64,000 nt of DNA from Alloactinosynnema sp. L-07 (GTDB lineage Bacteria; Actinomycetota; Actinomycetes; Mycobacteriales; Pseudonocardiaceae): assembly GCF_900070365.1 (NCBI RefSeq), contig NZ_LN850107.1:6572001-6636000 (forward strand), given 5' to 3'. The position numbers were made by a program, and so were the translations under genes. The notes below the pieces were generated by a model. That model had not been told where the DNA came from and did not search any database. It saw nothing but the letters and a program-made list of their open reading frames with translations. Of the stretch, positions 1-64,000 are shown in pieces. How positions within the stretch are numbered: position 1 is the first letter of the stretch; each line of letters starts with the position of its first letter.

Positions 1-1
1 G

Positions 2-1264
2 CCCGGTCCGCTGTTCGTGGGCTTCAACGCCATCCAGCCGTCGGAGATCGCGCGGTTCAGCCGTCAGGGCTGGTCCCGGCAGACCTACTGGAAGCTGGAG
101 ACCAAGCCGCACACCGACGACCTCGACACCACGATCGCCAAGATCCGCTCGATGCTGGAGGACAGCGTCGCGCAGGCCCTGCCGACCGACCCGTCGGTCC
201 TGTTCGCCACGCTCTCCGGCGGCATGGACTCCAGCGCCGTCGCTGGGCTGGCCGCCGCTGAGCTGCGCAAGCGCGACCAGGGCAAGCTGCGGACCTACAC
301 CGTCGACTTCGTCAACAGCGACTTCGAGTCCGACGTCATGCGTGACACGAAGGACGCGCCGTTCGCCGAGATCGTGGCCGACCACATCGACGCCGACTAC
401 AACCTGATCAGCATCAACGCCACCGACCTGCTCGACCCGGTGGTGCGCCAGGGAATGCTGCGCGCCAAGGACTACCCGACGCGCATCTACGACATGGAAG
501 CCTCGCAGCACCTGTTCATCCAGCACCTCGCGGCCAAGGGCGGCAAGGTCGTCTTCGGCGGCGGCGCGGGTGACCAGATCTTCCGCGGCGCGCGGTGGTC
601 CAACGACAAGGGCCTGATCGCTTCGGGCACCTTCCCATGGATCGCGATGGCGCAGCGGTTCGGCGCCACCAACGGCTTCGGCACCGGCCTGCTCAACCAG
701 GACACCCTGGCCACGCTGGACTTCCCGACCTACTACGCCGACCTCTATGCCGACTCGATCGCCCAGGTCGAGTACCTACCCGAGGAGAACGACTGGGACC
801 GCCAGGTCCGCCGGGTCGCCTACCTCGTGCTGATGCTCTTCCGCCTCGACGCGGGCGTGTTCTCCTCGGCCGGGCTGCACTCGTCCTCGCCGCTGAACTA
901 CTTCCCGCTGATCGAGTACGCCTACAACATCCCCAACGAGATGCACGCCCACGGCGGCATCGAGAAGGGCCTGCTGCGGGCCGCGGTCGCCGACCTGCTG
1001 CCCGAACAGGTGCTCCAGCGCAAGCAGAGCGCCACACCGGTCAGCAAGGATCCGAACTACGCCGCGCGGCTGCAGCAGGAGTTCAAGGCCACGCTGGCGG
1101 ACCCGCACTCGCGGGTGCACTCCCTGATCGACATGGACAAGGCCAACGAACTCGCGAGCAACGGCGCTCGGATGGCCGAAGACCGACTTGCCCGGGCCGA
1201 CGTGGAGCTGACCCTTCAGCTCGACACCTGGCTCGACCTCTACAAGGTCCGTCTGACCCTCTGA
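2..1264 (+). CDS. Asparagine synthase-related amidotransferase domain (5' partial)
   Basis: The reading frame is open from the window edge, so the N-terminus (normally a class II glutaminase domain) is cut off. What remains is the ATP-pyrophosphatase/synthetase domain. The signature SGGMDSSAVAG, about 70 residues in, is the PPi loop that binds ATP. Members activate a carboxylate as acyl-AMP and form an amide or lactam: asparagine synthetase AsnB, beta-lactam synthetase, or lasso-peptide cyclase. The C-terminal GHSLxxR-type core is not a textbook AsnB. Location at the head of an SbnA-like/M24/DUF1445 run favours a biosynthetic rather than a housekeeping role (inference). The stop lies 42 bases before the next start. 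Confidence 0.85.
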   Translation, partial: PGPLFVGFNAIQPSEIARFSRQGWSRQTYWKLETKPHTDDLDTTIAKIRSMLEDSVAQALPTDPSVLFATLSGGMDSSAVAGLAAAELRKRDQGKLRTYTVDFVNSDFESDVMRDTKDAPFAEIVADHIDADYNLISINATDLLDPVVRQGMLRAKDYPTRIYDMEASQHLFIQHLAAKGGKVVFGGGAGDQIFRGARWSNDKGLIASGTFPWIAMAQRFGATNGFGTGLLNQDTLATLDFPTYYADLYADSIAQVEYLPEENDWDRQVRRVAYLVLMLFRLDAGVFSSAGLHSSSPLNYFPLIEYAYNIPNEMHAHGGIEKGLLRAAVADLLPEQVLQRKQSATPVSKDPNYAARLQQEFKATLADPHSRVHSLIDMDKANELASNGARMAEDRLARADVELTLQLDTWLDLYKVRLTL

Positions 1265-1306
1265 TCAATTCCGACGCCGTTGTTCACCAGTGCCTTAGGG
1301 GGCAGC

Positions 1307-2356
1307 ATGATTTGCGACAACATCCTCGACACCGTCGGGCGCACGCCGCTGGTCCGCCTCGGCAGGCTGAGCATGGGCAACGGCTCCGAGGTCCTCGTGA
1401 AGCTGGAGGGGGCCAACCCCGGCGGCAGTGTCAAGGACCGCGCGGCCCTGTCCATGATCACCGCGGCCGAGCGGTCCGGGCAGCTCAAGCCAGGCGGCAC
1501 GATCATCGAGTCGACCTCGGGCAACCTGGGCAAGGCGCTGGCGTTCATCGGCGCGGCCAAGGGCTACCGGGTCATCCTGGTCACCGACCCGAAGGCAGCG
1601 GGCTCGATGCTGGACTTCGTCGCCGCGTTCGGCACCGAGGTCCATGTCGTGCGCACGCCCGACGAACTGGGCTACCAGCGGCCGCGCCTGGCCAAGGTCG
1701 CCGAATTGCTGGAGCAGAACCCCGGCGCGTTCTGGCCCGACCAGTACAACAACCCGGGCAACCCGGGCATCCACGCCGAGCAGACCGCCTATGAGCTGCT
1801 CGACGAGCTGCCCGCGTTCGACGCGCTGGTGTGCGCGGTCGGCACCGGCGGCCACATCTCGGGGCTGGCGGCCACGCTCAAGCACAAGCTGCCGGACATC
1901 ACCGTCGTCGGCGCGGACGTGGTCGGCTCGGCCGCGTTCGGCTTCCCCTACAAGGGCTGGGAGATGCGCGGCCTCGGCATCGCGTGGACCCCGGGCAACC
2001 TGCACCAGCACCTGGTCGACCTGGTCCACCCGATCACCGACCCGGAGGGCTTCGCCACCACCCGGCTGCTGGCCCGCCAGGAGGGCCTGCTGGTCGGCGA
2101 GTCCACCGGTGCCGCGGTGTTCAGCGCGCTGGCCTACGCCAACGCGCACCCGGGCAGCACGATCGTCGCGGTGAGCCCGGACTCGGGTGCGAACTACCTC
2201 GGCGAGTCCTTCGACGACATCTGGCTCACCGAACGCGGTGTGCTGCAGGGCATCGAGGCCCAGGGTCTCGACTCGCTCGACGGCCTGCTCGCCGGTGCGC
2301 GCAGCCCGCGCAACGACTTCATCCAGCTCGACCGCGTTCAGCCCCAACTGGTCTGA
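1307..2356 (+). CDS. PLP-dependent cysteine synthase/SbnA-like beta-replacement enzyme
   Basis: This 349-aa fold-type II PLP enzyme belongs to the cysteine synthase/cystathionine beta-synthase family. The PLP lysine is K43 in NPGGSVKDR. The substrate loop reads ESTSGNLG rather than ESTSGNTG, and DPK follows; both resemble the siderophore enzyme SbnA, which joins O-phosphoserine and glutamate on the way to 2,3-diaminopropionate. ATG at 1307 is chosen over an upstream TTG because AGGGGG lies just before it. No SbnB partner is visible in the window, so the product is unknown. The C-terminal 40 residues extend beyond the catalytic core. It lies between the amidotransferase and the M24 gene on the same strand. 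Confidence 0.85.
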   Translation: MICDNILDTVGRTPLVRLGRLSMGNGSEVLVKLEGANPGGSVKDRAALSMITAAERSGQLKPGGTIIESTSGNLGKALAFIGAAKGYRVILVTDPKAAGSMLDFVAAFGTEVHVVRTPDELGYQRPRLAKVAELLEQNPGAFWPDQYNNPGNPGIHAEQTAYELLDELPAFDALVCAVGTGGHISGLAATLKHKLPDITVVGADVVGSAAFGFPYKGWEMRGLGIAWTPGNLHQHLVDLVHPITDPEGFATTRLLARQEGLLVGESTGAAVFSALAYANAHPGSTIVAVSPDSGANYLGESFDDIWLTERGVLQGIEAQGLDSLDGLLAGARSPRNDFIQLDRVQPQLV

Positions 2357-2369
2357 GAGGACCCTCCCC

Positions 2370-3575
2370 ATGCTCGCCAACCTCGACCGGCTCGCCCGGC
2401 GGATGGACGAACTCGGAATCGACGGCATCGTCGCGACCACCGCGGAGAACGTGTACTACCTCACCGGTGTGGCGAGCGTGTCCCACGAGATCTTCCCGCA
2501 CAGCGGGCAGTGTTTCGCCGTCGTCACCCGGGACCGTCTTGCGCACCCGAGGCTCATCTCCTCGCGGTGCGACCTGGACCAGATCCGGGACGCGCGGGTC
2601 GAGTTGGACGGGGCGGCGGGCTTCGGCACGTTCCACCGGGAACTGGCCGACGAGACGGAGCTGTCCGTGCTGGGCGAGCACGGACAGCTCCTCCACAGGC
2701 TGATGAACGAGCAGCCCAACGGCGTTCCCGCGCTGGGCGTGCTCGCGCGGGTCCTGCGGGAGGCCGGTCTCGGCGAGGCTCGGATCGCCATCGACGAGGA
2801 GAGCCTGCCCGCAAACGCTTTCGACGTCCTGCGCGAGGAACTGCGCGGTGCGGACCTGCGGCCCGGCGCGGAGCTGTTCCGCTGGGTGCGCAAGGTCAAG
2901 ACCGAGCCGGAGATCGAGCGGCTGCGCGCCGCCGCCGCGCTCACCGAGCAGTGCATCCTCGCCGCCATGGCGATCGCCAAGCCCGGCGCGACCGAGATCG
3001 ACCTGGTGCGCGAGTTCGAGCGGACCGCGGTCAGCTCGGGCGGACGGCCCAAGTTCACCCTGATCAAATTCGGCGACCGCGCCGCCTACGGGCAGTCGCG
3101 GCCCACCGCCGACCCGCTGCGCCGCGGCGAGGCCGTGTGGTTCGACGTCGGCCTGATCCTCGACGGCTACTGGTCGGACCTGAGCCGCATGTTCAGTATC
3201 GGCCAGCCCACCGACAAACTCGCGCGCTACTGCGAGGGCGTGCTCGCGGGCGAGGAAGCCGCGCTGGCCAAGACCCGGCCCGGCATGACCGGCAAGGAAC
3301 TGTTCGACACCGCGGTGGAAGCCGTGCGGCAGAACGGGATTCCGCACTACCGGCGCAACCACGTCGGCCACGGCATCGGCGTGGAGGTCTACGACCGGGT
3401 GCTGATCACGCCGGACAACGACGAGGCGATCGAGGTCGGCACCGTCGTCAACTTCGAGACCCCGTACTACGAGTTCGGTTTCGGCGCGGCCATGATCGAG
3501 GACCCGTATGTGGTGCGCGAGAACGGCAACGAGCTGCTGACCACTTTGGACCGAAACCTGACGGTCATCGACTAG
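2370..3575 (+). CDS. M24 family metallopeptidase (Xaa-Pro aminopeptidase/creatinase fold)
   Basis: This 401-aa cytoplasmic protein has a creatinase-like N-terminal domain (about 1-150) and a pita-bread M24 domain. The five expected metal ligands are all present: D259, D270, H334 (in HVGHGIG), E363 (in NFETP) and E377. It is therefore probably an active dimetal hydrolase of the PepQ/Xaa-Pro group and not a pseudoenzyme. The start ATG follows GAGAGG and lies 13 bases after the SbnA-like gene, so the two are probably co-transcribed. Within this run it could trim a dipeptide intermediate or a leader (inference). A role in general proline-peptide turnover is the alternative. Confidence 0.85.
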   Translation: MLANLDRLARRMDELGIDGIVATTAENVYYLTGVASVSHEIFPHSGQCFAVVTRDRLAHPRLISSRCDLDQIRDARVELDGAAGFGTFHRELADETELSVLGEHGQLLHRLMNEQPNGVPALGVLARVLREAGLGEARIAIDEESLPANAFDVLREELRGADLRPGAELFRWVRKVKTEPEIERLRAAAALTEQCILAAMAIAKPGATEIDLVREFERTAVSSGGRPKFTLIKFGDRAAYGQSRPTADPLRRGEAVWFDVGLILDGYWSDLSRMFSIGQPTDKLARYCEGVLAGEEAALAKTRPGMTGKELFDTAVEAVRQNGIPHYRRNHVGHGIGVEVYDRVLITPDNDEAIEVGTVVNFETPYYEFGFGAAMIEDPYVVRENGNELLTTLDRNLTVID

Positions 3576-3584
3576 GAGCGCTAC

Positions 3585-4379
3585 ATGGACACCTTGACCA
3601 GGGAACAGACCGAGGCGATGACCGGCGCCGAGGCCCGCGCGCACTTCCGTGCGGGCTTACGGGTGCCGACCGTCGACTGGGCCAGCCGCTACGCGCAGAC
3701 CAACCTGATCTCGGTGCCCAAGGACGTCGCTTACGACCTGCTGCTGTTCGCCCAGCGCAACCCGAAGGCGTGCCCTGTCCTGGATGTGACCGATCCTGGC
3801 TCGCCCACGACGGTGCTGGCCGAGGGCGCTGACCTGCGCACCGACCTGCCCGCGTACTACATCTGGCGCGACGGCGTGATGGTCGAGGAGGTCACCGACG
3901 CGACGGACCACTGGCGCGACGACCTGGTCACCTTCGTCATCGGCTGCAGCTACACCTTCGAGCGCGGCCTTCTCGACGCCGGTGTCCCGCTGCGTCACCA
4001 CGAGTTGGGCGTCACCGATCCGATGTGGGCGGTCAACATCGAGTGCAGGCCCGCTGGGAGGCTCTCCGGGCCGCTCGTGGTCGGCATGCGACCGATCCCG
4101 GCGCACCTCGTGGCCACCGCGGTTCAGGTCACCGCGCGTTACCCCTCCGTCCACGGCGCACCCGTCCACATTGGTGATCCGGCCGCGCTGGGCATCACGG
4201 ACCTGCAGAAACCCGACTTCGGCGATCCCGTTCCGGTCGGTGACGATATCCCCGTTTTCTGGGCGTGCGGCGTCACCACGCAAGCCGCCGTTATCGCGTC
4301 CAAGCTGGAATTCGCCATCACGCACTCGCCCGGGTACATGTTCATCACCGATGTGCCGGACGCCACGTACGCGCTGTGA
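3585..4379 (+). CDS. DUF1445/YcsI family putative hydro-lyase
   Basis: This 264-aa protein matches the DUF1445 (YcsI) family over its full length. Family hallmarks are [53 protein letters not shown] and [10 protein letters not shown]. The mammalian relative is D-glutamate cyclase, which interconverts D-glutamate and 5-oxo-D-proline. Bacterial members are annotated only as hydro-lyases. The gene starts 9 bases after the M24 stop and closes the four-gene run. A 97-bp gap follows before the oxidase gene. With an amidotransferase and a peptidase alongside, chemistry on a glutamyl, pyroglutamyl or lactam intermediate is plausible but unproven. Confidence 0.85.
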
Positions 4380-4476
4380 GTTAAGGGCATATTTCTCAGT
4401 TTGGCTCTGGCAGGCTATCCCAGGGGCTCGGGCGTACTGCTCACAAACAGGCAAGCAAACCTAAGAGGGACACCGG

Positions 4477-6546
4477 ATGTACGAGACACTATTGGGAATG
4501 GACGTGGGCATTAGTGCCCTCCTCTTCATCACCTGGGCGGTGTCGTCCAGGCGACTCGGCAGAGTCGCGCGTTACTCCGATCCGGTGAAATCCCTGAAGG
4601 CTTCGCGGGGAACGCTCATCTGGCTCGGCGTCGCCACGATCTTCGTTCTGTGGAAATTCGCCATCGGTGTGCTGATGCTGCAGACCGGGTGGGAATTCGC
4701 CTCCGACCGGGTTGTTCTGGTCCCGTTCTTCTACCTGGTCCCGGCCATCGCCGCCTACGTGCTGACGATCCCGGTGCTGCTGAGGATCGCGAAGACCGCG
4801 AAGTCGCTGCGGGGCACCGAGGGCGCGACCGTGCCGGTGGAGACCCGGCAGGGCCTGGCCACGCTGAAGTCGGCGCTGCCGCCGCGGCTGACCGCGATCG
4901 GCGGAATCCTGGCCTGGTACGCCTCTTTCGTGGTGCCGCCGGTGCCGCCGTTCGGTGACGAGATCGTCTTCTACGGCCTGATCCTGCTGGTCGCCGCCGG
5001 TCTGCTGGTGCTCAAGCAGCGCTACGAGCAGGGCAAGGTCGCCGCGGGCGCCGTCGTGCCGAGCTTCGGCAAGCGCGTCGGCCGCTCGTTCGCGCACGTG
5101 GGTGTGGTCCTCGCGCTCGTGGCGGGCGCCATCTTCGTGTGGCAGTCGACCAGCGGCCTCGACGAGCGCTACAACATGGGCGAGCACAGCGGCTCTGGCA
5201 ACCACGCCGCGGGCGGCCACGGCCAAGGCGGCAAGTCCGTCGCCGACCTGACCGGCCCCAAGGACGGCGAGCCCGACCAGCGCATCACCCTGAACGCGGA
5301 GAAGGCCACCATCTCGCTGCCCAGCGGCGCGAAGCTCGACGCGTGGACGTTCAACGGCACCATCCCCGGCCCGCAGATCAAGGTCAAGCAGGGCGAGCTG
5401 GTCGAGGTCACGCTGACCAACAAGGACGTCCCGACCGGTGTCTCCGCGCACTGGCACGGCGTCGACGTGCCCAACGCCGAGGACGGCGTCCCCGGCCTGA
5501 CCCAGGACGCGGTCATGCCCGGCGGCAAGCACGTCTACCGCTTCCGCGCGCCGGACGTCGGCTCGTACTGGTACCACTCGCACCAGCAGTCGTCCGAGCA
5601 GGTTCGCAAGGGTCTCTACGGTGGTTTCATCGTCGAGCCGAAGGACGGTCCGGCCGAGTCCGACGTCAAGGACATCCAGGTTCTCCAGCACGCCTTCACC
5701 ACCACGGAGAACAAGGTCGCCTACACCAACGGCGACTCGGACAAGCTGGAGAAGCAGACGATCGAGGCAGGCACCAAGGTCCGCCTGCGGCTGACCAACA
5801 CCGACAGCCTGATCAAGCGCTTCGCGCTGGTGGGCGTGACCTACAAGGTGACCGCGGTCGACGGCCAGGACATCAACAAGCCGACCGACCTCAAGGACAC
5901 CCTGCTCACCCTGGGCGGCGGCGGTCGCTACGACGTCGAGTTCACCATGCCCAGCGGCCCGGTGCGGCTGGCGGAGAAGCAGCGGCCGGAAGAGGGCATC
6001 CTGTTCAGCCCCAACGGTTCCGGCGAGCTGAAGGCGGACTTCACCGTCCCCGAGTTCGACGTCACCCAGTACGGCAGCCCGATGCCGACCGAGTTCAACG
6101 CCGACAGCAAGTTCGCGGTGTCCGAGGACCGCTACCTGGACAACCAGGCCGGGTTCTTCGACGGCGGCTTCAACCTGCTGTGGTCGGTCAACGGCCACGT
6201 CTTCCCGGACGTGCCGACGCTGACGGTGCGCGAAGGCGACCTGGTGAAGGTCAAGTTCATCAACCGCAGCCACCTCGACCACCCGATGCACCTGCACGGC
6301 CACCACGCTCTTGTGCTGGCACGCAACGGAAAGAAGGCGACCGGCAGCCCCATTTGGCTCGACACGGTCACCGTCGCGCCCGGCGAGACCTGGGAGGTCG
6401 CGTTCAAGGCCGACAACCCCGGCCTCTGGATGGATCACTGCCACAACCTCGACCACGCCAAGATCGGCATGGTCTTGCATCTGGCCTACGAGGGCTACTC
6501 GACGCCCTTCGAGGCTGGATCGGCGACGAAGAACCAGCCCGAGTAA
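4477..6546 (+). CDS. Membrane-anchored three-domain multicopper oxidase
   Basis: The first 225 residues of this 689-aa protein hold about six hydrophobic segments (near 8-24, 50-70, 82-105, 138-158, 165-185, 205-225). A His/Gly-rich linker follows (HSGSGNHAAGGHGQGG), then an extracytoplasmic multicopper oxidase. All four copper motifs are present: HWHG near 325, YHSHQQ near 367, HPMHLHGHH near 602 and HCHNLDH near 654. It should couple substrate oxidation to reduction of O2 to water at the outer membrane face. The substrate (phenol, Cu(I), metal or metabolite) cannot be read from sequence. The His-rich linker may hold copper (inference). The start has AAGAGGGA upstream. An MFS gene follows 44 bases downstream. 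Confidence 0.9.
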   Translation: MYETLLGMDVGISALLFITWAVSSRRLGRVARYSDPVKSLKASRGTLIWLGVATIFVLWKFAIGVLMLQTGWEFASDRVVLVPFFYLVPAIAAYVLTIPVLLRIAKTAKSLRGTEGATVPVETRQGLATLKSALPPRLTAIGGILAWYASFVVPPVPPFGDEIVFYGLILLVAAGLLVLKQRYEQGKVAAGAVVPSFGKRVGRSFAHVGVVLALVAGAIFVWQSTSGLDERYNMGEHSGSGNHAAGGHGQGGKSVADLTGPKDGEPDQRITLNAEKATISLPSGAKLDAWTFNGTIPGPQIKVKQGELVEVTLTNKDVPTGVSAHWHGVDVPNAEDGVPGLTQDAVMPGGKHVYRFRAPDVGSYWYHSHQQSSEQVRKGLYGGFIVEPKDGPAESDVKDIQVLQHAFTTTENKVAYTNGDSDKLEKQTIEAGTKVRLRLTNTDSLIKRFALVGVTYKVTAVDGQDINKPTDLKDTLLTLGGGGRYDVEFTMPSGPVRLAEKQRPEEGILFSPNGSGELKADFTVPEFDVTQYGSPMPTEFNADSKFAVSEDRYLDNQAGFFDGGFNLLWSVNGHVFPDVPTLTVREGDLVKVKFINRSHLDHPMHLHGHHALVLARNGKKATGSPIWLDTVTVAPGETWEVAFKADNPGLWMDHCHNLDHAKIGMVLHLAYEGYSTPFEAGSATKNQPE

Positions 6547-6590
6547 GGCGCGGCGCGTCGGCGTCACGCCCTTGGTTCTGAGGAGGACCC

Positions 6591-8141
6591 GTGACCCCCC
6601 GCGTTGAAGAGCCAATCCGCGAGGACCAGCCAACAGTCGCCACCCGGCGGCCGTGGCTGGCCCTCGCGGCCGTTTTGGCGGGCAGTTTCCTGCACCTGTT
6701 CGACCTGATGGTCGTCACCGTCGCGACCCCGTCGATCCGCACCGACCTCGACGCGTCGGCGTCGTCGGCGCAATGGCTCCTCGCGGGCTACGCCCTCCCG
6801 TTCGCGTTGCTACTGGTCACTTCCGGCCGCTTGGGCGACACGATCGGCCGACGCAAGATGGTCCTGATCGGCTCGATCGGCTTCACCGCGGCGTCGGTGC
6901 TGTGCGCGGTCGCCACCGACCCGGCCACCCTGATCGCGGGCCGAGTCCTGCAAGGCGCCTCGGCCGCGGCCATGTCGCCCCAGGTCCTCCCGATCATCAT
7001 GCTGCTTTTCCCCGCAGGCAAGCGCGTGGCCGCCCTCGGCGCGCAGGCGGGCGTGATCGCGGTGGCCACGGTCAGCGGCCCGGTACTCGGTGGGTTGCTG
7101 GTCCAGGCCGACATCGCCGACCTGGGCTGGCGAGTGATCTTCCTGCTGAACATCCCGGTCGGCCTGTTCACCATCCTCGCGGGCTGGATCTGGCTGCCCG
7201 CCAACGACGTGCTCACCAAGGGCGCCCGCGCTCGACTGGACATCGGCAGCATCGCCCTGGCCAGCGGCGGCCTGCTCCTGCTCATCTTCCCCCTGGTCCA
7301 GGGCAGTGACTTGGACTGGCCACTGTGGATCTTCGCCCCGCTGGCGCTGTCGGTGCCGGTGCTGTATCTGTTGGTACGCAGGCAGATCCAGCGCCAGAAG
7401 ACGGGCGAGTTCCCACTGATCGCGCTGTCCCTGTTCCGCGTCCGCGCGTTCGTCGCGGGCAGCGTCGCCAACTTCCTGGTGATGGGCGGCGTGGCGGCGT
7501 TCTTCCTGGTCTTCGTCCTGCACCTGCAGTCCGGCCTGGGCTTCAGCCCATCAGACATCGGCTTGACAGTGGCCTCCTTCGCCGTCGCCGCAGGCGTGGC
7601 CTCGGGCGCGTCGGTGCCGCTGGCAGCCAAGATCGGCAAGCCCTTGGTGGTCGCGGGCGGAGTACTGATGGCCGTCGGCATGAGCGCACTGTGCGCGGTA
7701 CTGCTGGCGCAGGGCCCCGAGTTGAGCTCCGGTCTGGTCGCGGCCTGCCTCGCGATCGTCGGCATCGGCATGGGCATGCTCAGCCCACCCCTCTACAACC
7801 TGACCCTCACCGGCGTTCCCGCCGAAGACGTCGGCTCGGCATCGGGCGTCTTCGGCACCTTGGCCCAGGTGGGCAACGCGATGGGGGTAGCCGTCCTGGG
7901 CGCGGCGTTCTTCGGTCTGCTGAATCGCTTCGACGACCGGCTGGGCGATTGCGCCGACAAGACCCCGCTGACGGAGGGAACGGACGCCGTCGTCGGCACG
8001 TGCGGGCCACAGGCGACGATTCCCGCCCAGGAAGCCTTCACCTCAGCCACCGCGGCGACAGTCGCGGCGCAGGCGGTCTGCTACCTGCTGGTGGCCTGGA
8101 TTCTCGCGCGTTTCCTGCCGGGCAAGACAAAGCAGGCGTGA
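6591..8141 (+). CDS. DHA2-type MFS drug/metabolite exporter
   Basis: This 516-aa protein has about 14 transmembrane segments, typical of the DHA2 (EmrB/QacA) proton antiporters. Near the N-terminus FDLMVVTVATPSI matches the family motif D1, and GRLGDTIGRRKM matches the conserved cytoplasmic loop 2-3. It starts at GTG after GAGGA, 44 bases behind the membrane-bound oxidase, and probably shares its transcript. It may export the oxidase substrate or a toxic quinone-like product (inference). A strong terminator hairpin lies immediately after the stop. Confidence 0.9.
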   Translation: MTPRVEEPIREDQPTVATRRPWLALAAVLAGSFLHLFDLMVVTVATPSIRTDLDASASSAQWLLAGYALPFALLLVTSGRLGDTIGRRKMVLIGSIGFTAASVLCAVATDPATLIAGRVLQGASAAAMSPQVLPIIMLLFPAGKRVAALGAQAGVIAVATVSGPVLGGLLVQADIADLGWRVIFLLNIPVGLFTILAGWIWLPANDVLTKGARARLDIGSIALASGGLLLLIFPLVQGSDLDWPLWIFAPLALSVPVLYLLVRRQIQRQKTGEFPLIALSLFRVRAFVAGSVANFLVMGGVAAFFLVFVLHLQSGLGFSPSDIGLTVASFAVAAGVASGASVPLAAKIGKPLVVAGGVLMAVGMSALCAVLLAQGPELSSGLVAACLAIVGIGMGMLSPPLYNLTLTGVPAEDVGSASGVFGTLAQVGNAMGVAVLGAAFFGLLNRFDDRLGDCADKTPLTEGTDAVVGTCGPQATIPAQEAFTSATAATVAAQAVCYLLVAWILARFLPGKTKQA

Positions 8142-8146
8142 CACGC

Positions 8147-8178
8147 GAAACGGCCCCGGGAACCCCCGGGGCCGTTTC
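8147..8178. terminator. Bidirectional terminator hairpin
   Basis: A perfect 14-bp inverted repeat (arms 8147-8160 and 8165-8178, 4-base loop) sits in the 48-bp gap between convergent genes, the MFS exporter and the Tat oxidase. There is no U-tract, as is usual for actinobacterial terminators. The symmetry lets it serve both strands. Confidence 0.8.
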
Positions 8179-8189
8179 CGTTGTCCTGT

Positions 8190-9752
8190 CTAGAGAATCT
8201 TCATGTTCGCCATCATCGCCATGTCCTCGTGCTCAAGGTTGTGGCAGTGGAACACGTACTTCCCCGGATACCCGTCGAACCGAACCAGGATCCGCACGAC
8301 CTTGTTTGGCTCCAACCGCACCGTGTCCTTCCACCCGCCATCGGTCGGCGCCAACTGCTCCGCGATCCGAGCGTGGATCTGGAACGACGACAAGTGCACA
8401 TGGACCGGATGCTGAGCGTCGGTCACGAGCTGCCACATCTCGACCTTGCCGCGCTGGATCTCGGCGTGGTTGTAGTTGGGGTCGAAGCTCTTGGAGTTGA
8501 TGCGCCACACCATCTTGCCGTTCTCCGGTCCCTGCAGGAACGCGAACTGACGGGTCGGCGTGTTGCCTCCGGTCCACGGCAGCTTCTCGATCGTCGACAG
8601 CTTCGTCGGCACCGTCGAGTCGTCCGTGGCGGTACGGGCCACGCGGAACTGCATGACCAAGCCGGAGTTCCCGGTGGCGCCCGTGTGCTTGAGCGTGACC
8701 ATCGTGCCCACGGCGTACTTGCTGAAGTCGATCACCACGTCGAACCGCTCAGCGGGCGCGACCGGAATCATCGTGTGTCCGCGCGGGGCGTCGAGCAGGC
8801 CGCCGTCGCTGCCGACCTGGATGAAGGACTGGGCGGCGTTGGGCTTGGGGTCGAGTTCGAGCTTGTAGTGCCGTGAGTTCGACGCGTTGAGGATGCGGAA
8901 GCGGTACTTGACCGCGTCGACCTCCAGGAACGGCCACGGGACGCCGTTGACCAGGGTGACGTCGCCGAGGACGCCGCCGTGGAAGGCGCCGGTGACGCCC
9001 GGGGGGTGGTTGAGGTTGGGGTCGAGGGACGGGTAGTTGAACGAACCGTCCGCTTTGAACGACCGGTCGGTGATGATCAGCGGGATCTCGCGGGCGCCCT
9101 TGGGCAGCGGCAGCGCGTTGTCCTCGTCGTCGCGCAGGATGTGCATGCCCGCCAGGCCGCGGTAGACCTGCGGGCCGGTGAAGTCCATCCGGTGGTCGTG
9201 GTACCAGAGCGTGGCCGCGCGCTGCTGCAGCGGGTAGTGGTACTCACGCTCGCCCTGGCTGACGTTGCCGCCGGGGTGCACGTGCCCGTTCCACCCGCCG
9301 ACCGGCATGATCAGGTCGATCGGGTAGCCGTCGTGCTCCGGCGGGGTCTTGCCGCCGTGCAGGTGGGTGACCGTCGGGACCGGCAGCTCGTTGCGGGTCT
9401 TCACGACGATCTTGCGGTTGGCCTTGGTGTCGAACGTCGGGCCGGGGAACGTGCCGTTGTACGTGAACGCCTGGGTCTGCAGGCCCGGCAGGATGCTCAG
9501 GTTGGCGACCTTGGCGGTCACCTCGAAGTAGTCGGTGGTCGCGTCGGACCGGACCGGCCGGATCACCGGCGGGATCGTCAGCGGCTGCGTGAACGGCCGC
9601 GGCGCGGCCAGCGCGCTCTTCTGGACGCTCTGCTCTTTGTGCTGCGCGCCGCCATTGGCATCGGTCGGCGTTCCGCCGCAGGCACTGGCCAGCGGCAGCA
9701 CGATGCCCGCTGTTCCGGCCGCGCCGATAAACCCCCGTCGTGACAAAGACAT
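8190..9752 (-). CDS. Tat-exported multicopper oxidase lipoprotein (CotA/bilirubin-oxidase-like)
   Basis: This 520-aa protein starts with a twin-arginine signal (SRRGFIGAAG) and carries a lipobox-like cysteine (LASAC, Cys25). It is therefore probably folded with copper in the cytoplasm and lipid-anchored outside. Copper motifs are HLHG (from H130), WYHDHRMDF, HPVHVHLSSF and FHCHNLEHED. The EHDG after the first motif is typical of CotA-like enzymes. The ATG at 9752 is chosen because AAAGGGGG precedes it and the Tat signal begins there. The open frame continues upstream without support. It is convergent with the MFS gene and diverges from the metallo-hydrolase gene. Confidence 0.9.
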   Translation of the reverse strand: MSLSRRGFIGAAGTAGIVLPLASACGGTPTDANGGAQHKEQSVQKSALAAPRPFTQPLTIPPVIRPVRSDATTDYFEVTAKVANLSILPGLQTQAFTYNGTFPGPTFDTKANRKIVVKTRNELPVPTVTHLHGGKTPPEHDGYPIDLIMPVGGWNGHVHPGGNVSQGEREYHYPLQQRAATLWYHDHRMDFTGPQVYRGLAGMHILRDDEDNALPLPKGAREIPLIITDRSFKADGSFNYPSLDPNLNHPPGVTGAFHGGVLGDVTLVNGVPWPFLEVDAVKYRFRILNASNSRHYKLELDPKPNAAQSFIQVGSDGGLLDAPRGHTMIPVAPAERFDVVIDFSKYAVGTMVTLKHTGATGNSGLVMQFRVARTATDDSTVPTKLSTIEKLPWTGGNTPTRQFAFLQGPENGKMVWRINSKSFDPNYNHAEIQRGKVEMWQLVTDAQHPVHVHLSSFQIHARIAEQLAPTDGGWKDTVRLEPNKVVRILVRFDGYPGKYVFHCHNLEHEDMAMMANMKIL

Positions 9753-9935
9753 TGTGTTCGAACCCCCTTTATGCAAATCCCGTGGAATCACCCAGTATCG
9801 GAGCATACCCGGAGTTTGCTCGCTTACGACCCCCCCTATGACCCGGAGTGGAGCGGTTCTCGAGCGAGCCGCGACAAGCTGTGCCCAGCGCGAAGTGGCG
9901 CGGCCAAAACCCGCCCAGACGGAGGCGACGAACGT

Positions 9936-10640
9936 ATGCGACTGTACCTGCTTGAGCTGGGCCACATCGGCCACGACTGGGCTGCGGGCGGCCGAATGCC
10001 GGTGTGCGCCTACCTGATCCGGACGGCGGACGCGACTGTGCTGGTCGACACCGGATTCCCGCCGGACGCCCCGCCCGGGGCTATTCAGGTGACCCCGGAA
10101 CAAGAGTTGATTACTCAACTTTCCCAAATCGGAGTTAATCCGGATGACGTCACACATGTGATCTGCAGCCACCTCGATCCCGATCACGCCGGTAACCATG
10201 ATCTGTTCCCGCGGGCCGAGTTCGTGATCCAGCGCAGCCACTACGAATTGGCCATGTCGGACACCGTTCCGCGCCTGCGAATGGCACGCAAGCACTGGGA
10301 TCAGGAGAACCTGAATTACCGGCAGATCGACGGTGACGTCGAGCTGCTGCCGGGCATCGAGCTGATCGAGTCCAGCGGCCACATCCTGGGCCACCAGTCG
10401 GTGCTGGTGCGCCTGCCCGAGTCCGGCCCGATCCTGCTGGCCATCGACGCCATCACCATGGAGAAGGCGCTCGACCCGGACACCCGGCCGATGACCAACT
10501 ACGACCTCGAGCCCGAGCTGGTCCGGTCCAGCACCCGCAAGCTCGTCGACCTCGCCGCCAAGGAAGGCGCGCTCATCGTGCGCGGCCATGACGGCACCCA
10601 GTGGGAAACCCTCAAGCGGGCGCCTGAGTTCTACGCCTGA
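9936..10640 (+). CDS. Metallo-beta-lactamase-fold hydrolase (N-acyl-homoserine lactonase-like)
   Basis: This 234-aa protein has the arrangement of AiiA-type lactonases, including NHDLFP and a late GHxxGHQ. The main metal motif reads HLDPDH (H79-D81-D83-H84) where lactonases normally have HxHxDH, so the second histidine is an aspartate. H149 and a C-terminal RGHDG supply further ligands. The start ATG at 9936 follows GGAGGCGACG; an in-frame region further upstream lacks a ribosome site. It could degrade lactones or esters, with quorum quenching only one option. It leads a run of four co-directional genes ending in the third oxidase. Confidence 0.8.
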   Translation: MRLYLLELGHIGHDWAAGGRMPVCAYLIRTADATVLVDTGFPPDAPPGAIQVTPEQELITQLSQIGVNPDDVTHVICSHLDPDHAGNHDLFPRAEFVIQRSHYELAMSDTVPRLRMARKHWDQENLNYRQIDGDVELLPGIELIESSGHILGHQSVLVRLPESGPILLAIDAITMEKALDPDTRPMTNYDLEPELVRSSTRKLVDLAAKEGALIVRGHDGTQWETLKRAPEFYA

Positions 10641-10676
10641 GTCAAAGCAGTCCAACACTCTATGAGGAGGCATTTC

Positions 10677-11555
10677 GTGAGCACGACCGTCCTTCGGCGA
10701 CTCGTTGTCGCCACCGTCGTGGCCGCGGCCACCGTGGGGGCGGTGACTCCGGCGAGCGCGGCGGCCAAGCAGGCCCCGCAGACCGTCTCGGTGACCGCCC
10801 AGACCGACCGCCTGGTCGCCCCCGCCGCGGCCACGCTGCGCGCCGGTGTCACCACGTTCCAGGTGTCCACCCCCGACTACGGCGGCCGCGAGGTCGGGCT
10901 GATCCAGCTCAAGCCGGGCGTCCAGCTCGAGAACCTGCTGGCCAACCTCGCCACCGTCCTGCACAACGACGACCTGGTGGCCAAGAAGGCCGCGGGCGCC
11001 GTGGTCTACCGCGACTCGGTGCTGCTCGGTGGCGCCATCGTGACCCCGCGCGCGCCGCAGGTCTTCAGCCAGATGCTCTTCCAGGGCACCTACTACCTGG
11101 TCGACTACCGGTCGCTGGCCAACCCGGCGGCGACCAACCACTACCAGAAGATCACCGTCGGCCGGGGCTTCAACTCCTACTGGCCGAGCACCGACCACCT
11201 TGTCCTGCAGTACCAGGACAACGAGGGCCAGCCGCGCTTCCGCGCACCGGCCACCCTCAAGGCGGGCGCCAAGCTCCTCATCGTCAACCTGACCGACCAG
11301 ATGGCCGACTCGGTGTTCCTGCCGGTTCAGCCGGGCACCACCGACGAGGACATCGTCAAGTTCTTCAGTGGCCAGGCCGCGCCGCCGTTCATCGGCCAGC
11401 CGCAGGGCGCGCTGCCCACGAGCAGCCGCTACGCGGTGCACTACCAGGCCGACCTGGCACCGGGCCGCTACGTTCTGCTGTCCTTCGTCGGCGACCGTGA
11501 GACCGGCATCCCCGGTGCCGCTCGCGGGATGTACAAGCTGATCGACGTCATCTAG
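10677..11555 (+). CDS. Secreted protein of unknown function
   Basis: This 292-aa protein has a Sec signal peptide (hydrophobic 8-22, cleavage around TPASA-AA). The mature part is beta-rich and without cysteines. It looks like two similar segments, each running from an LRAG or LKAGA stretch towards a DR/GRY core. The end, LAPGRYVLLSFVGDRETGIP, resembles the cupredoxin-like tail of many actinobacterial secreted proteins, but no copper ligand set is visible. GTG at 10677 follows GAGGAGG with ideal spacing; the ATG 15 bases upstream overlaps that site. It lies between the lactonase-like gene and a membrane protein, so a role near the secreted oxidase is possible. Confidence 0.7.
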   Translation: MSTTVLRRLVVATVVAAATVGAVTPASAAAKQAPQTVSVTAQTDRLVAPAAATLRAGVTTFQVSTPDYGGREVGLIQLKPGVQLENLLANLATVLHNDDLVAKKAAGAVVYRDSVLLGGAIVTPRAPQVFSQMLFQGTYYLVDYRSLANPAATNHYQKITVGRGFNSYWPSTDHLVLQYQDNEGQPRFRAPATLKAGAKLLIVNLTDQMADSVFLPVQPGTTDEDIVKFFSGQAAPPFIGQPQGALPTSSRYAVHYQADLAPGRYVLLSFVGDRETGIPGAARGMYKLIDVI

Positions 11556-11630
11556 CACGTACCGACTAATCTGGAACTCTTCCAGTGATACTGGACGGTT
11601 CCTCCAGTCCCGGCTCCCATTCTCAAGATC

Positions 11631-12203
11631 GTGAGCCTGGACATCGTGACCCGGAGAGGGCCTCGGACGCGACGGTCGCCGTCGTACTTCGAGGCCCTCT
11701 TCGTCGTCGGGCTCGCCGTGATCGCGACCTGGGTGATCCACCAGTTCGCGCCGCCGTCGCTGATCCGCGACGGCGAAGTGCTGCCGGTGGCCATGGGGTC
11801 GCGCCACACCGGGTCGGGCCACCACGGCTCCGCCCCGGGTGAGCTGGTCCCGCCGAGCCCGGTCAGCACCGAGCCGCTGCCCAGCTTCTTCGGCAGCGCG
11901 TTCCTAGCCTTCCATGTGCTCGTGGTCTTGCTGGTCCTCGCGGTGCCGCTGGCCCGCAGGCTCAACGCGCGGGGCGGCACCTGGTTCACCGGGCTGGTGT
12001 TCGCGGGGCTGTCCGCGCTCGCCGTCGGCATCGCCGCCATGGTCACCGCCCAAGTGATCTACCAGGACGCCGTCACCGCCGAGCAGGTGCTCGCGGGCGG
12101 TCTGGAAGCGGCCAGGTACGGCTTCGTCGCCGCGCTCGCGATCGCGTTGTTGTTCGGGGTTCCCGGCAGTGTCGCCGGGCCCTCGGGGGAAGCAAGCGAG
12201 TGA
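11631..12203 (+). CDS. Four-helix membrane protein with His-rich external loop
   Basis: No family is recognised for this 190-aa protein. It has four hydrophobic segments (near 21-40, 88-108, 118-138 and 158-178). The loop after helix 1 contains MGSRHTGSGHHGS, a His/Met-containing stretch that could bind copper. The GTG start lies 75 bases after the secreted-protein gene. Its stop is 10 bases before the Tat oxidase start, so translation is probably linked. Copper delivery or anchoring for that oxidase is a reasonable guess, not shown by sequence. Confidence 0.65.
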   Translation: MSLDIVTRRGPRTRRSPSYFEALFVVGLAVIATWVIHQFAPPSLIRDGEVLPVAMGSRHTGSGHHGSAPGELVPPSPVSTEPLPSFFGSAFLAFHVLVVLLVLAVPLARRLNARGGTWFTGLVFAGLSALAVGIAAMVTAQVIYQDAVTAEQVLAGGLEAARYGFVAALAIALLFGVPGSVAGPSGEASE

Positions 12204-12213
12204 GGAGCTCTTG

Positions 12214-13635
12214 ATGAAACGTCGGAACCTGTTGAAGGCCGGTGCCGTGGTAGGTGCGGGACTCGTCCTGCCGCTGGAGAGACTTGTCGCCAGTGCGGCC
12301 GCGACGGCGGGTCTGGCCGCGTTCTCGGTGCCGCTGCTGGTGCCGCCGGTCCTGCGGCCCAAGACCAGCACGCCGGACACCGACTACTACGAGATGAAGA
12401 TCAAGCCCGCCGATGTGGAGATCATCCCCGGGACCACCACCCGGGTGCTGACCTTCAACGGTTCGTTCCCCGGCCCGACCCTGGCGGTGACCCAGGGCAG
12501 GCCGGTCGTGGTGAAGCAGATCAACGAACTGGGCGAGGACGTCAACGTGCACCTGCACGGCGCGTTCGTCGCGCCCGAGCACGACGGCTACCCGACGCAC
12601 CTGATCCCGCCGGGCGGCTCGCGGGACTACCGCTACCCGAACCAGCAGCGCGCCACCACGCTCTGGTACCACTCCCACACCCACCACAAGGAAGCCGAGC
12701 AGGTCTACCGGGGCCTGGCGGGCTTCTACGTGATCAACGACCCGGGCGACCCGTGGCTGAACCTGCCGTCCGGCGCCCAGGACGTGCCGCTGCTGTTCCG
12801 CGACATCCGCATCGATGACAGCAACCAGCTCGTGTACTTCCCCGGCGACTTCCGGGGCCGGGGCACGATCCTGGTCAACGGCAGGCCGCAGCCATATTTC
12901 AAGGTCGCGACCCGCAAGTACCGGCTGCGGCTGCTCAACGGCTCCAACGACCGCGGCTTCAAGTTCTCACTGAGCAACGGCGCGAAGTTCTACGTGATCG
13001 GCTCCGACGGCGGGTACCTGCCCAACAACATCCCGCTGAGCACGATCGAGCTGTTCCCGGCCGAGCGGCTCGACGTGATCGTGGACTTCGGCGGGCTGCC
13101 GGTGGGCACGCGGATCACGCTGCGCAACGAGTTCGGCGAGGCCGCCGAGACCCAGGACGTCATGCGCTTCGACGTCGACCGGGTGGAGTCCGACTTCACC
13201 CGGATCCCGGACAACGGCCAGCTCCCGCAGCTGCCCGCGATCCCGACGCCGACGGTGACCAGGGACATCACGCTGAACTTCGACCTGCCCAACCGGCGGT
13301 TCCTGATCAACGGCAAGCCGTTCGACCCGAACCGGGTCGAGTTCACCGTCCGCAAGGACAAGCCGGAGCTGTGGCGGATCACCAACAACGACACCCAGTT
13401 CGGCATCACCCACAGCATGCACATACATCTGGTGCAGTTCCGGGTGGTGTCGCGCAACGGGGTGCCGGTCGCGCCGATCGAGGCGGGCTGGAAGGACACG
13501 GTGACCGTGCGCGCGGGGGAGACGGTGCTGGTCAACACGACCTTCACCGGGTTCACCGGCAAGTACGTGTTCCACTGCCACCTGCTGGACCACTCGTCCA
13601 ACGCCATGATGGCCCAGATCGAAGTGATCCCCTGA
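12214..13635 (+). CDS. Tat-secreted multicopper oxidase (bilirubin oxidase/CotA-like)
   Basis: This 473-aa protein begins with a Tat signal (KRRNLLKAGAVVGAG). No lipobox is seen, so it is likely released or only loosely held. Copper motifs are HLHGAF (H113), WYHSHTHH (H153), HSMHIHLVQF (H400) and FHCHLLDH (H454). It is the third multicopper oxidase within 9 kb and is distinct in sequence from the other two. ATG at 12214 is preceded by GAGGAG and begins the Tat motif. An upstream in-frame start would overlap the previous gene. It ends at a convergent terminator facing trxA. Confidence 0.9.
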   Translation: MKRRNLLKAGAVVGAGLVLPLERLVASAAATAGLAAFSVPLLVPPVLRPKTSTPDTDYYEMKIKPADVEIIPGTTTRVLTFNGSFPGPTLAVTQGRPVVVKQINELGEDVNVHLHGAFVAPEHDGYPTHLIPPGGSRDYRYPNQQRATTLWYHSHTHHKEAEQVYRGLAGFYVINDPGDPWLNLPSGAQDVPLLFRDIRIDDSNQLVYFPGDFRGRGTILVNGRPQPYFKVATRKYRLRLLNGSNDRGFKFSLSNGAKFYVIGSDGGYLPNNIPLSTIELFPAERLDVIVDFGGLPVGTRITLRNEFGEAAETQDVMRFDVDRVESDFTRIPDNGQLPQLPAIPTPTVTRDITLNFDLPNRRFLINGKPFDPNRVEFTVRKDKPELWRITNNDTQFGITHSMHIHLVQFRVVSRNGVPVAPIEAGWKDTVTVRAGETVLVNTTFTGFTGKYVFHCHLLDHSSNAMMAQIEVIP

Positions 13636-13642
13636 GCGTGAC

Positions 13643-13672
13643 GGTGGCCCGGTCCGCGCGGACCGGGCCACC
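13643..13672. terminator. Convergent terminator hairpin
   Basis: Two 14-bp arms (13643-13656 and 13659-13672) form a near-gapless GC-rich hairpin between the oxidase stop and the trxA stop. It can end both transcripts. Confidence 0.75.
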
Positions 13673-13683
13673 GGCTCTGGGTC

Positions 13684-14049
13684 TTACTTGCTCTGCTCCG
13701 CGGCTACTTTCGCGTGGACCTCGGCCATGTCGACGGCCTTGACCTGGGTGATCAGGTCCTCAAGCGCGGCGGGCGGGAGCGCGCCGGGCTGCGCGTAGAG
13801 CACGACGCCCTCGCGCACGGCCATCAGCGTGGGAATCGACCTGATGTCGAACGCCTGCGCGAGCTGCTGCTGGGCCTCGGTGTCGACCTTGGCGAACACG
13901 ATGTCGTCGTGCTTGTCCGACGCGGACTCGAAGGTCGGCGCGAACTGGCGGCACGGGCCGCACCACGCCGCCCAGAAGTCGACCAGGACAGTGCCGCCAC
14001 CGCCGACCACCTCGTCGAAGTTCTCGCTGGTCAGTTCGACCGTCGCCAC
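13684..14049 (-). CDS. trxA: Thioredoxin
   Basis: This 121-aa thioredoxin has the active site WAAWCGPCRQF and the conserved cis-proline stretch IRSIPTLM. It is a cytoplasmic dithiol reductant. The GTG start has GAGGAGGA upstream. It lies 45 bases after the TetR gene stop on the same strand, so it may be transcribed from the same promoter or from a short local one. It is an extra thioredoxin rather than the trxB-linked copy, since no reductase gene is adjacent. Confidence 0.95.
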   Translation of the reverse strand: MATVELTSENFDEVVGGGGTVLVDFWAAWCGPCRQFAPTFESASDKHDDIVFAKVDTEAQQQLAQAFDIRSIPTLMAVREGVVLYAQPGALPPAALEDLITQVKAVDMAEVHAKVAAEQSK

Positions 14050-14094
14050 AGATCCTCCTCAGGTTCGGGCGGGCAATCTCAGGGGTTCAACGAA

Positions 14095-14700
14095 CTACCG
14101 GCCGCCAGAATTCCGCAACCGTGCCTCGATGCCCCGGTGGGCCCGCGCGTAGGCGTCATCGTCGCCGGTCAGCACGGCCACCGCGTTGGCGGCCCGGCAC
14201 AGCGCGTCGATCTCGAAGGCCAGTTGGTCGATGTCGGTGTCGGAAGCGAGGTGGCCCCGCTCGACCGCGGCCGCCGCGAACTGGGCGAGCAGCTCCATCC
14301 AGCTGCCGAAGGAGCGCTCGACCGCGTCGTGCACGCGGCCCTGGCGGGCGTCGAACTCGGCGGCCGCGCCCGCGAAGAAGCACCCGCCGGGGAACACCCG
14401 GTTCCGGGAGTGGGCCAGCCAGTTGTCGACCAGCTTGGTGAGCCGGGGCAGGCCAGGGTCGGCGGCCAGCGCGGACTCGACGACGGTCTCGACGAAGATG
14501 TCCCTGGCGAAGGCGATCGCGGCCAGCTGCAGCTCCTCCTTGGAGCCGAAGTGGGCGAAGATCCCGCTCTTGCTCAACTCCAGCTCGGCGGCCAGCCTGC
14601 CGATGGTCAGCCCTTCCAGACCCTCGACCGACGCGATCTCCACCGCGCGGCGCAGGGTCGCTCGGCGGGTCTCGGCGCCCTTCGCCAGTCGTGCGTCCAC
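14095..14700 (-). CDS. TetR family transcriptional regulator
   Basis: This 201-aa protein has an N-terminal helix-turn-helix (GLTIGRLAAELELSKSGIFA, about 30-50) and a TetR_C_6-like ligand domain. The GTG start at 14700 has no ribosome-binding site. TAGATT (minus strand, 14712-14707) lies exactly six bases upstream, which fits a leaderless transcript. A 167-bp hairpin element begins nine bases upstream of the start. Imperfect palindromes between the element and the divergent TIGR03086 gene are candidate operators, so it probably controls itself and that gene. Confidence 0.85.
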   Translation of the reverse strand: MDARLAKGAETRRATLRRAVEIASVEGLEGLTIGRLAAELELSKSGIFAHFGSKEELQLAAIAFARDIFVETVVESALAADPGLPRLTKLVDNWLAHSRNRVFPGGCFFAGAAAEFDARQGRVHDAVERSFGSWMELLAQFAAAAVERGHLASDTDIDQLAFEIDALCRAANAVAVLTGDDDAYARAHRGIEARLRNSGGR

Positions 14701-14708
14701 CCGAACAA

Positions 14709-14877
14709 TCTAGATGATCGGTTCCTGACTATCACCAGGTCTCGACCGGCCCACGACGCCGCTGCCCGCGTTGCAGGGACAGCCACGTACACCCGGTACG
14801 CGTGCTGTCCCTGCGCCTTGGCAGCGACGCCGTGGACCAGTCGATACCAGGCGATAGTCAGGAACCGATCATCTAGA
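14709..14877. repeat. Hairpin repeat element, copy 1
   Basis: This imperfect long inverted repeat spans CTAG at 14710-14713 to CTAG at 14873-14876. The outer stem ATGATCGGTTCCTGAC pairs perfectly with GTCAGGAACCGATCAT. The inner part folds back almost throughout to an apical loop near ACCCG. A second copy lies at 54639-54804 with the same inner sequence. No coding sequence is evident. One end abuts the TetR start region and the other faces the divergent TIGR03086 gene. It could be a mobile MITE-like unit, a structured RNA or a double terminator/attenuator. Confidence 0.85.
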
Positions 14878-14878
14878 C

Positions 14879-14916
14879 GACCGTTCGATCATGTGGAACT
14901 ATCTGACCGATCGTTC
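14879..14916. promoter_or_regulatory. Candidate TetR operators
   Basis: GACCGTTCGATC (14879-14890) and GACCGATCGTTC (14905-14916) are related imperfect palindromes, the second 10 of 12 symmetric around CGATCG. They lie between the TetR gene and its divergent neighbour and are plausible binding sites for that TetR protein. Confidence 0.45.
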
Positions 14917-14935
14917 GTACACATTCGGAGGGGAT

Positions 14936-15496
14936 ATGGACATCAGGGAGCTCGACCGTCGGGTGCTGGAACTGATCGGGGGCGTCATCGATGGGTTGAC
15001 CGACGAGCAGTTCGACGTGCCGACGCCGTGCGAGGGCTGGACGGTCCGCGAGGTCATCCGGCACATGGTGGGCAACAGCCTTGGCGTGCTGGCGCGGGTC
15101 GGCGGCACCGAGGCGCCCGCCGAGGTCGACCTCGGCGTCGACCCGCGCGCGACGTTCCGCCAGACGCGGGCCGACGCGTCGGCGGCGCTCAGCAGGCCGG
15201 AGGTGTTCGACGGGCCGTGGGAGCTGCGCGGGCAGCAGTACACCGGGGGCACGATGCTGTTCGTGCACTTCGCCGACGTCCTCGTGCACACCTGGGACAT
15301 CGGCACCGCGGTGGGGATCGACATCCGGTTCGAAGACGACCTGGCGCAGGCCGCGCTCGGTGTCGTCAGCCGGTTCCCGGAGGACGCGTGGGGCCCGGGG
15401 TCGGCGTTCATCGAGAAGCTGCCGGTCGCCGACGACGCGTCCGCGCAGGAGAAGCTGCTCGCGCTGACCGGCCGCAGGGTCCCGTCAGCGGCCTGA
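14936..15496 (+). CDS. TIGR03086/maleylpyruvate-isomerase-N family protein
   Basis: This 186-aa DinB/mycothiol-transferase-fold protein has the motifs TPCEGWTVREVIRHMVG and HFADVLVHTWDIG, typical of TIGR03086 proteins. These motifs carry the family metal-binding histidines. Relatives include mycothiol-dependent isomerases, but most members have no known substrate. ATG at 14936 is preceded by GGAGGGG. It diverges from the TetR gene across the hairpin element, so TetR control is likely. Confidence 0.85.
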   Translation: MDIRELDRRVLELIGGVIDGLTDEQFDVPTPCEGWTVREVIRHMVGNSLGVLARVGGTEAPAEVDLGVDPRATFRQTRADASAALSRPEVFDGPWELRGQQYTGGTMLFVHFADVLVHTWDIGTAVGIDIRFEDDLAQAALGVVSRFPEDAWGPGSAFIEKLPVADDASAQEKLLALTGRRVPSAA

Positions 15497-16315
15497 CGGC
15501 TCATACACGCTCACGGTGACCGAGCCGGTCACCGTGAGCGGGTCGGGCAGCCCGGCGATCTGCCTGGCGAAGCCGCGGCCCGCGGCGTGGAAGGCGTTGG
15601 GGCCCATGCCGACCAGGACGGAGACCATGTCGTGGGGGAGCGACATGGGGAACTCCTGGTCGCGCTGGTCGACCACGGTGAAGTGGGACGCCATCCGGTC
15701 GTCGATGCGGCTCTGCTTGTCCTCCTCGACCGCCAGGAGGTCCAAAGTGGACACCAGCTCGGCGAGGTGGCGCGCGGTCGGGGCCACGACGACGGCGGTG
15801 CCCTCGGGATGCAGGACCCGGTGCAGTTCGGCGGGGTTGCGCGGGGCGAACACGCTGAGCGTGAGCCCGGCGGCGGCGTCGCGCACCGGCAGCGGCTGCC
15901 ACGCGTCGCAGACGATCGCGCCGATCAGGGGGTGGGCGCGAGCGGCCCGGCGCAGGGCGGGTTTGGACACGTCGACTGCGATGCCGACCCGGTCGCCGAA
16001 CGCGGTGAGGGCGGCGGCGAGGTAGTGGCCGGTGCCCGCGCCGACGTCGATCACCGCGCCGGGCCCCGGCCGCGCGGCCTCGGCGATGACGTCGGTGATG
16101 GGCGCGTAGTGCCCCGCGCCGAGGAAACGGACCCGGGCGTCGACCATGTCGGCGGTGTCGCCGGTGAAGGTGGCCGTGCCGCACAGCAAACTGACGTAGC
16201 CCTGCCTGGCCACGTCGAAGCTGTGTCCGCGCGGGCACCGCAGCACGCCCGGCGACTCGGCCAGGTCCGCGCCGCAGTGCGGGCAGACCAGCAGCGATAC
16301 GACATCGGCGAGCAT
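15485..16315 (-). CDS. RlmA-family 23S rRNA (guanine-N1)-methyltransferase
   Basis: This 276-aa protein has an N-terminal zinc knuckle (VCPHCGADL...LRCPRGHSFD) and a SAM-binding motif (VIDVGAGTGHYL), as in RlmA(I)/RlmA(II)/TlrB enzymes. These methylate G745 or G748 in 23S rRNA hairpin 35; the TlrB branch gives tylosin resistance. The motif APRNPAELHRVL fits the family. ATG at 16315 has no ribosome site, but TAGGGT lies seven bases upstream, which suggests leaderless expression. The 3' end overlaps the convergent TIGR03086 gene by 12 bp. Confidence 0.9.
   Translation of the reverse strand: MLADVVSLLVCPHCGADLAESPGVLRCPRGHSFDVARQGYVSLLCGTATFTGDTADMVDARVRFLGAGHYAPITDVIAEAARPGPGAVIDVGAGTGHYLAAALTAFGDRVGIAVDVSKPALRRAARAHPLIGAIVCDAWQPLPVRDAAAGLTLSVFAPRNPAELHRVLHPEGTAVVVAPTARHLAELVSTLDLLAVEEDKQSRIDDRMASHFTVVDQRDQEFPMSLPHDMVSVLVGMGPNAFHAAGRGFARQIAGLPDPLTVTGSVTVSVYEPSGR
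15508..15540. terminator. Hairpin inside the 3' coding end of the RlmA-like gene
   Basis: Two perfect 14-bp arms (15508-15521 and 15527-15540) flank a 5-base loop just beyond the convergent TIGR03086 stop. The hairpin lies within the last codons of the methyltransferase gene, so it probably terminates the TIGR03086 transcript while also being coding. Confidence 0.6.
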
Positions 16316-16322
16316 GGTGCCG

Positions 16323-16328
16323 ACCCTA
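16323..16328 (-). promoter_or_regulatory. Leaderless -10 box TAGGGT
   Basis: TAGGGT on the minus strand, seven bases before the RlmA-type ATG, with no Shine-Dalgarno sequence. Confidence 0.5.
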
Positions 16329-16330
16329 CG

Positions 16331-16369
16331 ACAGAGGCTCCGGACGACCGTGTCGCCCGGAGCCTCTGT
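16331..16369. terminator. Terminator hairpin
   Basis: A 13-bp inverted repeat (16331-16343 and 16357-16369) lies downstream of the LPDTG-protein gene and upstream of the RlmA-like gene, both minus strand. It separates their transcription. Confidence 0.65.
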
Positions 16370-16377
16370 CGTGTGGA

Positions 16378-17106
16378 TCAGAAGCGGCGCAGCACCGCGG
16401 TGCGAATCCTCGGAACGGCCATCAGCGCGCCGCCGCTGAGCAGCAGCGCGGCGCCGAGCAGGATCATCCAGCCGACGTTGGAGCCGGTGTCGGGCAGGTC
16501 GTCGTTGTCGACCGGCACGGGCGCGACCGTCGTGGTCGTGGTGGCCGGGCGGGTGGTCGTCACCGAGGTCGCGTCCGTGGTCGTGGACGCGGTGCTGGTG
16601 GTCGTGGTGCCAGACGTGGTCGTGGTGGTGGTCCCCGACGTGGTCTTGGTGGTGGTAGTGGTCTTGGTGGTCGTCGGCGTGGTGGTAGCCGTGTCCTTCT
16701 TGCCGCAGACGAACCAGTGGCTGATCTGCGCGGGCTTCCCACTGCCGCCCGCGATCGGGGAGTGCAGATCCAGCCACGGCAGGTTGCCGAGCTTGCCCAC
16801 CTCGTACCGGTTGTACCCGTCGCTGCCCTTGACGATCACACCGGAGACGGTGGTGCCCGCGGGGATGGCGGTGATGTCGATGTAGGTGTTGGTGTCGTCC
16901 ACGGAGGAGGTCACCGTCACCGCGGTGGTGCCCGGCCAGAGCTCACCGCAGTCAGCGGCCACCACGTTGCCCGAGTGTGAGGTGGCGCGATTCGGGTCGC
17001 CCGAGGGCGGCGGGTCGTTCTGCGCGGCCCCCACGGTGCCCGACATGGCCAGCATCCCGACCATGGTGAAGGTGGCGAAGGCGAGCGAAGCGAGGGACCT
17101 ACGCAT
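16378..17106 (-). CDS. Thr-rich surface protein with LPXTG-type sorting signal
   Basis: This 242-aa protein starts with a signal peptide (ending near GTVGA-AQ). A globular domain of about 100 residues with two cysteines follows, then a stalk of almost pure Thr with Ser/Gly/Ala (about 135-195). It ends with LPDTG, a hydrophobic segment and RRF. That is a sortase cell-wall sorting signal. The Thr-rich stalk is a likely target for O-mannosylation, and a protein mannosyltransferase is encoded at 22,843. The start at 17106 follows GGAG; an upstream in-frame GTG/ATG region lacks a signal peptide. Function of the domain is unknown. Confidence 0.8.
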   Translation of the reverse strand: MRRSLASLAFATFTMVGMLAMSGTVGAAQNDPPPSGDPNRATSHSGNVVAADCGELWPGTTAVTVTSSVDDTNTYIDITAIPAGTTVSGVIVKGSDGYNRYEVGKLGNLPWLDLHSPIAGGSGKPAQISHWFVCGKKDTATTTPTTTKTTTTTKTTSGTTTTTTSGTTTTSTASTTTDATSVTTTRPATTTTTVAPVPVDNDDLPDTGSNVGWMILLGAALLLSGGALMAVPRIRTAVLRRF

Positions 17107-17224
17107 GTAGTTACTCCAAGTGGTGACCGCAACGGGCCGATGTTGGGTGACTTTGTACACCCAAACGGCGCACGCCATTACACGGGGACGCCTCTCGGTG
17201 GTTTTGTGTCCCGCTCGTTGCCGG

Positions 17225-18589
17225 TTAGAGATCTTTCAGGGCGTCGCCGATCGCGCGGTGGAAGGTCGGGTAGGCGAAGATCATCCGCTGGAGCACGCTG
17301 ACCGGGACCTCGCCGTGGACGGCGACCGCGAGGGCGCCGAGCACCTCGCCACCCGCCGGTCCGGCCGCGGTCGCGCCGACGAGGATGTCGCGGTCGGCGT
17401 CCATGACCAGCTTGACGAAGCCCTCGTTGCCCACCTTGTGGATCCAGCCGCGCGAGGACTCGGCGATCTTGGCGCCGCCGGTGCGCACGGCCAGGCCCGC
17501 GGCCCGCGCGGCGGACTCGGACAGGCCGACCGAGCCGATCTCGGGGTCGGTGAACGTCACCCGCGGGACCGCTCGGTAGTCGGCTTCGCGCGGCTCGCCG
17601 AGGATGTCGGCGACGGCGATCTCGGCCTGATACAGCGACATGTGGGTGAACGCCCCCTTGCCGGTGACGTCGCCGATGGCCCACACCCCGTCGGCGGCGC
17701 GCATGTGCCCGTCGACCTCGATGCCCCTGGCGGACTCGTCTAGCCCGACGGCCCCGACGCCAAGCGCGGCCAGATCGGTCCGCCGCCCAGCGGCGACGAG
17801 CACGTGCGCGGCGGTGACCGGGTCGGCCCCGTCGAAGGTCAGGGTGACCCGGCGGCCGTCGTGGCTCGCGCCGGTGATCTTGGCGCCCGTCTTGACGGTG
17901 ATCCCCTCGGCGGCGAACCGCTCGGCGATCAGCGCGCCCGACTCCGGCTCGTCGAGGGGCAACAGTCGGTCCTGGGCCTCCACGATCGTGACCTTGGCCC
18001 CGAACCGGGCGAAGACCTGGGCGAACTCGCACCCCACCGGCCCACCACCGAGGACGATCAGCGACTCGGGCACCGAGGTCACGGCGACCGCGTCGCGGTT
18101 GGTCCAGTGCGGCACGTCGGCCAGGCCGGGAACGGGTGGGACGGCCGGGTCGGTACCGGGGTTGAGCACGATCCCCCGACGGGTCTCGACCGTCTCTTCG
18201 CCGTCCGAAGTGGACACCACGAGCCGGTTGGCCCCGACGATCCGCGCCCGCCCCCGCAGGAACGCCGCACCCGCCTTGGTCAGCCGATCAACCGCCACCC
18301 CGTCATCCCAGTCGCCGGTCGCGTCGGCCCGGATGCGAGCGGCGACCGGCCGCCAGTCGGGCCGCACCACGGCCGACCCGGCCAAGATCTCCACCCGCCT
18401 GGCCTCCGCCAGCGCGTCGGCGGCCCGGATCATCATCTTGGTTGGCACACAGGCGTAGTACGGGCACTCACCCCCGACCAGGCGGGCGTCGATCCCGAGC
18501 ACATCCAGCCCAGCCTTGGCCAACTTGGCCGCGGCGGACTCACCACCGGGCCCCAAACCGACAACGGCGATGTCGACTGTGCGGGTCAT
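17225..18589 (-). CDS. FAD-dependent pyridine nucleotide-disulfide oxidoreductase
   Basis: This 454-aa flavoprotein belongs to the lipoamide dehydrogenase/mercuric reductase group. Features in order are the FAD motif VGLGPGGESAAAKL, the redox disulfide GGECPYYACVPTK (CxxxxC), the NAD(P) motif VLGGGPVGCEFAQ, and the second FAD motif GVWAIGDVTGKGAFTH. The C-terminal active-site histidine lies in AYPTFHRAI. CPYYAC instead of CLNVGC sets it apart from true lipoamide dehydrogenases; similar proteins are annotated only as NAD(P)/FAD oxidoreductases. The ATG start at 18589 precedes the gene-free repeat region. Confidence 0.9.
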   Translation of the reverse strand: MTRTVDIAVVGLGPGGESAAAKLAKAGLDVLGIDARLVGGECPYYACVPTKMMIRAADALAEARRVEILAGSAVVRPDWRPVAARIRADATGDWDDGVAVDRLTKAGAAFLRGRARIVGANRLVVSTSDGEETVETRRGIVLNPGTDPAVPPVPGLADVPHWTNRDAVAVTSVPESLIVLGGGPVGCEFAQVFARFGAKVTIVEAQDRLLPLDEPESGALIAERFAAEGITVKTGAKITGASHDGRRVTLTFDGADPVTAAHVLVAAGRRTDLAALGVGAVGLDESARGIEVDGHMRAADGVWAIGDVTGKGAFTHMSLYQAEIAVADILGEPREADYRAVPRVTFTDPEIGSVGLSESAARAAGLAVRTGGAKIAESSRGWIHKVGNEGFVKLVMDADRDILVGATAAGPAGGEVLGALAVAVHGEVPVSVLQRMIFAYPTFHRAIGDALKDL

Positions 18590-18599
18590 GTCCTCAACT

Positions 18600-19289
18600 C
18601 CTCGTGGCCGATACCCACTCCAGCACGCCCCGACCGGGCTCGCAGCCCAGCACGAGGCCGGTGATCACGGAGTGCCCATGATCACCCCTGCCGTCGACCC
18701 GCCGACCGGACGCGGCTTGGCCCGACGGGACCCTCACCGTCGACCCGATGACAGAACCCGCCGACCGACCGGCCCACCCGCTGACCCCGCCGACCGGCTG
18801 ACCCCGCCGACCGGCTGACCCCGCCGACCGGCTGACCCCGCCGGCCAGCTTGGTCCGCGGACCGACCCGCCGACCGGATTGGCCTGCCGACCGACCGCCT
18901 GCCGACCCGTCGACCCGCCAACCGACCAGCCGATCGGCTCGGCCCGCTGACCCGCCGACCGGCTTGGCCCGCCGACCGACGCCTGCCGACCCGCCGACTT
19001 GGCCCGACGTCGGCTGCGCTGGAGCCGACGTCGGTGCGGCGGCGCTGTCCGCCGCGTGCCCGCAGGTGGGCCCACGATGCGGCGCGGTGCCTGCCCCGCC
19101 ACGACTCTCGCGCGTCCGTGTGCCGTGCGCGGGCGGTGGGCCGTGCGCGGTGGGCCCGTGGCCGTGTGTGGTGGGCTGTGGGTCACTGGGCGTGGAACGT
19201 GTGCCTGTGCCTGTGCCTGTGGCGAGCGTCGCGATGCGCGGGCTAGTCGAACCGTCCTGCCGGTGGGGCGGACCCAGGACGTCCGCCCC
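18600..19289. repeat. Gene-free repeat-rich region with 17-bp tandem repeat
   Basis: No supported gene lies in these 690 bases. At 18781-18844 the unit CTGACCCCGCCGACCGG is repeated almost four times head to tail. Degenerate GACC/CCGCCGACC units extend from about 18,740 to 19,000. A GTG/CCTGTG-rich low-complexity stretch follows (19,120-19,230), with GTGCCT in triplicate. The 17-bp period is not a multiple of three, and open frames here are composition artefacts. It may be a recombination or assembly hotspot. Confidence 0.7.
19265..19289. terminator. Terminator hairpin after KTSC gene
   Basis: The 9-bp arms GGGGCGGAC (19265-19273) and GTCCGCCCC (19281-19289) lie directly at the stop of the minus-strand KTSC gene. 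Confidence 0.6.
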
Positions 19290-19508
19290 CTACCGGACCC
19301 GACGGAACTCGTGCTGGTCGCGGATCTCCCGGTTGAGGTAGGCGCCCACACTCTCCGAGGACATCAGTTCCCAGTACACCCGCTTCGCGACCTCCAAGTA
19401 CTGATAAACATGTCCGTTCCTGAATTCCACCTCCAAAGTCGAACTCCCGGCGTCGTAGCCCACCGACGCGATGCTGGTCGACGAGACGGCCTGCCTGCGC
19501 ACGAGCAC
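19290..19508 (-). CDS. KTSC domain protein
   Basis: This 72-aa protein is essentially one KTSC domain: SSTSIASVGYD, LEVEFRNGHVYQYLEV, VGAYLNREIRD. The family is small and often linked to nucleic-acid or stress functions, but its role is unknown. GTG at 19508 is preceded by AGGAGGGGG, and a second GTG at 19502 is also possible. The longer upstream open frame is not supported. It stands alone between the repeat region and a divergent kinase gene. Confidence 0.75.
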   Translation of the reverse strand: MLVRRQAVSSTSIASVGYDAGSSTLEVEFRNGHVYQYLEVAKRVYWELMSSESVGAYLNREIRDQHEFRRVR

Positions 19509-19740
19509 GCCCCCTCCTGCGATCTCAATAGGCCCGCCCGCCGCCGGTCGGGAGGGCCTACCCGCTACGTTGCCACCGAACCGCCCCGCCGTCACCCGCG
19601 TGATCGCTGCCTGTGGATAACCCCGGACAACCTCAAGGACCTCCCGGCGTCCTGTGGATAGACGGCCCGCCAGTGGCGAAGTTCGACATACGCTGGTTCC
19701 GGCACACCCGTCCGCAAACCTGAGAGGAGCTGTTGTCGCA

Positions 19741-21615
19741 GTGCTGGATCTCGCGGCTTCCTTGCTGTCGTTCGCGCACAGCCTCTTCGGGCCGGGGCTG
19801 TGCCCCGGCGACTGGGTGTGGGCGACTAGCACAGCGGGCGCGGTGATCGCGCTGCTTCCGATGCTGGCCTCGGTCATCATCGCCGTGGTTCGCAAGGCGA
19901 CCGGGAACACGTACAACTCCGCGATGATCTCGACCGTCGCGGTCGTGGGCGGGTTCTTCGCCTTCCTCGTGCCCCTCGTCCTCTTCAACGGCATCAGCGG
20001 GGTCTTCCGCAGCGTCTTCGCGGGCGACGGCGCGGTCTCGCTGGCCGGGTCCTCCTCGATAAAGCGGGACTACTGCGGCTGGGTCGGCGAGCAGGCCGAC
20101 TACCTCGGCGGCCGCGCCAACGTCTACGAGGTGCTGTTCCACAAGTTCGAGAGCACCCCGGTCTACCTGCTGCGCATCGCCACGCTGGTGATCGTGCCCA
20201 CAGTCTGCCTGCTCTTCGTGATCCTGCAGGCCAGGGCCGCGATGCGGCGCGGGCCGACCTGGCCGGGCAGGCTGATCTGGGTCCCGTTCGCCCTGATGGC
20301 CATCCTGAGCCTGCCGGTCGAGGCGAACACCGCCGCCCACCTGTGGCTCGGGTTCCTCCCGATCGCCATCCTCGGCCTAGTGCCCGTCTACGTCGTCGGC
20401 GCGCCGAGTTGGTCGACCATCGAACGCAACTACCAGAAACCGGAGGTGGCCCCGGTGGCCCAGCAGCCGAACCAGAAGCCGACTCCGCCGCCGTACCAGC
20501 CGCACCAGGTGCCCGCCTACCAGCCCGCGGCGCCGGTCAAGCCGATCCCGGCCTACCAGCCGCCGCCGCCCGTGCAGCAGCAGCCGCCGCCGGTGCGAAA
20601 ACCGCCGCCGTATGTGCCGCCCGCGCCGAATCCGACGCTGCGTGACCCGGATCCCGAGGGCAAGGCGCTGTCCAAGTTGGCCGCCGACCCGGGTCCGCTG
20701 CCGTTCACCCCGCGCTCGGCGACGCCGCCGCCCCCGCCGGTTCGGCCGTCGGGGAGCCGGTTCCGCAAGGTGCGCGCGCTCGGCCAGGGCGGGTTCGGCA
20801 CGGTGTGGCTGGCCGTCGACACCCAGCTCGACCGGACCGTCGCGGTGAAGATGGCGCACGCCCCCGACGCCGAGACCGAGGAGCGGATGCTGCGGGAGGC
20901 CCGCGCGCTCGCCGCGGTGCACCATCCGAACTGCGTGCGCGTCTACGACATCGTCGCCGAGCCAGAAGGCCTCGGCCTGGTGATGGAGTACATCGAGGGC
21001 CAGCCCCTGGCCGACCGGGTGGCCACCGGCGGCCCGCTCGACGACGTCGCCGTCGCCCGCCTGTGGATCACCATGTCGGGCGCGCTGTCGGCCGCCCACG
21101 CCAAGGGTGTGCTGCACCGCGACGTCAAGCCGTCCAATGTGATCATCGACCCGGACGGCAACGCCCACCTGATCGACTTCGGCATCGCCCGGTCCAAAGG
21201 CGACTCCACGCTGACCGCGACCGGCATGATGGTCGGCACCCCCGACTTCCTGGCCTCCGAGACCGCCGCGGGCGCCAACGCCACCCCGGCCTCCGACGCC
21301 TGGCAGCTGGCCGCCACGGTCAACTTCGCGCTGACCGGCAAGCCCCCGCGCGGCACCAGGGACAACGCGATGGCCGCCCTCATGGCGGCGGCCAAGGGCG
21401 AACCCATGACCGAACTGCCCCTGCACAGCGCGCACCGGCGCCTGCTGATGGCCTCGCTCGACACCGAGCCCGCGCGGCGTCCGACGTTGCGGGCCGTGGC
21501 CAGGGAACTCAGCGACTGGCTGGGCAGGGAGGGCCACACCGAGACCGGCCCGGTCACCCAAATCGTGCGCCGCGAGGACATCGAGGGTCTCGACCGCACC
21601 CGCCACATGCGCTGA
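19741..21615 (+). CDS. Membrane serine/threonine protein kinase with C-terminal kinase domain
   Basis: The first 215 residues of this 624-aa protein hold about five hydrophobic segments. A Pro/Gln-rich linker (about 230-330) follows, then a Hanks-type kinase. Kinase features are GQGGFGTVWL (from 348), Lys370 in VAVKM, HRDVKPSN (catalytic D461), DFGIAR (D479) and GTPDFLASE. All catalytic residues are present. Actinobacterial PknB-type kinases usually have the kinase first and the membrane anchor after it; here the order is reversed and no PASTA sensor is seen. GTG at 19741 is chosen for AGGAG upstream and the start of the first helix. The substrate is unknown. Confidence 0.9.
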   Translation: MLDLAASLLSFAHSLFGPGLCPGDWVWATSTAGAVIALLPMLASVIIAVVRKATGNTYNSAMISTVAVVGGFFAFLVPLVLFNGISGVFRSVFAGDGAVSLAGSSSIKRDYCGWVGEQADYLGGRANVYEVLFHKFESTPVYLLRIATLVIVPTVCLLFVILQARAAMRRGPTWPGRLIWVPFALMAILSLPVEANTAAHLWLGFLPIAILGLVPVYVVGAPSWSTIERNYQKPEVAPVAQQPNQKPTPPPYQPHQVPAYQPAAPVKPIPAYQPPPPVQQQPPPVRKPPPYVPPAPNPTLRDPDPEGKALSKLAADPGPLPFTPRSATPPPPPVRPSGSRFRKVRALGQGGFGTVWLAVDTQLDRTVAVKMAHAPDAETEERMLREARALAAVHHPNCVRVYDIVAEPEGLGLVMEYIEGQPLADRVATGGPLDDVAVARLWITMSGALSAAHAKGVLHRDVKPSNVIIDPDGNAHLIDFGIARSKGDSTLTATGMMVGTPDFLASETAAGANATPASDAWQLAATVNFALTGKPPRGTRDNAMAALMAAAKGEPMTELPLHSAHRRLLMASLDTEPARRPTLRAVARELSDWLGREGHTETGPVTQIVRREDIEGLDRTRHMR

Positions 21616-21618
21616 GAA

Positions 21619-22575
21619 CTACGGCGCCGAGTGGGCGAACGTCCGTCGGTAGTCCTTCGGGGACACCCCGACGATCTTCTGGAAGTGGTGTCGCAGCAGC
21701 GCCGCGGTCCCGAAACCGCAGCGCTGCGCGACGTCGTCCACGCTGGCCGTGGTCTCCTCCAGCAGGGTGCGGGCGTGCAGGACGCGCTGCAGCGAGAGCC
21801 ACTTGAGCGGTGTCGTGCCGGTCTCGGCGACGAAGCGGCGGGCGAATGTGCGCTCCGACATCCGCGCCCGGACCGCCAGGTCGGCGACCGACTGGTCCTG
21901 GGCGAGGTTCTCCAGCATCCAGGTCAGCACCGGCGACAGGCTGTCGCCCTCGCACAGGGGGACCGGCAGCTCGACGAACTGGCGCTGCCCGCCGTCGCGC
22001 TGGGGTGGGACGACCATGCGGCGGGCGATGGCGGTGGCCGCGGCCGAGCCGAGTTCGCGGCGGACCAGGTGCAGGCAGGCGTCGATACCCGCGGCGGTGC
22101 CCGCGCTGGTGATGATGTCGCCGTCGTCGACGAACAGGACGTCCGGGTCGATCTTCGCGGCCGGGAAGCGGTCGGCCAGATCGCGGGCGTGGCGCCAGTG
22201 GGTGGTGCACGCGCGGCCGTCGAGCAGGCCGGTGGCCCCGAGCAGGAACGCGCCGCTGCACACCGACAGCACCGTGGCGCCGCGGGCGTGGGCCGCGCGG
22301 ATTGCGTCGAGGACGGCGGGCGGGTAGTCGTCGCGGATGGTGCACGCGGGCAGGGCGACCAGGTCGGCGCCGTCCAAGGCCGACAGGTCGCGCTCCGGGA
22401 TCATCCGCACGCCGATGCTCGACGGCAGGGCCTGTCCGGCGACCTCCCCGCACACCCGGAACTCGATCGGCGGCACGCCCTCGTCGGTGCGATCGATGCC
22501 GAACACCTCGCACAGGACGCCGAACTCGAACGGCGCGAAACCGTCGATGAGGACCACCGCGACCGACTTGAGCAT
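21619..22575 (-). CDS. GlxA/FtrA-type AraC transcriptional regulator with DJ-1/PfpI domain
   Basis: This 318-aa protein has an N-terminal class-I glutamine-amidotransferase-like (DJ-1/PfpI) domain (VAVVLIDGFAPFEFGVLCEV; nucleophile-elbow-like VLSVCSGAFLLG). A C-terminal AraC double HTH follows (LAVRARMSERTFARRF, VAQRCGFGTAALLRHHFQ). ATG at 22575 is chosen; the frame remains open 33 bases further. TGGCAGG repeats and a palindrome lie just upstream. It may control itself and the divergent small ORF. Confidence 0.9.
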   Translation of the reverse strand: MLKSVAVVLIDGFAPFEFGVLCEVFGIDRTDEGVPPIEFRVCGEVAGQALPSSIGVRMIPERDLSALDGADLVALPACTIRDDYPPAVLDAIRAAHARGATVLSVCSGAFLLGATGLLDGRACTTHWRHARDLADRFPAAKIDPDVLFVDDGDIITSAGTAAGIDACLHLVRRELGSAAATAIARRMVVPPQRDGGQRQFVELPVPLCEGDSLSPVLTWMLENLAQDQSVADLAVRARMSERTFARRFVAETGTTPLKWLSLQRVLHARTLLEETTASVDDVAQRCGFGTAALLRHHFQKIVGVSPKDYRRTFAHSAP

Positions 22576-22588
22576 GGCGGCAGCGTAA

Positions 22589-22640
22589 CTGGCAGGATTT
22601 TGATGCACAAGGGCACTCCTGCCACTGGTGGCAGGAAATG
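22589..22640. promoter_or_regulatory. Candidate AraC-regulator binding sites
   Basis: TGGCAGG occurs at 22590 and 22629. CCTGCCAC and GTGGCAGG (22618-22625 and 22628-22635) make an 8-bp inverted repeat around TG. The sites lie in the divergent gap between the AraC-type gene and the small ORF. Confidence 0.5.
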
Positions 22641-22661
22641 TCTCAGCGCAAACTTAGTGCC

Positions 22662-22892
22662 ATGACTGCTGAACTTGTTCTCATCGCCCTAGCGTTCCTG
22701 CTGGTCTACGGCCTGGACCGCAACCACCACCGCAACAACGGGCCGCGCCCGCGGCTGGCCGGACACACCGATGTCGAGGACCGGGACCTGGCTCGGACCG
22801 TCGCCGAGACCGAGACCCGCGAGCGCCAGGACGCCCAGCGGACTACCGCCAGGACGGGAGCCAGAGTTCGGCTTGCCATCGGCTCTCGGTGA
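22662..22892 (+). CDS. Small putative single-pass membrane protein
   Basis: This 76-aa protein has one N-terminal hydrophobic helix (about 3-19) followed by a basic/acidic hydrophilic tail with HHRNN and RTVAETETRER. No family is recognised. Placement divergent from the AraC-type regulator and behind its putative operator supports it as a real gene. An ATG at 22638 is an alternative start. The last 50 bases overlap the 3' end of the convergent mannosyltransferase gene, which is unusual. Confidence 0.45.
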   Translation: MTAELVLIALAFLLVYGLDRNHHRNNGPRPRLAGHTDVEDRDLARTVAETETRERQDAQRTTARTGARVRLAIGSR

Positions 22893-24408
22893 TCGAGTCA
22901 CCGTTGAGGATCGGCCAGAGCCAGACGAAGTTCGCCACCACCAGGCCCACGTACATGGCCACGACCAGCAGACCGGTCCCGCGGCGCTCCGCTCCGTCGC
23001 GGGCCCGGCCCAGCAGGTGGCCCAGCGGCAGGACCAGCCCGAGCACCAGGAACGCCGCCATGGGCGTGACGTAGAAGAAGTACATCTGCCTGTCGAGGTT
23101 GATGAACCACGGCAGCAGACCGGCCAGGTAGGCGGTGATCACGGCCGCGTACCGCCAGTCGAGGCGGCCGACCATCCGCCACAGGCCCCAGACCAACATC
23201 GGCAGGGCCAGCCACCACAGCGCGGGCGTGCCGATCAGCATCGTCGCGGCGACGCACTTGGACTCGCCGCAGCCCAGCGTGTTGCCCTCGTAGTAGTAGA
23301 GCATCGGCCGCAGACCCATCGGCCACGTCCACGGCTTGGACTCCCACGGATGCTGTTTCGCCGGGTCGGTCACCAGGTTGCTGTGGAAGTTGAGCACGTG
23401 GTCGGAGTACTGCCAAAGCGAACCCAGCGCCCCCACGACCGCGTCGCCGAAGCCGCCTCCGGTGGTCTCGGCGAGGTGCCGGTCGATGCCGGTCTCGCTG
23501 CCGAACCAGCCCCACCAGGTCGACAGGTAGGCCAGGGTCGCCACCGCGAGGAACGCCCACAGCGCCGGGAACAGGTCGCGCAGCAGGGTGCCGATCCACG
23601 GGTGCCGCACCCCGGCCGCGCGTCGGGCGGTCACGTCGAACAGGACCGTGAGCAGCCCGAACGCGGCGATGTAGTACAGCCCGGACCACTTGACGCCGCA
23701 GGCCAGGCCGAGCATGACCGCGGCAAGGATCCGGAACCAGCGCACGCCGACCCGCGGCCCATAGGGGGAGGCGTTGATCCAGCCCTCGGACACCGCGACC
23801 GCCAGCCGCGACCGCACCTGGTCCCGGTCGACCAGCACCGCGCCGAACGCGGCGAGGACGAAGAACGCCAGGAAGATGTCGAGCATGCCCATGCGGGACT
23901 GCAGGTGGGACACGCCGTCGGCCATCAGCAGCACGCCCGCGATGGCGCCGAGCAGCGTCGACCTGGTCAGCCGCCGCGCGATCCGGATGATCATGACGAT
24001 CATCAGCGCGCCACACAGCGCCGCGGTGAACCGCCAGCCCCAACCGTTGTAGCCGAAGAGCCACTCGCCGATGGCGATCATCGTCTTGCCCAGCGGCGGG
24101 TGGACGGTCAGCGCGTAGCCGGGGTTGTCCTCGAAGCCGCCGTTGCGCAGCATCTGCCACGCCTGCGGCACGTAGTGCTTCTCGTCGAAGACCGGGGTGC
24201 CGTCGTCGGTCGGGTTGCCGAGGTTCTGGAACCGGATGAACCCGCCCAGCAGCCCAAGGACCGCGGTCACGATCCACCCACGCAGCCGGTCGGCGGGCAT
24301 CGGCGTGCCGATCAGCCGCTCCCGGGCCAACTCGGCGTCATCGACCTGCCGCGGCGCCGGGTCCGGGATCACCCGGTCGGCCTCGTCATCGGCTACAAGG
24401 AGGCTCAC
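22843..24408 (-). CDS. pmt: Protein O-mannosyltransferase (GT39, PMT)
   Basis: This 521-aa multi-spanning GT39 glycosyltransferase transfers mannose from polyprenyl-phosphomannose to Ser/Thr of Sec-exported proteins. The catalytic-loop motif FDEKHYVPQAW matches bacterial Pmt (Rv1002c in M. tuberculosis). Other family stretches are NHPPLGK-like TVHPPLGKTMI and GLRPMLYYYEG. GTG at 24408 is chosen because a TACCAT -10 box lies eight bases before it with no ribosome site; the frame is open to 24522. It heads the block that matches Rv1002c-Rv1020. The Thr-rich LPDTG protein at 16,378 is a possible substrate. Confidence 0.9.
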   Translation of the reverse strand: MSLLVADDEADRVIPDPAPRQVDDAELARERLIGTPMPADRLRGWIVTAVLGLLGGFIRFQNLGNPTDDGTPVFDEKHYVPQAWQMLRNGGFEDNPGYALTVHPPLGKTMIAIGEWLFGYNGWGWRFTAALCGALMIVMIIRIARRLTRSTLLGAIAGVLLMADGVSHLQSRMGMLDIFLAFFVLAAFGAVLVDRDQVRSRLAVAVSEGWINASPYGPRVGVRWFRILAAVMLGLACGVKWSGLYYIAAFGLLTVLFDVTARRAAGVRHPWIGTLLRDLFPALWAFLAVATLAYLSTWWGWFGSETGIDRHLAETTGGGFGDAVVGALGSLWQYSDHVLNFHSNLVTDPAKQHPWESKPWTWPMGLRPMLYYYEGNTLGCGESKCVAATMLIGTPALWWLALPMLVWGLWRMVGRLDWRYAAVITAYLAGLLPWFINLDRQMYFFYVTPMAAFLVLGLVLPLGHLLGRARDGAERRGTGLLVVAMYVGLVVANFVWLWPILNGDSITESRWQAELWLPSWR

Positions 24409-24500
24409 GAGGGGAGATGGTAGGGCGCCGGGTGTGCGATCGGTGTCGGGATGCCCAGGTTGGTCGGTACTTGTCACGGATGTCGGAAAACCACGATGGG

Positions 24501-24506
24501 TAGGCT
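24501..24506 (+). promoter_or_regulatory. Leaderless -10 box TAGGCT
   Basis: TAGGCT ends exactly six bases before the GTG at 24513; there is no Shine-Dalgarno sequence. Confidence 0.55.
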
Positions 24507-24512
24507 GCCGTG

Positions 24513-24998
24513 GTGTCGACACTCCACCGGGCCCGATGGGCGTTCATCCTCATCGAGGCCGCGCTGGCCGCCGCAGTGATCGTGGCGGCCTGGCTGGTGG
24601 GTCAGCTGCTGCTGGGGAACACCGACTTCACGGCCACGACGATCGTGCTTCTCGTCGTCTGGGGCGGCGTGTTCGCCTATCGCGTCATGCGTCTGCGCAA
24701 GTACACGTTGACGCTCACCGCCGAGGGCCCCATCCTCCACCGCGACGGGGCTGTCGTCACGCTCTATTGGGCTGAGATGGAGCAGGTCCACGCCCGGCGC
24801 TGGGGTCTGTGGACCAGGGAGTCGTTGGTCTTCAAACCGGGGTTGCTGGTCGCGGCGGACCCATATCGGGGGTTCGGCCCCGGTGTCGAGGCCAAGCTCC
24901 GCAAGGCAGGTGTCGACCGTTCATTCGAGCCTGCGATGTTCTTTGCCGACTGGCGTACGGGCCCGCTTGGCGCCGTCGCCGTCCGCGGGCAGTCATGA
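24513..24998 (+). CDS. Two-helix membrane protein with PH-like domain
   Basis: This 161-aa protein has two N-terminal transmembrane helices (about 10-32 and 40-58). A compact basic domain of about 100 residues follows, with alternating strands (YTLTLTAEGPILHRDG, LYWAEMEQV), resembling bacterial PH-like domains. The role is unknown. The GTG at 24513 is favoured over 24510 because of the exactly placed TAGGCT box. The stop overlaps the rsmI start (ATGA), so the two genes are translationally coupled. Confidence 0.75.
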   Translation: MSTLHRARWAFILIEAALAAAVIVAAWLVGQLLLGNTDFTATTIVLLVVWGGVFAYRVMRLRKYTLTLTAEGPILHRDGAVVTLYWAEMEQVHARRWGLWTRESLVFKPGLLVAADPYRGFGPGVEAKLRKAGVDRSFEPAMFFADWRTGPLGAVAVRGQS

Positions 24999-25822
24999 CG
25001 GGCAGGCTGGTGTTGGCGGCCACACCGTTGGGGGACGCGCGGGACGCGTCGCCTCGGTTGGTCGAGGCGTTTGGGAGCGCTGAGGTCATCGCCGCTGAGG
25101 ACACGCGGCGGACGCGGAATCTGATCAGTGCGCTCGGGGTCACGCCGACCGGCCGAATCGTCAGCTTCTACGACGCCGTCGAGACCAGTCGGATCGCCGG
25201 GCTGGTCGACGCCATCGAGCAGGGACAAACCGTCCTTCTCGTCACCGACGCGGGTATGCCCAGTGTGTCCGACCCCGGATACCGGCTGGTCGCGGCCTGT
25301 GTCGAGGCCGATCTCGCGATCACCTGCCTGCCCGGGCCGTCCGCCGTCACCACCGCGCTGGCGCTCTCCGGGCTGCCCTGCGACCGCTTCTGCTTCGAGG
25401 GTTTCGCCCCGCGCAAGCCGGGGGAGCGGCGCAAGTGGCTCTCCGCGCTCGCCGAGGAGCCGCGGACCGCTGTCTTCTTCGAGTCCCCGCACCGGATCGC
25501 GAGTCTGTTGGCCGACGCGGCTGAGGTGTTGGGCGGGACCAGGCGGGCGGCGGTGTGCCGGGAGCTGACCAAGACCTATGAGGAAGTCCGCCGGGGCGGG
25601 CTGGCCGAGTTGGCCGCGTGGGCCGAGGAAGGCGTGCGCGGCGAGATCACGGTGGTACTCGAAGGCGCCGAGCCCGCCGCCGCCCCCGACCTGGACACGC
25701 TGGTCGAGCGGGTCCAGGCCAGGGTCGCGGCGGGGGAGCGGCTCAAGGCGGCGGCCGCCGAGGTCGCGGCCCAGGCCGGGGTGAGCAAGAAAGCCCTCTA
25801 CGACGCCGTGGTGAGCGCCTAA
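24995..25822 (+). CDS. rsmI: 16S rRNA (cytidine1402-2'-O)-methyltransferase
   Basis: This 275-aa tetrapyrrole-methylase-fold enzyme has all RsmI motifs: ATPLGDARDASPR, AEDTRRTRNLISAL, VTDAGMPSVSDPGYRL, PGPSAVTTALALSGLP and the family-specific FEGFAPRKPGER. With RsmH it modifies C1402 in the ribosomal P site. Orthologue of Rv1003, also next to pmt. The ATG overlaps the previous stop. It is convergent with the ABC permease gene and the two overlap by 4 bp. Confidence 0.95.
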   Translation: MTGRLVLAATPLGDARDASPRLVEAFGSAEVIAAEDTRRTRNLISALGVTPTGRIVSFYDAVETSRIAGLVDAIEQGQTVLLVTDAGMPSVSDPGYRLVAACVEADLAITCLPGPSAVTTALALSGLPCDRFCFEGFAPRKPGERRKWLSALAEEPRTAVFFESPHRIASLLADAAEVLGGTRRAAVCRELTKTYEEVRRGGLAELAAWAEEGVRGEITVVLEGAEPAAAPDLDTLVERVQARVAAGERLKAAAAEVAAQAGVSKKALYDAVVSA

Positions 25823-26586
25823 GCGTTCTCGCGCTGGAACGTGCGCACGCCCCAGAACACGCCGAGCACGGTCATCGCGAACAGCACGAGTGAGCCGGTG
25901 AGCAGCGCGTCGGTGGTGAAGTCGCCGCGGAACGACGCGCGTTCGGCGTCGACGACGTGGGTGAACGGGTTCCAGCGGGAGACGTTGTAGAGCCACTCCG
26001 GCGCCAGGCCCTGGGTGATCGGGATGAAGATTCCCGACAGCAGCAGGATCGGCATCAGCACCGTGTTCAGGATCGCTGGGAACGCGTTCTCGTCCTTGAT
26101 CCGCAGCGCCAGCGCGTAGGAGCAGGACGACAGCGTCACCGACATCAGCCCGACGATCACCAGGGTCAACACGATCGCGCCGAACGACGCTTTCAGGTCG
26201 AAGATCAGGTACGCCAGGATAATGATCATGATCGCCTGGACCACGGTCTGCAGCGCGTCGCGCAGCACCCGGCCCAGCAGCAGGGCCGTCCGGCTGACCG
26301 GGGTCACCCGCAGTCGCTCGACCACGCCCGTGCGCAGCTCCGCCAGCAGGTTGAAGCCGACGAAAGAGCTGCCGAACAGGGCGATCTGGACGATCAGCGC
26401 CGGGGTCAGGATCTGCCACGCCGTGCCAGGCGGGAACCCTGGCGTGTTCTCGGTGATCGACTCCAGCAGCGGGCCGAAGAAGAAGAGGTACAGCACGGGC
26501 TGCATCAGCCCGATCATGATCCACGCCGGGTTGCGCAGGGCCAGGACCATGTCGCGGCGGAAGATCAGCCAGATGTCACGCAACAT
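25819..26586 (-). CDS. ABC-2 type transporter permease (DrrB-like)
   Basis: This 255-aa protein has about six transmembrane helices and the ABC-2 family layout of daunorubicin/doxorubicin exporters (RVTPVSRTALLLGRVLRDA before helix 3). It is the membrane part of the exporter whose ATPase precedes it; the two genes overlap by 11 bp. Together with the PadR gene they form a drug- or lipid-export operon. The substrate is not readable from sequence. Confidence 0.9.
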   Translation of the reverse strand: MLRDIWLIFRRDMVLALRNPAWIMIGLMQPVLYLFFFGPLLESITENTPGFPPGTAWQILTPALIVQIALFGSSFVGFNLLAELRTGVVERLRVTPVSRTALLLGRVLRDALQTVVQAIMIIILAYLIFDLKASFGAIVLTLVIVGLMSVTLSSCSYALALRIKDENAFPAILNTVLMPILLLSGIFIPITQGLAPEWLYNVSRWNPFTHVVDAERASFRGDFTTDALLTGSLVLFAMTVLGVFWGVRTFQRENA

Positions 26587-27565
26587 CGGTGGGCTCCTTC
26601 TGCTCGTCGGTGCCCAACTCGGCGTCGCGCAGGCTGCGGCCGGTCAGGGTGAGGAAGACGTCGTCCAGGGTCGGCTGGAGCACCTGCAGCGACGTGGTGG
26701 CGATGCCCGCCGCGTCCAGCGCGCGCAGCAGCTCGGGTAGCGCCAGGTCGCCGCGCGGCACGCGGAACTCGACCGCCGCGTCGCGGCCGCGCACCTCGGA
26801 CGCGCCGGTGATGTTCTCGGCGATGGCCGTGGTCTTGGCGACCTCGACGGCCTCGACGCCCACGGTGACCAGGTCGCCGGACACCTTGGCCTTGAGCGCG
26901 GCCGGGGTGCCCTCGGCGACGATCGAGCCGTTGTCGATCACCAGGATGCGGTCGCACAGCGCGTCCGCTTCCTCCAGATAGTGCGTGGTCAGGAAGACCG
27001 TCGTGCCGTGGTCGGCGCGCAGGGAGTGGATGTGCTGCCACAGGTTGGCCCGGCTCTGCGGGTCCAGCGCGGCCGTCGGCTCGTCGAGGAAGACGAGCTT
27101 CGGGTCGTGCACCAGGCCCAGCGCCACGTCGAGCCTGCGCCGCTGGCCGCCGGACAGGGTTTTGACCAGCCGCTGGTCGAGTCCGGCCAGGTCCAGCCGC
27201 TCGGCGAGTACGGCCGAACGTGCGCGCGCGTCGGCCTTGGACAGCCCGTAGAGCCTGCCCTGCAGTTCCATCTCCTCGATGACCTTCGAGTCCGGCGTGC
27301 CGCCGGTGGCCTGGGCGACGTAGCCGATCTTGCGCCGGACCCCCACCGGGTCGCTGGTCAGGTCGCTGCCCGCGACGGTCGCCGTGCCCGCTGTGGGCTT
27401 GAGCAGCGTTGTCAGCATCCGCAGGGTCGTCGTCTTCCCGGCGCCGTTCGGGCCGAGGAAGCCGACCAGCTCCCCGGCCGCGACGTCGAGATCCACCCCC
27501 CGCACCGCTTCGACGGTTCGGCCGCGCGTCCGGAAGGTCCGGGCGAGGCCGCGTGCCTCGATCAT
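26576..27565 (-). CDS. ABC transporter ATPase (DrrA-like)
   Basis: This 329-aa nucleotide-binding subunit has Walker A GPNGAGKTTTL, Q-loop YVAQATGG, signature LSGGQRRRLDVAL, Walker B LVFLDEPTAALDP and switch His in LTTHYLEEAD. A C-terminal DrrA-type extension of about 100 residues follows. ATG at 27565 is chosen for GGGGGC upstream and the conserved IEARGLARTF start. Expression is probably controlled by the upstream PadR protein through the repeated TCAANNTTGA sites. Confidence 0.95.
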   Translation of the reverse strand: MIEARGLARTFRTRGRTVEAVRGVDLDVAAGELVGFLGPNGAGKTTTLRMLTTLLKPTAGTATVAGSDLTSDPVGVRRKIGYVAQATGGTPDSKVIEEMELQGRLYGLSKADARARSAVLAERLDLAGLDQRLVKTLSGGQRRRLDVALGLVHDPKLVFLDEPTAALDPQSRANLWQHIHSLRADHGTTVFLTTHYLEEADALCDRILVIDNGSIVAEGTPAALKAKVSGDLVTVGVEAVEVAKTTAIAENITGASEVRGRDAAVEFRVPRGDLALPELLRALDAAGIATTSLQVLQPTLDDVFLTLTGRSLRDAELGTDEQKEPTDVA

Positions 27566-27573
27566 GGTGCCCC

Positions 27574-27647
27574 CACTAGTCAAGTTTGATTACCTTGCCT
27601 CGTTCGGAAGGATGCCCTAGTCGCAGGCACTAGTCAAAGTTGAATAC
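27574..27647. promoter_or_regulatory. Repeated PadR-type operator CACTAGTCAANNTTGA
   Basis: CACTAGTCAAGTTTGAT (from 27574) and CACTAGTCAAAGTTGAA (from 27628) are near-identical direct repeats 54 bases apart, each holding a TCAANNTTGA palindrome. One lies nine bases upstream of the ABC ATPase start. The other lies inside the last codons of the PadR gene. Confidence 0.6.
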
Positions 27648-28192
27648 TGGCCCAGCTCGTACGCACCGGACTCGATCTTCGACAGCAGCTCGGCCGCCCA
27701 CGCCGCATCGGCTGCCACCTGCCCCAGCCACAGGTTGGCCTGGTCGATCACGTGCAGCGGGGTGTCCGGGCCCGGTTCCGCGCGCCACTGCCGCAGGTTG
27801 ACCAGGTCGGCCTCCAGCCGCAGGATTCGCTCGCGGATCATCGCCGCGGCCTCCGCGTGGCTGAGCACCGGAAGCATCGTGATCGCGGCGTTGAGCATCC
27901 ACGGGTCGCGGGTGTGTCGCAGGCCCTCGCGGACCAGCCGCTTCAGCTCGACCATGCCCGCCTCGGTGATCCGGTACACCGTACGTTCCGGACCGGCCGC
28001 ACCCGGCTCGGCGTGCAGCTCGTCGATCAGCTTGTCGGCGGCCGCCTTGCGGATCGCGTGGTAGATCGAGCCGGGCTTGATCCGCGCCCACTCATCGGCC
28101 CGCCAGCTCACCAGCTTGGTCCTGACCTGGTATCCGTGGGCGCCGCCCGCCAGCAGGATGACGCCCAGTACGAGCATCCGTGTGGCCGACAT
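27617..28192 (-). CDS. PadR family transcriptional regulator
   Basis: This 191-aa protein has an N-terminal winged helix (MLVLGVILLAGGAHGYQVR, KPGSIYHAIRKAA, VYRITEAGMVELKRLV) and a helical PadR C-domain (Vir_act_alpha_C). It typically represses multidrug ABC exporters and is released by the drug. The ATG has GGAGG upstream. It is transcribed into the DrrA/DrrB-like genes 52 bases downstream, and its own 3' end contains one of two putative operators. It diverges from metG. Confidence 0.9.
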   Translation of the reverse strand: MSATRMLVLGVILLAGGAHGYQVRTKLVSWRADEWARIKPGSIYHAIRKAAADKLIDELHAEPGAAGPERTVYRITEAGMVELKRLVREGLRHTRDPWMLNAAITMLPVLSHAEAAAMIRERILRLEADLVNLRQWRAEPGPDTPLHVIDQANLWLGQVAADAAWAAELLSKIESGAYELGQYSTLTSACD

Positions 28193-28227
28193 CGTGTCCT
28201 CCGTGCACCCGCTCCAACCGACCTCCG

Positions 28228-28233
28228 TAGGCT
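28228..28233 (+). promoter_or_regulatory. -10 box TAGGCT of metG
   Basis: TAGGCT lies eight bases before the metG ATG. Extended by one base it reads as TAGCCT on the other strand, so the same sequence could serve the divergent PadR gene. Confidence 0.4.
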
Positions 28234-28241
28234 AAGCCGTC

Positions 28242-30032
28242 ATGAGCGCCCCCGTGTTGACCGCGGTGGCCTGGCCCTACGCCAACGGCCCCCGCCATAT
28301 CGGTCACGTCTCCGGATTCGGTGTCCCTTCGGACGTCTTCTCCCGCTACATGCGAATGTCCGGTCACCGGGTGCTCATGGTCAGCGGGACCGACGAGCAC
28401 GGGACCCCGATCTCGGTCCAGGCCGACAAAGAGAACCTGACCACCCGCGAGCTGGCGGACAAGTACAACCGGGTCATCGCCGAGGACCTGCAAGGTCTCG
28501 GCCTGTCCTACGACCTGTTCACCCGCACCACCACCGGCAACCACTACCAGGTCGTGCAGGAGCTGTTCCTCGCGCTCTGGCGCAACGGGTACGTGCAGGC
28601 CAAGACCCAGATGGGCGCGATCAGCCCGTCGACCGGCCGCACCCTGCCCGACCGCTACATCGAGGGCACCTGTCCGATCTGCGGCTACGACGGCGCCCGC
28701 GGCGACCAGTGCGACAACTGCGGCAACCAGCTCGACCCGATCGACCTGAAGAACCCGCGCTCGAAGATCAACGGCGAGACCCCGAAGTTCGTCGAGACCG
28801 AGCACCTGTTCCTCGACCTGCCCGCGTTCTCCGAGGCGCTGGGCTCGTGGCTGTCCACCCGCAAGGAGTGGCGGCCCAACGTGCTCAAGTTCAGCGAGAA
28901 CCTGCTCAAGGACATGCGCCCGCGCGCGATCACCCGCGACATCGACTGGGGTGTCCCGGTCCCGCTCGACGGGTGGCGCGACGCGCCGATGAAGAAGTTC
29001 TACGTCTGGTTCGACGCGGTGATCGGCTACCTGTCGGCCAGCGTCGAGTGGGCCCGCCGCACCGGCGACGCCGACGCCTGGAAGGAGTTCTGGACCGACC
29101 CGGCCCAGGGCTACTACTTCATGGGCAAGGACAACATCGTCTTCCACTCGCTGATCTGGCCCTCGCTGCTGCTGGGCCAGAACGGCGCGGGCGACAAGGG
29201 CGGCGAAGCGGGCGCGTTCGGCACCCTCAACCTGCCAACCGAGGTCGTCTCCAGCGAGTTTCTGACGATGAGCGGGTCGAAGTTCTCGACCTCGCGCGGC
29301 ACGGTCATCTACGTGCGGGACTTCCTCAAGGAGTTCGGTCCGGACACGCTGCGCTACTTCATCTCGGTGGCGGGCCCGGAGAACCAGGACACCGACTTCA
29401 CCTGGGACGAGTTCGTCCGGCGGAGCAACTTCGAGCTGGCCAACGAGTGGGGCAACCTGGTCAACCGGTCGATCTCGATGGCGCACAAGAACGTCGGTGC
29501 CATCCCGGCGCCGACCGCGCCGACCGCGGCCGACGCCGAGCTGAAGGCGTTGGTCCGCAAGGCGTTCGACACCGTCGGGGACAACCTGCGCCGCTCGCGG
29601 TTCAAGGCGGCGGCGTCGGAGGCGATGCGGGTGGTCGGCGCGGCGAACAAGTACCTGTCCGACGAGGAGCCCTGGAAGCGCAAGGACGACCCGGCCCGCC
29701 GGGACACCATCCTGCACACCGCGCTGCAGGTCGTCGCCGACGCGAACACGCTGCTCACGCCGTTCCTGCCGCACTCGGCGCAGAAGGTGCACGAGGCGCT
29801 GGGCGGCAAGGGTGTCTGGGCCTCGCAGCCCGACCTGCGCGAGGTCACCGACCTCGACGACCCGAGCATCCAGTACCCGGTGCTGACCGGCGACTACGCC
29901 AGTGACCAGGCGAAGTGGGAGTCGGTGGACATCGAGGTCGGCAGGCCGCTGGAGAAGCCGACCCCGCTGTTCCCCAAGCTCGACCCCGAGCTCGGCGAGA
30001 CCGGGCCGGAGTGGGCACCGATCGTTAAGTGA
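28242..30032 (+). CDS. metG: Methionyl-tRNA synthetase
   Basis: This 596-aa class I aminoacyl-tRNA synthetase charges tRNA-Met. It has the HIGH motif in [12 protein letters not shown], zinc-binding cysteines in [18 protein letters not shown], and a KMSKS loop in the form KFSTSRG, where the last lysine-serine is altered as in several actinobacteria. A helical anticodon domain follows and there is no EMAP extension. Orthologue of Rv1007c. The TatD gene overlaps its stop by 4 bp. Confidence 0.97.
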
Positions 30033-30889
30033 CCCCACGCAAAGGCGAGTCACCACCGCTGCCGGAACCTCTTCCGGCAGCGGTGGTCGACGCTCACACC
30101 CACCTCGATGCCTGTGGTGCCAAGGATTCCGCGTCGGTCATCGAGATCCTCGACCGCGCGTCGTCGGTGGGTGTGACCCGCGTGATCACCGTCGGCGACG
30201 ACCTCGACTCCGCCGTGTGGGCGGCTGAGGCGTCCACTTGGGACGATCGACTGTTTGCCGCCGTCGCCGTCCACCCGACCCGCACGTCCGGGTTCGGCGA
30301 CGCCGACAAGGCGGTGCTGGAGGACCTGGCCCGGCGGCCGCGCGTCGTCGCGGTCGGCGAGACCGGCCTCGACTACTACTGGGACTACTCGACGCCGCAG
30401 GAGCAGGACGCGGCGTTCCGCTGGCACATCGACCTCGCCAAGCGGGTCGGCAAGGCGCTGATGATCCATGACCGCGACGCCCACGAGGACATCCTGCGGG
30501 TGCTCACCGAGGAAGGATCACCGGAAAAGGTGGTCTTCCACTGTTTCTCGGGTGATCTCGACTTCGCTCGGCGCTGTGTCGAACGCGGCTACGTGCTGTC
30601 CTTCGCCGGTCCGGTGACCTTCCGCAACGCGAAAGACCTGCGAGAAGCCGCCGCTTTCGTGCCCGCCGACCAGCTGCTGGTCGAGACCGACGCGCCTTTC
30701 CTCACACCTCACCCGTTCCGCGGTCGCCCGAACGAGTCGTACGCCGTCGCGTACACCGTCCGGGATCTCGCGGCCCTGCGCGGGGTCGATGTGGCCGAGC
30801 TCGCAAACGCCGTGTCCGCAACCGCTCAGCGCGTCTTTTCGTTGCCCGCCGTGACATCGGACCTTCCGAACGGTGAGGGGTTGGTATGA
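30029..30889 (+). CDS. TatD family metal-dependent DNase
   Basis: This 286-aa TIM-barrel hydrolase has [33 protein letters not shown] and [14 protein letters not shown], which supply the metal-binding His, Glu and Asp residues. TatD proteins are 3'-5' exonucleases and deoxyribonucleases. The GTG start overlaps the metG stop (GTGA), matching the Rv1007c/Rv1008 pairing. A promoter-sized gap of 184 bases separates it from rpfB. Confidence 0.93.
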
Positions 30890-31073
30890 ACGGGGGAGTG
30901 AATTGCTCCACCGGTGGTGTGACAGGGTTCACGACATTGCCGGATGTGTTTGCGCAACCCTCCCGCTCTCGTTACTGTCCCGTGACCGATCGAGCTGAGG
31001 CGCACCCGTCTCGGCTACCCGGAGCCTCGAAGCGTGGGGAACATGGCTCCCGCCTCCTGGAGGAACAGCTCTC

Positions 31074-32552
31074 GTGAGTGGCAAACAGGCAGACGGCTTC
31101 GCCGACACCGACTGGTTCACGCCCGTCACCGTCGGCGCCGGCACCCTTGACGAAGACTTCAGGGCGTGGCGGTCGGAGTTCCCGGCATACGACTGGGACA
31201 GCGGGACTGACTCCGGATACTCGTCGTCGCTGAGCATCACCGACCAAGACGTGCGCCACGCGCTCGGCCCGCAGGCCGACGAGATCATGGAGCACGCTGG
31301 CGTCGACGTCGACGAGCTGATCAGGCTCATCAACGCCGAGACCACCGTCCTGCCGGTCATCCCGGACGAGATCTCGTCCGACCCGCAGCCGCTCAAGGTC
31401 GCCGCCGACGAGCCCGCGCCCGGCCTCGTGGCCGCGGTCCGCCGCTGGAAGTCCTCGTTCCTCAAGGCCACCATCGCAGCCGTGCTCGTCAGCCTCATCG
31501 GCGGCGGCGCCGCGGCGATCGCGATGAACAACTCGGTCACCGTCGACATCGACGGCCAGGCCCGCAAGGTCAGCACCTACGCCGACACTGTCGGCGAGGT
31601 CCTGCAGGAGGAAGGCATCACCGTCGGCGCGCACGACGCCGTGAGCCCCTCCCCGGCCGCCGAGATCGGCGACGACGGCCACATCGTCCTGCAGCGCGGC
31701 CGCGAACTGCACATGACCGTCGACGGCGAGAAGCGCGACGCGTGGGTCCGCTCGACCAACCTCAGCGAGGCGTTGCGACAGGCCAACGCCCCCGTGCAGG
31801 GTTCCTGGATGTCGATGGGCGGCGACGCGAACGTGCCCCTTGAGGGCCTTTCGGTCGAGATCAAGACCGCCAAGCAGATCACCCTGTTCGACGGCGGCAA
31901 CGCCCCCGCCCCGATCACCACCAACGCGGTGACGGTGCAGGAACTGCTCGACCAGCTCAAGCTGACCGTCGGCCCGCAGGACACGATCACCCCCGGCGGC
32001 GACCTCAAGATCACCAACGGCGCCGAGGTCCGCATCTCGCGCACCGGCGTCACGGTCGTCAACCAGACCGAGCCGGTCGCCCCTCCGGTGCAGAAGATCG
32101 AAGACCCGGAGATGGACAAGGGCAAGGAAACGGTCGTCGACCCGGGTGCCCCCGGCGAGCGCATCGCGACCTACCGCATCACCCAGAAGAACGGCAAAGA
32201 GGTCAAGCGCGAGGAAATCGGCGCGAAGGTGACCCTGGAGCCCAAGCCGAAGATCGTGAAGATCGGCACCAAGAAGCCCCCGGTGCCCGTCATCCCCGAC
32301 GGCGAGGTCTGGGACCGGCTCGCGCACTGCGAGGCCACCGGCAACTGGGCCATCAACACCGGCAACGGCTACTACGGCGGCCTGCAGTTCAACAAGAGCA
32401 CCTGGGACTCCAACGGCGGCGGCCAGTACGCGGCCTACCCACACCAGGCCAGCCGCGAGCAGCAGATCGCCATCGCCACCAAGGTCCGCGACGCCCGCGG
32501 CGGCTACAGCGCCTGGCCCGGCTGCGCCCGCAAGCTCGGCCTGCCCACCTGA
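31074..32552 (+). CDS. rpfB: Resuscitation-promoting factor RpfB-like lytic transglycosylase
   Basis: This 492-aa protein has a long cytoplasmic N-terminus (about 125 residues), one transmembrane helix (about 129-150), three DUF348 repeats (SVTVDIDGQ..., about 153-320), a G5-like domain and a C-terminal Rpf catalytic domain (from 411). The Rpf domain reads WDRLAHCEATGNWAINTGNG and carries the catalytic Glu and the Cys pair. It cleaves peptidoglycan to restart growth of dormant cells. The N-terminal cytoplasmic part is longer than in mycobacterial RpfB. GTG follows GGAGGAACAG. Orthologue of Rv1009 by content and order. Confidence 0.93.
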   Translation: MSGKQADGFADTDWFTPVTVGAGTLDEDFRAWRSEFPAYDWDSGTDSGYSSSLSITDQDVRHALGPQADEIMEHAGVDVDELIRLINAETTVLPVIPDEISSDPQPLKVAADEPAPGLVAAVRRWKSSFLKATIAAVLVSLIGGGAAAIAMNNSVTVDIDGQARKVSTYADTVGEVLQEEGITVGAHDAVSPSPAAEIGDDGHIVLQRGRELHMTVDGEKRDAWVRSTNLSEALRQANAPVQGSWMSMGGDANVPLEGLSVEIKTAKQITLFDGGNAPAPITTNAVTVQELLDQLKLTVGPQDTITPGGDLKITNGAEVRISRTGVTVVNQTEPVAPPVQKIEDPEMDKGKETVVDPGAPGERIATYRITQKNGKEVKREEIGAKVTLEPKPKIVKIGTKKPPVPVIPDGEVWDRLAHCEATGNWAINTGNGYYGGLQFNKSTWDSNGGGQYAAYPHQASREQQIAIATKVRDARGGYSAWPGCARKLGLPT

Positions 32553-32645
32553 GCTAGCCCGCCTCCCCGCATTTTTGACTGTTGGTCGCGTGATCGGGTT
32601 AGCTCGCGTCGTGCGGGCACCGTGGTCCGGTTGCGTCACGGTCCC

Positions 32646-32828
32646 CTAAGGCTGCGGATTTGACGAAGTCGGCCACCCCTGCGGGGGTGGCCGTTTCGCA
32701 TCGATTGTGGTCACGGCGGGCGCGGCTTGGCTGTGCGGGTTTCCCACGAGCAGCATCGTCGCCCCGCCGCCGAGCACCAGCGCCACGGCCGCGACACCTG
32801 ACAGAACGTCCCCCAGAACCTTCTTCAT
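32646..32828 (-). CDS. Small exported or membrane peptide
   Basis: This 60-aa ORF reads MKKVLGDVLSGVAAVALVLG and continues through a hydrophobic segment to a Pro-rich tail, like a small signal-anchored or secreted peptide. GGGAAGGTC lies just upstream of the ATG. Its last third overlaps a GC hairpin at 32671-32692, so the 3' part may be a terminator read as protein. Moderate doubt remains over whether it is a gene. Confidence 0.4.
   Translation of the reverse strand: MKKVLGDVLSGVAAVALVLGGGATMLLVGNPHSQAAPAVTTIDAKRPPPQGWPTSSNPQP
32671..32692 (+). terminator. Hairpin terminator after rpfB
   Basis: GGCCACCCC and GGGGTGGCC pair across a 4-base loop and are followed by GTTTCG, 119 bases after the rpfB stop. 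Confidence 0.6.
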
Positions 32829-32951
32829 GACCTTCCCTTCAGCGCCCTCATGCCATCGAGCCTGCCTTCGGGCGGGGCACGCGGGCATCGGTCCGCAGTC
32901 GGGTCCTGGGACCGCAGCGAGTCATCCCGTAGGACTACCGACCCCTAGGGA

Positions 32952-32957
32952 TAGGCT
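32952..32957 (+). promoter_or_regulatory. Leaderless -10 box TAGGCT of rsmA
   Basis: TAGGCT ends exactly six bases before the GTG at 32964; no ribosome site is present. Confidence 0.55.
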
Positions 32958-32963
32958 CCGTTG

Positions 32964-33806
32964 GTGACTGGTCCTGCCCTGCTCGGCCCCGCTGACGTCC
33001 GCAAGCTCGCAGGCGACCTCGACGTCCGCCCGACCAAGAAGCTCGGCCAGAACTTCGTCCACGACCCCAACACCGTCCGCCGCATCGTCACCGCCGCCCA
33101 CCTAGGGGATGACGACATCGTGCTGGAGGTGGGGCCCGGTCTCGGCTCGCTCACCTTGGCGCTGCTCCCAGCCTGCAGGCAGCTGCTGGCCGTCGAGATC
33201 GACCCCGTCCTGGCCAAGCGACTCCCGGTCACAGTCGGCGAGCGCGCCCCCGAATTGGCCGACCGGCTGCACGTCCTGGAAGCCGACGCCATGCGCGTCA
33301 AAGCCGACCAACTCGCCGCCGCGCCGACCGCGCTGGTCGCGAACCTGCCCTACAACGTCGCCGTCCCCGTCGTCCTGCACCTGCTGGCCGAGCTGCCGAG
33401 CCTGCGGACCGTCCTCGTCATGGTCCAGGCCGAGGTCGCCGACCGGATGGCCGCGGGGCCGGGCTCGAAGGTCTACGGCGTGCCCAGCGTCAAGGTCGCT
33501 TGGTACTCCGAGGCCAAGCGGGTGGCCACCGTGCCCCGCGCGGTCTTCTGGCCGGTGCCCAACGTCGACTCCGCCCTGGTCCTCATGACCCGCCGCGAAT
33601 CCCCGGACGCCGACCGGCAGGCCGTCTTCGCCGTCGTCGACGCCGCCTTCGCCCAGCGGCGCAAGACGCTGCGGGCCGCGCTGGCGGGCTGGGCGGGGTC
33701 GGCGGCGCGGGCGGAGGAGATCCTGATCAAGGCCGGAGTCGATCCCGGCCTGCGCGGTGAGCAGCTCACCGTCGACGCGTTCGTCCGGATAGCCCAACAA
33801 CGCTGA
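32964..33806 (+). CDS. rsmA: 16S rRNA adenine N6,N6-dimethyltransferase
   Basis: This 280-aa KsgA-family enzyme dimethylates A1518 and A1519 in 16S rRNA. It has [13 protein letters not shown], the SAM motif [14 protein letters not shown] and the catalytic NLPY ([11 protein letters not shown]). The C-terminal part ([16 protein letters not shown]) is typical. The leaderless GTG at 32964 is preferred over the TTG three bases earlier. It lies downstream of rpfB as in Rv1009/Rv1010. Confidence 0.96.
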
Positions 33807-33897
33807 ATCCAGAGCACTCCGAGAGTGTGACGTTGGGAACGTGGGCCCATCTACCTGCGGTTGGCGGCTTGCGTACAGCCCACCCGATCGGGTCTAC

Positions 33898-33997
33898 TCG
33901 TTATGCATCCATCCCGAGCGGCCGAGAGATCTGGCTCTGCGACGCCGCAGCAACCACCCATCGTTGGGCAGGTGCTACCGCCAGGAGCGATGGAGGA
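33898..33997 (+). ncRNA. SAM-I (S-box) riboswitch
   Basis: The S-box core is recognisable in order. P1 is TCCATC (33908-33913) with GATGGA (33989-33994). GAGCGGC and the kink-turn GAGA follow, with a P2 loop containing CTGG (33931-33934), then GCCGCAGCAACC and P3 CCCA/TGGG. AGGTGCTA comes next, and CCAG (33981-33984) can form the pseudoknot with CTGG. It lies 188 bases upstream of a MetN-like gene, which fits methionine control. The 3' strand of P1 overlaps the GGAGGA ribosome site of the small leader ORF, so SAM binding should hide that site (inference). Confidence 0.85.
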
Positions 33998-34005
33998 ATA
34001 CACCG

Positions 34006-34089
34006 ATGGGCATTCTGACGAGCAGGCGGGTCATAGACCACTGCAGGCGAACGGCGATGGCGTGTCGCCGAATGCGCGTATCCAGCTGA
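34006..34089 (+). CDS. 27-aa putative attenuator leader peptide
   Basis: ATG at 34006 follows GGAGGA. The peptide is MGILTSRRVIDHCRRTAMAC followed by RRMRVSS. It resembles the RR-x-x-D-x-CR leader peptides found before sulfur-amino-acid genes in actinobacteria, where stalling at Cys or Arg codons is thought to sense cysteine. It has two Cys codons. It sits between the SAM-I riboswitch and the MetN-like gene. A hairpin at 34130-34148 may be the responding structure. Confidence 0.65.
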   Translation: MGILTSRRVIDHCRRTAMACRRMRVSS

Positions 34090-34129
34090 TCTGCGCGTAC
34101 TTCGTCCTCTTCCTGCACCCAGCCCCGGC

Positions 34130-34148
34130 AAGGTCCTTCACGGACCTT
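34130..34148 (+). promoter_or_regulatory. Small hairpin downstream of the leader peptide
   Basis: AAGGTCC and GGACCTT pair over a 5-base loop, 40 bases after the leader stop and 36 bases before the ATPase start. It is too weak to be a classic terminator on its own but could be part of an attenuator. Confidence 0.35.
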
Positions 34149-34184
34149 CCAGCGGGCTGCCGTCACGCCTCGTTGGAGTAGATC

Positions 34185-35186
34185 ATGATCACCGTTGAGA
34201 ACCTCACCAAGTCCTTCTGGGGCGACACCGGCCCGGTCGTCGCACTCGAGAACGTCACCCTTGAGGTGCCCGCGGGCACCATCACCGGCGTGGTCGGCCC
34301 CGCCGGTTCCGGCAAGTCCACCCTCGCGCGGCTGATCTCGCTGCAGGAGCGCCCGGACAGCGGCGTCATCCGGGTCGAGGGCTACAACACCGCCGCGCTC
34401 GACCCGCGCAGGCTGCGCGCCGCGCGCCGCCGCATCGGGGTCATCCAGCACGGTGACCTGCTGCCGCAGCGCACCGCCGCGGGCAACATCGCCATCCCGC
34501 TGGAGCAGGCCGGGGTCGACGGCCCGCAGCGCCGCGAGCGGGTCGGCAAGCTGCTCGACCTGATTGGCCTGACCGACAAGGCCGCCGCTTACCCCGACGC
34601 TCTCACCGACGGCCAGCGCGCGCGGGTGTCCGTGGCGAAGGCCCTCGTCGGCGAGCCGGGCCTGCTGCTGGCCGACGACCCCACCAAGGGCCTCGACGCC
34701 GACGCGACCGCCGGCGTGCTCGCGGTGCTCGACCGGGCCCGCGCCGAGCTGGGCTCCACCGTCCTCATCGCCACCAGCGACACCGCCGTGGTCCGCCGCA
34801 TCGCCGACGACGTGGCGCTGCTGGAGGCGGGCAAGGTGCAGGAGAGCGGCCAACTGCTCTCGCTGATCCAGGACCCGGCGAGCCGCATCGCGCAGACGCT
34901 GCTGCCCGAGATCGAGATCCCGGTCGGTCCGCGGCATGACCGGCAGGCCGAGGTCATCCTCGTCGGCTATGCCACTGTCGGTGCCCTGCTGCCCGAGGCC
35001 ACGGCCCGCTTCGGCACCCCGATCGCGGTCGTCGGCGGCGGGCTGACCCGCATCGGCGAGACCCCGGTCGCGCGGTTCCTGGTCGGCGTGGACGGCCCGC
35101 GGGCCGACAGCGCGCTGGGCTGGATCGCCGAGCGCGGCGCCCTGGTCCGCCAGACCACCGTCGCACCCCAGCTCCAGGCCGCCTGA
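34185..35186 (+). CDS. MetN-like ABC ATPase with NIL-type C-terminal domain, atypical active site
   Basis: This 333-aa protein aligns with the methionine importer ATPase MetN, including a C-terminal ferredoxin-like NIL domain (about 245-325). Walker A is normal (GPAGSGKST). However, the signature is LTDGQ rather than LSGGQ, Walker B reads LLLADDP with Asp in place of the catalytic Glu, and the switch region is ATSDTAVV with no His. ATP turnover may be slow or absent. No MetI or MetQ gene is adjacent. Upstream SAM-I control still ties it to methionine. It may pair with a distant permease or act as a sensor. Confidence 0.8.
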   Translation: MITVENLTKSFWGDTGPVVALENVTLEVPAGTITGVVGPAGSGKSTLARLISLQERPDSGVIRVEGYNTAALDPRRLRAARRRIGVIQHGDLLPQRTAAGNIAIPLEQAGVDGPQRRERVGKLLDLIGLTDKAAAYPDALTDGQRARVSVAKALVGEPGLLLADDPTKGLDADATAGVLAVLDRARAELGSTVLIATSDTAVVRRIADDVALLEAGKVQESGQLLSLIQDPASRIAQTLLPEIEIPVGPRHDRQAEVILVGYATVGALLPEATARFGTPIAVVGGGLTRIGETPVARFLVGVDGPRADSALGWIAERGALVRQTTVAPQLQAA

Positions 35187-35267
35187 TCGTCGCCGGGTTG
35201 GGGGCCGGGATCAACCGGCCCCCACCGCGGGCACTGGCTCATGGCAGCTCACCGTAGGCTTGGACCC

Positions 35268-36233
35268 GTGCTCGCCGTCGTTCCCCCTCCGGTCACGGTC
35301 CGTGTGCCATCCAAGGTGAACCTCCACCTTGCGGTCGGCGATGTCCGCCCTGACGGCTACCACGAACTGGCCACGATCTTCCAAGCGCTCTCGCTCACCG
35401 ACGAGGTCACCGTGGCCATCGCCGACGAGCCGGGCGTCGAGGTACACGGCGAGGGTGCCGACGCGGTGCCCACCGGAGCCAGCAACCTGGCCTGGCGGGC
35501 GGTGCAGGAACTGGCCCAGTACGTCGGCCGCGACCCGGACGAGCCCAAGATCCGCGTGGTGATCCGCAAGGGCATCCCGGTCTCGGGCGGCATGGCCGGT
35601 GGCAGCGCCGACGCGGCCGCCACCCTCGTCGGCCTGGCCGCCCTGTGGCGCCTGGAGATCACCCGCGACGAGCTGGCGACGATCTCGGCCCGCCTGGGCA
35701 GCGACGTCCCCTTCACCCTCTACGGCGGCACCGCGCTGGGCACCGGACGCGGCGAACAGTTGGTCCCGGTCCTGTCCCGGCACACCTATCACTGGGTGCT
35801 GGCCTTCGACCGGCGCGGCCTGTCCACGCCGAAGGTGTTCGCCGAACTGGACCGCCTGCGGGAAGAGGGCGACCCACCACGCATCGGCGCCGTCGAGCCG
35901 GTGCTCGAAGCCTTGGCCACCGGCGACCCACGTCAGCTGGCCTTGCTGCTGGGCAACGACCTCCAGGCAGCGTCGGTGTCCCTGCGTCCCGGCCTGCGCC
36001 GGACCCTGCGCGCGGGTGTCAGCGCGGGCGCGCTGGCGGGCACGGTGTCCGGCTCCGGCCCGACCTGCGCTTTCCTCTGCGCCGACGGCGAGTCAGCGCT
36101 ACGCGTCGCCGCCGAACTGGCAGGCGCGGGGGTGTGCCGAACGGTCCGCGTCGCCCACGGACCGGTGCCCGGGGCGAGAATCATCGGCGGTGAAGAGGCG
36201 CCTCGACCGACGCCCCCACAAGTGCACGCTTAG
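35268..36233 (+). CDS. ispE: 4-diphosphocytidyl-2-C-methyl-D-erythritol kinase
   Basis: This 321-aa GHMP kinase of the MEP isoprenoid pathway has [11 protein letters not shown] (substrate site), [17 protein letters not shown] (ATP loop), [11 protein letters not shown] and [13 protein letters not shown] at 35268 is chosen because TAGGCT lies seven bases upstream. An ATG at 35241 in the same frame would place that box inside the gene. It follows the MetN-like gene, in the Rv1011 position. Its end overlaps the convergent lipoprotein gene by 4 bp. Confidence 0.95.
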
Positions 36234-36754
36234 TACGTCCAGTGCCAGCCGGGCACGTCGTCGGGCATGTTGTGCGGCCGGTACTCCAACGTTCCGTGTT
36301 CGCTGCTGGAGTCGATCAGGACGACGCCGTAGTAGCCCGAGTCCGACAGGTAGAAGTCGTCGGGCAGGTAGCGGTGGGTGGGCAGGCAGGAGGTGAAGAT
36401 GCCGCGCCCGGTGACCTTGCCTTCGCCATCCTTGGTGGCGAAGTCGACCGCCGACATCCACCAGCCCTGGTTGGGCTGATAGTCCTGGGTTGTCTGCAGC
36501 ACGATCGTCGCTGCGAGGTAGTGCCCGTTGTTGGGCTTCAGGCTGCCGGGCTCCGTGCACTGGACCGGCTTGACGCTGTCAAGCCAGAGCGTGGCGAGCG
36601 TGGGGCTGCCATTGGAGCGGATGACGATCTGCTTGCCGATGTCGGCGGCCTGGGTGGCATCGGTCACGGCTTGTTCTTTGGAACAAGCGGTGACACTCAG
36701 GACCAGTGCCGCGATGACGGCGAAGATCCGGATGCCAGAGCGAGCTAGCGACAT
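36230..36754 (-). CDS. Putative lipoprotein of unknown function
   Basis: This 174-aa protein has a signal with lipobox VTAC (cleavage before Cys28). The mature part is mostly beta and resembles the DUF4352-type immunoglobulin-like secreted domains, but that match is tentative. GGGAGGTG sits just upstream of ATG 36754; the frame is open further upstream without support. Convergent with ispE. No partner gene is obvious. Confidence 0.75.
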
Positions 36755-37003
36755 TTCACCTCCCGGTCGTTCGGTTAAGTCGTAAATATAGGGGTTGCGT
36801 TCCCTGGTCAAACCAGTTGCACGCAGCGTGGTCGACCGGTCGCTCGTGGCTGTCCGGTCAGCCCCCTTGTGCTTTCTCGGCGCTATGCGAGGTTCTGAAT
36901 CAACGGAGGCCGACTCCGTCCGCATCATCGGTAGTCCGGCGGACAGGGGCTTGTCGCTCAGCGCGGCAGGAGGCGAGACGACAGGTCGAGCTCCGACCGC
37001 GAT

Positions 37004-37558
37004 CTAGGTCAGAACCTCGTCCGGATGGTTGCTCCATCCTCTCCAAAGCACATGGCGGGCTTCGGTGAGCGTGACGATCTGTAGCGCTTCTGCTGTTTCA
37101 ACCGACAGCGGCGCCCCGAGCGCGATACACCAGGTAATCGCTGCCTCAAATGTCATTCGGCTTGTGCGACGGTGGATCTTAAGGTCGGGCGGCAGATGCA
37201 TGTGTGGATATCGTTCTGGGCTGACTCTGCTGTCCGGGTGCCAGTGCATGCGCCACTGGTCGCTGCCATCCGGTCCCTCGAGCTTGTAGTTGTACTCGCG
37301 CGTGGTAACCCGGAACGGCTTGTCATACTTGCTTTGATCGGCGTCGATGACCTCGAACTTCATACTCGCGTAGAAGGTGCCGATCTTGCCGAGCGGTACA
37401 CCCCGGTCTTGGTTCAGATGCCAGCTGTAGATCTGCTCCTTGCGGAAACCGTTGCGTGGCTGGACGAACAGCTTCGTATACCCGTCCAGCACGGCTACAG
37501 CGTCACAAAGCGGGTCCAGGAAGCCCTCTACGGCTTCATGTTCGGTGTGGCCCGGCAC
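37004..37558 (-). CDS. Hypothetical toxin-like protein of a two-gene pair
   Basis: This 184-aa protein is from no recognised family. It is basic and His/Trp-rich in the middle (WRMHWHPDSR, YPHMHLPPDLKIHRR) and ends with a helical segment. The GTG start lies nine bases downstream of a 69-aa gene on the same strand, which has the size and spacing of an antitoxin. Codon use is less GC3-rich than in neighbouring core genes, suggesting transfer. Toxin function is inferred from layout only. Confidence 0.6.
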   Translation of the reverse strand: MPGHTEHEAVEGFLDPLCDAVAVLDGYTKLFVQPRNGFRKEQIYSWHLNQDRGVPLGKIGTFYASMKFEVIDADQSKYDKPFRVTTREYNYKLEGPDGSDQWRMHWHPDSRVSPERYPHMHLPPDLKIHRRTSRMTFEAAITWCIALGAPLSVETAEALQIVTLTEARHVLWRGWSNHPDEVLT

Positions 37559-37567
37559 AGGAATCAG

Positions 37568-37777
37568 CTACCTCACGGCAGGGACGTACGCCCACACGTC
37601 AACGAGGCCGGGCACAGAGTCGAGGTCGGTGTCGGCCCACTCCCCAGCCGTCCACCGTGCGATGAACTCTTCGCCGGACATGTTCATATACCGGCGGGCG
37701 ACCCGATCGAGCATCGCGGCGGAGTCGTCATCGCTCATCACCCCCACCTCAGTGGCGCACGTCACTGACTCGCGCAT
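37568..37777 (-). CDS. Small antitoxin-like protein
   Basis: This 69-aa acidic protein contains RRYMNMSGEEFIARWTAGEW, a pattern seen in small actinobacterial proteins paired with larger partners. ATG at 37777 follows GAGGAGGAA; an alternative start at 37738 would give 56 residues. It is co-transcribed with the 184-aa gene. It has no DNA-binding motif that I recognise. Confidence 0.6.
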   Translation of the reverse strand: MRESVTCATEVGVMSDDDSAAMLDRVARRYMNMSGEEFIARWTAGEWADTDLDSVPGLVDVWAYVPAVR

Positions 37778-38115
37778 GGCTTCCTCCTCACGTCTCATAA
37801 CTCCACTATGCCTGTGCGGACTGACACTAGATACCGCTAGCGAGTTCGATTGTTACGCAGGTGGCTGAAAGCTGACCGGAAGTGTGAAGCTCGCCGAGCA
37901 TCTGGATAGAGGCGCTACCGAGCGTAGTCAATCTTGTGCGCCTCGTTGGCGGGCGACGCCCTGAGGGTGGGTGTGACTGACCCGGGTGGACGGGTGATTG
38001 GAAGGTGGTTGGGATGATGGTGGTGATACGGCGAGGCATGTCGTCTCCTTGATCTCCGGTTCAAGGAAGGGCTCTGCCCCACATCCGTCCTACGTCATCG
38101 GCGAAAGTGTTGGTA
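37778..38115. other. Intergenic region before ABC-F gene
   Basis: These 338 bases hold no supported gene. Short open frames on both strands lack ribosome sites and codon bias. It must contain the divergent promoters of the antitoxin-like gene and the ABC-F gene. A GC skewed GGTGG-rich stretch lies around 37,970-38,030. Confidence 0.5.
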
Positions 38116-39888
38116 ATGGCCAATCTGGTCAACCTGGAGAACGTCAACAAGAGCTTCGGGGTGCGCCCGCTGCTCGACTCGGTGTCACTCGGTGTCGGCC
38201 GGGGGGACCGGATCGGCGTCGTCGGGCTCAACGGTGGGGGCAAGACCACGCTGCTGGAGGTGCTCGCCGGGCTCGAACCGGCCGACGACGGGCGGGTCAG
38301 CCGGGTTCGTGACCTGCGGATGGCCGTGGTCACCCAGCGCACCGAGTTGGCGAAGGACTCCACGGTCCGTCACGCCGTGCTGGAGCCGCTGGGGATCACC
38401 GAGGAGCACCAGTGGGCCGCCGACCCGCGGGCTCGGTCGATCCTGGAGGGCCTGGAGATCACCACGCTCGGGCTGGACAGCCCGGTCGACACCATGTCCG
38501 GCGGTGAGCGGCGCCGGGTCGCCCTGGCCGCCGCGCTGGTGCAGGAGCTGGACCTGATCGTCCTCGACGAGCCGACCAACCACCTCGACGTCGAGGGTGT
38601 GCGCTGGCTGGCCGACCACCTGCTGACCAGGGGGACCGCGCTGGTGGTCGTGACCCACGACCGCTGGTTCCTCGACACCGTTTGCACCCGCACGTGGGAG
38701 GTCGTCGGCGGCAAGGTCGAGCAGTACGACGGCGGCTACGCGGACTGGATCTACGCGCGCGCCGAGCGCGGGCGGCTGGCCGACACGCTGGAGGAGAAGC
38801 GGCGCAACCTGGCCAAGAAGGAATTGGCCTGGCTGCGCCGCGGCGCCCCGGCCCGCACGTCCAAGCCGAAATACCGCATCGAGGCCGCCGAGGCGCTGAT
38901 CTCCGACGTCCCGCCGCCGCGTGACGGTGTCGAGCTGCTGGCCTTCGCCAAGCGCAGGCTTGGCCGCACGGTGCTGGAGTTGGAGGACGTGTCGATCTCG
39001 GCCGGTCCCAAGCCGATCCTCGACCACGAGACCTACCGGATCGGTCCCGGCGACCGGGTCGGTCTGGTCGGTATCAACGGCTCCGGCAAGACCACGCTGC
39101 TCAAGCTGCTGGCGGGCGACACCGAGCCGAGCACCGGCAAACGGATCCAAGGCCAGACGGTGCGCATCGCCCACCTGACCCAGGAGCTGCGCGAGCTTCC
39201 ACCGCAGCAACGGGTGCTGGAAGCGGTCGAAGAGATCGCGCGCCGGGTGACGCTGGGCAAGCTGGAGCTGTCGGCGTCGCAGCTGGCCGAGCGGTTCGGG
39301 TTCCCGGCGAACAAGCAGTGGACCCCGATCAGTGACCTGTCCGGCGGCGAGCGGCGCAGGCTGCAGCTGGCGCGGCTGCTGATGGCCGAGCCGAACGTGC
39401 TGCTGCTCGACGAGCCGACGAACGACCTGGACATCGACACCCTGCAGCAACTGGAGGACTTGCTCGACTCGTGGCCGGGCACCATCGTCGTGGTCTCTCA
39501 CGACCGGTACCTGGTCGAACGCGTCTGCGACACGGTGGTCGCGCTGTTCGGCGACGGCAAGGTGACCCCGCTGATCGGCGGGATCGAGGAATACCTGGAG
39601 CGCAGGCTCGTCGCCATGGCTGCCGAGCCGGTCGCGCGCAAGTCCGCCGAGCCGACCGCGAAGTCCGTCAGCGCCGCCGAGCGCCGGGCCGCCCAGAAGG
39701 AGCTGGCGAAGCTGGAGCGGCAGATGACCCAGCTGGGCGACAAGGAGACCAAACTCCACGCCGCCCTGGCCGCCGCGGCCACCGACCCGACCAAACTGCT
39801 CGAACTCGACGCGGAGCTGCGCAAGGTCGTCGCGGACAAAGATGAGATCGAGTCACGATGGATGGAAGTCGCCGATCTGGCCGAATAA
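38116..39888 (+). CDS. ABC-F family ATPase
   Basis: This 590-aa protein has two fused ABC domains and no membrane region. Walker A motifs are GLNGGGKTT and GINGSGKTT, signatures are MSGGERRRVAL and LSGGERRRLQL, and Walker B motifs are LDEPTNHLD and LDEPTNDLD. The C-terminal 60 residues form a charged coiled coil as in Uup. ABC-F proteins act on the ribosome, either freeing stalled complexes or protecting from antibiotics. A housekeeping Uup/EttA-like role is likelier than resistance because no antibiotic cluster is adjacent. ATG at 38116 is preferred to GTG at 38107. Confidence 0.93.
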   Translation: MANLVNLENVNKSFGVRPLLDSVSLGVGRGDRIGVVGLNGGGKTTLLEVLAGLEPADDGRVSRVRDLRMAVVTQRTELAKDSTVRHAVLEPLGITEEHQWAADPRARSILEGLEITTLGLDSPVDTMSGGERRRVALAAALVQELDLIVLDEPTNHLDVEGVRWLADHLLTRGTALVVVTHDRWFLDTVCTRTWEVVGGKVEQYDGGYADWIYARAERGRLADTLEEKRRNLAKKELAWLRRGAPARTSKPKYRIEAAEALISDVPPPRDGVELLAFAKRRLGRTVLELEDVSISAGPKPILDHETYRIGPGDRVGLVGINGSGKTTLLKLLAGDTEPSTGKRIQGQTVRIAHLTQELRELPPQQRVLEAVEEIARRVTLGKLELSASQLAERFGFPANKQWTPISDLSGGERRRLQLARLLMAEPNVLLLDEPTNDLDIDTLQQLEDLLDSWPGTIVVVSHDRYLVERVCDTVVALFGDGKVTPLIGGIEEYLERRLVAMAAEPVARKSAEPTAKSVSAAERRAAQKELAKLERQMTQLGDKETKLHAALAAAATDPTKLLELDAELRKVVADKDEIESRWMEVADLAE

Positions 39889-39895
39889 CACCATC

Positions 39896-39901
39896 TAGGC
39901 T
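39896..39901 (+). promoter_or_regulatory. Leaderless -10 box TAGGCT of FAAL gene
   Basis: TAGGCT ends exactly six bases before ATG 39908. It lies only seven bases after the ABC-F stop. Confidence 0.5.
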
Positions 39902-39907
39902 GCTCCC

Positions 39908-41575
39908 ATGAGTCGGTTCGTAGACATGATGGTGGCCACCGCGACGACCCGCGGCGCCGCGCGGGGGATCACCACCGGGGAACCCAAGGCTCCGGTCCGC
40001 CACACCTGGGCGCAGGTGCACGAGCAGGCCCGCAAGATGGCGGGCGCGCTCATCGAGGGCGGCCTGGCCAAGCACGGCGCCGTTGCGGTCCTCGCGGCCG
40101 AGCCGGTGACGATCGCCCCCGCGGTCCAGGCGGTCTGGCTGGCGGGCGGCAGCGTCACGATGCTGCACCAGCCGACCCCGCGCACCGACCTCGCCGAGTG
40201 GGCCGAGGACACCGTCCGGGTGCTGGGCATGATCGGCTCCAAGCTGGTCCTGCTCGGCTCCCCGTTCGACGCCGTGGCCCCGGTGCTCGACCAGCACGGC
40301 ATTGGCTACCTGCGGCTTTCCGACCTGGCCGAGGGCACGCCGGTGGACAGCGTGGTCGAGGTCGATGAGGACGCGCCCGCGCTGCTGCAGCTCACCAGCG
40401 GCTCGACGGCCGACCCGAAGGCCGTGCGGATCACCCACGGCAACCTGTTCGCGAACCTGACCGCGATGGCCGAGGCGTCCGAGCTGGATGTCGACAACGA
40501 CATCATGGTGTCGTGGCTGCCGCTGTTCCACGACATGGGGATGGTCGGCTTCCTGACCGTGCCGATGACCGTGGGCCTGGAACTGGTCAAGGTCACCCCG
40601 GTCGACTTCCTCACCGGCCCGCTGCTGTGGGCCGACCTGATCTCCCGCCACCGCGGCACCATCACCGCCGCACCGAACTTCGCCTACGCGCTGCTCGGCC
40701 GCCGACTGTCCGGTGTGGACGAAGAGGGCAAGTACGACCTGTCGTCGCTTCGCTTGGCGCTCAACGGAGCCGAGCCGATCGACGAGAAGGCGGTGCTGTC
40801 GTTCACCGATGAGGGCGCTCGGTTCGGGCTGCGCCCGGAGTGCGTGTTCCCGGCGTACGGCATGGCCGAGGCGACGCTGGCGGTGTCGTTCGCGCCGCTG
40901 TTCACCGGGCTGACCCTCGACTATATCGACGCGGACCAGCTGGAAGCCGAGAACCACGCGGTGTCGGTCCCGCCGGGGCCGGGCGTGCGGTCGTTCGCGG
41001 TGCTGGGTATGCCTTTGCGCGGCATCGAAGCGACGATTGTTGACGACAAGGGTATTGTTCTCGGCGAGCGTGAGGTGGGTGAGATCCGCCTGCGCGGCGA
41101 GGCCGTGACGCCGGGGTATCTGACTGTTGATGGTCCACTTGCGACGCAGGATGACGAGGGCTGGCTGTCCACTGGGGACCTTGGGTACCTGGTCGACGGG
41201 CAGATCGTGATCTGCGGGCGGCGCAAGGATGTCATCATTTTGGCAGGCCGCAACATCTATCCGACCGATATCGAGCGGGCGGCGACCACTGTGGACGGTG
41301 TGCGCGCGGGCAACGCTGTGGCGGTGCGAATCGACGCTGGTTCTCGGCGTGAGCGGTTCGCTGTCGTTGTGGAGTCTAAGTTCGCGGGCGATGCTGATGC
41401 TGAGAAGCGGTTGAAGAAGGAGGTTGGGGCGCGGGTGTTTGAGTCTGTCAACGCCCGACCGGTCTCCGTGGTGGTTTTGGCGCCGGGGACCTTGCCGAAG
41501 ACGCCCTCGGGGAAGCTGCGTCGGGCGGCTGCTGGTGAGCAACTGGCTGCCCAGATCGCCGGGGCGGCGGATTAG
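39908..41575 (+). CDS. Fatty acyl-AMP ligase (FAAL-like, Rv1013/pks16 position)
   Basis: This 555-aa adenylate-forming enzyme has the P-loop LLQLTSGSTADPKAVRITH, FAAL-like SWLPLFHDMGMVGFL, YGMAEAT and a C-terminal lysine in KTPSGKLRR. FAALs form acyl-AMP and pass the acyl chain to a carrier protein rather than to CoA. No carrier protein or polyketide synthase is adjacent. In M. tuberculosis the gene at this place (Rv1013, pks16) is likewise a lone ligase. Codon use in the last third has more T at third positions than its first part. Confidence 0.88.
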   Translation: MSRFVDMMVATATTRGAARGITTGEPKAPVRHTWAQVHEQARKMAGALIEGGLAKHGAVAVLAAEPVTIAPAVQAVWLAGGSVTMLHQPTPRTDLAEWAEDTVRVLGMIGSKLVLLGSPFDAVAPVLDQHGIGYLRLSDLAEGTPVDSVVEVDEDAPALLQLTSGSTADPKAVRITHGNLFANLTAMAEASELDVDNDIMVSWLPLFHDMGMVGFLTVPMTVGLELVKVTPVDFLTGPLLWADLISRHRGTITAAPNFAYALLGRRLSGVDEEGKYDLSSLRLALNGAEPIDEKAVLSFTDEGARFGLRPECVFPAYGMAEATLAVSFAPLFTGLTLDYIDADQLEAENHAVSVPPGPGVRSFAVLGMPLRGIEATIVDDKGIVLGEREVGEIRLRGEAVTPGYLTVDGPLATQDDEGWLSTGDLGYLVDGQIVICGRRKDVIILAGRNIYPTDIERAATTVDGVRAGNAVAVRIDAGSRRERFAVVVESKFAGDADAEKRLKKEVGARVFESVNARPVSVVVLAPGTLPKTPSGKLRRAAAGEQLAAQIAGAAD

Positions 41576-41625
41576 GGCTGTGGGTGCCGGTTTGTTTGGC
41601 CCGTGCGTTTCGTGCGTGCAGGTTT

Positions 41626-42315
41626 CTAGCTTTCGCGGTGGCGTAGTTCCTTGACCCAGACGTCGATCATGGCGTCGACCGCTGCCGGGTGGTAGCCCTG
41701 GCCTGCGAAGAACGTTTGGGTGAGGCGGAAGTTCGCGATCTCCGCCGCTGACGGTCTGCCGTCGTAGCTGGTCGCCGCATGGAACAGTGCCCGCGCAAGG
41801 CGTTCGACATCGCCCGGTCGGTAGCCCCGAACGCCAGGCGGGGCGGGTGGCAGTGGCAGGAACAACACATCCCCGCCCGGCGTCACCCGTTCGTCCAAAG
41901 GCTCATTGGGGACAGGCCGCTGCTCCACCCTGGCGGGACGCCGTTCCGGTGCGGGATCCGGTGCCTGGTGGCGGCGGGGCGGCTCGGACACCGGGGCCGT
42001 CGTCTCGACTGCCTCCGGCGGTACGACCGGGGGGATCTCCTCGGTGTTCGGGTCCTGGTCCGACCGGACCGACAGCGTGGCCACAACCTGGTCGAGGAAC
42101 GCGTCGACCTGGTCCTCGTGGTACCCGCGCTTCACCAGGGGAGCGGGGTCGAAGACCACGGACCGCACATCGTCGGCGGTGAGGGCGTCCGAACCCGTCA
42201 GGGCGGCCTCGATCCGGTCGAGGAAGTCGTCCACCTGGCCTTCGTTGTAGCCGCGCTTGCCGAACGGTGCCTTGTCGAAGGTGACCGCGCGCACGGACTC
42301 GGGGCTCAGCGTCAT
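41626..42315 (-). CDS. DivIVA-domain repeat protein
   Basis: This 229-aa protein has two clear DivIVA-type motifs (FDKAPFGKRGYNEGQVDDFL near 12, FDPAPLVKRGYHEDQVDAFL near 50). A Pro-rich linker follows and then a third degenerate copy near 160 (GVRGYRPGDVERL...). Such proteins are distinct from the coiled-coil polar DivIVA/Wag31; this one lacks the long coiled coil. It may mark membrane curvature or scaffold cell-wall enzymes. ATG 42315 lies 10 bases after the pth stop, so it is in the pth operon. Confidence 0.85.
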   Translation of the reverse strand: MTLSPESVRAVTFDKAPFGKRGYNEGQVDDFLDRIEAALTGSDALTADDVRSVVFDPAPLVKRGYHEDQVDAFLDQVVATLSVRSDQDPNTEEIPPVVPPEAVETTAPVSEPPRRHQAPDPAPERRPARVEQRPVPNEPLDERVTPGGDVLFLPLPPAPPGVRGYRPGDVERLARALFHAATSYDGRPSAAEIANFRLTQTFFAGQGYHPAAVDAMIDVWVKELRHRES

Positions 42316-42325
42316 GTCGACTCCC

Positions 42326-42901
42326 TCAGGATGCGTGGAACGCGTTCTGGGCGGCTTCCAGGCCCTGGCTGACCAGGGCCTCCACCGCGTCGGCACAGCG
42401 GTCGATCTCGAACGCGAGTTCCTTGCGTTCGGCCGGGGCGAAGTCTCGCAGGACGTAGTCTGCCGGGTCCATTCTGCCGGGGGGCCTGCCGATGCCGAAG
42501 CGGACGCGGTGGTACTCCTTGCTGCCCAGCGACTTGGTGATCGAGCGCAAGCCGTTGTGGCCGTTCTCGCCGCCGCCGAGCTTGAGCCGGACCGCGCCGA
42601 AGGGCAGGTCCAGTTCGTCGTGGATCACGACCAGGTTCTCCTGCGGTGCCTTGAAGAACCTGGCGGTACCCACGACCGGGCCGCCGGAGAGGTTCATGTA
42701 GGTGCGCGGCTTGACCAGCACGACCCGGGTGTTCGCGAGCCTGCCTTCCAGCACGTCCGCGCCCGCCTTGTGGCCCTTGAATTTGCCGCCCACCCTGGCC
42801 GCGAGTTCGTCGGCGACCAGGAATCCGATGTTGTGCCGGTTGCCATCGTACTGCGGGCCGGGGTTGCCCAGGCCCACGACGATCATCGGCGCGTCGGTCA
42901 T
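42326..42901 (-). CDS. pth: Peptidyl-tRNA hydrolase
   Basis: This 191-aa enzyme frees tRNA from prematurely released peptidyl-tRNA. Catalytic residues are His in NRHNIGF, Asn in RTYMNLSGG and Asp in IHDELDLPFG; the GGENGHNGLRSI loop is typical. ATG 42901 begins MTDAPMIVVGLGNPG. Next to rplY as in most actinobacteria (Rv1014c/Rv1015c). Confidence 0.97.
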   Translation of the reverse strand: MTDAPMIVVGLGNPGPQYDGNRHNIGFLVADELAARVGGKFKGHKAGADVLEGRLANTRVVLVKPRTYMNLSGGPVVGTARFFKAPQENLVVIHDELDLPFGAVRLKLGGGENGHNGLRSITKSLGSKEYHRVRFGIGRPPGRMDPADYVLRDFAPAERKELAFEIDRCADAVEALVSQGLEAAQNAFHAS

Positions 42902-42918
42902 CTCAGCTCCCAAAACCG

Positions 42919-42957
42919 CCGGTGCCCCGGCCCAGGATGACTGGACCGGGGCACCGG
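42919..42957 (-). terminator. Hairpin between rplY and pth
   Basis: The 12-bp arms CCGGTGCCCCGG (42919-42930) and CCGGGGCACCGG (42946-42957) lie in the gap after rplY. It may attenuate read-through into pth. Confidence 0.6.
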
Positions 42958-42977
42958 GATGATCAGCGGAGGGTTTC

Positions 42978-43592
42978 TCAGCCCTCGTTGCCCTCGGGCT
43001 CGGCGGCCGCGGCCGGAGCCTCGCTACCGTCGGCGTCCATCTGCTCCGCGGTCGGCGCCGCGTTCACCGCGACGACCAGGGCCTCCGGGTCGGTGACCAG
43101 GGTCGCGCCCGCGGGCAGGGCGATGGCGCCCGCCAGGATCTGGGTACCGGCCTCGGCGCCCGCGATGGAGAACTCGATGCCGTCGGGGATGTGCAGCGCC
43201 TCGACCTCGATCTGCAGGGCAGACAGGTCGTGGGTGAGCAGGGTGCCGGACGCGGCCTCGCCGGTGATGGTCAGCGGGACGTCGACGGTCACCTTCTCGC
43301 CGCGCTTCACCAGCAGCAGGTCCACGTGCTCGATGTAGTTCTTGAGCGGGTGGGTGGTGATGGTCTTGGTCAGCGCCAGCTCCGCGCCGTCGCCGAAGTT
43401 CAGCGTCAGGACGGCGTTGCTGCCGTGCTCGCGCACCGCGCGGGCGAACTCCAGCGCGGGGAGCGACAGGTGCTTGGGGTCGGAACCGTGTCCGTAGAGC
43501 ACGGCGGGAATCTTGCCTGCGCGACGGGTGCGGCGCGCTGCGCCCTTGCCGAACTCCGTGCGCTGCTCGGCGGCCAGACGTACCTCGGACAC
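42978..43592 (-). CDS. rplY: 50S ribosomal protein L25 (CTC form)
   Basis: This 204-aa two-domain L25/Ctc protein binds 5S rRNA. The N-domain is MSEVRLAAEQRTEFGKGAAR; the C-terminal TL5-like beta domain ends in an acidic, Ala/Glu-rich tail. GTG 43592 with AAGGAG nine bases upstream is chosen over ATG 43616. The first of these gives the conserved SEVRL start. Confidence 0.95.
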   Translation of the reverse strand: MSEVRLAAEQRTEFGKGAARRTRRAGKIPAVLYGHGSDPKHLSLPALEFARAVREHGSNAVLTLNFGDGAELALTKTITTHPLKNYIEHVDLLLVKRGEKVTVDVPLTITGEAASGTLLTHDLSALQIEVEALHIPDGIEFSIAGAEAGTQILAGAIALPAGATLVTDPEALVVAVNAAPTAEQMDADGSEAPAAAAEPEGNEG

Positions 43593-43801
43593 GGTGGTGC
43601 TCTCCTTGCTGATCATGATGCGGCGGGGGCGCGACTTCTCAGTCGGGGCGGCAGCCTGCGGCGTGGGGCGCGGAGAGCATGAATAAACGTACGGTCGAAA
43701 CCGCCACGTCGATCACGCCAGGCGCGATGCCCGCCTCGCCGAGGCAACCCGGATAGTTTACGCAAAGCCCACGGCCCGGTCGAACCGGGGTCGTCGGGCC
43801 G

Positions 43802-44107
43802 TTATTTCCGGGCCGCCAGGATCCCGGTGAGCAGCCCGGGAAAGAGCGCGTCGAGATCGTCGCGGCGCAGCGAGGTGATCCGCGAGGTGCCCGCCGGGAC
43901 TGTCCAAGTGACGCCCGCTTCGCGAAGGATCCGCAGGTGGTGGGTCCTGGTCGACTTGCCGATGGGCAGCTCGATCGTGCCGCAGGCCACGCCCTCGCCG
44001 AGTTTGGCCAGCTCACGCACCATGTGCAGGCGCATCGGGTCGGCCAGGGCGTGCAGGACCGCCGCGATCCGGATCTCGTCGCGGTCGGGGTGGGGCAGCT
44101 CTGTCAT
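43802..44107 (-). CDS. ArsR-family winged-helix regulator
   Basis: This 101-aa protein has the ArsR core: LADPMRLHMVRELA, then recognition helix KSTRTHHLRILREAGV. No metal-binding Cys pair is seen apart from one Cys (ACGTIE), so it may not sense metals. It diverges from an MFS transporter gene, with paired palindromes in the 86-bp gap; that is the usual layout of a self-regulated efflux pair. Confidence 0.88.
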   Translation of the reverse strand: MTELPHPDRDEIRIAAVLHALADPMRLHMVRELAKLGEGVACGTIELPIGKSTRTHHLRILREAGVTWTVPAGTSRITSLRRDDLDALFPGLLTGILAARK

Positions 44108-44122
44108 GTCCTGATGGTACGA

Positions 44123-44169
44123 AGTTCATCGAACTATCGCCAAGTTTCGTAGTACGTTCAACATCGAAC
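44123..44169. promoter_or_regulatory. Candidate ArsR operators
   Basis: AGTTCATCGAACT (44123-44135) is a 5-bp inverted repeat around a 3-base spacer. GTTCAACATCGAAC (44156-44169) is a related site 33 bases away. Both lie between the divergent ArsR and MFS genes. Confidence 0.6.
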
Positions 44170-44193
44170 TGCCGCCGAGCCTCCGGGAGTCCC

Positions 44194-45375
44194 ATGTCGT
44201 CCGCACGGACCTACCTGCTGGCCGGAGGCGCTTTCGCGGTCGGAACCAGCGGATACATCGCCACGGGCGTCCTACCCGCGGTGAGCGCCGAGATGCACGT
44301 CTCGCAGACGACCGCGGGCCAGCTCATCACGGCTTTCGCGCTCTCCTACGCCGTCAGCGCACCCTTGCTCGCCGCGCTCACCGGCCGCTGGGACAGAAGA
44401 AAACTGCTGGTCACAGCTTTAGGGGTGAGTGCGTTAGGCAACGCGCTGTCCGCGGTAGCGCCCACCTACTCGCTCCTCCTGGTGGCCCGCGTGATCAGCG
44501 CGCTCGGCGCGGCCGTGTTCACCCCAGCCGCGACGCTCGTGGCGACCGAGCTGAACCCGCCGGAGAAGCGCGGTCAGGCGGTCGCCACGGTGTTCAGCGG
44601 CCTGACCTTCGCCCTGATCCTGGGTGTCCCCGCAGGCAGCCTGCTGGGTGACGTCATGGGCTTCCGCGAGGTCTTCGCCCTGGTCGCGGCCGCCTCCGTG
44701 CTCGCGGCCGTCGGCGTCCTGGTGTACGTGCCCCAGGTCGCTCCGCCCCCGGTCGTCGGGATGCGCGAGCGGTTCGCGGTCGCCGCCAACCCGACGGTCC
44801 TATTGGTCCTGGCGATGAGCGTGCTGGGGGTGCTGTCGGCGTTCAGCGTCTACACGTATATCGCCCCGTTCTTGGCTTCGTCGGCCGGGGCTTATGGGCT
44901 GACGGTGAGCCTGCTCCTGTTCGCCTATGGCGTCGGCGGGGCGATCGGGAACGCGCTGGGCGGGCGGCTGACCGACCGGTTCGGGAGCATCAAGCCGCTG
45001 ATGGTGACCTTCGGAATCATCATCACCATCCTGCTGACCTTGCCGGTGACGGCGACGACGGTCGCGGGGGCGGGGGTGGCGATGTTCCTTTGGGGAATGT
45101 CGACGTGGTCGGTGAACCCGCCGATCCAGAACTGGCTGATCGAACTGGCCCCGGTGAACAGCGGCCTATTGCTCTCCCTGAACGCCTCGGCGATCTATTT
45201 GGGCGCGGGCCTGTCGGGCGTATTCGGCGGAATAGTGATCGACAACGCGGGCGTGATGGCTCTGCCGCCTTTCGCGGGCATCCTCGCGGTGGCGTCGATC
45301 CTCATGGCGGTGCTGGCGGCTCGACGCCACCGCGCCAATGTGGTCCCGGCTGAACTCGTGGCTAGTCCTCGGTGA
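44194..45375 (+). CDS. MFS transporter (DHA1-type)
   Basis: This 393-aa protein has 12 transmembrane segments. The N-terminal helix (GTSGYIATGVLPAVSAEM) and the loop LTGRWDRRKLL match AraJ/PbuE-like sugar and purine/drug efflux carriers. ATG follows GGGAG. It is divergently paired with the ArsR-family gene and probably repressed by it. Confidence 0.9.
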   Translation: MSSARTYLLAGGAFAVGTSGYIATGVLPAVSAEMHVSQTTAGQLITAFALSYAVSAPLLAALTGRWDRRKLLVTALGVSALGNALSAVAPTYSLLLVARVISALGAAVFTPAATLVATELNPPEKRGQAVATVFSGLTFALILGVPAGSLLGDVMGFREVFALVAAASVLAAVGVLVYVPQVAPPPVVGMRERFAVAANPTVLLVLAMSVLGVLSAFSVYTYIAPFLASSAGAYGLTVSLLLFAYGVGGAIGNALGGRLTDRFGSIKPLMVTFGIIITILLTLPVTATTVAGAGVAMFLWGMSTWSVNPPIQNWLIELAPVNSGLLLSLNASAIYLGAGLSGVFGGIVIDNAGVMALPPFAGILAVASILMAVLAARRHRANVVPAELVASPR

Positions 45376-45399
45376 CGGCGAGCCCGTAGCGCCGCACCG

Positions 45400-46674
45400 C
45401 TATGGCCCGAGGAGTGCCGCGGGAATCACGGCGACGCCGTCCGCCCGGCGGTAGGCGTGCGAACCGGTCGTGATGATCGCCGCGTCCAAAAGATCCGGTC
45501 CCAGCCGATCACCCAGCCACCGAAGGTGCGCGACATCCGAATCATCGACGGTTTGGCTGAGTTTGACCTCGATCGCGACAACCTTGTGGTCAGCCCGCTG
45601 GATGATGAAGTCGACTTCATGGTCACCGTTGCGCGTGCGCAGGTGATGGACGCTCGCCTCGTTGGCCTGCGCGTAGACGCGGAGGTTCAAGGCGATCAGC
45701 GACTCGAACAACGCGCCGAGCAGCACGCCGTCCCGAGGCGCCAGCGGCCCGGTGGCCACACCGGTGAGCAGTGAGGTCTGGGTGGCACCGAGAAGGCGGG
45801 CGGTGAGCGCGGGATCAGCGAGGTGATGCTTGGGCGCCTGGGCAAGGCGGGTGAAGTGGTTGAAGCTCGGCAGCCACCCCGGCACGGGATCCAGCAGCCA
45901 TAGCTGCGAGAGGACGTCCCGGTAGACGATGGTCGTCGTCTTGGCAGGCTTGTCGCTCTCCCCGGCTGTCGCCGCGTCCAAGATCGCGTTGTACGACGTC
46001 GTGGTGGACGTCGCCGCGGCATAGGCCGTCAACCAAGCGTGCAGGGTAGCGGGCCGCCGAACCCGGTGGCCTTGCTCGGGGAAGTCGTGTTCAACGATTC
46101 GTTGGAGATATCCGTCGAGTTGCGCACGCCGAGCGCGTTCCGGCAGCCCGTGTATGGCGGGGAAGCCCGAACGGAGTATCTCGTCGGTGTACCACGGCAG
46201 ACTTGCGCTCGTCTCACCGTCGACGGTGTGGCGCGTTCCTCGGAGCAGGTCCGAGAGACTTACCGATGGCGTCTGGGAGCCCCGCTCAGCCAGGCTCATC
46301 GGGCGCATTCGCACTCGCACGATTCGCCCTGCCCCAGAGTGGGTCGGCGAGTTGACCGGCGTCGCGCTGCCGGTCAACAGGAATCGCCCGGGACTCGGAT
46401 CGCGATCCACACTCCGGCGCACCCAATCCCACACGGCGGGGTGCCGCTGCCACTCGTCCACCAGAACCGGAGGTTCGGCACGGTCCAGCCGTTGTGGATC
46501 GGCCTCGAGCAACTCCCGTTTCGCGGGATCGTCCAGGGCGAAGACGGTTCGCGATCGCCGTTCGGCGGTCGCGGTTTTGCCCACACCCTTGGGCCCCTCA
46601 AGGGCAATTGCCGACAGGCCGGGAACCAGGTCGTCGAGCTCGGTGTCGACAGTCCGTGACAAGTAGCTACTCAC
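45400..46674 (-). CDS. ATPase with DUF4143 domain
   Basis: This 424-aa protein has a P-loop AAA ATPase domain (GPKGVGKTATA, LVDEWQRHP, FLLTGSAT) and a C-terminal DUF4143 domain with a VDFIIQRADHKVVAIEVKLS nuclease-like stretch. Such proteins are common in mobile or accessory islands and their role is unknown; a nuclease-like E-x-K (IEVKLS) is visible. GTG 46674. An AT-richer promoter region with repeated palindromes lies upstream. Confidence 0.85.
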   Translation of the reverse strand: MSSYLSRTVDTELDDLVPGLSAIALEGPKGVGKTATAERRSRTVFALDDPAKRELLEADPQRLDRAEPPVLVDEWQRHPAVWDWVRRSVDRDPSPGRFLLTGSATPVNSPTHSGAGRIVRVRMRPMSLAERGSQTPSVSLSDLLRGTRHTVDGETSASLPWYTDEILRSGFPAIHGLPERARRAQLDGYLQRIVEHDFPEQGHRVRRPATLHAWLTAYAAATSTTTSYNAILDAATAGESDKPAKTTTIVYRDVLSQLWLLDPVPGWLPSFNHFTRLAQAPKHHLADPALTARLLGATQTSLLTGVATGPLAPRDGVLLGALFESLIALNLRVYAQANEASVHHLRTRNGDHEVDFIIQRADHKVVAIEVKLSQTVDDSDVAHLRWLGDRLGPDLLDAAIITTGSHAYRRADGVAVIPAALLGP

Positions 46675-46682
46675 AGCACTAT

Positions 46683-46742
46683 GCTACCGATAGCAGCTCA
46701 TCTACGCTACTTCTAGCCTAGGTTCTAGGCTACCGTTAGCAG
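46683..46742. promoter_or_regulatory. Repeated GCTACCGNTAGC operator-like sites
   Basis: GCTACCGATAGCAG (46683-46696) and GCTACCGTTAGCAG (46729-46742) repeat 46 bases apart, each a GCTA/TAGC palindrome. Between them TAGCCTA and TAGGCTA (46714-46720, 46726-46732) make another 7-bp inverted repeat. This is just upstream of the DUF4143 ATPase gene. Confidence 0.5.
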
Positions 46743-46768
46743 ATTATCGGACTCCCTGTGAGGTGTCG

Positions 46769-47172
46769 CTACTCGATGACCGGTTGCCAGGTGACCGAGG
46801 TCGGCAGGTTCCGGGTGTCGAGGAATTCGGCGACGTGAAGACGGTGTCCAGTGTTACCTCGGCGTGCGGGGGGACAGGTATGTCGTACATCCCGGCGAGG
46901 CAGTAGGTCTGCCATTCTTCGCCCGTTCCAATGGTCGGCACGCGGCGGGTGGACCCGGCTGCCCAGACGAGGACGCCGACGGTGTTGTTGATTCCGACGG
47001 TGAGTGTCTTCCGCTCGTGTGACAAGGGGTCGGTTGGGCCGGTCGACACCGACCACGCCCATGGGATGTCGACACCTGTGGAATTGAGGTCGCGCATCAA
47101 CCCGGGCAGATCCGTCGCGGCCGGGATGTCGTCGGCGTGAATGGACGACGCTTCGAGGATGTCGGGGATCAC
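46769..47172 (-). pseudogene. Imm1-family immunity protein, frameshifted near the C-terminus
   Basis: The first frame (from GTG 47172) reads through VGVLVWAAGSTRRVP, YCLAGMYDIPVPPHAEVTL, as in Imm1. The family C-terminus (FLDTRNLPTSVTWQPVIE) is found only in another frame ending at 46769. A one-base loss around 46833-46848 would explain the break. The start overlaps the toxin stop (GTGA). It should bind and inhibit the deaminase upstream. Confidence 0.65.
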
Positions 47173-47794
47173 GCTGGCGCCCTGCCTAGGTAGGTCTGCT
47201 GGAACAGGTTGCCTTGCGCGTCTGTTCCCAGGACTGTGACGCTGCAACCCTTTGGAATGAACACGGGGAGGTACTGCTCGCACCCTATCGGCGCGCGTGG
47301 TTCTGAACCACAAGGCGCGTGGTTGATGATCACTCGGGCATTTCGTGCCCCCGACCTCACCGTCGCGACCACGGCTTTCATCTCGACATGATTCTTGACG
47401 TTGAGCGCGTCCGCAGGCATGCCCAGCGCCCGTATTCGCTGGGCTACCTCTGTTGTCCACGTGTCCTGATGGGTCGCGCTGAGCGTGCCGTAGTCGCGGC
47501 CGTCGACCTCGATATGACCGGTCATCGGCGCGTTGCGCCTGCCGCGGAGCACCCGTGGCGGCAGGTCGTCGCTGTACAGCGGCGGCCGCGGGGTAATGGT
47601 CGCCGTGCCGATTCCGGATGCCCATCGTTCGTGGCATCAGGCGCCGCGGTCGTGGCTATGGCGCCGCCGAGCGCGCTCGACGCGTCGCCGAGCAGCGTGG
47701 TCGCCGTGGCGATGCCGCGTCTGGCCTGATCGATCGAGGCGAGGACAACCCTGAGCCGTGCTGCCACCTGATCGACGGCCACGTGATCAAGCAT
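47169..47794 (-). pseudogene. SCP1.201-type deaminase toxin, probable frameshift in the linker
   Basis: The C-terminal part has HVEMKAVVATVRSGARNARV, NHAPCG and GCEQYLPVFIPKG. These hold the H-x-E and two zinc cysteines of SCP1.201/DddA-like deaminases, which attack cytosine in DNA or RNA. The N-terminal module (from ATG 47794, MLDHVAVDQVAARLRVVL) is the helical leader usual in such short actinobacterial toxins. The two halves are in different frames; one missing base near 47600-47615 would rejoin them. Either decayed or a sequencing slip. It directly precedes the Imm1 gene. Confidence 0.65.
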
Positions 47795-47875
47795 GGATGG
47801 ACGCTCGGGTGTTTCGGTTGGTGAAATGGTTCAGCCGATTGTGCGCGTTGCGGATTATGGGCCAGGTGGTCTCAT

Positions 47876-48724
47876 GTGTGGGTGATCAGCAACCGGTTGC
47901 CCGCTCGGATGCGGGCTTTGGGAATGGAACTGGCGGCCGCTCGTGAGCGGACCGGGAAGACGACAAAGGAGGCCGCGTTCGGGATCGGCCTTTCCGCGCC
48001 GACCTTGAATCGCTCGGAGAACGCCAAACGGCTTTCTCCGATCACCGACATCGCGGGGCTCTTGGCGCTCTACGAGGTCACTGGGGACGAGCGGAAGCGC
48101 ATCATGGAACTCGCCGACAGGTTGGACGCGCCGGAATGGCTGGAAGCGGGTGACCGTCTGCCACGCCTGCTCCGACCCTTCGCTACCTTCGAGGCGCGCG
48201 CGACCTCGCTGATGGACGTATCTTTCGACTACGTCCCCGGACTCTTGCAGATCGAGGAGTACGCGCGAGCCGTCCACTCCACCCAAGGCGTCACAGGAGC
48301 GGATCAGGACGCGCGAGTCAAGGCGCGGTTGGAGCGCCAGAAGGTCCTCGTCGCACGTACCGCGCCGAGGTATACGGCCGTCATCGAGGAAGCCGCTTTG
48401 CGGCGGACTCAAGGCGGATCGGAGTCGATGGTTCGGCAAGTAAAGTGGCTGATAGATCGGGCGTGGCAGCCGAACATCGATATCCACGTGATCCCGTTCC
48501 GGCGGTGGGGATATCCGAATCCGGGCTCATTCATCACGATGGGGTTCCGGCAGGACCCGCCTATCGTGTTCTTCGAGAACCTGGCGGTCGCGGGCTTCCT
48601 GGACGCTCCTGATCACACTCAGTTGTTCCATAACGCCGCTGCTAAGCTGATGAGGTTCGCGCTGGACTCAGCCGATACGGTGAAGTTTCTGACCATGTTG
48701 GCGGCAGACTACGAACGGGGCTGA
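47876..48724 (+). CDS. Helix-turn-helix regulator with DUF5753 (Scr1-type)
   Basis: This 282-aa protein has an XRE HTH (about 10-65, GLSAPTLNRSENAKR), then DUF5753 (FDYVPGLLQIEEYARAV ... PGSFITMGF, IVFFENL). In streptomycetes such regulators pair with a small DUF397 protein, and the pair resembles a toxin-antitoxin unit that affects development. Here the DUF397 gene follows six bases downstream. GTG start with no clear ribosome site. Confidence 0.9.
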   Translation: MWVISNRLPARMRALGMELAAARERTGKTTKEAAFGIGLSAPTLNRSENAKRLSPITDIAGLLALYEVTGDERKRIMELADRLDAPEWLEAGDRLPRLLRPFATFEARATSLMDVSFDYVPGLLQIEEYARAVHSTQGVTGADQDARVKARLERQKVLVARTAPRYTAVIEEAALRRTQGGSESMVRQVKWLIDRAWQPNIDIHVIPFRRWGYPNPGSFITMGFRQDPPIVFFENLAVAGFLDAPDHTQLFHNAAAKLMRFALDSADTVKFLTMLAADYERG

Positions 48725-48730
48725 AACGGG

Positions 48731-48907
48731 ATGCACGGAGAGTGGCGGAAGTCGAGCTTCAGCGGCTCCGAGGTGAACTGCGTGGAGGTCGCCTACACCG
48801 CCACAGTCCGTGTCCGGGACTCCAAGAACCCCGACGGCGGCATGCTCCGGTTCCCGGACGACGCCTGGTCGCCCCTGATCGACGCGGTGACCTGGGACGA
48901 GCGCTAG
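48731..48907 (+). CDS. DUF397 protein
   Basis: This 58-aa DUF397 protein reads MHGEWRKSSFSGSEVNCVEV at the start and continues VRVRDSKNPDGG. ATG 48731 follows ACGGG and lies six bases after the HTH gene stop. The typical WRKSSFS and VRDSK motifs are intact. Likely the partner of the Scr1-type regulator. Confidence 0.9.
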   Translation: MHGEWRKSSFSGSEVNCVEVAYTATVRVRDSKNPDGGMLRFPDDAWSPLIDAVTWDER

Positions 48908-48927
48908 CCCGTCCCAGGTCCGCGAAA

Positions 48928-49908
48928 TCAGGCGTCGCCGTCGAAGAGCGAGGTCACCGAGCCGTCCTCGAACACCTGCTGGATCGCCCGCGCCAGGAGC
49001 GGGGCGATCGACAGGACTGTCATCTGCGGGAAGCGCTTGTCGTCGGGGATCGGCAGGGTGTTGGTGAAGATGACTTCCTTCGCCCCGGACTCCGACAGCC
49101 GTTCCCGAGCGGGCCCGGACAGCACGCCGTGGGTGGCCGCCATGACGACATCCGTGGCGCCTTCGTCCAGCAACTGGTGGACGGCCTTGGCGATGGTGCC
49201 GCCGGTGTCGACCATGTCGTCGATCACCACGCACAGCCTGCCCTTGACCTCACCGACGACCCGGTTCGCCACGACCTCGTTGGGGCGCAACGGGTCCCGC
49301 GTCTTGTGGATGAAGGCGATGGGGGTGCCACCGAGGTCGTCGGCCCACTTCTCGGCCAGCTTGGTGCGGCCCGCGTCCGGGGAGACGACCGTGATGTTGG
49401 AGGCAGGGTAGTTGTCCTTGATGTAGCGCGACAGCAGGGTCTGGCCGAAGAGATGGTCGACCGGGCCGTCGAAGAAGCCCTGGATCTGGGCGGTGTGCAG
49501 GTCCACCGTCATGATCCGGTCGGCGCCCGCGGTCTTGAACAGGTCGGCGATCAGGCGCGCGGAGATGGGCTCGCGGCCCTTGTGCTTCTTGTCCTGCCGC
49601 GCGTACGGGTAGAACGGCATGATCACGGTGATCCGCTTGGCGCTCGCCCGCTTGAGGGCGTCGACCATGATCAGCTGTTCCATGATCCACTGGTTGATCG
49701 GGGCGCACGCGCTTTGCATGACGAACGCGTCGCAGCCGCGGACCGACTCCTCGAACCGGACGAAGATCTCGCCGTTGGCGAAGTCGTATGCCGACTGCGG
49801 CGTGATGCTCACGTTGAGGTGCTTCGCGACTTCCTCGGCCAGCTCAGGGTGAGCTCGGCCGGAGAAGAGCATCAGGTTCTTCTTGGGGACCCCGGCCTTG
49901 ATACTCAT
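48928..49908 (-). CDS. prs: Ribose-phosphate pyrophosphokinase
   Basis: This 326-aa PRPP synthase makes PRPP from ribose-5-phosphate and ATP for nucleotide, His and Trp synthesis. It has the catalytic flexible loop [16 protein letters not shown], the PRPP-binding loop [13 protein letters not shown] and [16 protein letters not shown] VVSPDAGR. The start overlaps the glmU stop by 4 bp (translational coupling), as in Rv1017c/Rv1018c. Confidence 0.97.
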
Positions 49909-51398
49909 GAACTGCCCTCGCTGTTCTTCTCGTCAAGCTTGCGGGCCTTGGCCCGTTCCGCGGCCTCGGCCGCCGCGGTACCCGGGCGGCGGTGGACCAC
50001 CCAGTCGTCGATGTTGCGCTGCAGGCCGCCCGAGATCGCCAGGGCGCCCGGCGGCACATTGCGCCGGATGACGGTTCCGGCGCCGCTGTAGGCGCCGTCG
50101 CCCACCGTCACCGGTGCCACGAACATGTTGTCCGACCCGGTGCGCACGTGCGAGCCGACGACGGTGCGGTGCTTGTTGACCCCGTCGTAGTTCACGAACA
50201 CGCTGGCCGCGCCGATGTTGCTGTGCTCGCCGATGGTCGCGTCGCCCACATAGGACAGATGGGGGACCTTCGAGCCCGCGCCGATCTCGGAGTTCTTGAC
50301 CTCGACGAACGTGCCGATCTTGCCGTCGGCGCCCAGCTTCGTGCCGGGCCGCAGGAACGCGTACGGGCCGACGGTCGCGGAGTCACCGATCTCGGCGCTC
50401 GACCCGTGGGTCCGCACGACCGAGGCACCCGCGCCGACGATGACATCGGTCAGTGTGGTGTCGGGGCCGATGGTGGCGCCCTCGCCGATCGTGGTGCCGC
50501 CGCGCAGCTGCACGTTCGGCTCGATGAGCACGTCGCGGGCGAGTTCGACTTCGGCCTCGATCCACGTCGTGGCCGGGTCGACGATCGTCACCCCCGCGCG
50601 CATCCAGCCCTCGACGACGCGGCGGTTCAGCTCGGCGCCGATCCTGGCCAGCTGCACCCGGTCGTTGACGCCCTCGACCAGCCACGGGTCGTCGCACACC
50701 AGGGCACCGACGCGGCGGCCGTCGCCGCGGGCGATGCCCAGGACATCGGTGAGGTACAGCTCGCCCTGGGCGTTGTCGGTGGACAGCCGGGACAGACCGT
50801 CGGTGAGGACCTCGGCGGCGAAGGCGTAGACGCCGGAGTTGATTTCGGTGATGGACCGCTGCTCGGCCGTGGCGTCCTTCTGCTCGACGATCGCGGTGAC
50901 CGCGCCGTCGGCGTCGCGCACGATGCGGCCGTAGCCGGTCGGGTCGGGGACGTTGGCGGTGAGCACCGTCACCGCGTTGCCGCCTGCCGTGTGCGCGTCG
51001 AGCAGACCATTGAGCGTGGCCGTGTCGAGCAGGGGAACATCACCGTAGGTGACCAGGACGGTGCCGGTCAGCTCGGGGAGCGGGGCCAGGCCGCACGCGA
51101 CCGCGTGGCCCGTGCCGTCCTGCGTCTCCTGGACCGCGACGGTGACCTCGCGGCCCAACACGTGGGCCAAGGACTCCAGATGGGCGCCCACGGCGTCGCG
51201 GCCGTGGCCGATGACGACCACCAGGTGTTCGGGCTTGAGACCGTCGGCGGCCCGCACGGCGTGCTCGACCAGCGGGCGACCCGCGACCCGATGCAGCACC
51301 TTCGGGGTCGCCGAGCGCATCCGAGTGCCCTCACCCGCGGCCAGGATCACCGTGCTGACCTGGCCTGGCGCAGTGCCCTCGGCCGTGCTCGCGGACAT
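49905..51398 (-). CDS. glmU: Bifunctional GlmU (GlcN-1-P acetyltransferase/UDP-GlcNAc pyrophosphorylase)
   Basis: This 497-aa enzyme makes UDP-GlcNAc for peptidoglycan and mycothiol. The N-domain carries [18 protein letters not shown] and TYGDVPLL; the C-domain is a left-handed beta helix of hexapeptide repeats ([10 protein letters not shown]...) with [10 protein letters not shown] acetyltransferase residues. ATG 51398 follows GAGGGAG; an upstream start at 51428 is less likely. Confidence 0.97.
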
Positions 51399-51476
51399 CG
51401 CTCTCCCTCGCGTCGTAACAGCGGTCATGCGCGGGTCGGCTCCGGCGAACGGGACGACTCCGGCCGGGAGTCGATC

Positions 51477-53261
51477 CTACGTTGTCTCCGGCAGCACCCA
51501 CGAACGGTCATCCACAGACGCGACCAGCCGCGTGCCAGAGTCCTCCGCGTCGGCCTCGCCCGCGGTGATCGCGACGATGTCGTTTCCGCCGCCGCGCTTG
51601 GCCTGATACATGGCCGCGTCGGCGCGCGCGAGCGCGCGCACGGCGGTCTCCTGCGGGCGCAGCGACACCACGCCGATCGACAGCGTCACTCCGTGTGACA
51701 GGTCGTTGGGCAGTCCCGCGACCGAGGTGACCGCGCGCCGCAGGGCGGCCTCGGCGGCGTAGAGCGGCGCTCCGGGAAGCAGGACGATGAACTCGTCGCC
51801 GCCGTAGCGGGCCACCATGTCGCTGCCGCGCAGCGCGTCGCGCAGGGTGCTGGCGACCACCCGCAGCACGTCGTCGCCCTCGGCGTGGGACATGCGGTCG
51901 TTGACGCCCTTGAACCCGTCGAGGTCGACCAGGGCGATGGCCAGCGGGTGGTTGGTCGGCGAGGTCGACAGCTGTTCGAGCCGCTCGTCGAGCGCGCGCC
52001 GGTTGGGCAGGCCGGTGAGCGGGTCCTGCAGCGCCTGCCGGGCGATGGCGCCGTGCATTCGGGACAGCCGCTCGTGCTCGCGGCGGGTGTTCAGCGTGGC
52101 GATGCGCGACTCGCGCATGTCCCAGAGCTGGCCCTCCAGCTCGGTCGCGTAGTGCTCCAGGGCGCCGGTCGTGCGGGAGCCGCCCTCGGGGCCGGAGAGC
52201 CGGGCGTACTCGCGGATCAGGCACAGCCGCAGCGTCGGCTCGGCCGCTTCCCGATACATCCGTGACCGCGCGTCGGCCAGCACCTCGACGGCCTCTTCCT
52301 CGTGGCCCTCGTGCTCCAGGCAGCGGGCCAGGGCGATGGCGACGATGACCAGCTCGCGCGGGTAGCTCTGCGAGTCGAGCAGGTAGCGCAGCCGGTTGAT
52401 GTGCGCGGCCGCGGGCTGGGCCAGCGCCAGGGCCGCGCCGACGATCGGGTTCTGGTCGGCGGCCGAGCGGGTCGGGTCGCGTGGGAACAGCGACTCCCGG
52501 AACGGCGCCTCGACCGCCACGGCGATGGCCGCGGCGGTGGCGAACCGCTCGCCCGCGCGCTCGTCCTCGCCGATGCGCTCCAGCCGCAGGCCCCAGCCCA
52601 GCAGCAGGCGGACGCGGTTCATCAGGTGCACGGCGATCAGGTGCGGGCCCGCGCTGGCCCGGATGCACTTGTGCGCCCGGCTCATCACCTGGTCGGCGAC
52701 CTCGTAGACGCCGAGTTGGGTGAGCACGGTGCCGATGTCCATCAGGGTGGACGCCATGATCATGTCCCAGGTGCGCCCACCGAACATGACGTCCGGGGTG
52801 ATGTCCTCGTCCAGCATGGCCAGGGCGACGGCGGCCTCGGTGAGCGCGGCGTCCTCGGCGCCCGCCAGCAGCAGCCTGCGTCCGCGCAGGGCGTGCGCGT
52901 CGGCCTGGAGCACGAGCAGGCCGTGCCTGCGGGTGTGCGCGAGGAGTTCGTCGAGCAGGGGTTCCGCGGAGTCGGCCAACTCGTTGTTGACCACCCGGAC
53001 CGCGACCGCGGAGCGCAACAGTTGGGCGACCATCCTGGGCTCGCCCCGGTGTTGGGCCTCGGCGAGCAGTCGGTCGACCTCGTCGGTGTGCCGCAGGCGC
53101 TCCTGGACCGGGCTGGTCTGGATCACCGCGAGCAACTCCCGGGCACGACCTACCAGCCAGGCGTCGGAGCGCTCCTCCAACGCGGGCAGGTCACCGTCGC
53201 CCCGCTGCTCGTCGTCCACGTAGGTTGGTGCACCCCTTTTCGAGGTCCGGTATTTCGCCAC
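51477..53261 (-). CDS. Diguanylate cyclase with TPR-like sensor region
   Basis: This 594-aa soluble protein has a helical TPR-like N-terminal part (about 30-400) and a C-terminal GGDEF domain with YGGDEFIVLL at about 486-495. An RGSD sequence five residues earlier is the RxxD inhibitory site, so product feedback is expected. Both the active site and the I-site are intact. No EAL domain, no membrane segment. It lies between glmU and tRNA-Gln. c-di-GMP controls development in actinomycetes. GTG 53261 is the assumed start; GTG near 53219 is possible. Confidence 0.88.
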   Translation of the reverse strand: MAKYRTSKRGAPTYVDDEQRGDGDLPALEERSDAWLVGRARELLAVIQTSPVQERLRHTDEVDRLLAEAQHRGEPRMVAQLLRSAVAVRVVNNELADSAEPLLDELLAHTRRHGLLVLQADAHALRGRRLLLAGAEDAALTEAAVALAMLDEDITPDVMFGGRTWDMIMASTLMDIGTVLTQLGVYEVADQVMSRAHKCIRASAGPHLIAVHLMNRVRLLLGWGLRLERIGEDERAGERFATAAAIAVAVEAPFRESLFPRDPTRSAADQNPIVGAALALAQPAAAHINRLRYLLDSQSYPRELVIVAIALARCLEHEGHEEEAVEVLADARSRMYREAAEPTLRLCLIREYARLSGPEGGSRTTGALEHYATELEGQLWDMRESRIATLNTRREHERLSRMHGAIARQALQDPLTGLPNRRALDERLEQLSTSPTNHPLAIALVDLDGFKGVNDRMSHAEGDDVLRVVASTLRDALRGSDMVARYGGDEFIVLLPGAPLYAAEAALRRAVTSVAGLPNDLSHGVTLSIGVVSLRPQETAVRALARADAAMYQAKRGGGNDIVAITAGEADAEDSGTRLVASVDDRSWVLPETT

Positions 53262-53283
53262 CCATCCAAAGTTCTCGGCTGTG

Positions 53284-53354
53284 CTCCGCCGCCAGGATTC
53301 GAACCTGAACCATTGGAACCAAAATCCAAGGTGCTGCCTTTACACCACGGCGGA
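53284..53354 (-). tRNA. tRNA-Gln (anticodon TTG)
   Basis: Acceptor arms TCCGCCG and CGGCGGA pair fully. D-arm, anticodon stem TTGGA/TCCAA with loop TTTTGGT (anticodon TTG at 53322-53320) and T-arm GGTTCGAATCC are complete. CCA is not encoded. A tRNA-Gln next to glmU is also usual in mycobacteria. Confidence 0.95.
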
Positions 53355-53597
53355 TCGCGAGCGATCCCACCACCGCTCGATGGGGACATCGTGGCATGGG
53401 TGTCGCCTGGCAGGCAGCAGTACCCGGCGGATTGGTTCACGCTCGCGTCCGATCGGGTGTTATCGGAGTCACAAGGTGGGTATTCCAGTGATCGGGCGGA
53501 TGCGCAGCGTTGGTGCGTCCTTCAACATCATCGGCATCCGTGGCCCGGCATACCCCGAATAACAGCGGAGGGCGCTGGCGTGTACGGGCCGCGAATC

Positions 53598-53626
53598 CTT
53601 ACGCTTGCGTAAGTTACGGCGCCGTA
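53598..53626. promoter_or_regulatory. Two palindromes upstream of the desaturase
   Basis: CTTACGC and GCGTAAG (53598-53604, 53607-53613) form one palindrome. TACGGCGCCGTA (53615-53626) is a perfect 12-bp one directly after it. They are placed like TetR-type operators 30 bases before the desaturase gene. Confidence 0.55.
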
Positions 53627-53655
53627 GGACAGCCCGGGTATGGAGAGGGGAAGAC

Positions 53656-54606
53656 ATGACGACCACGGTCGACGCGTCCAGCGGCGCGGGCACGGCAGGC
53701 GGGCCCAAACCGATCATCGAGGGCAGGCGGAACCTGGCCACGCGGATCGCGGTCTACATCTTCATCCTGCTGCCGTTCGCCGCGCTCGTCGCCGCGGTGC
53801 CCTTCGCGTGGGGCTGGGGGCTGACGTGGGTCGACGTCGTCCTCGCGGTGTTCTTCTTCTATCTGTCCGGCCTGGGTGTCACCGTCGGCTACCACCGGCT
53901 GTTCACCCACGGCTCGTTCAAGGCCAACCGCGGCCTGAAGATCACCCTCGCGGTGATGGGCAGCATGGCGGTGCAGAGCCCACCCATCACCTGGGTCGCC
54001 GACCACCGCCGCCACCACGCCTTCTCCGACCGCGAGGGCGACCCGCACTCGCCGTGGCTGTTCGGCACGTCCCCGATGGCGCTGGCCCGAGGGTTCTGGC
54101 ACGCGCACATGGGCTGGATCTTCGACCACGACGTGACCAACAAGGAGCGCTTCGCCCCCGACCTGATGGCTGACAAAGACATCGTTCGGGTGAATCGCCT
54201 GTTCATCGTGCTCACCGGTCTGACCCTGGTCCTGCCCGCGGTCCTCGGTGGGCTGATCACCTGGTCGTGGTGGGGCGCGCTGACCGCGTTCTTCTGGGCG
54301 GGCCTGGTGCGCATCGCGGTGCTGCACCACGTGACGTGGTCGACCAACTCGATCTGCCACATGATCGGCGACCGCCCGTTCACCAGCCGCGACAAGGCGT
54401 CCAACTTCTGGCCCCTGGCCATCCTCAGCTTCGGCGAGTCATGGCACAACCTGCACCACGCCGACCCGACCTGCGCCCGCCACGGCGTGCGGCGTGGCCA
54501 GATCGACACGTCCGCCCGGCTGATCTGGATCTTCGAGAAGCTCGGCTGGGTCACCGACGTCCGGTGGCCGACGCCCCAACGCCTGGCGAAGATCACCGCC
54601 AAGTAG
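53656..54606 (+). CDS. Acyl-CoA/fatty acid desaturase
   Basis: This 316-aa membrane di-iron desaturase (delta-9 type) has three histidine boxes: HRLFTH, HRRHH and HNLHH. About four transmembrane helices carry the active site to the cytoplasm. It makes unsaturated fatty acids to tune membrane fluidity. ATG follows GAGAGGGGA; two palindromes precede it. A TetR gene follows downstream, separated by hairpin element copy 2, and may regulate it. Confidence 0.93.
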   Translation: MTTTVDASSGAGTAGGPKPIIEGRRNLATRIAVYIFILLPFAALVAAVPFAWGWGLTWVDVVLAVFFFYLSGLGVTVGYHRLFTHGSFKANRGLKITLAVMGSMAVQSPPITWVADHRRHHAFSDREGDPHSPWLFGTSPMALARGFWHAHMGWIFDHDVTNKERFAPDLMADKDIVRVNRLFIVLTGLTLVLPAVLGGLITWSWWGALTAFFWAGLVRIAVLHHVTWSTNSICHMIGDRPFTSRDKASNFWPLAILSFGESWHNLHHADPTCARHGVRRGQIDTSARLIWIFEKLGWVTDVRWPTPQRLAKITAK

Positions 54607-54638
54607 TCCGATCTCGGCTCGCGCCCCCGCCCCAGACA

Positions 54639-54804
54639 TCTAGATGATTGACCCTGACTATCACCAGGTCTCGACTGGCCCACGACGCCGCTGCCCGCGT
54701 TGCAGGAACAGCCACGTACACCCGGTACGCGCGCTGTCCCCGCGCCTTGGCAGCGACGCCGTGGACCAGCCGATACCAGGCGATAGTCAGGATCAATCAT
54801 CTAG
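54639..54804. repeat. Hairpin repeat element, copy 2
   Basis: Flanked by CTAG at 54640-54643 and 54801-54804. The inner sequence nearly equals copy 1 (14709-14877). The outer stem is ATGATTGACCCTGAC with GTCAGGATCAATCAT, which differ from copy 1 but still pair with one mismatch. Each arm is one base shorter than in copy 1. The right end lies nine bases before the GTG of the TetR gene, the same distance as in copy 1. Confidence 0.85.
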
Positions 54805-54807
54805 TGT
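54802..54807 (+). promoter_or_regulatory. Leaderless -10 box TAGTGT at element end
   Basis: TAGTGT overlaps the terminal CTAG of the hairpin element and ends six bases before the GTG at 54814; the equivalent box of copy 1 is TAGATT at 14712-14707. Confidence 0.5.
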
Positions 54808-54813
54808 TGATCC

Positions 54814-55464
54814 GTGGCGAGGCGTGTATCGAAGACTGAGGAACCCGCGGTGGCCCGCGTGCGCATGACCGGCAAGGAGCGCAGGCAGCAACTGCTCGAC
54901 ATCGCCCGCGCGCTGTTCGCCGAGAAGGGCTTCGACGGCGCGTCCATCGAGGAGATCGCCCACCGGGCGAACGTCAGCAAACCCGTGGTCTACGAGCACT
55001 TCGGCGGCAAGGAAGGCATCTACGCGGTGGTCGTGGACCGCGAGATGCACGCGCTGATGTCGGGGATGACCGAGGCACTGTCCGAGGACGCCCACCCGCG
55101 GCTGCTGCTGGAAAGGGCGGCGGGAGCCCTGCTGAACTACGTCGAGGGCTCCACCGACGGCTTCCGCATCCTGGTCCGCGACTCCCCGGTCGCCACCGCC
55201 ACGGGCACCTTCTCCAGCCTGCTGAACGACATCGCCTCCCAGGTAGAACACATCCTGGGCGTCCAGTTCGCCAAACGCGGCTACGAGTCGAAACTGGCGG
55301 CGCTGTACGCGCAGGCACTGGTGGGGATGGTGGCGTTCACGGGGCAGTGGTGGCTGGAGGTGCGCAAGCCGAAGAAGAACGAGGTGGCGGCGCACCTGGT
55401 CAATCTGGCTTGGAACGGGTTGTCCAATTTGGAGGGAAAACCCACGCTGCGCGAGCGCCCCTAA
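54814..55464 (+). CDS. TetR family regulator (Rv1019 position)
   Basis: This 216-aa protein has an HTH (SIEEIAHRANVSKPVVYEHF, about 47-66) after the lead-in RMTGKERRQQLLDIARALFA, as in mycobacterial Rv1019, which also lies between glmU and mfd. The C-domain includes DGFRILVRDSPVA. The leaderless GTG at 54814 has no ribosome site; a GTG at 54850 is an alternative. Likely to regulate itself and perhaps the upstream desaturase. Confidence 0.88.
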   Translation: MARRVSKTEEPAVARVRMTGKERRQQLLDIARALFAEKGFDGASIEEIAHRANVSKPVVYEHFGGKEGIYAVVVDREMHALMSGMTEALSEDAHPRLLLERAAGALLNYVEGSTDGFRILVRDSPVATATGTFSSLLNDIASQVEHILGVQFAKRGYESKLAALYAQALVGMVAFTGQWWLEVRKPKKNEVAAHLVNLAWNGLSNLEGKPTLRERP

Positions 55465-55774
55465 GACCAGGGCGACCCGTAAGATCACTTGCGTCAGCCA
55501 GCAGGAGGCGTTGAAGGGTGTTCCCAGCGGGAGATTTGCCGGACACGTATTGGTGCAGCCTCCACGCGATCCTGGCCAGGTAGTGACCTGCTGCACCTTT
55601 CGCTGGCGTCGTTTGCGCGGTAACGGACTACTGGGTCGGGCGGTTCCGGTCGGACCCCGAGAACGAGTGGCTGTCCTATAGTCACCACGCCAGCCGTGCA
55701 CCGGGATTCGGAAGATCTCAATTCGTCACCTCATTGAGGACGATCTTAGTTCGGACAGTTAGGGCGTGCATCGA
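55465..55774. other. Intergenic region with possible gene remnant
   Basis: No intact gene is seen. A GTG at 55518 after GGAGG opens a 22-codon frame starting MFPAGDLPDTYW. A different frame later reads DYWVGRFRSDPENEWLS, with coding-like composition. These may be parts of one decayed gene upstream of the SUKH-3 gene. No family can be named. Confidence 0.35.
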
Positions 55775-56242
55775 ATGATCGATCTCACGGCACTGCACCC
55801 CGACGTGAGCGGGGCTCTCCGAGAAGCAGGCTGGTATCCGGAGCGCCACACCGATGCTGCGCGTTGGGCGAGTTTGGAAGACGGCGGCTACACGTATCAT
55901 GCGTTGGCAAGGGAGATTCTGGAGCGACTCGATGGTCTGACGATCGTGCCCGTTCGTCAGGACGGTCCCAACTTCGTCAATGATGACCCGCTCGTCTTTG
56001 ATCCCGCAGAGGGGTGGGGGTGTCGGAGCGTGGCAGAGGACGTAGAGGAGCAGTTGGGCGGCTCGTACTTTCCACTCGGGTCATGGCTTAGTCACAGCAC
56101 AGTGTTCGTCGAGACTCGCGGCCGGGTGATCGCGGCGGGATACGGTCCGATCTTGGAGCTGGGAACCACTTTCGAATCGGCGCTTGAAGTGCTTGTCAGG
56201 AGTCATCGGCCGATAGTTCAGGTTGGTATTCAGCGCAGTTAG
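55775..56242 (+). CDS. SUKH-3 family immunity protein
   Basis: This 155-aa protein has the SUKH-3 pattern: GWYPERHTDAARW, DDPLVFDPAEGWG, RSVAEDVEEQLGGSYFPLG and FVETRGRVIAAG. Such proteins neutralise deaminase or nuclease toxins from contact-dependent systems. No intact toxin lies next to it, so it looks orphaned or left from a decayed pair. GTG 55766 is an alternative start. Codon use is less GC-biased than in core genes. Confidence 0.85.
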   Translation: MIDLTALHPDVSGALREAGWYPERHTDAARWASLEDGGYTYHALAREILERLDGLTIVPVRQDGPNFVNDDPLVFDPAEGWGCRSVAEDVEEQLGGSYFPLGSWLSHSTVFVETRGRVIAAGYGPILELGTTFESALEVLVRSHRPIVQVGIQRS

Positions 56243-56453
56243 GGTGTTCTTTCGCTGGTCGGCGGCAACTGGCAGGTCGACCTTCCCAAATTCGAAGGGC
56301 GCGACGTGGCGGAGGAGTGTCGAGCGGCTGCGTGTTCGGTTTGTGTTTACGGGGAGATCTTCTCAAGCTCGTCGATCGGCGCGGTTGATCGCGCCAGCCG
56401 ATCGACCTCCTTGGGATCTTCGTCCGCAATAGCGATGGATAGGGTGGCCGGAA

Positions 56454-56762
56454 ATGAAGGATGCCGCAGAGTGGCTCGCGCGTACGTCGGCTGATTTTGT
56501 CGTCGCGTTGCGCTCGAACGAGGGATTCCGGCGGGACCTCTTCGAACGCCTGGTATCCGCACTAGAGGATTGCGCTGTCGAATGGGCGGGACGAGACTGC
56601 ATCCCAAGGTTGGCTGCCAATGTCCTAGTCGAACTGGTGGTGTCAGTGCAGGCGGCCGCCGACGCGTATGAGGGTCCCCTTCGCCAGGAGATACTTGACG
56701 CGAGCTACGAGCTGTTCGATCTCGTTGTCGCCTGTGTCGGGGTCGACGCATCAGATGTCTAG
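56454..56762 (+). CDS. Small hypothetical protein
   Basis: This 102-aa, largely helical, acidic protein with two Cys pairs (DCAVEWAGRDC, ACVG) has no recognised family. A TAGGGT box lies eight bases before the ATG, as in other leaderless genes here. It sits in the accessory patch after the SUKH-3 gene and could be another immunity or antitoxin-like gene. The stop overlaps the convergent gene by 4 bp. Confidence 0.55.
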   Translation: MKDAAEWLARTSADFVVALRSNEGFRRDLFERLVSALEDCAVEWAGRDCIPRLAANVLVELVVSVQAAADAYEGPLRQEILDASYELFDLVVACVGVDASDV

Positions 56763-57925
56763 CGTGGTGTTACCCGAAGGAGTTTGTCGTCGTCTCCGTT
56801 TGAGGTGGTGACGTAGAGAGCGCCGTCTGGGGCGGTTCGGGCGGCGCGGAGGCGGCCGAACTGGTCGGCGAACTCCGGTGGGATGGCGACGGACTGGACG
56901 TTGGCCTCAGCGTCCATTGTGAACACCATCAGCTTGGCGCCCTTGAGCGCTGTCACCACAAGCGCACCGTCCAGCGGGCCCCACTGGGCGCCGGTCAGGA
57001 ACGTCGCGGCGCAGATGGCTTCCGTTGTCTCGCCCGACTGCCACTTCGCGGGCACCGCATTCGGGAAGCGCTGGAGGTCGGTCATCGGGACGTCTTCGTC
57101 GTAGCGCTGAACCGTGCCACCGCGGGACGGGTCCCAGCCGTAGTTGGCGCCAGGACGCAGGAGGTTGATCTCGTCGTTCTTGTTCGGGCCGTGTTCGGCG
57201 ACGAGGACCTGGCCGTTGGCGCGCAGGGCGACTCCCTGCACGTTGCGGTGGCCGTGGGTGTAGATCCGCGAGCCGGGGGTCGGGTTGTCAGGCAGCGCTT
57301 CCCCCGTCTTCAGGTCGATCCGCAAGACCTTCCCGCCCAGCGAGTTCTTGTCCTGGGAGATCGACGCCCGCGCCGTGTCACCGGTGCCGACCAGGAGCGC
57401 GCCGTCCGCGGCCAGGGTCGGGCGGCAGCCGGAGTGTCGGCCGCTCGCGGCCACCGGGAGTCCGGTGAGCAGTTCCTTGACCCTGGTCGCGACCTTCTCG
57501 TCCTCGGTGAGGCGCCAGGTGACGAGGCGGACGTCGCGGGGTTCGCCGTTCTCCCAATGGGTCTGGCAGGTGGTGAACTCGCGGCTTGACGCGAAGTCGG
57601 GGTGCACGACCATGCCCATCAGGCCGCCCTCGCCGCGGACCATGACCGTCGACGTGTCCGCCTTGAGTGTTGTCACGGTCGCGCCGGGCTTGGCTGATGA
57701 CAGCAGGGCTATGTCGCCCGTTCGCTGGGTGACGAGGACTTTGCCGTCCGGCAGGAAGCCGATGTCCCACCCGTGGGTGAGTCCGGCCGCGACCGTCTCG
57801 ATCTTCAACCCGGGCGCGGTCGCGCTGCTGGGGACGACGACGGTGGAGGACGATGGCACTTCGCCCGTGCCCGCGGACGTCGTGCAGCCGGCGACAAGGA
57901 CTGTGGCGAGCAGCACAGCGCGCAT
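56759..57925 (-). CDS. PQQ-dependent sugar dehydrogenase-like lipoprotein
   Basis: This 388-aa protein has a lipobox (LVAGC, Cys14) and a six-bladed propeller of the glucose/sorbosone dehydrogenase family: HGWDIGFLPDGKVLVTQRTG, EGGLMGMVVHPDF, GVALRANGQVLVAEHGPN, NYGWDP. It would oxidise sugars at the outer membrane face if PQQ is bound; no PQQ synthesis genes are seen here. The Cys pairs (TTCQTHW, HSGCRP, AICAATF) may add disulfides. Confidence 0.88.
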   Translation of the reverse strand: MRAVLLATVLVAGCTTSAGTGEVPSSSTVVVPSSATAPGLKIETVAAGLTHGWDIGFLPDGKVLVTQRTGDIALLSSAKPGATVTTLKADTSTVMVRGEGGLMGMVVHPDFASSREFTTCQTHWENGEPRDVRLVTWRLTEDEKVATRVKELLTGLPVAASGRHSGCRPTLAADGALLVGTGDTARASISQDKNSLGGKVLRIDLKTGEALPDNPTPGSRIYTHGHRNVQGVALRANGQVLVAEHGPNKNDEINLLRPGANYGWDPSRGGTVQRYDEDVPMTDLQRFPNAVPAKWQSGETTEAICAATFLTGAQWGPLDGALVVTALKGAKLMVFTMDAEANVQSVAIPPEFADQFGRLRAARTAPDGALYVTTSNGDDDKLLRVTPR

Positions 57926-58002
57926 GTGCCAAGGATGCCCGTCCCGCTGTCTGGCCGCCGTGTGGTGACTCTCGTCTCGGGCGGATCGGACCGACCGGCG
58001 GT

Positions 58003-58008
58003 TAGGGT
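58003..58008 (+). promoter_or_regulatory. Leaderless -10 box TAGGGT
   Basis: TAGGGT ends exactly six bases before the GTG at 58015; no ribosome site. Confidence 0.55.
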
Positions 58009-58014
58009 TGACCG

Positions 58015-58776
58015 GTGAATCTGAGGCTGGACATCGCCGACGCGGTCGCGACGCTGGTCATCGACCGCCCGGCCAAGCGCAACGCGCTCAGCTATGACAT
58101 GTGGGCCGCCATCCCGTCGCTGGTCGCCAAGGTCGCCGCGGACGACAGCGTGCGGGTGCTGCTCCTGCGCGGGGACGAGCACTTCTCCGCGGGCGCCGAC
58201 ATCAGCGAGTTCGCCGAACTCCGCGCCGACGCCGCGGGTGCGCGCCGCTACGCCGAGGCCATCCACGCCGCGACCGACGCGCTCACCGGCATGGCCAAGC
58301 CGACCATCGCGGCCATCAACGGCTTCTGCATCGGCGGCGGCTGCGAGATCGCCCTGGCCTGCGACTTGCGCGTGGCCGCCGACGACGCCAAATTCGGGAT
58401 CACCCCGGCCAAGCTGGGCATCGTCTACATGCTGCCGTCGACCAAGCAGTTGGTCGACGCCGTCGGCCCGGCCTGGGCCAAGCAGATCCTCTTCACCGCC
58501 GACATCATCGACGCCGCCACCGCGCTGCGCGTCGGCCTGGTCAACGAACTCCACCCGGCCGGTGACGTGGTCAAGCGCGCCACCGAACTGGCCCACACCA
58601 TGGCGACTCGCTCCCAGGTCACCATCCGCGGGGCGAAGGAGATCATCGGCCGGATCACGGCAGGGAACTTCGAGGAAGACGACGCCGTCCACGCCCTCTA
58701 CGCGGACTCCGCGGAAAGCGCGGACTACGCGGAGGGCGTCCGCGCGTTCCTGGACAAGCGCACGCCTAGTTTCTGA
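58015..58776 (+). CDS. Enoyl-CoA hydratase/isomerase family protein
   Basis: This 253-aa crotonase-fold enzyme has FSAGADISEFAEL (oxyanion hole), INGFCIGGGCEIALACD and DDAKFGITPAKLGI. Of the two usual catalytic glutamates, the second position here is Gly/Ile-rich and hard to assign, so hydratase versus isomerase activity is open. It overlaps the convergent HD-domain gene by 11 bp. Confidence 0.88.
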   Translation: MNLRLDIADAVATLVIDRPAKRNALSYDMWAAIPSLVAKVAADDSVRVLLLRGDEHFSAGADISEFAELRADAAGARRYAEAIHAATDALTGMAKPTIAAINGFCIGGGCEIALACDLRVAADDAKFGITPAKLGIVYMLPSTKQLVDAVGPAWAKQILFTADIIDAATALRVGLVNELHPAGDVVKRATELAHTMATRSQVTIRGAKEIIGRITAGNFEEDDAVHALYADSAESADYAEGVRAFLDKRTPSF

Positions 58777-59350
58777 GCAGGCTCTCCAACTCGGTCTCCA
58801 GGTTCGCCCGCGCCGCCGCCTCCCACTGCGCAAGCGCTTGCGCAGTCCGGTACAGCGCGGGCAGTTCCAGCAGTGACCGCAACACCGTCGCCCGACCGGC
58901 TCGGAACAGCTTGTCCGGCACCGCCGCGTACTCCTCCCGCACCGACGCCACGTACAGGTCGTAATCCGGCGACGCCAGGATCGCGAGGTCCGCGTCGCAC
59001 AGCACCTCCCCGTTCCGGTCTCCGGGCGAAGTCACGTGACCCGCTGTCAACCGGACCAGCCGCGCCACTTCCGCCACCGACGCGGGATCCAACACCCCGC
59101 CCAGCCGAACCTCGGCCAGCCCAGCGCTGTGTTCCTCATCGGTCGGCAGGCCGAAGTGCACCGCGTCGTGGAACCAGGCGGCCAGACGGACCAGGTCCGC
59201 CGAATCAGCGTGGTCGGCCAGCTCATCTATGTGCCGCAGGACCGCGTCCAGGTGCGCTACCCCGTGATACGTCCGATGCGGCTCCGACCAGCGGGCCATC
59301 AGATCCGACCGCAGCGACGAAGCAAGCCCGAGCCGGGCGAACAGATCCAT
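58766..59350 (-). CDS. HD-domain phosphohydrolase-like protein
   Basis: This 194-aa protein has the divergent HD motif of predicted metal-dependent phosphohydrolases: RTYHGVAHLDAVL, AAWFHDAVHF and a late CDADLAIL. No substrate is known. ATG 59350 has TACGGT seven bases upstream and no ribosome site. It diverges from the TnpB gene. Confidence 0.85.
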   Translation of the reverse strand: MDLFARLGLASSLRSDLMARWSEPHRTYHGVAHLDAVLRHIDELADHADSADLVRLAAWFHDAVHFGLPTDEEHSAGLAEVRLGGVLDPASVAEVARLVRLTAGHVTSPGDRNGEVLCDADLAILASPDYDLYVASVREEYAAVPDKLFRAGRATVLRSLLELPALYRTAQALAQWEAAARANLETELESLLRN

Positions 59351-59474
59351 GGCCTCGACCGTATTCGTGCGACGTTGTCGGTGCCAGGCCTTAGGTTAGA
59401 GGTCGGGTTGGTGCAAGTCGGGATCCCGGTGCGGTGACAGATTGTGTCGGTGGTGGTCGGTACGGTTCGCGGTG

Positions 59475-60866
59475 ATGAGCATCGTGGTGCAGGCGTACCG
59501 GTTCGCGTTGGACCCGACAGCGGCCCAGGTGGCTGTGTTTCGGTCGCATTGTGGTGCGCAGCGTTATGCCTACAACTGGGGTCTTGCCCTGATTAAGGCC
59601 GCTCTGGACCAGCGCCGGGCCGAGATGTCGTATGGGGTGGCGGACGCCGAACCGACGCAGTCGGTGACGTGGTCTGCCTACGGCCTGCGGAAGCGCTGGA
59701 ACCAGGCCAAGGGCGTGGTCGCACCGTGGTGGGCGGAGAACTCGAAGGAGGCGTACTCCTCGGGGTTGGCGAACCTGGCTGCCGCGTTGGGCAACTGGAA
59801 CGCTTCGAAGAAGGGCGCCCGCAAGGGCCCGAAGGTCCGGTTCCCCAGGTTCAAAGGCAAACGCGCGGGGTTGTCGTGCCGGTTCACCACCGGCGCGTTC
59901 GGCTTGGTCGACGGTGACCGCAGGCATGTGAAGCTGCCCCGCGTCGGCGTCATCCGCACCCTCGAATCGACCAGGAAACTGGCCCGTCACGTCTCCCGCG
60001 GGACCGCCCGGATCCGCTCGGCCACTGTGACCCATCAAGGCGGGCGGTGGTTCTGCTCGTTCTCCGTCGAGATCGACCGCCACGACCCGGCCCCCGCCCG
60101 ATCGAACTTCGTCGTGGGGGTGGATCTCGGGGTCACGTCGTTGGCGGTGCTCTCGACCGGCGAGGTCATCCCCAACCCCCGGCACCTCGACGTGGCGTTG
60201 CGGCGACTTCGGCGGTCGCAGCGACAGGCAGCGCGTCGGACCGGCCCGGATCGGCGCACCCTGCGGGCTCCGTCGGTGCGGTGGCGCAAGACCCAGGCCC
60301 GGATCGCCCGCGTGCACACAGCGGTGGCCGACGCCCGCCGCGACGGGCTGCACAAGCTGTCCACGCACCTGGTCCGCACCCACAGCGTGATCGTGGTCGA
60401 AGACCTCAACGTGGCAGGCATGCTGCGCAACCGTCGCCTGGCCCGGCACATCGCCGGGGCAGCCATGGGCGAGCTACGCCGTCAGATCGAGTACAAGACC
60501 GGCTGGGCCGGTGGGCGTGTGCACCTGGCGGACCGCTGGTATCCCAGCTCCAAGACCTGTTCGGACTGTGGCGCGGTAAAAGCCAAACCGCGCCTATCCG
60601 TACGCACCTACAACTGCGACCAGTGCGGACACACGCTGGATCGCGATCTCAACGCCGCCCGCAACCTCGCCCAGCTCGTGGCCGAGATCGCTGGTGGCAT
60701 GTCCTCCCCGAGTTGCGGGGCGACACGAAACGAGCCCGATGGAAACCCATGTCAGACCCGCACAAGGCGGGCAACGGGTATCGCCACGGGAAGACCCGGC
60801 CACCAGGCCGGGCCAACGCCGCACCGCAAGGTGGCGGCTCACGACACACTTTCGCACGTATCGTGA
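59475..60866 (+). mobile_element. tnpB: IS200/IS605-family TnpB (solitary, IS1341-type)
   Basis: This 463-aa RNA-guided nuclease has the RuvC residues D217 (GVDLGVTSLA), E309 (VVEDLNVAGM) and D391 ([10 protein letters not shown]). Zinc-finger cysteines are CSDCG and CDQCG. All key residues are intact. No TnpA gene is present, as in IS1341-type elements. About 65 residues extend past the RuvC end; this part, rich in short inverted repeats, probably encodes the omega RNA. The element lies directly before mfd. ATG 59475 is preferred over upstream starts. The ends are not clear. Confidence 0.88.
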
Positions 60867-60885
60867 ACGGTCTGTCCGTTCTGCC
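60670..60885 (+). ncRNA. Probable TnpB omega RNA/right-end region
   Basis: The 3' part of tnpB and the short downstream stretch contain stacked inverted repeats, including GACCCGCACAAGGCGGG-like and CCGGCC/GGCCGG stems and AACGG/CCGTT (60866-60880) after the stop. Known TnpB omega RNAs arise exactly here. Boundaries are estimates. Confidence 0.45.
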
Positions 60886-60900
60886 CCGCAAAGGATCTCG

Positions 60901-64000
<3,100 letters not shown>

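Follow-up and report, generated by a model that had tools for sequence, protein, structure and literature searches.

The two long hairpins in the DNA that we analysed, a window of 64,000 nucleotides from the genome of Alloactinosynnema sp. L-07, are members of a mobile family of miniature inverted-repeat transposable elements (MITEs) of about 165 bp, which are dispersed over the genome and sit at CTAG sites. The family goes beyond the two copies described in the first-pass annotation in that it comprises many copies, places other outer stems on the same core, and shows strand-asymmetric pairing. It is likely to represent a MITE lineage with a conserved single-stranded module, in which the folded core would aid spread or persistence through a host factor.

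Both hairpins lie where the first-pass annotation had put them, and each extends from one CTAG to another (Table 1). The predicted RNA fold of positions 14709-14877 is more stable on the minus strand (-148.7 kcal/mol) than on the plus strand (-123.5 kcal/mol), and 0 of 200 shuffled sequences folded as well on either strand. The compensatory differences that had been described between the outer stems of the two copies are real, as is the paired shortening of both arms of copy 2 by one base (alignment A1, rows L001 and L007). Copy 2 additionally contains one G.U pair in this stem. The two adjoining TetR genes are genuine (Pfam TetR_N), and the last base of the CTAG is located nine bases before the GTG start of each (14700 on the minus strand, 54814 on the plus strand). 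Beside the TetR gene of copy 1, the CTAG forms part of a TAGATT box, which we read by eye as -10-like and which is also present in most empty-site orthologues of copy 1. The two copies are oriented oppositely relative to their TetR genes.

Table 1. Features of the two hairpin copies and adjoining genes (window positions)
Feature	Positions	Strand	Remarks
Mobile hairpin copy 1, CTAG to CTAG	14710..14876	-	167 bp; strand given is the one with the G.U-tolerant fold
Copy 1 outer stem, left arm	14710..14733		ATGATCGGTTCCTGAC variant of the own-genome subfamily
Copy 1 outer stem, right arm	14853..14876		
Copy 1 conserved core	14734..14852	-	Positions 1-118 of models R1/R2
Copy 1 CAAGGCG	14814..14820	-	Conserved internal loop, 5' side
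Copy 1 CAACGC	14768..14773	-	Conserved internal loop, 3' side
Copy 1 apical hairpin GTACYGG..GTAC	14787..14799	-	
TetR-family gene adjoining copy 1	14095..14700	-	GTG start at 14700; Pfam TetR_N
Mobile hairpin copy 2, CTAG to CTAG	54640..54804	-	165 bp
Copy 2 conserved core	54663..54781	-	Covariance model of core
TetR-family gene adjoining copy 2	54814..55464	+	GTG start at 54814; Pfam TetR_N

A BLAST search of the own genome (7.4 Mb, one contig) with copy 1 returned seven full-length copies and several partial matches. The covariance model of the core identified 73 distinct places in this genome, two of them in the window, with E 4e-6 for the weakest; other-strand duplicates were left out of this count, for which 150 of 16,317 first-look candidates were scored. 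The elements are thus short, dispersed and present in many copies, and they also have the inverted repeat ends, target duplication and empty sites of MITEs. The orthologous place of copy 1 could be aligned in 14 of the 15 other genomes of the genus (L127 gave a good alignment for the left flank only), and the element was absent in 14 of 14. The empty site read CTAG in 12 of these, including nine cases of TCTAGA. For copy 2, all 15 genomes could be aligned and none carried the element; the empty site was CTAG in 12, ambiguous in L150, and CTAC in the two best-matching relatives (L137, L138). The family as such was found in 7 of the 16 genomes of the genus by BLAST and in 14 of 16 by the core model R1.

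From the genus we collected 103 elements, of which 10 without clear ends and one with an N were removed. One place among the remaining 92 was doubled (L048 = L077), so that counts refer to 91 elements, 89 of them with flanks of at least 600 bp for the classification of sites. CTAG was present at both ends in 66 of the 91 elements and at one end in a further 23. We also note an element, L032, with the ends CTAA...TTAG, which suggests that only TA, and not CTAG, is the duplicated target. IS630 is said to have been connected with the TA in CTAG by Tenzen and Ohtsubo in 1991. Of the three options that the first-pass annotation had raised, the last one, a MITE that targets CTAG within -10 boxes, agrees best with the data, in view of the empty sites, the 73 places and the insertion sequences described below, whose ends match relatives of the two copies.

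The core is characterized by motifs in the order GCAAGGCG...GTACYGG..GTAC...CAACGC. Its conservation was assessed in A1, which contains 74 of 80 distinct full-length sequences from the genus (L103_1 and L107 were left out as degraded, and L069, L083, L088 and L116 were dropped for length of alignment), and in A4, with 39 sequences. Exact matches were found for CAAGGCG in 50 of 74 (A1) and 34 of 39 (A4) elements, for CAACGC in 51 and 33, and for GTACYGG-n-GTAC in 72 and 33, respectively. In both alignments, the unpaired motifs rank among the best-conserved parts of the element. In both A1 and A4 the apical loop varies in length by one base, which argues against a conserved reading frame. No Rfam 15 family matched inside the element (8 sources with E up to 1, 9 sources with E up to 5); the Rfam matches listed all fall outside it.

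The core was not specific for the genus. Model R1, built from 32 genus sequences, detected it in 107 of 297 genomes of the bacterial family (25 of 46 genera), and model R2, built from 39 sequences, in 49 of 394 genomes of the class (15 of 137 genera). At the level of the phylum, R2 matched 11 of 396 genomes, seven in the class and four outside it, the latter weakly. Among 28 class loci inspected by eye, 22 had an exact CAAGGCG. The exact motif pattern occurred in at least 120 stretches, and the 80 matches listed included Streptomyces, Pseudonocardia, Actinophytocola, Prauserella, Amycolatopsis, other actinobacteria and one Euzebyales MAG. Relatives of a Streptomyces-type copy were present on 43 of 72,556 plasmid records, all from Streptomyces; viral contigs contained 0 exact motif matches.

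The core stem covaries, mainly on one strand, with compensatory changes at 34 of 46 pairs in A4; in A1, such changes were found at 36 of 64 consensus pairs. In A4, which was fitted to a structure and is therefore biased towards pairing, 97.1% of cells pair (77.7% in shuffles), and covariation was 0.536 compared with 0.173 +/- 0.009 for shuffled and at most 0.084 for slid versions. A palindrome under neutral change is expected to accumulate equal numbers of G.T and A.C mismatches. When the arms of the 91 elements were aligned to each other with no structure assumed, we counted 863 G.T and 153 A.C mismatches. G.T exceeded A.C in 88 of the elements, the other three being degraded copies from the congener G009, and for 90 of 91 elements the core strand was the one with the lower folding energy.

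The same asymmetry was observed in 22 elements from other genera together with one of the genus (G.T 176 versus A.C 12; outer stems alone 74:5) and in 28 elements from other families (190 versus 15; outer stems alone 39:10), although in these elements the strand was assigned with the core model, which may itself lean somewhat towards G.U. These counts cover 23 of 30 family loci and 28 of 29 non-own class loci (L251 was too short), each locus being the best match in its genome and not a random sample. Recent changes in 33 disjoint close pairs pointed the same way: the inner stem showed 42 changes to G.T and 7 to A.C (p 4e-7), the outer stem 26 and 11, respectively (p 0.02). Taken together, strand bias, covariation and conserved loops point to a folded single strand as the target of selection. 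The earlier suggestion of selection on pairing is supported for the element family as such, rather than for the TetR sites.

The ends of the elements vary: even among own-genome copies, one and the same core is found with several unrelated outer stems. A partner with the same ends was found for the L013-type MITE subfamily and for an IS5-ended relative, and none in the own genome for the subfamily of the window copies. The L013-type partner is an IS630 element in G009 (locus L173) that encodes a 370-aa transposase (NF033545, 164 bits with a cut-off of 100 bits). Its ends agree with those of the subfamily at 25 of 30 and 29 of 30 bases, and the best of 20,000 random windows reached 18 of 30 for the right end. 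In Actinophytocola (L381), an IS5-type element (NF033580) abuts a 168-bp hairpin with the same core motifs, and the two have common ends (21/24 and 21/24); this is the single locus on which the claim of two transposase types rests. In L381:780-1922, the IS5-type element and the MITE lie end to end, and one CTAG is common to both. A search of the own genome with the end pattern of the window copies (at most 3 mismatches) detected no insertion sequence; its 14 sites are the paired ends of seven already known hairpins. DDE_3 genes were present in 8 of the 16 genomes of the genus, and were not found in the copy-rich G003 and G005. The matching ends make the IS630 transposase a candidate for moving the L013-type elements.

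Further observations concern the variety of ends. The own genome contains two IS630-type elements (L162, L167) with TAGTGTCGCGTGATYCTG ends, an end type not seen among the own-genome hairpins that were read. In one own-genome subfamily (L409, L410, L413, L416), the outermost bases vary between copies and match across the arms, for example as AGAGC/GCTCT and AGCGC/GCGCT. Short hairpins of about 46-120 bp have the same ends and lack much or all of the core (L178, L180-L184, L186-L191, L195, L016). A 76-bp short form recurs, with its junction inside a GGCGGGTC direct repeat, and the shared junctions could reflect repeated deletions at short direct repeats. As derivatives with most of the core deleted exist, the core may be dispensable for transposition.

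CTAG is strongly under-represented in the window (35 occurrences, about 185 expected from base composition). The 89 classified insertion sites in the genus comprised 33 at a TAG stop codon, 16 that precede a start by 5-12 bp, a further 8 within 60 bp of a start, 12 inside coding sequences and 20 in other intergenic positions. The corresponding numbers for a comparison set of 102 further CTAGs from these flanks were 15, 5, 13, 42 and 27. Relative to this set, insertion sites fell more frequently at stops and 5-12 bp ahead of starts, and more rarely inside coding sequences. Gene calls for these classes, and for orientation, came from a custom ORF and GC3 caller and not from annotation. Insertions thus appear to occupy CTAGs at which they are tolerated, among them those in the -10 boxes of genes that are probably leaderless. 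The orientation of the elements relative to neighbouring genes was unbiased (91 elements: ++ 24, -- 22, +- 26, -+ 13, rest undefined), which argues against an effect through read-through mRNA.

These data also bear on the proposed connection with TetR genes. Two of the original proposals were that the hairpins control the adjoining TetR genes as a structured regulatory RNA or attenuator, and that they form a cruciform to which TetR proteins bind. The first is favoured by the location of both copies nine bases before a GTG start, the second by the presence of palindromic DNA beside TetR genes. Neither was supported on closer inspection. The attenuator is very improbable, because the copies are oriented oppositely relative to their TetR genes, other copies adjoin unrelated genes, and the orthologous places are empty. 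The cruciform is still harder to believe, since this core also adjoins unrelated genes and is carried by outer stems that differ greatly from one another. The expectation that other copies would also lie upstream of TetR starts did not hold either: 20 neighbour genes at 11 other own-genome copies included one more TetR gene, 266 bp away (L003), alongside genes for a polyprenyl synthetase, a Rieske protein and a ROK protein. The TetR association looks like coincidence, and would follow from CTAG lying in -10 boxes.

The complementarity of the arms might be maintained by mutation instead of selection, with template switching at the hairpin turning one arm into a copy of its partner, and common descent being the sole reason why the cores are alike. 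This would suit the paired one-base shortening in copy 2, the matched end variants between copies, and a modest excess of two-sided outer-stem changes in the 33 close pairs, where 6 were counted and independent change would predict about 1.1. However, single-sided changes dominate (48 versus 6 in the outer and 48 versus 3 in the inner stem) and are skewed to G.T, and strand-neutral arm copying would erase G.U pairs that are kept across genera, such as the UG in 31 of 39 sequences at A4 columns 20-113. We therefore consider this explanation unlikely. More serious, though still the less favoured possibility, is that the active single strand is DNA, extruded as a one-strand hairpin in replication or transposition. 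Folding with DNA parameters likewise favours the same strand (-81.8 versus -67.4 kcal/mol), and the unbiased orientation to genes agrees with this idea; G.T tolerance fits both RNA and single-stranded DNA and does not separate them. Against it, the end-matching transposases are of the IS630 and IS5 types, which are DDE enzymes acting on double-stranded ends. We thus favour the MITE lineage with a conserved folded module, in which a transposase supplied in trans would move the elements and the core would act as a folded single strand, RNA being somewhat more likely than single-stranded DNA. Its unpaired motifs (the GCAAGGCG/CAACGC internal loop and the GTACYGG..GTAC tip) would be recognized by a putative factor common to the hosts, and would in this way help the element to spread or persist. 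More tentatively, with about as much doubt as belief, the core may be a selfish structured RNA (or single-stranded DNA) module of Actinomycetes that keeps its fold and loops constant across many genera, swaps its ends between unrelated transposase families, and acts via a class-wide host factor; the constant part of the lineage would then be the core and not the transposase.

A literature search, which mostly covered papers outside subscription, returned no description of this element family. MITEs of the IS630 type and hairpin repeats are already known, among them RUP of pneumococcus, described as a 107-bp repeat with a TA target and ends like those of an IS630 element (PMC2229807, PMC3049150). 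RUP and the present family are alike as short dispersed hairpins with IS630-like ends, which the present family has in one subfamily (PMC2229807, PMC3049150); as far as these descriptions go, the present family differs in its conserved centre, its variable ends, and an IS5-ended relative with the same core. The nearest published system that we found is MRSC-65-2, described as a long covarying stem from diverse phyla, marked by a UYCCGG repeat and present in dozens of copies, sometimes near a transposase, with the choice between RNA and DNA left open (PMC11109978). The single long covarying stem, the dozens of copies and the occasional transposase nearby are common to both (PMC11109978). By that description the two appear to differ, as most of our elements lack the repeat: UYCCGG occurs in 18 of 74 (A1) and 9 of 39 (A4) sequences, and two or more times in 1 of 74 and 0 of 39. 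The present family could also be among the 250 mobile or repeat candidates of the same study (PMC11109978). ERIC/NEMIS elements are long imperfect hairpin MITEs with reported effects on mRNA (PMC2229807), and the present family resembles them in being a long imperfect hairpin MITE. Kinship with ERIC found no support: R2, run with filters off on two E. coli ERIC loci, gave 8.0 bits (E 0.93) and covered the apical stem only, and an unrelated place scored 8.8 bits. We also note that ERIC (L198, L199) carries AAGGCG on the 5' arm and AACGCAG on the 3' arm, resembling the internal loop of the core, a likeness that we regard as a lead only.

MITEs are usually defined by their ends, and their middles usually drift. 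The present family shows the opposite pattern, with changing ends around a conserved middle that covaries on one strand. What looked like a TetR regulatory motif is explained as a side effect of the presence of CTAG within -10 boxes, and the conserved core suggests that small transposons may carry a functional nucleic-acid structure of their own. With dozens of copies per genome in many genera, the family provides countable material for studying why hairpins of this kind are retained.
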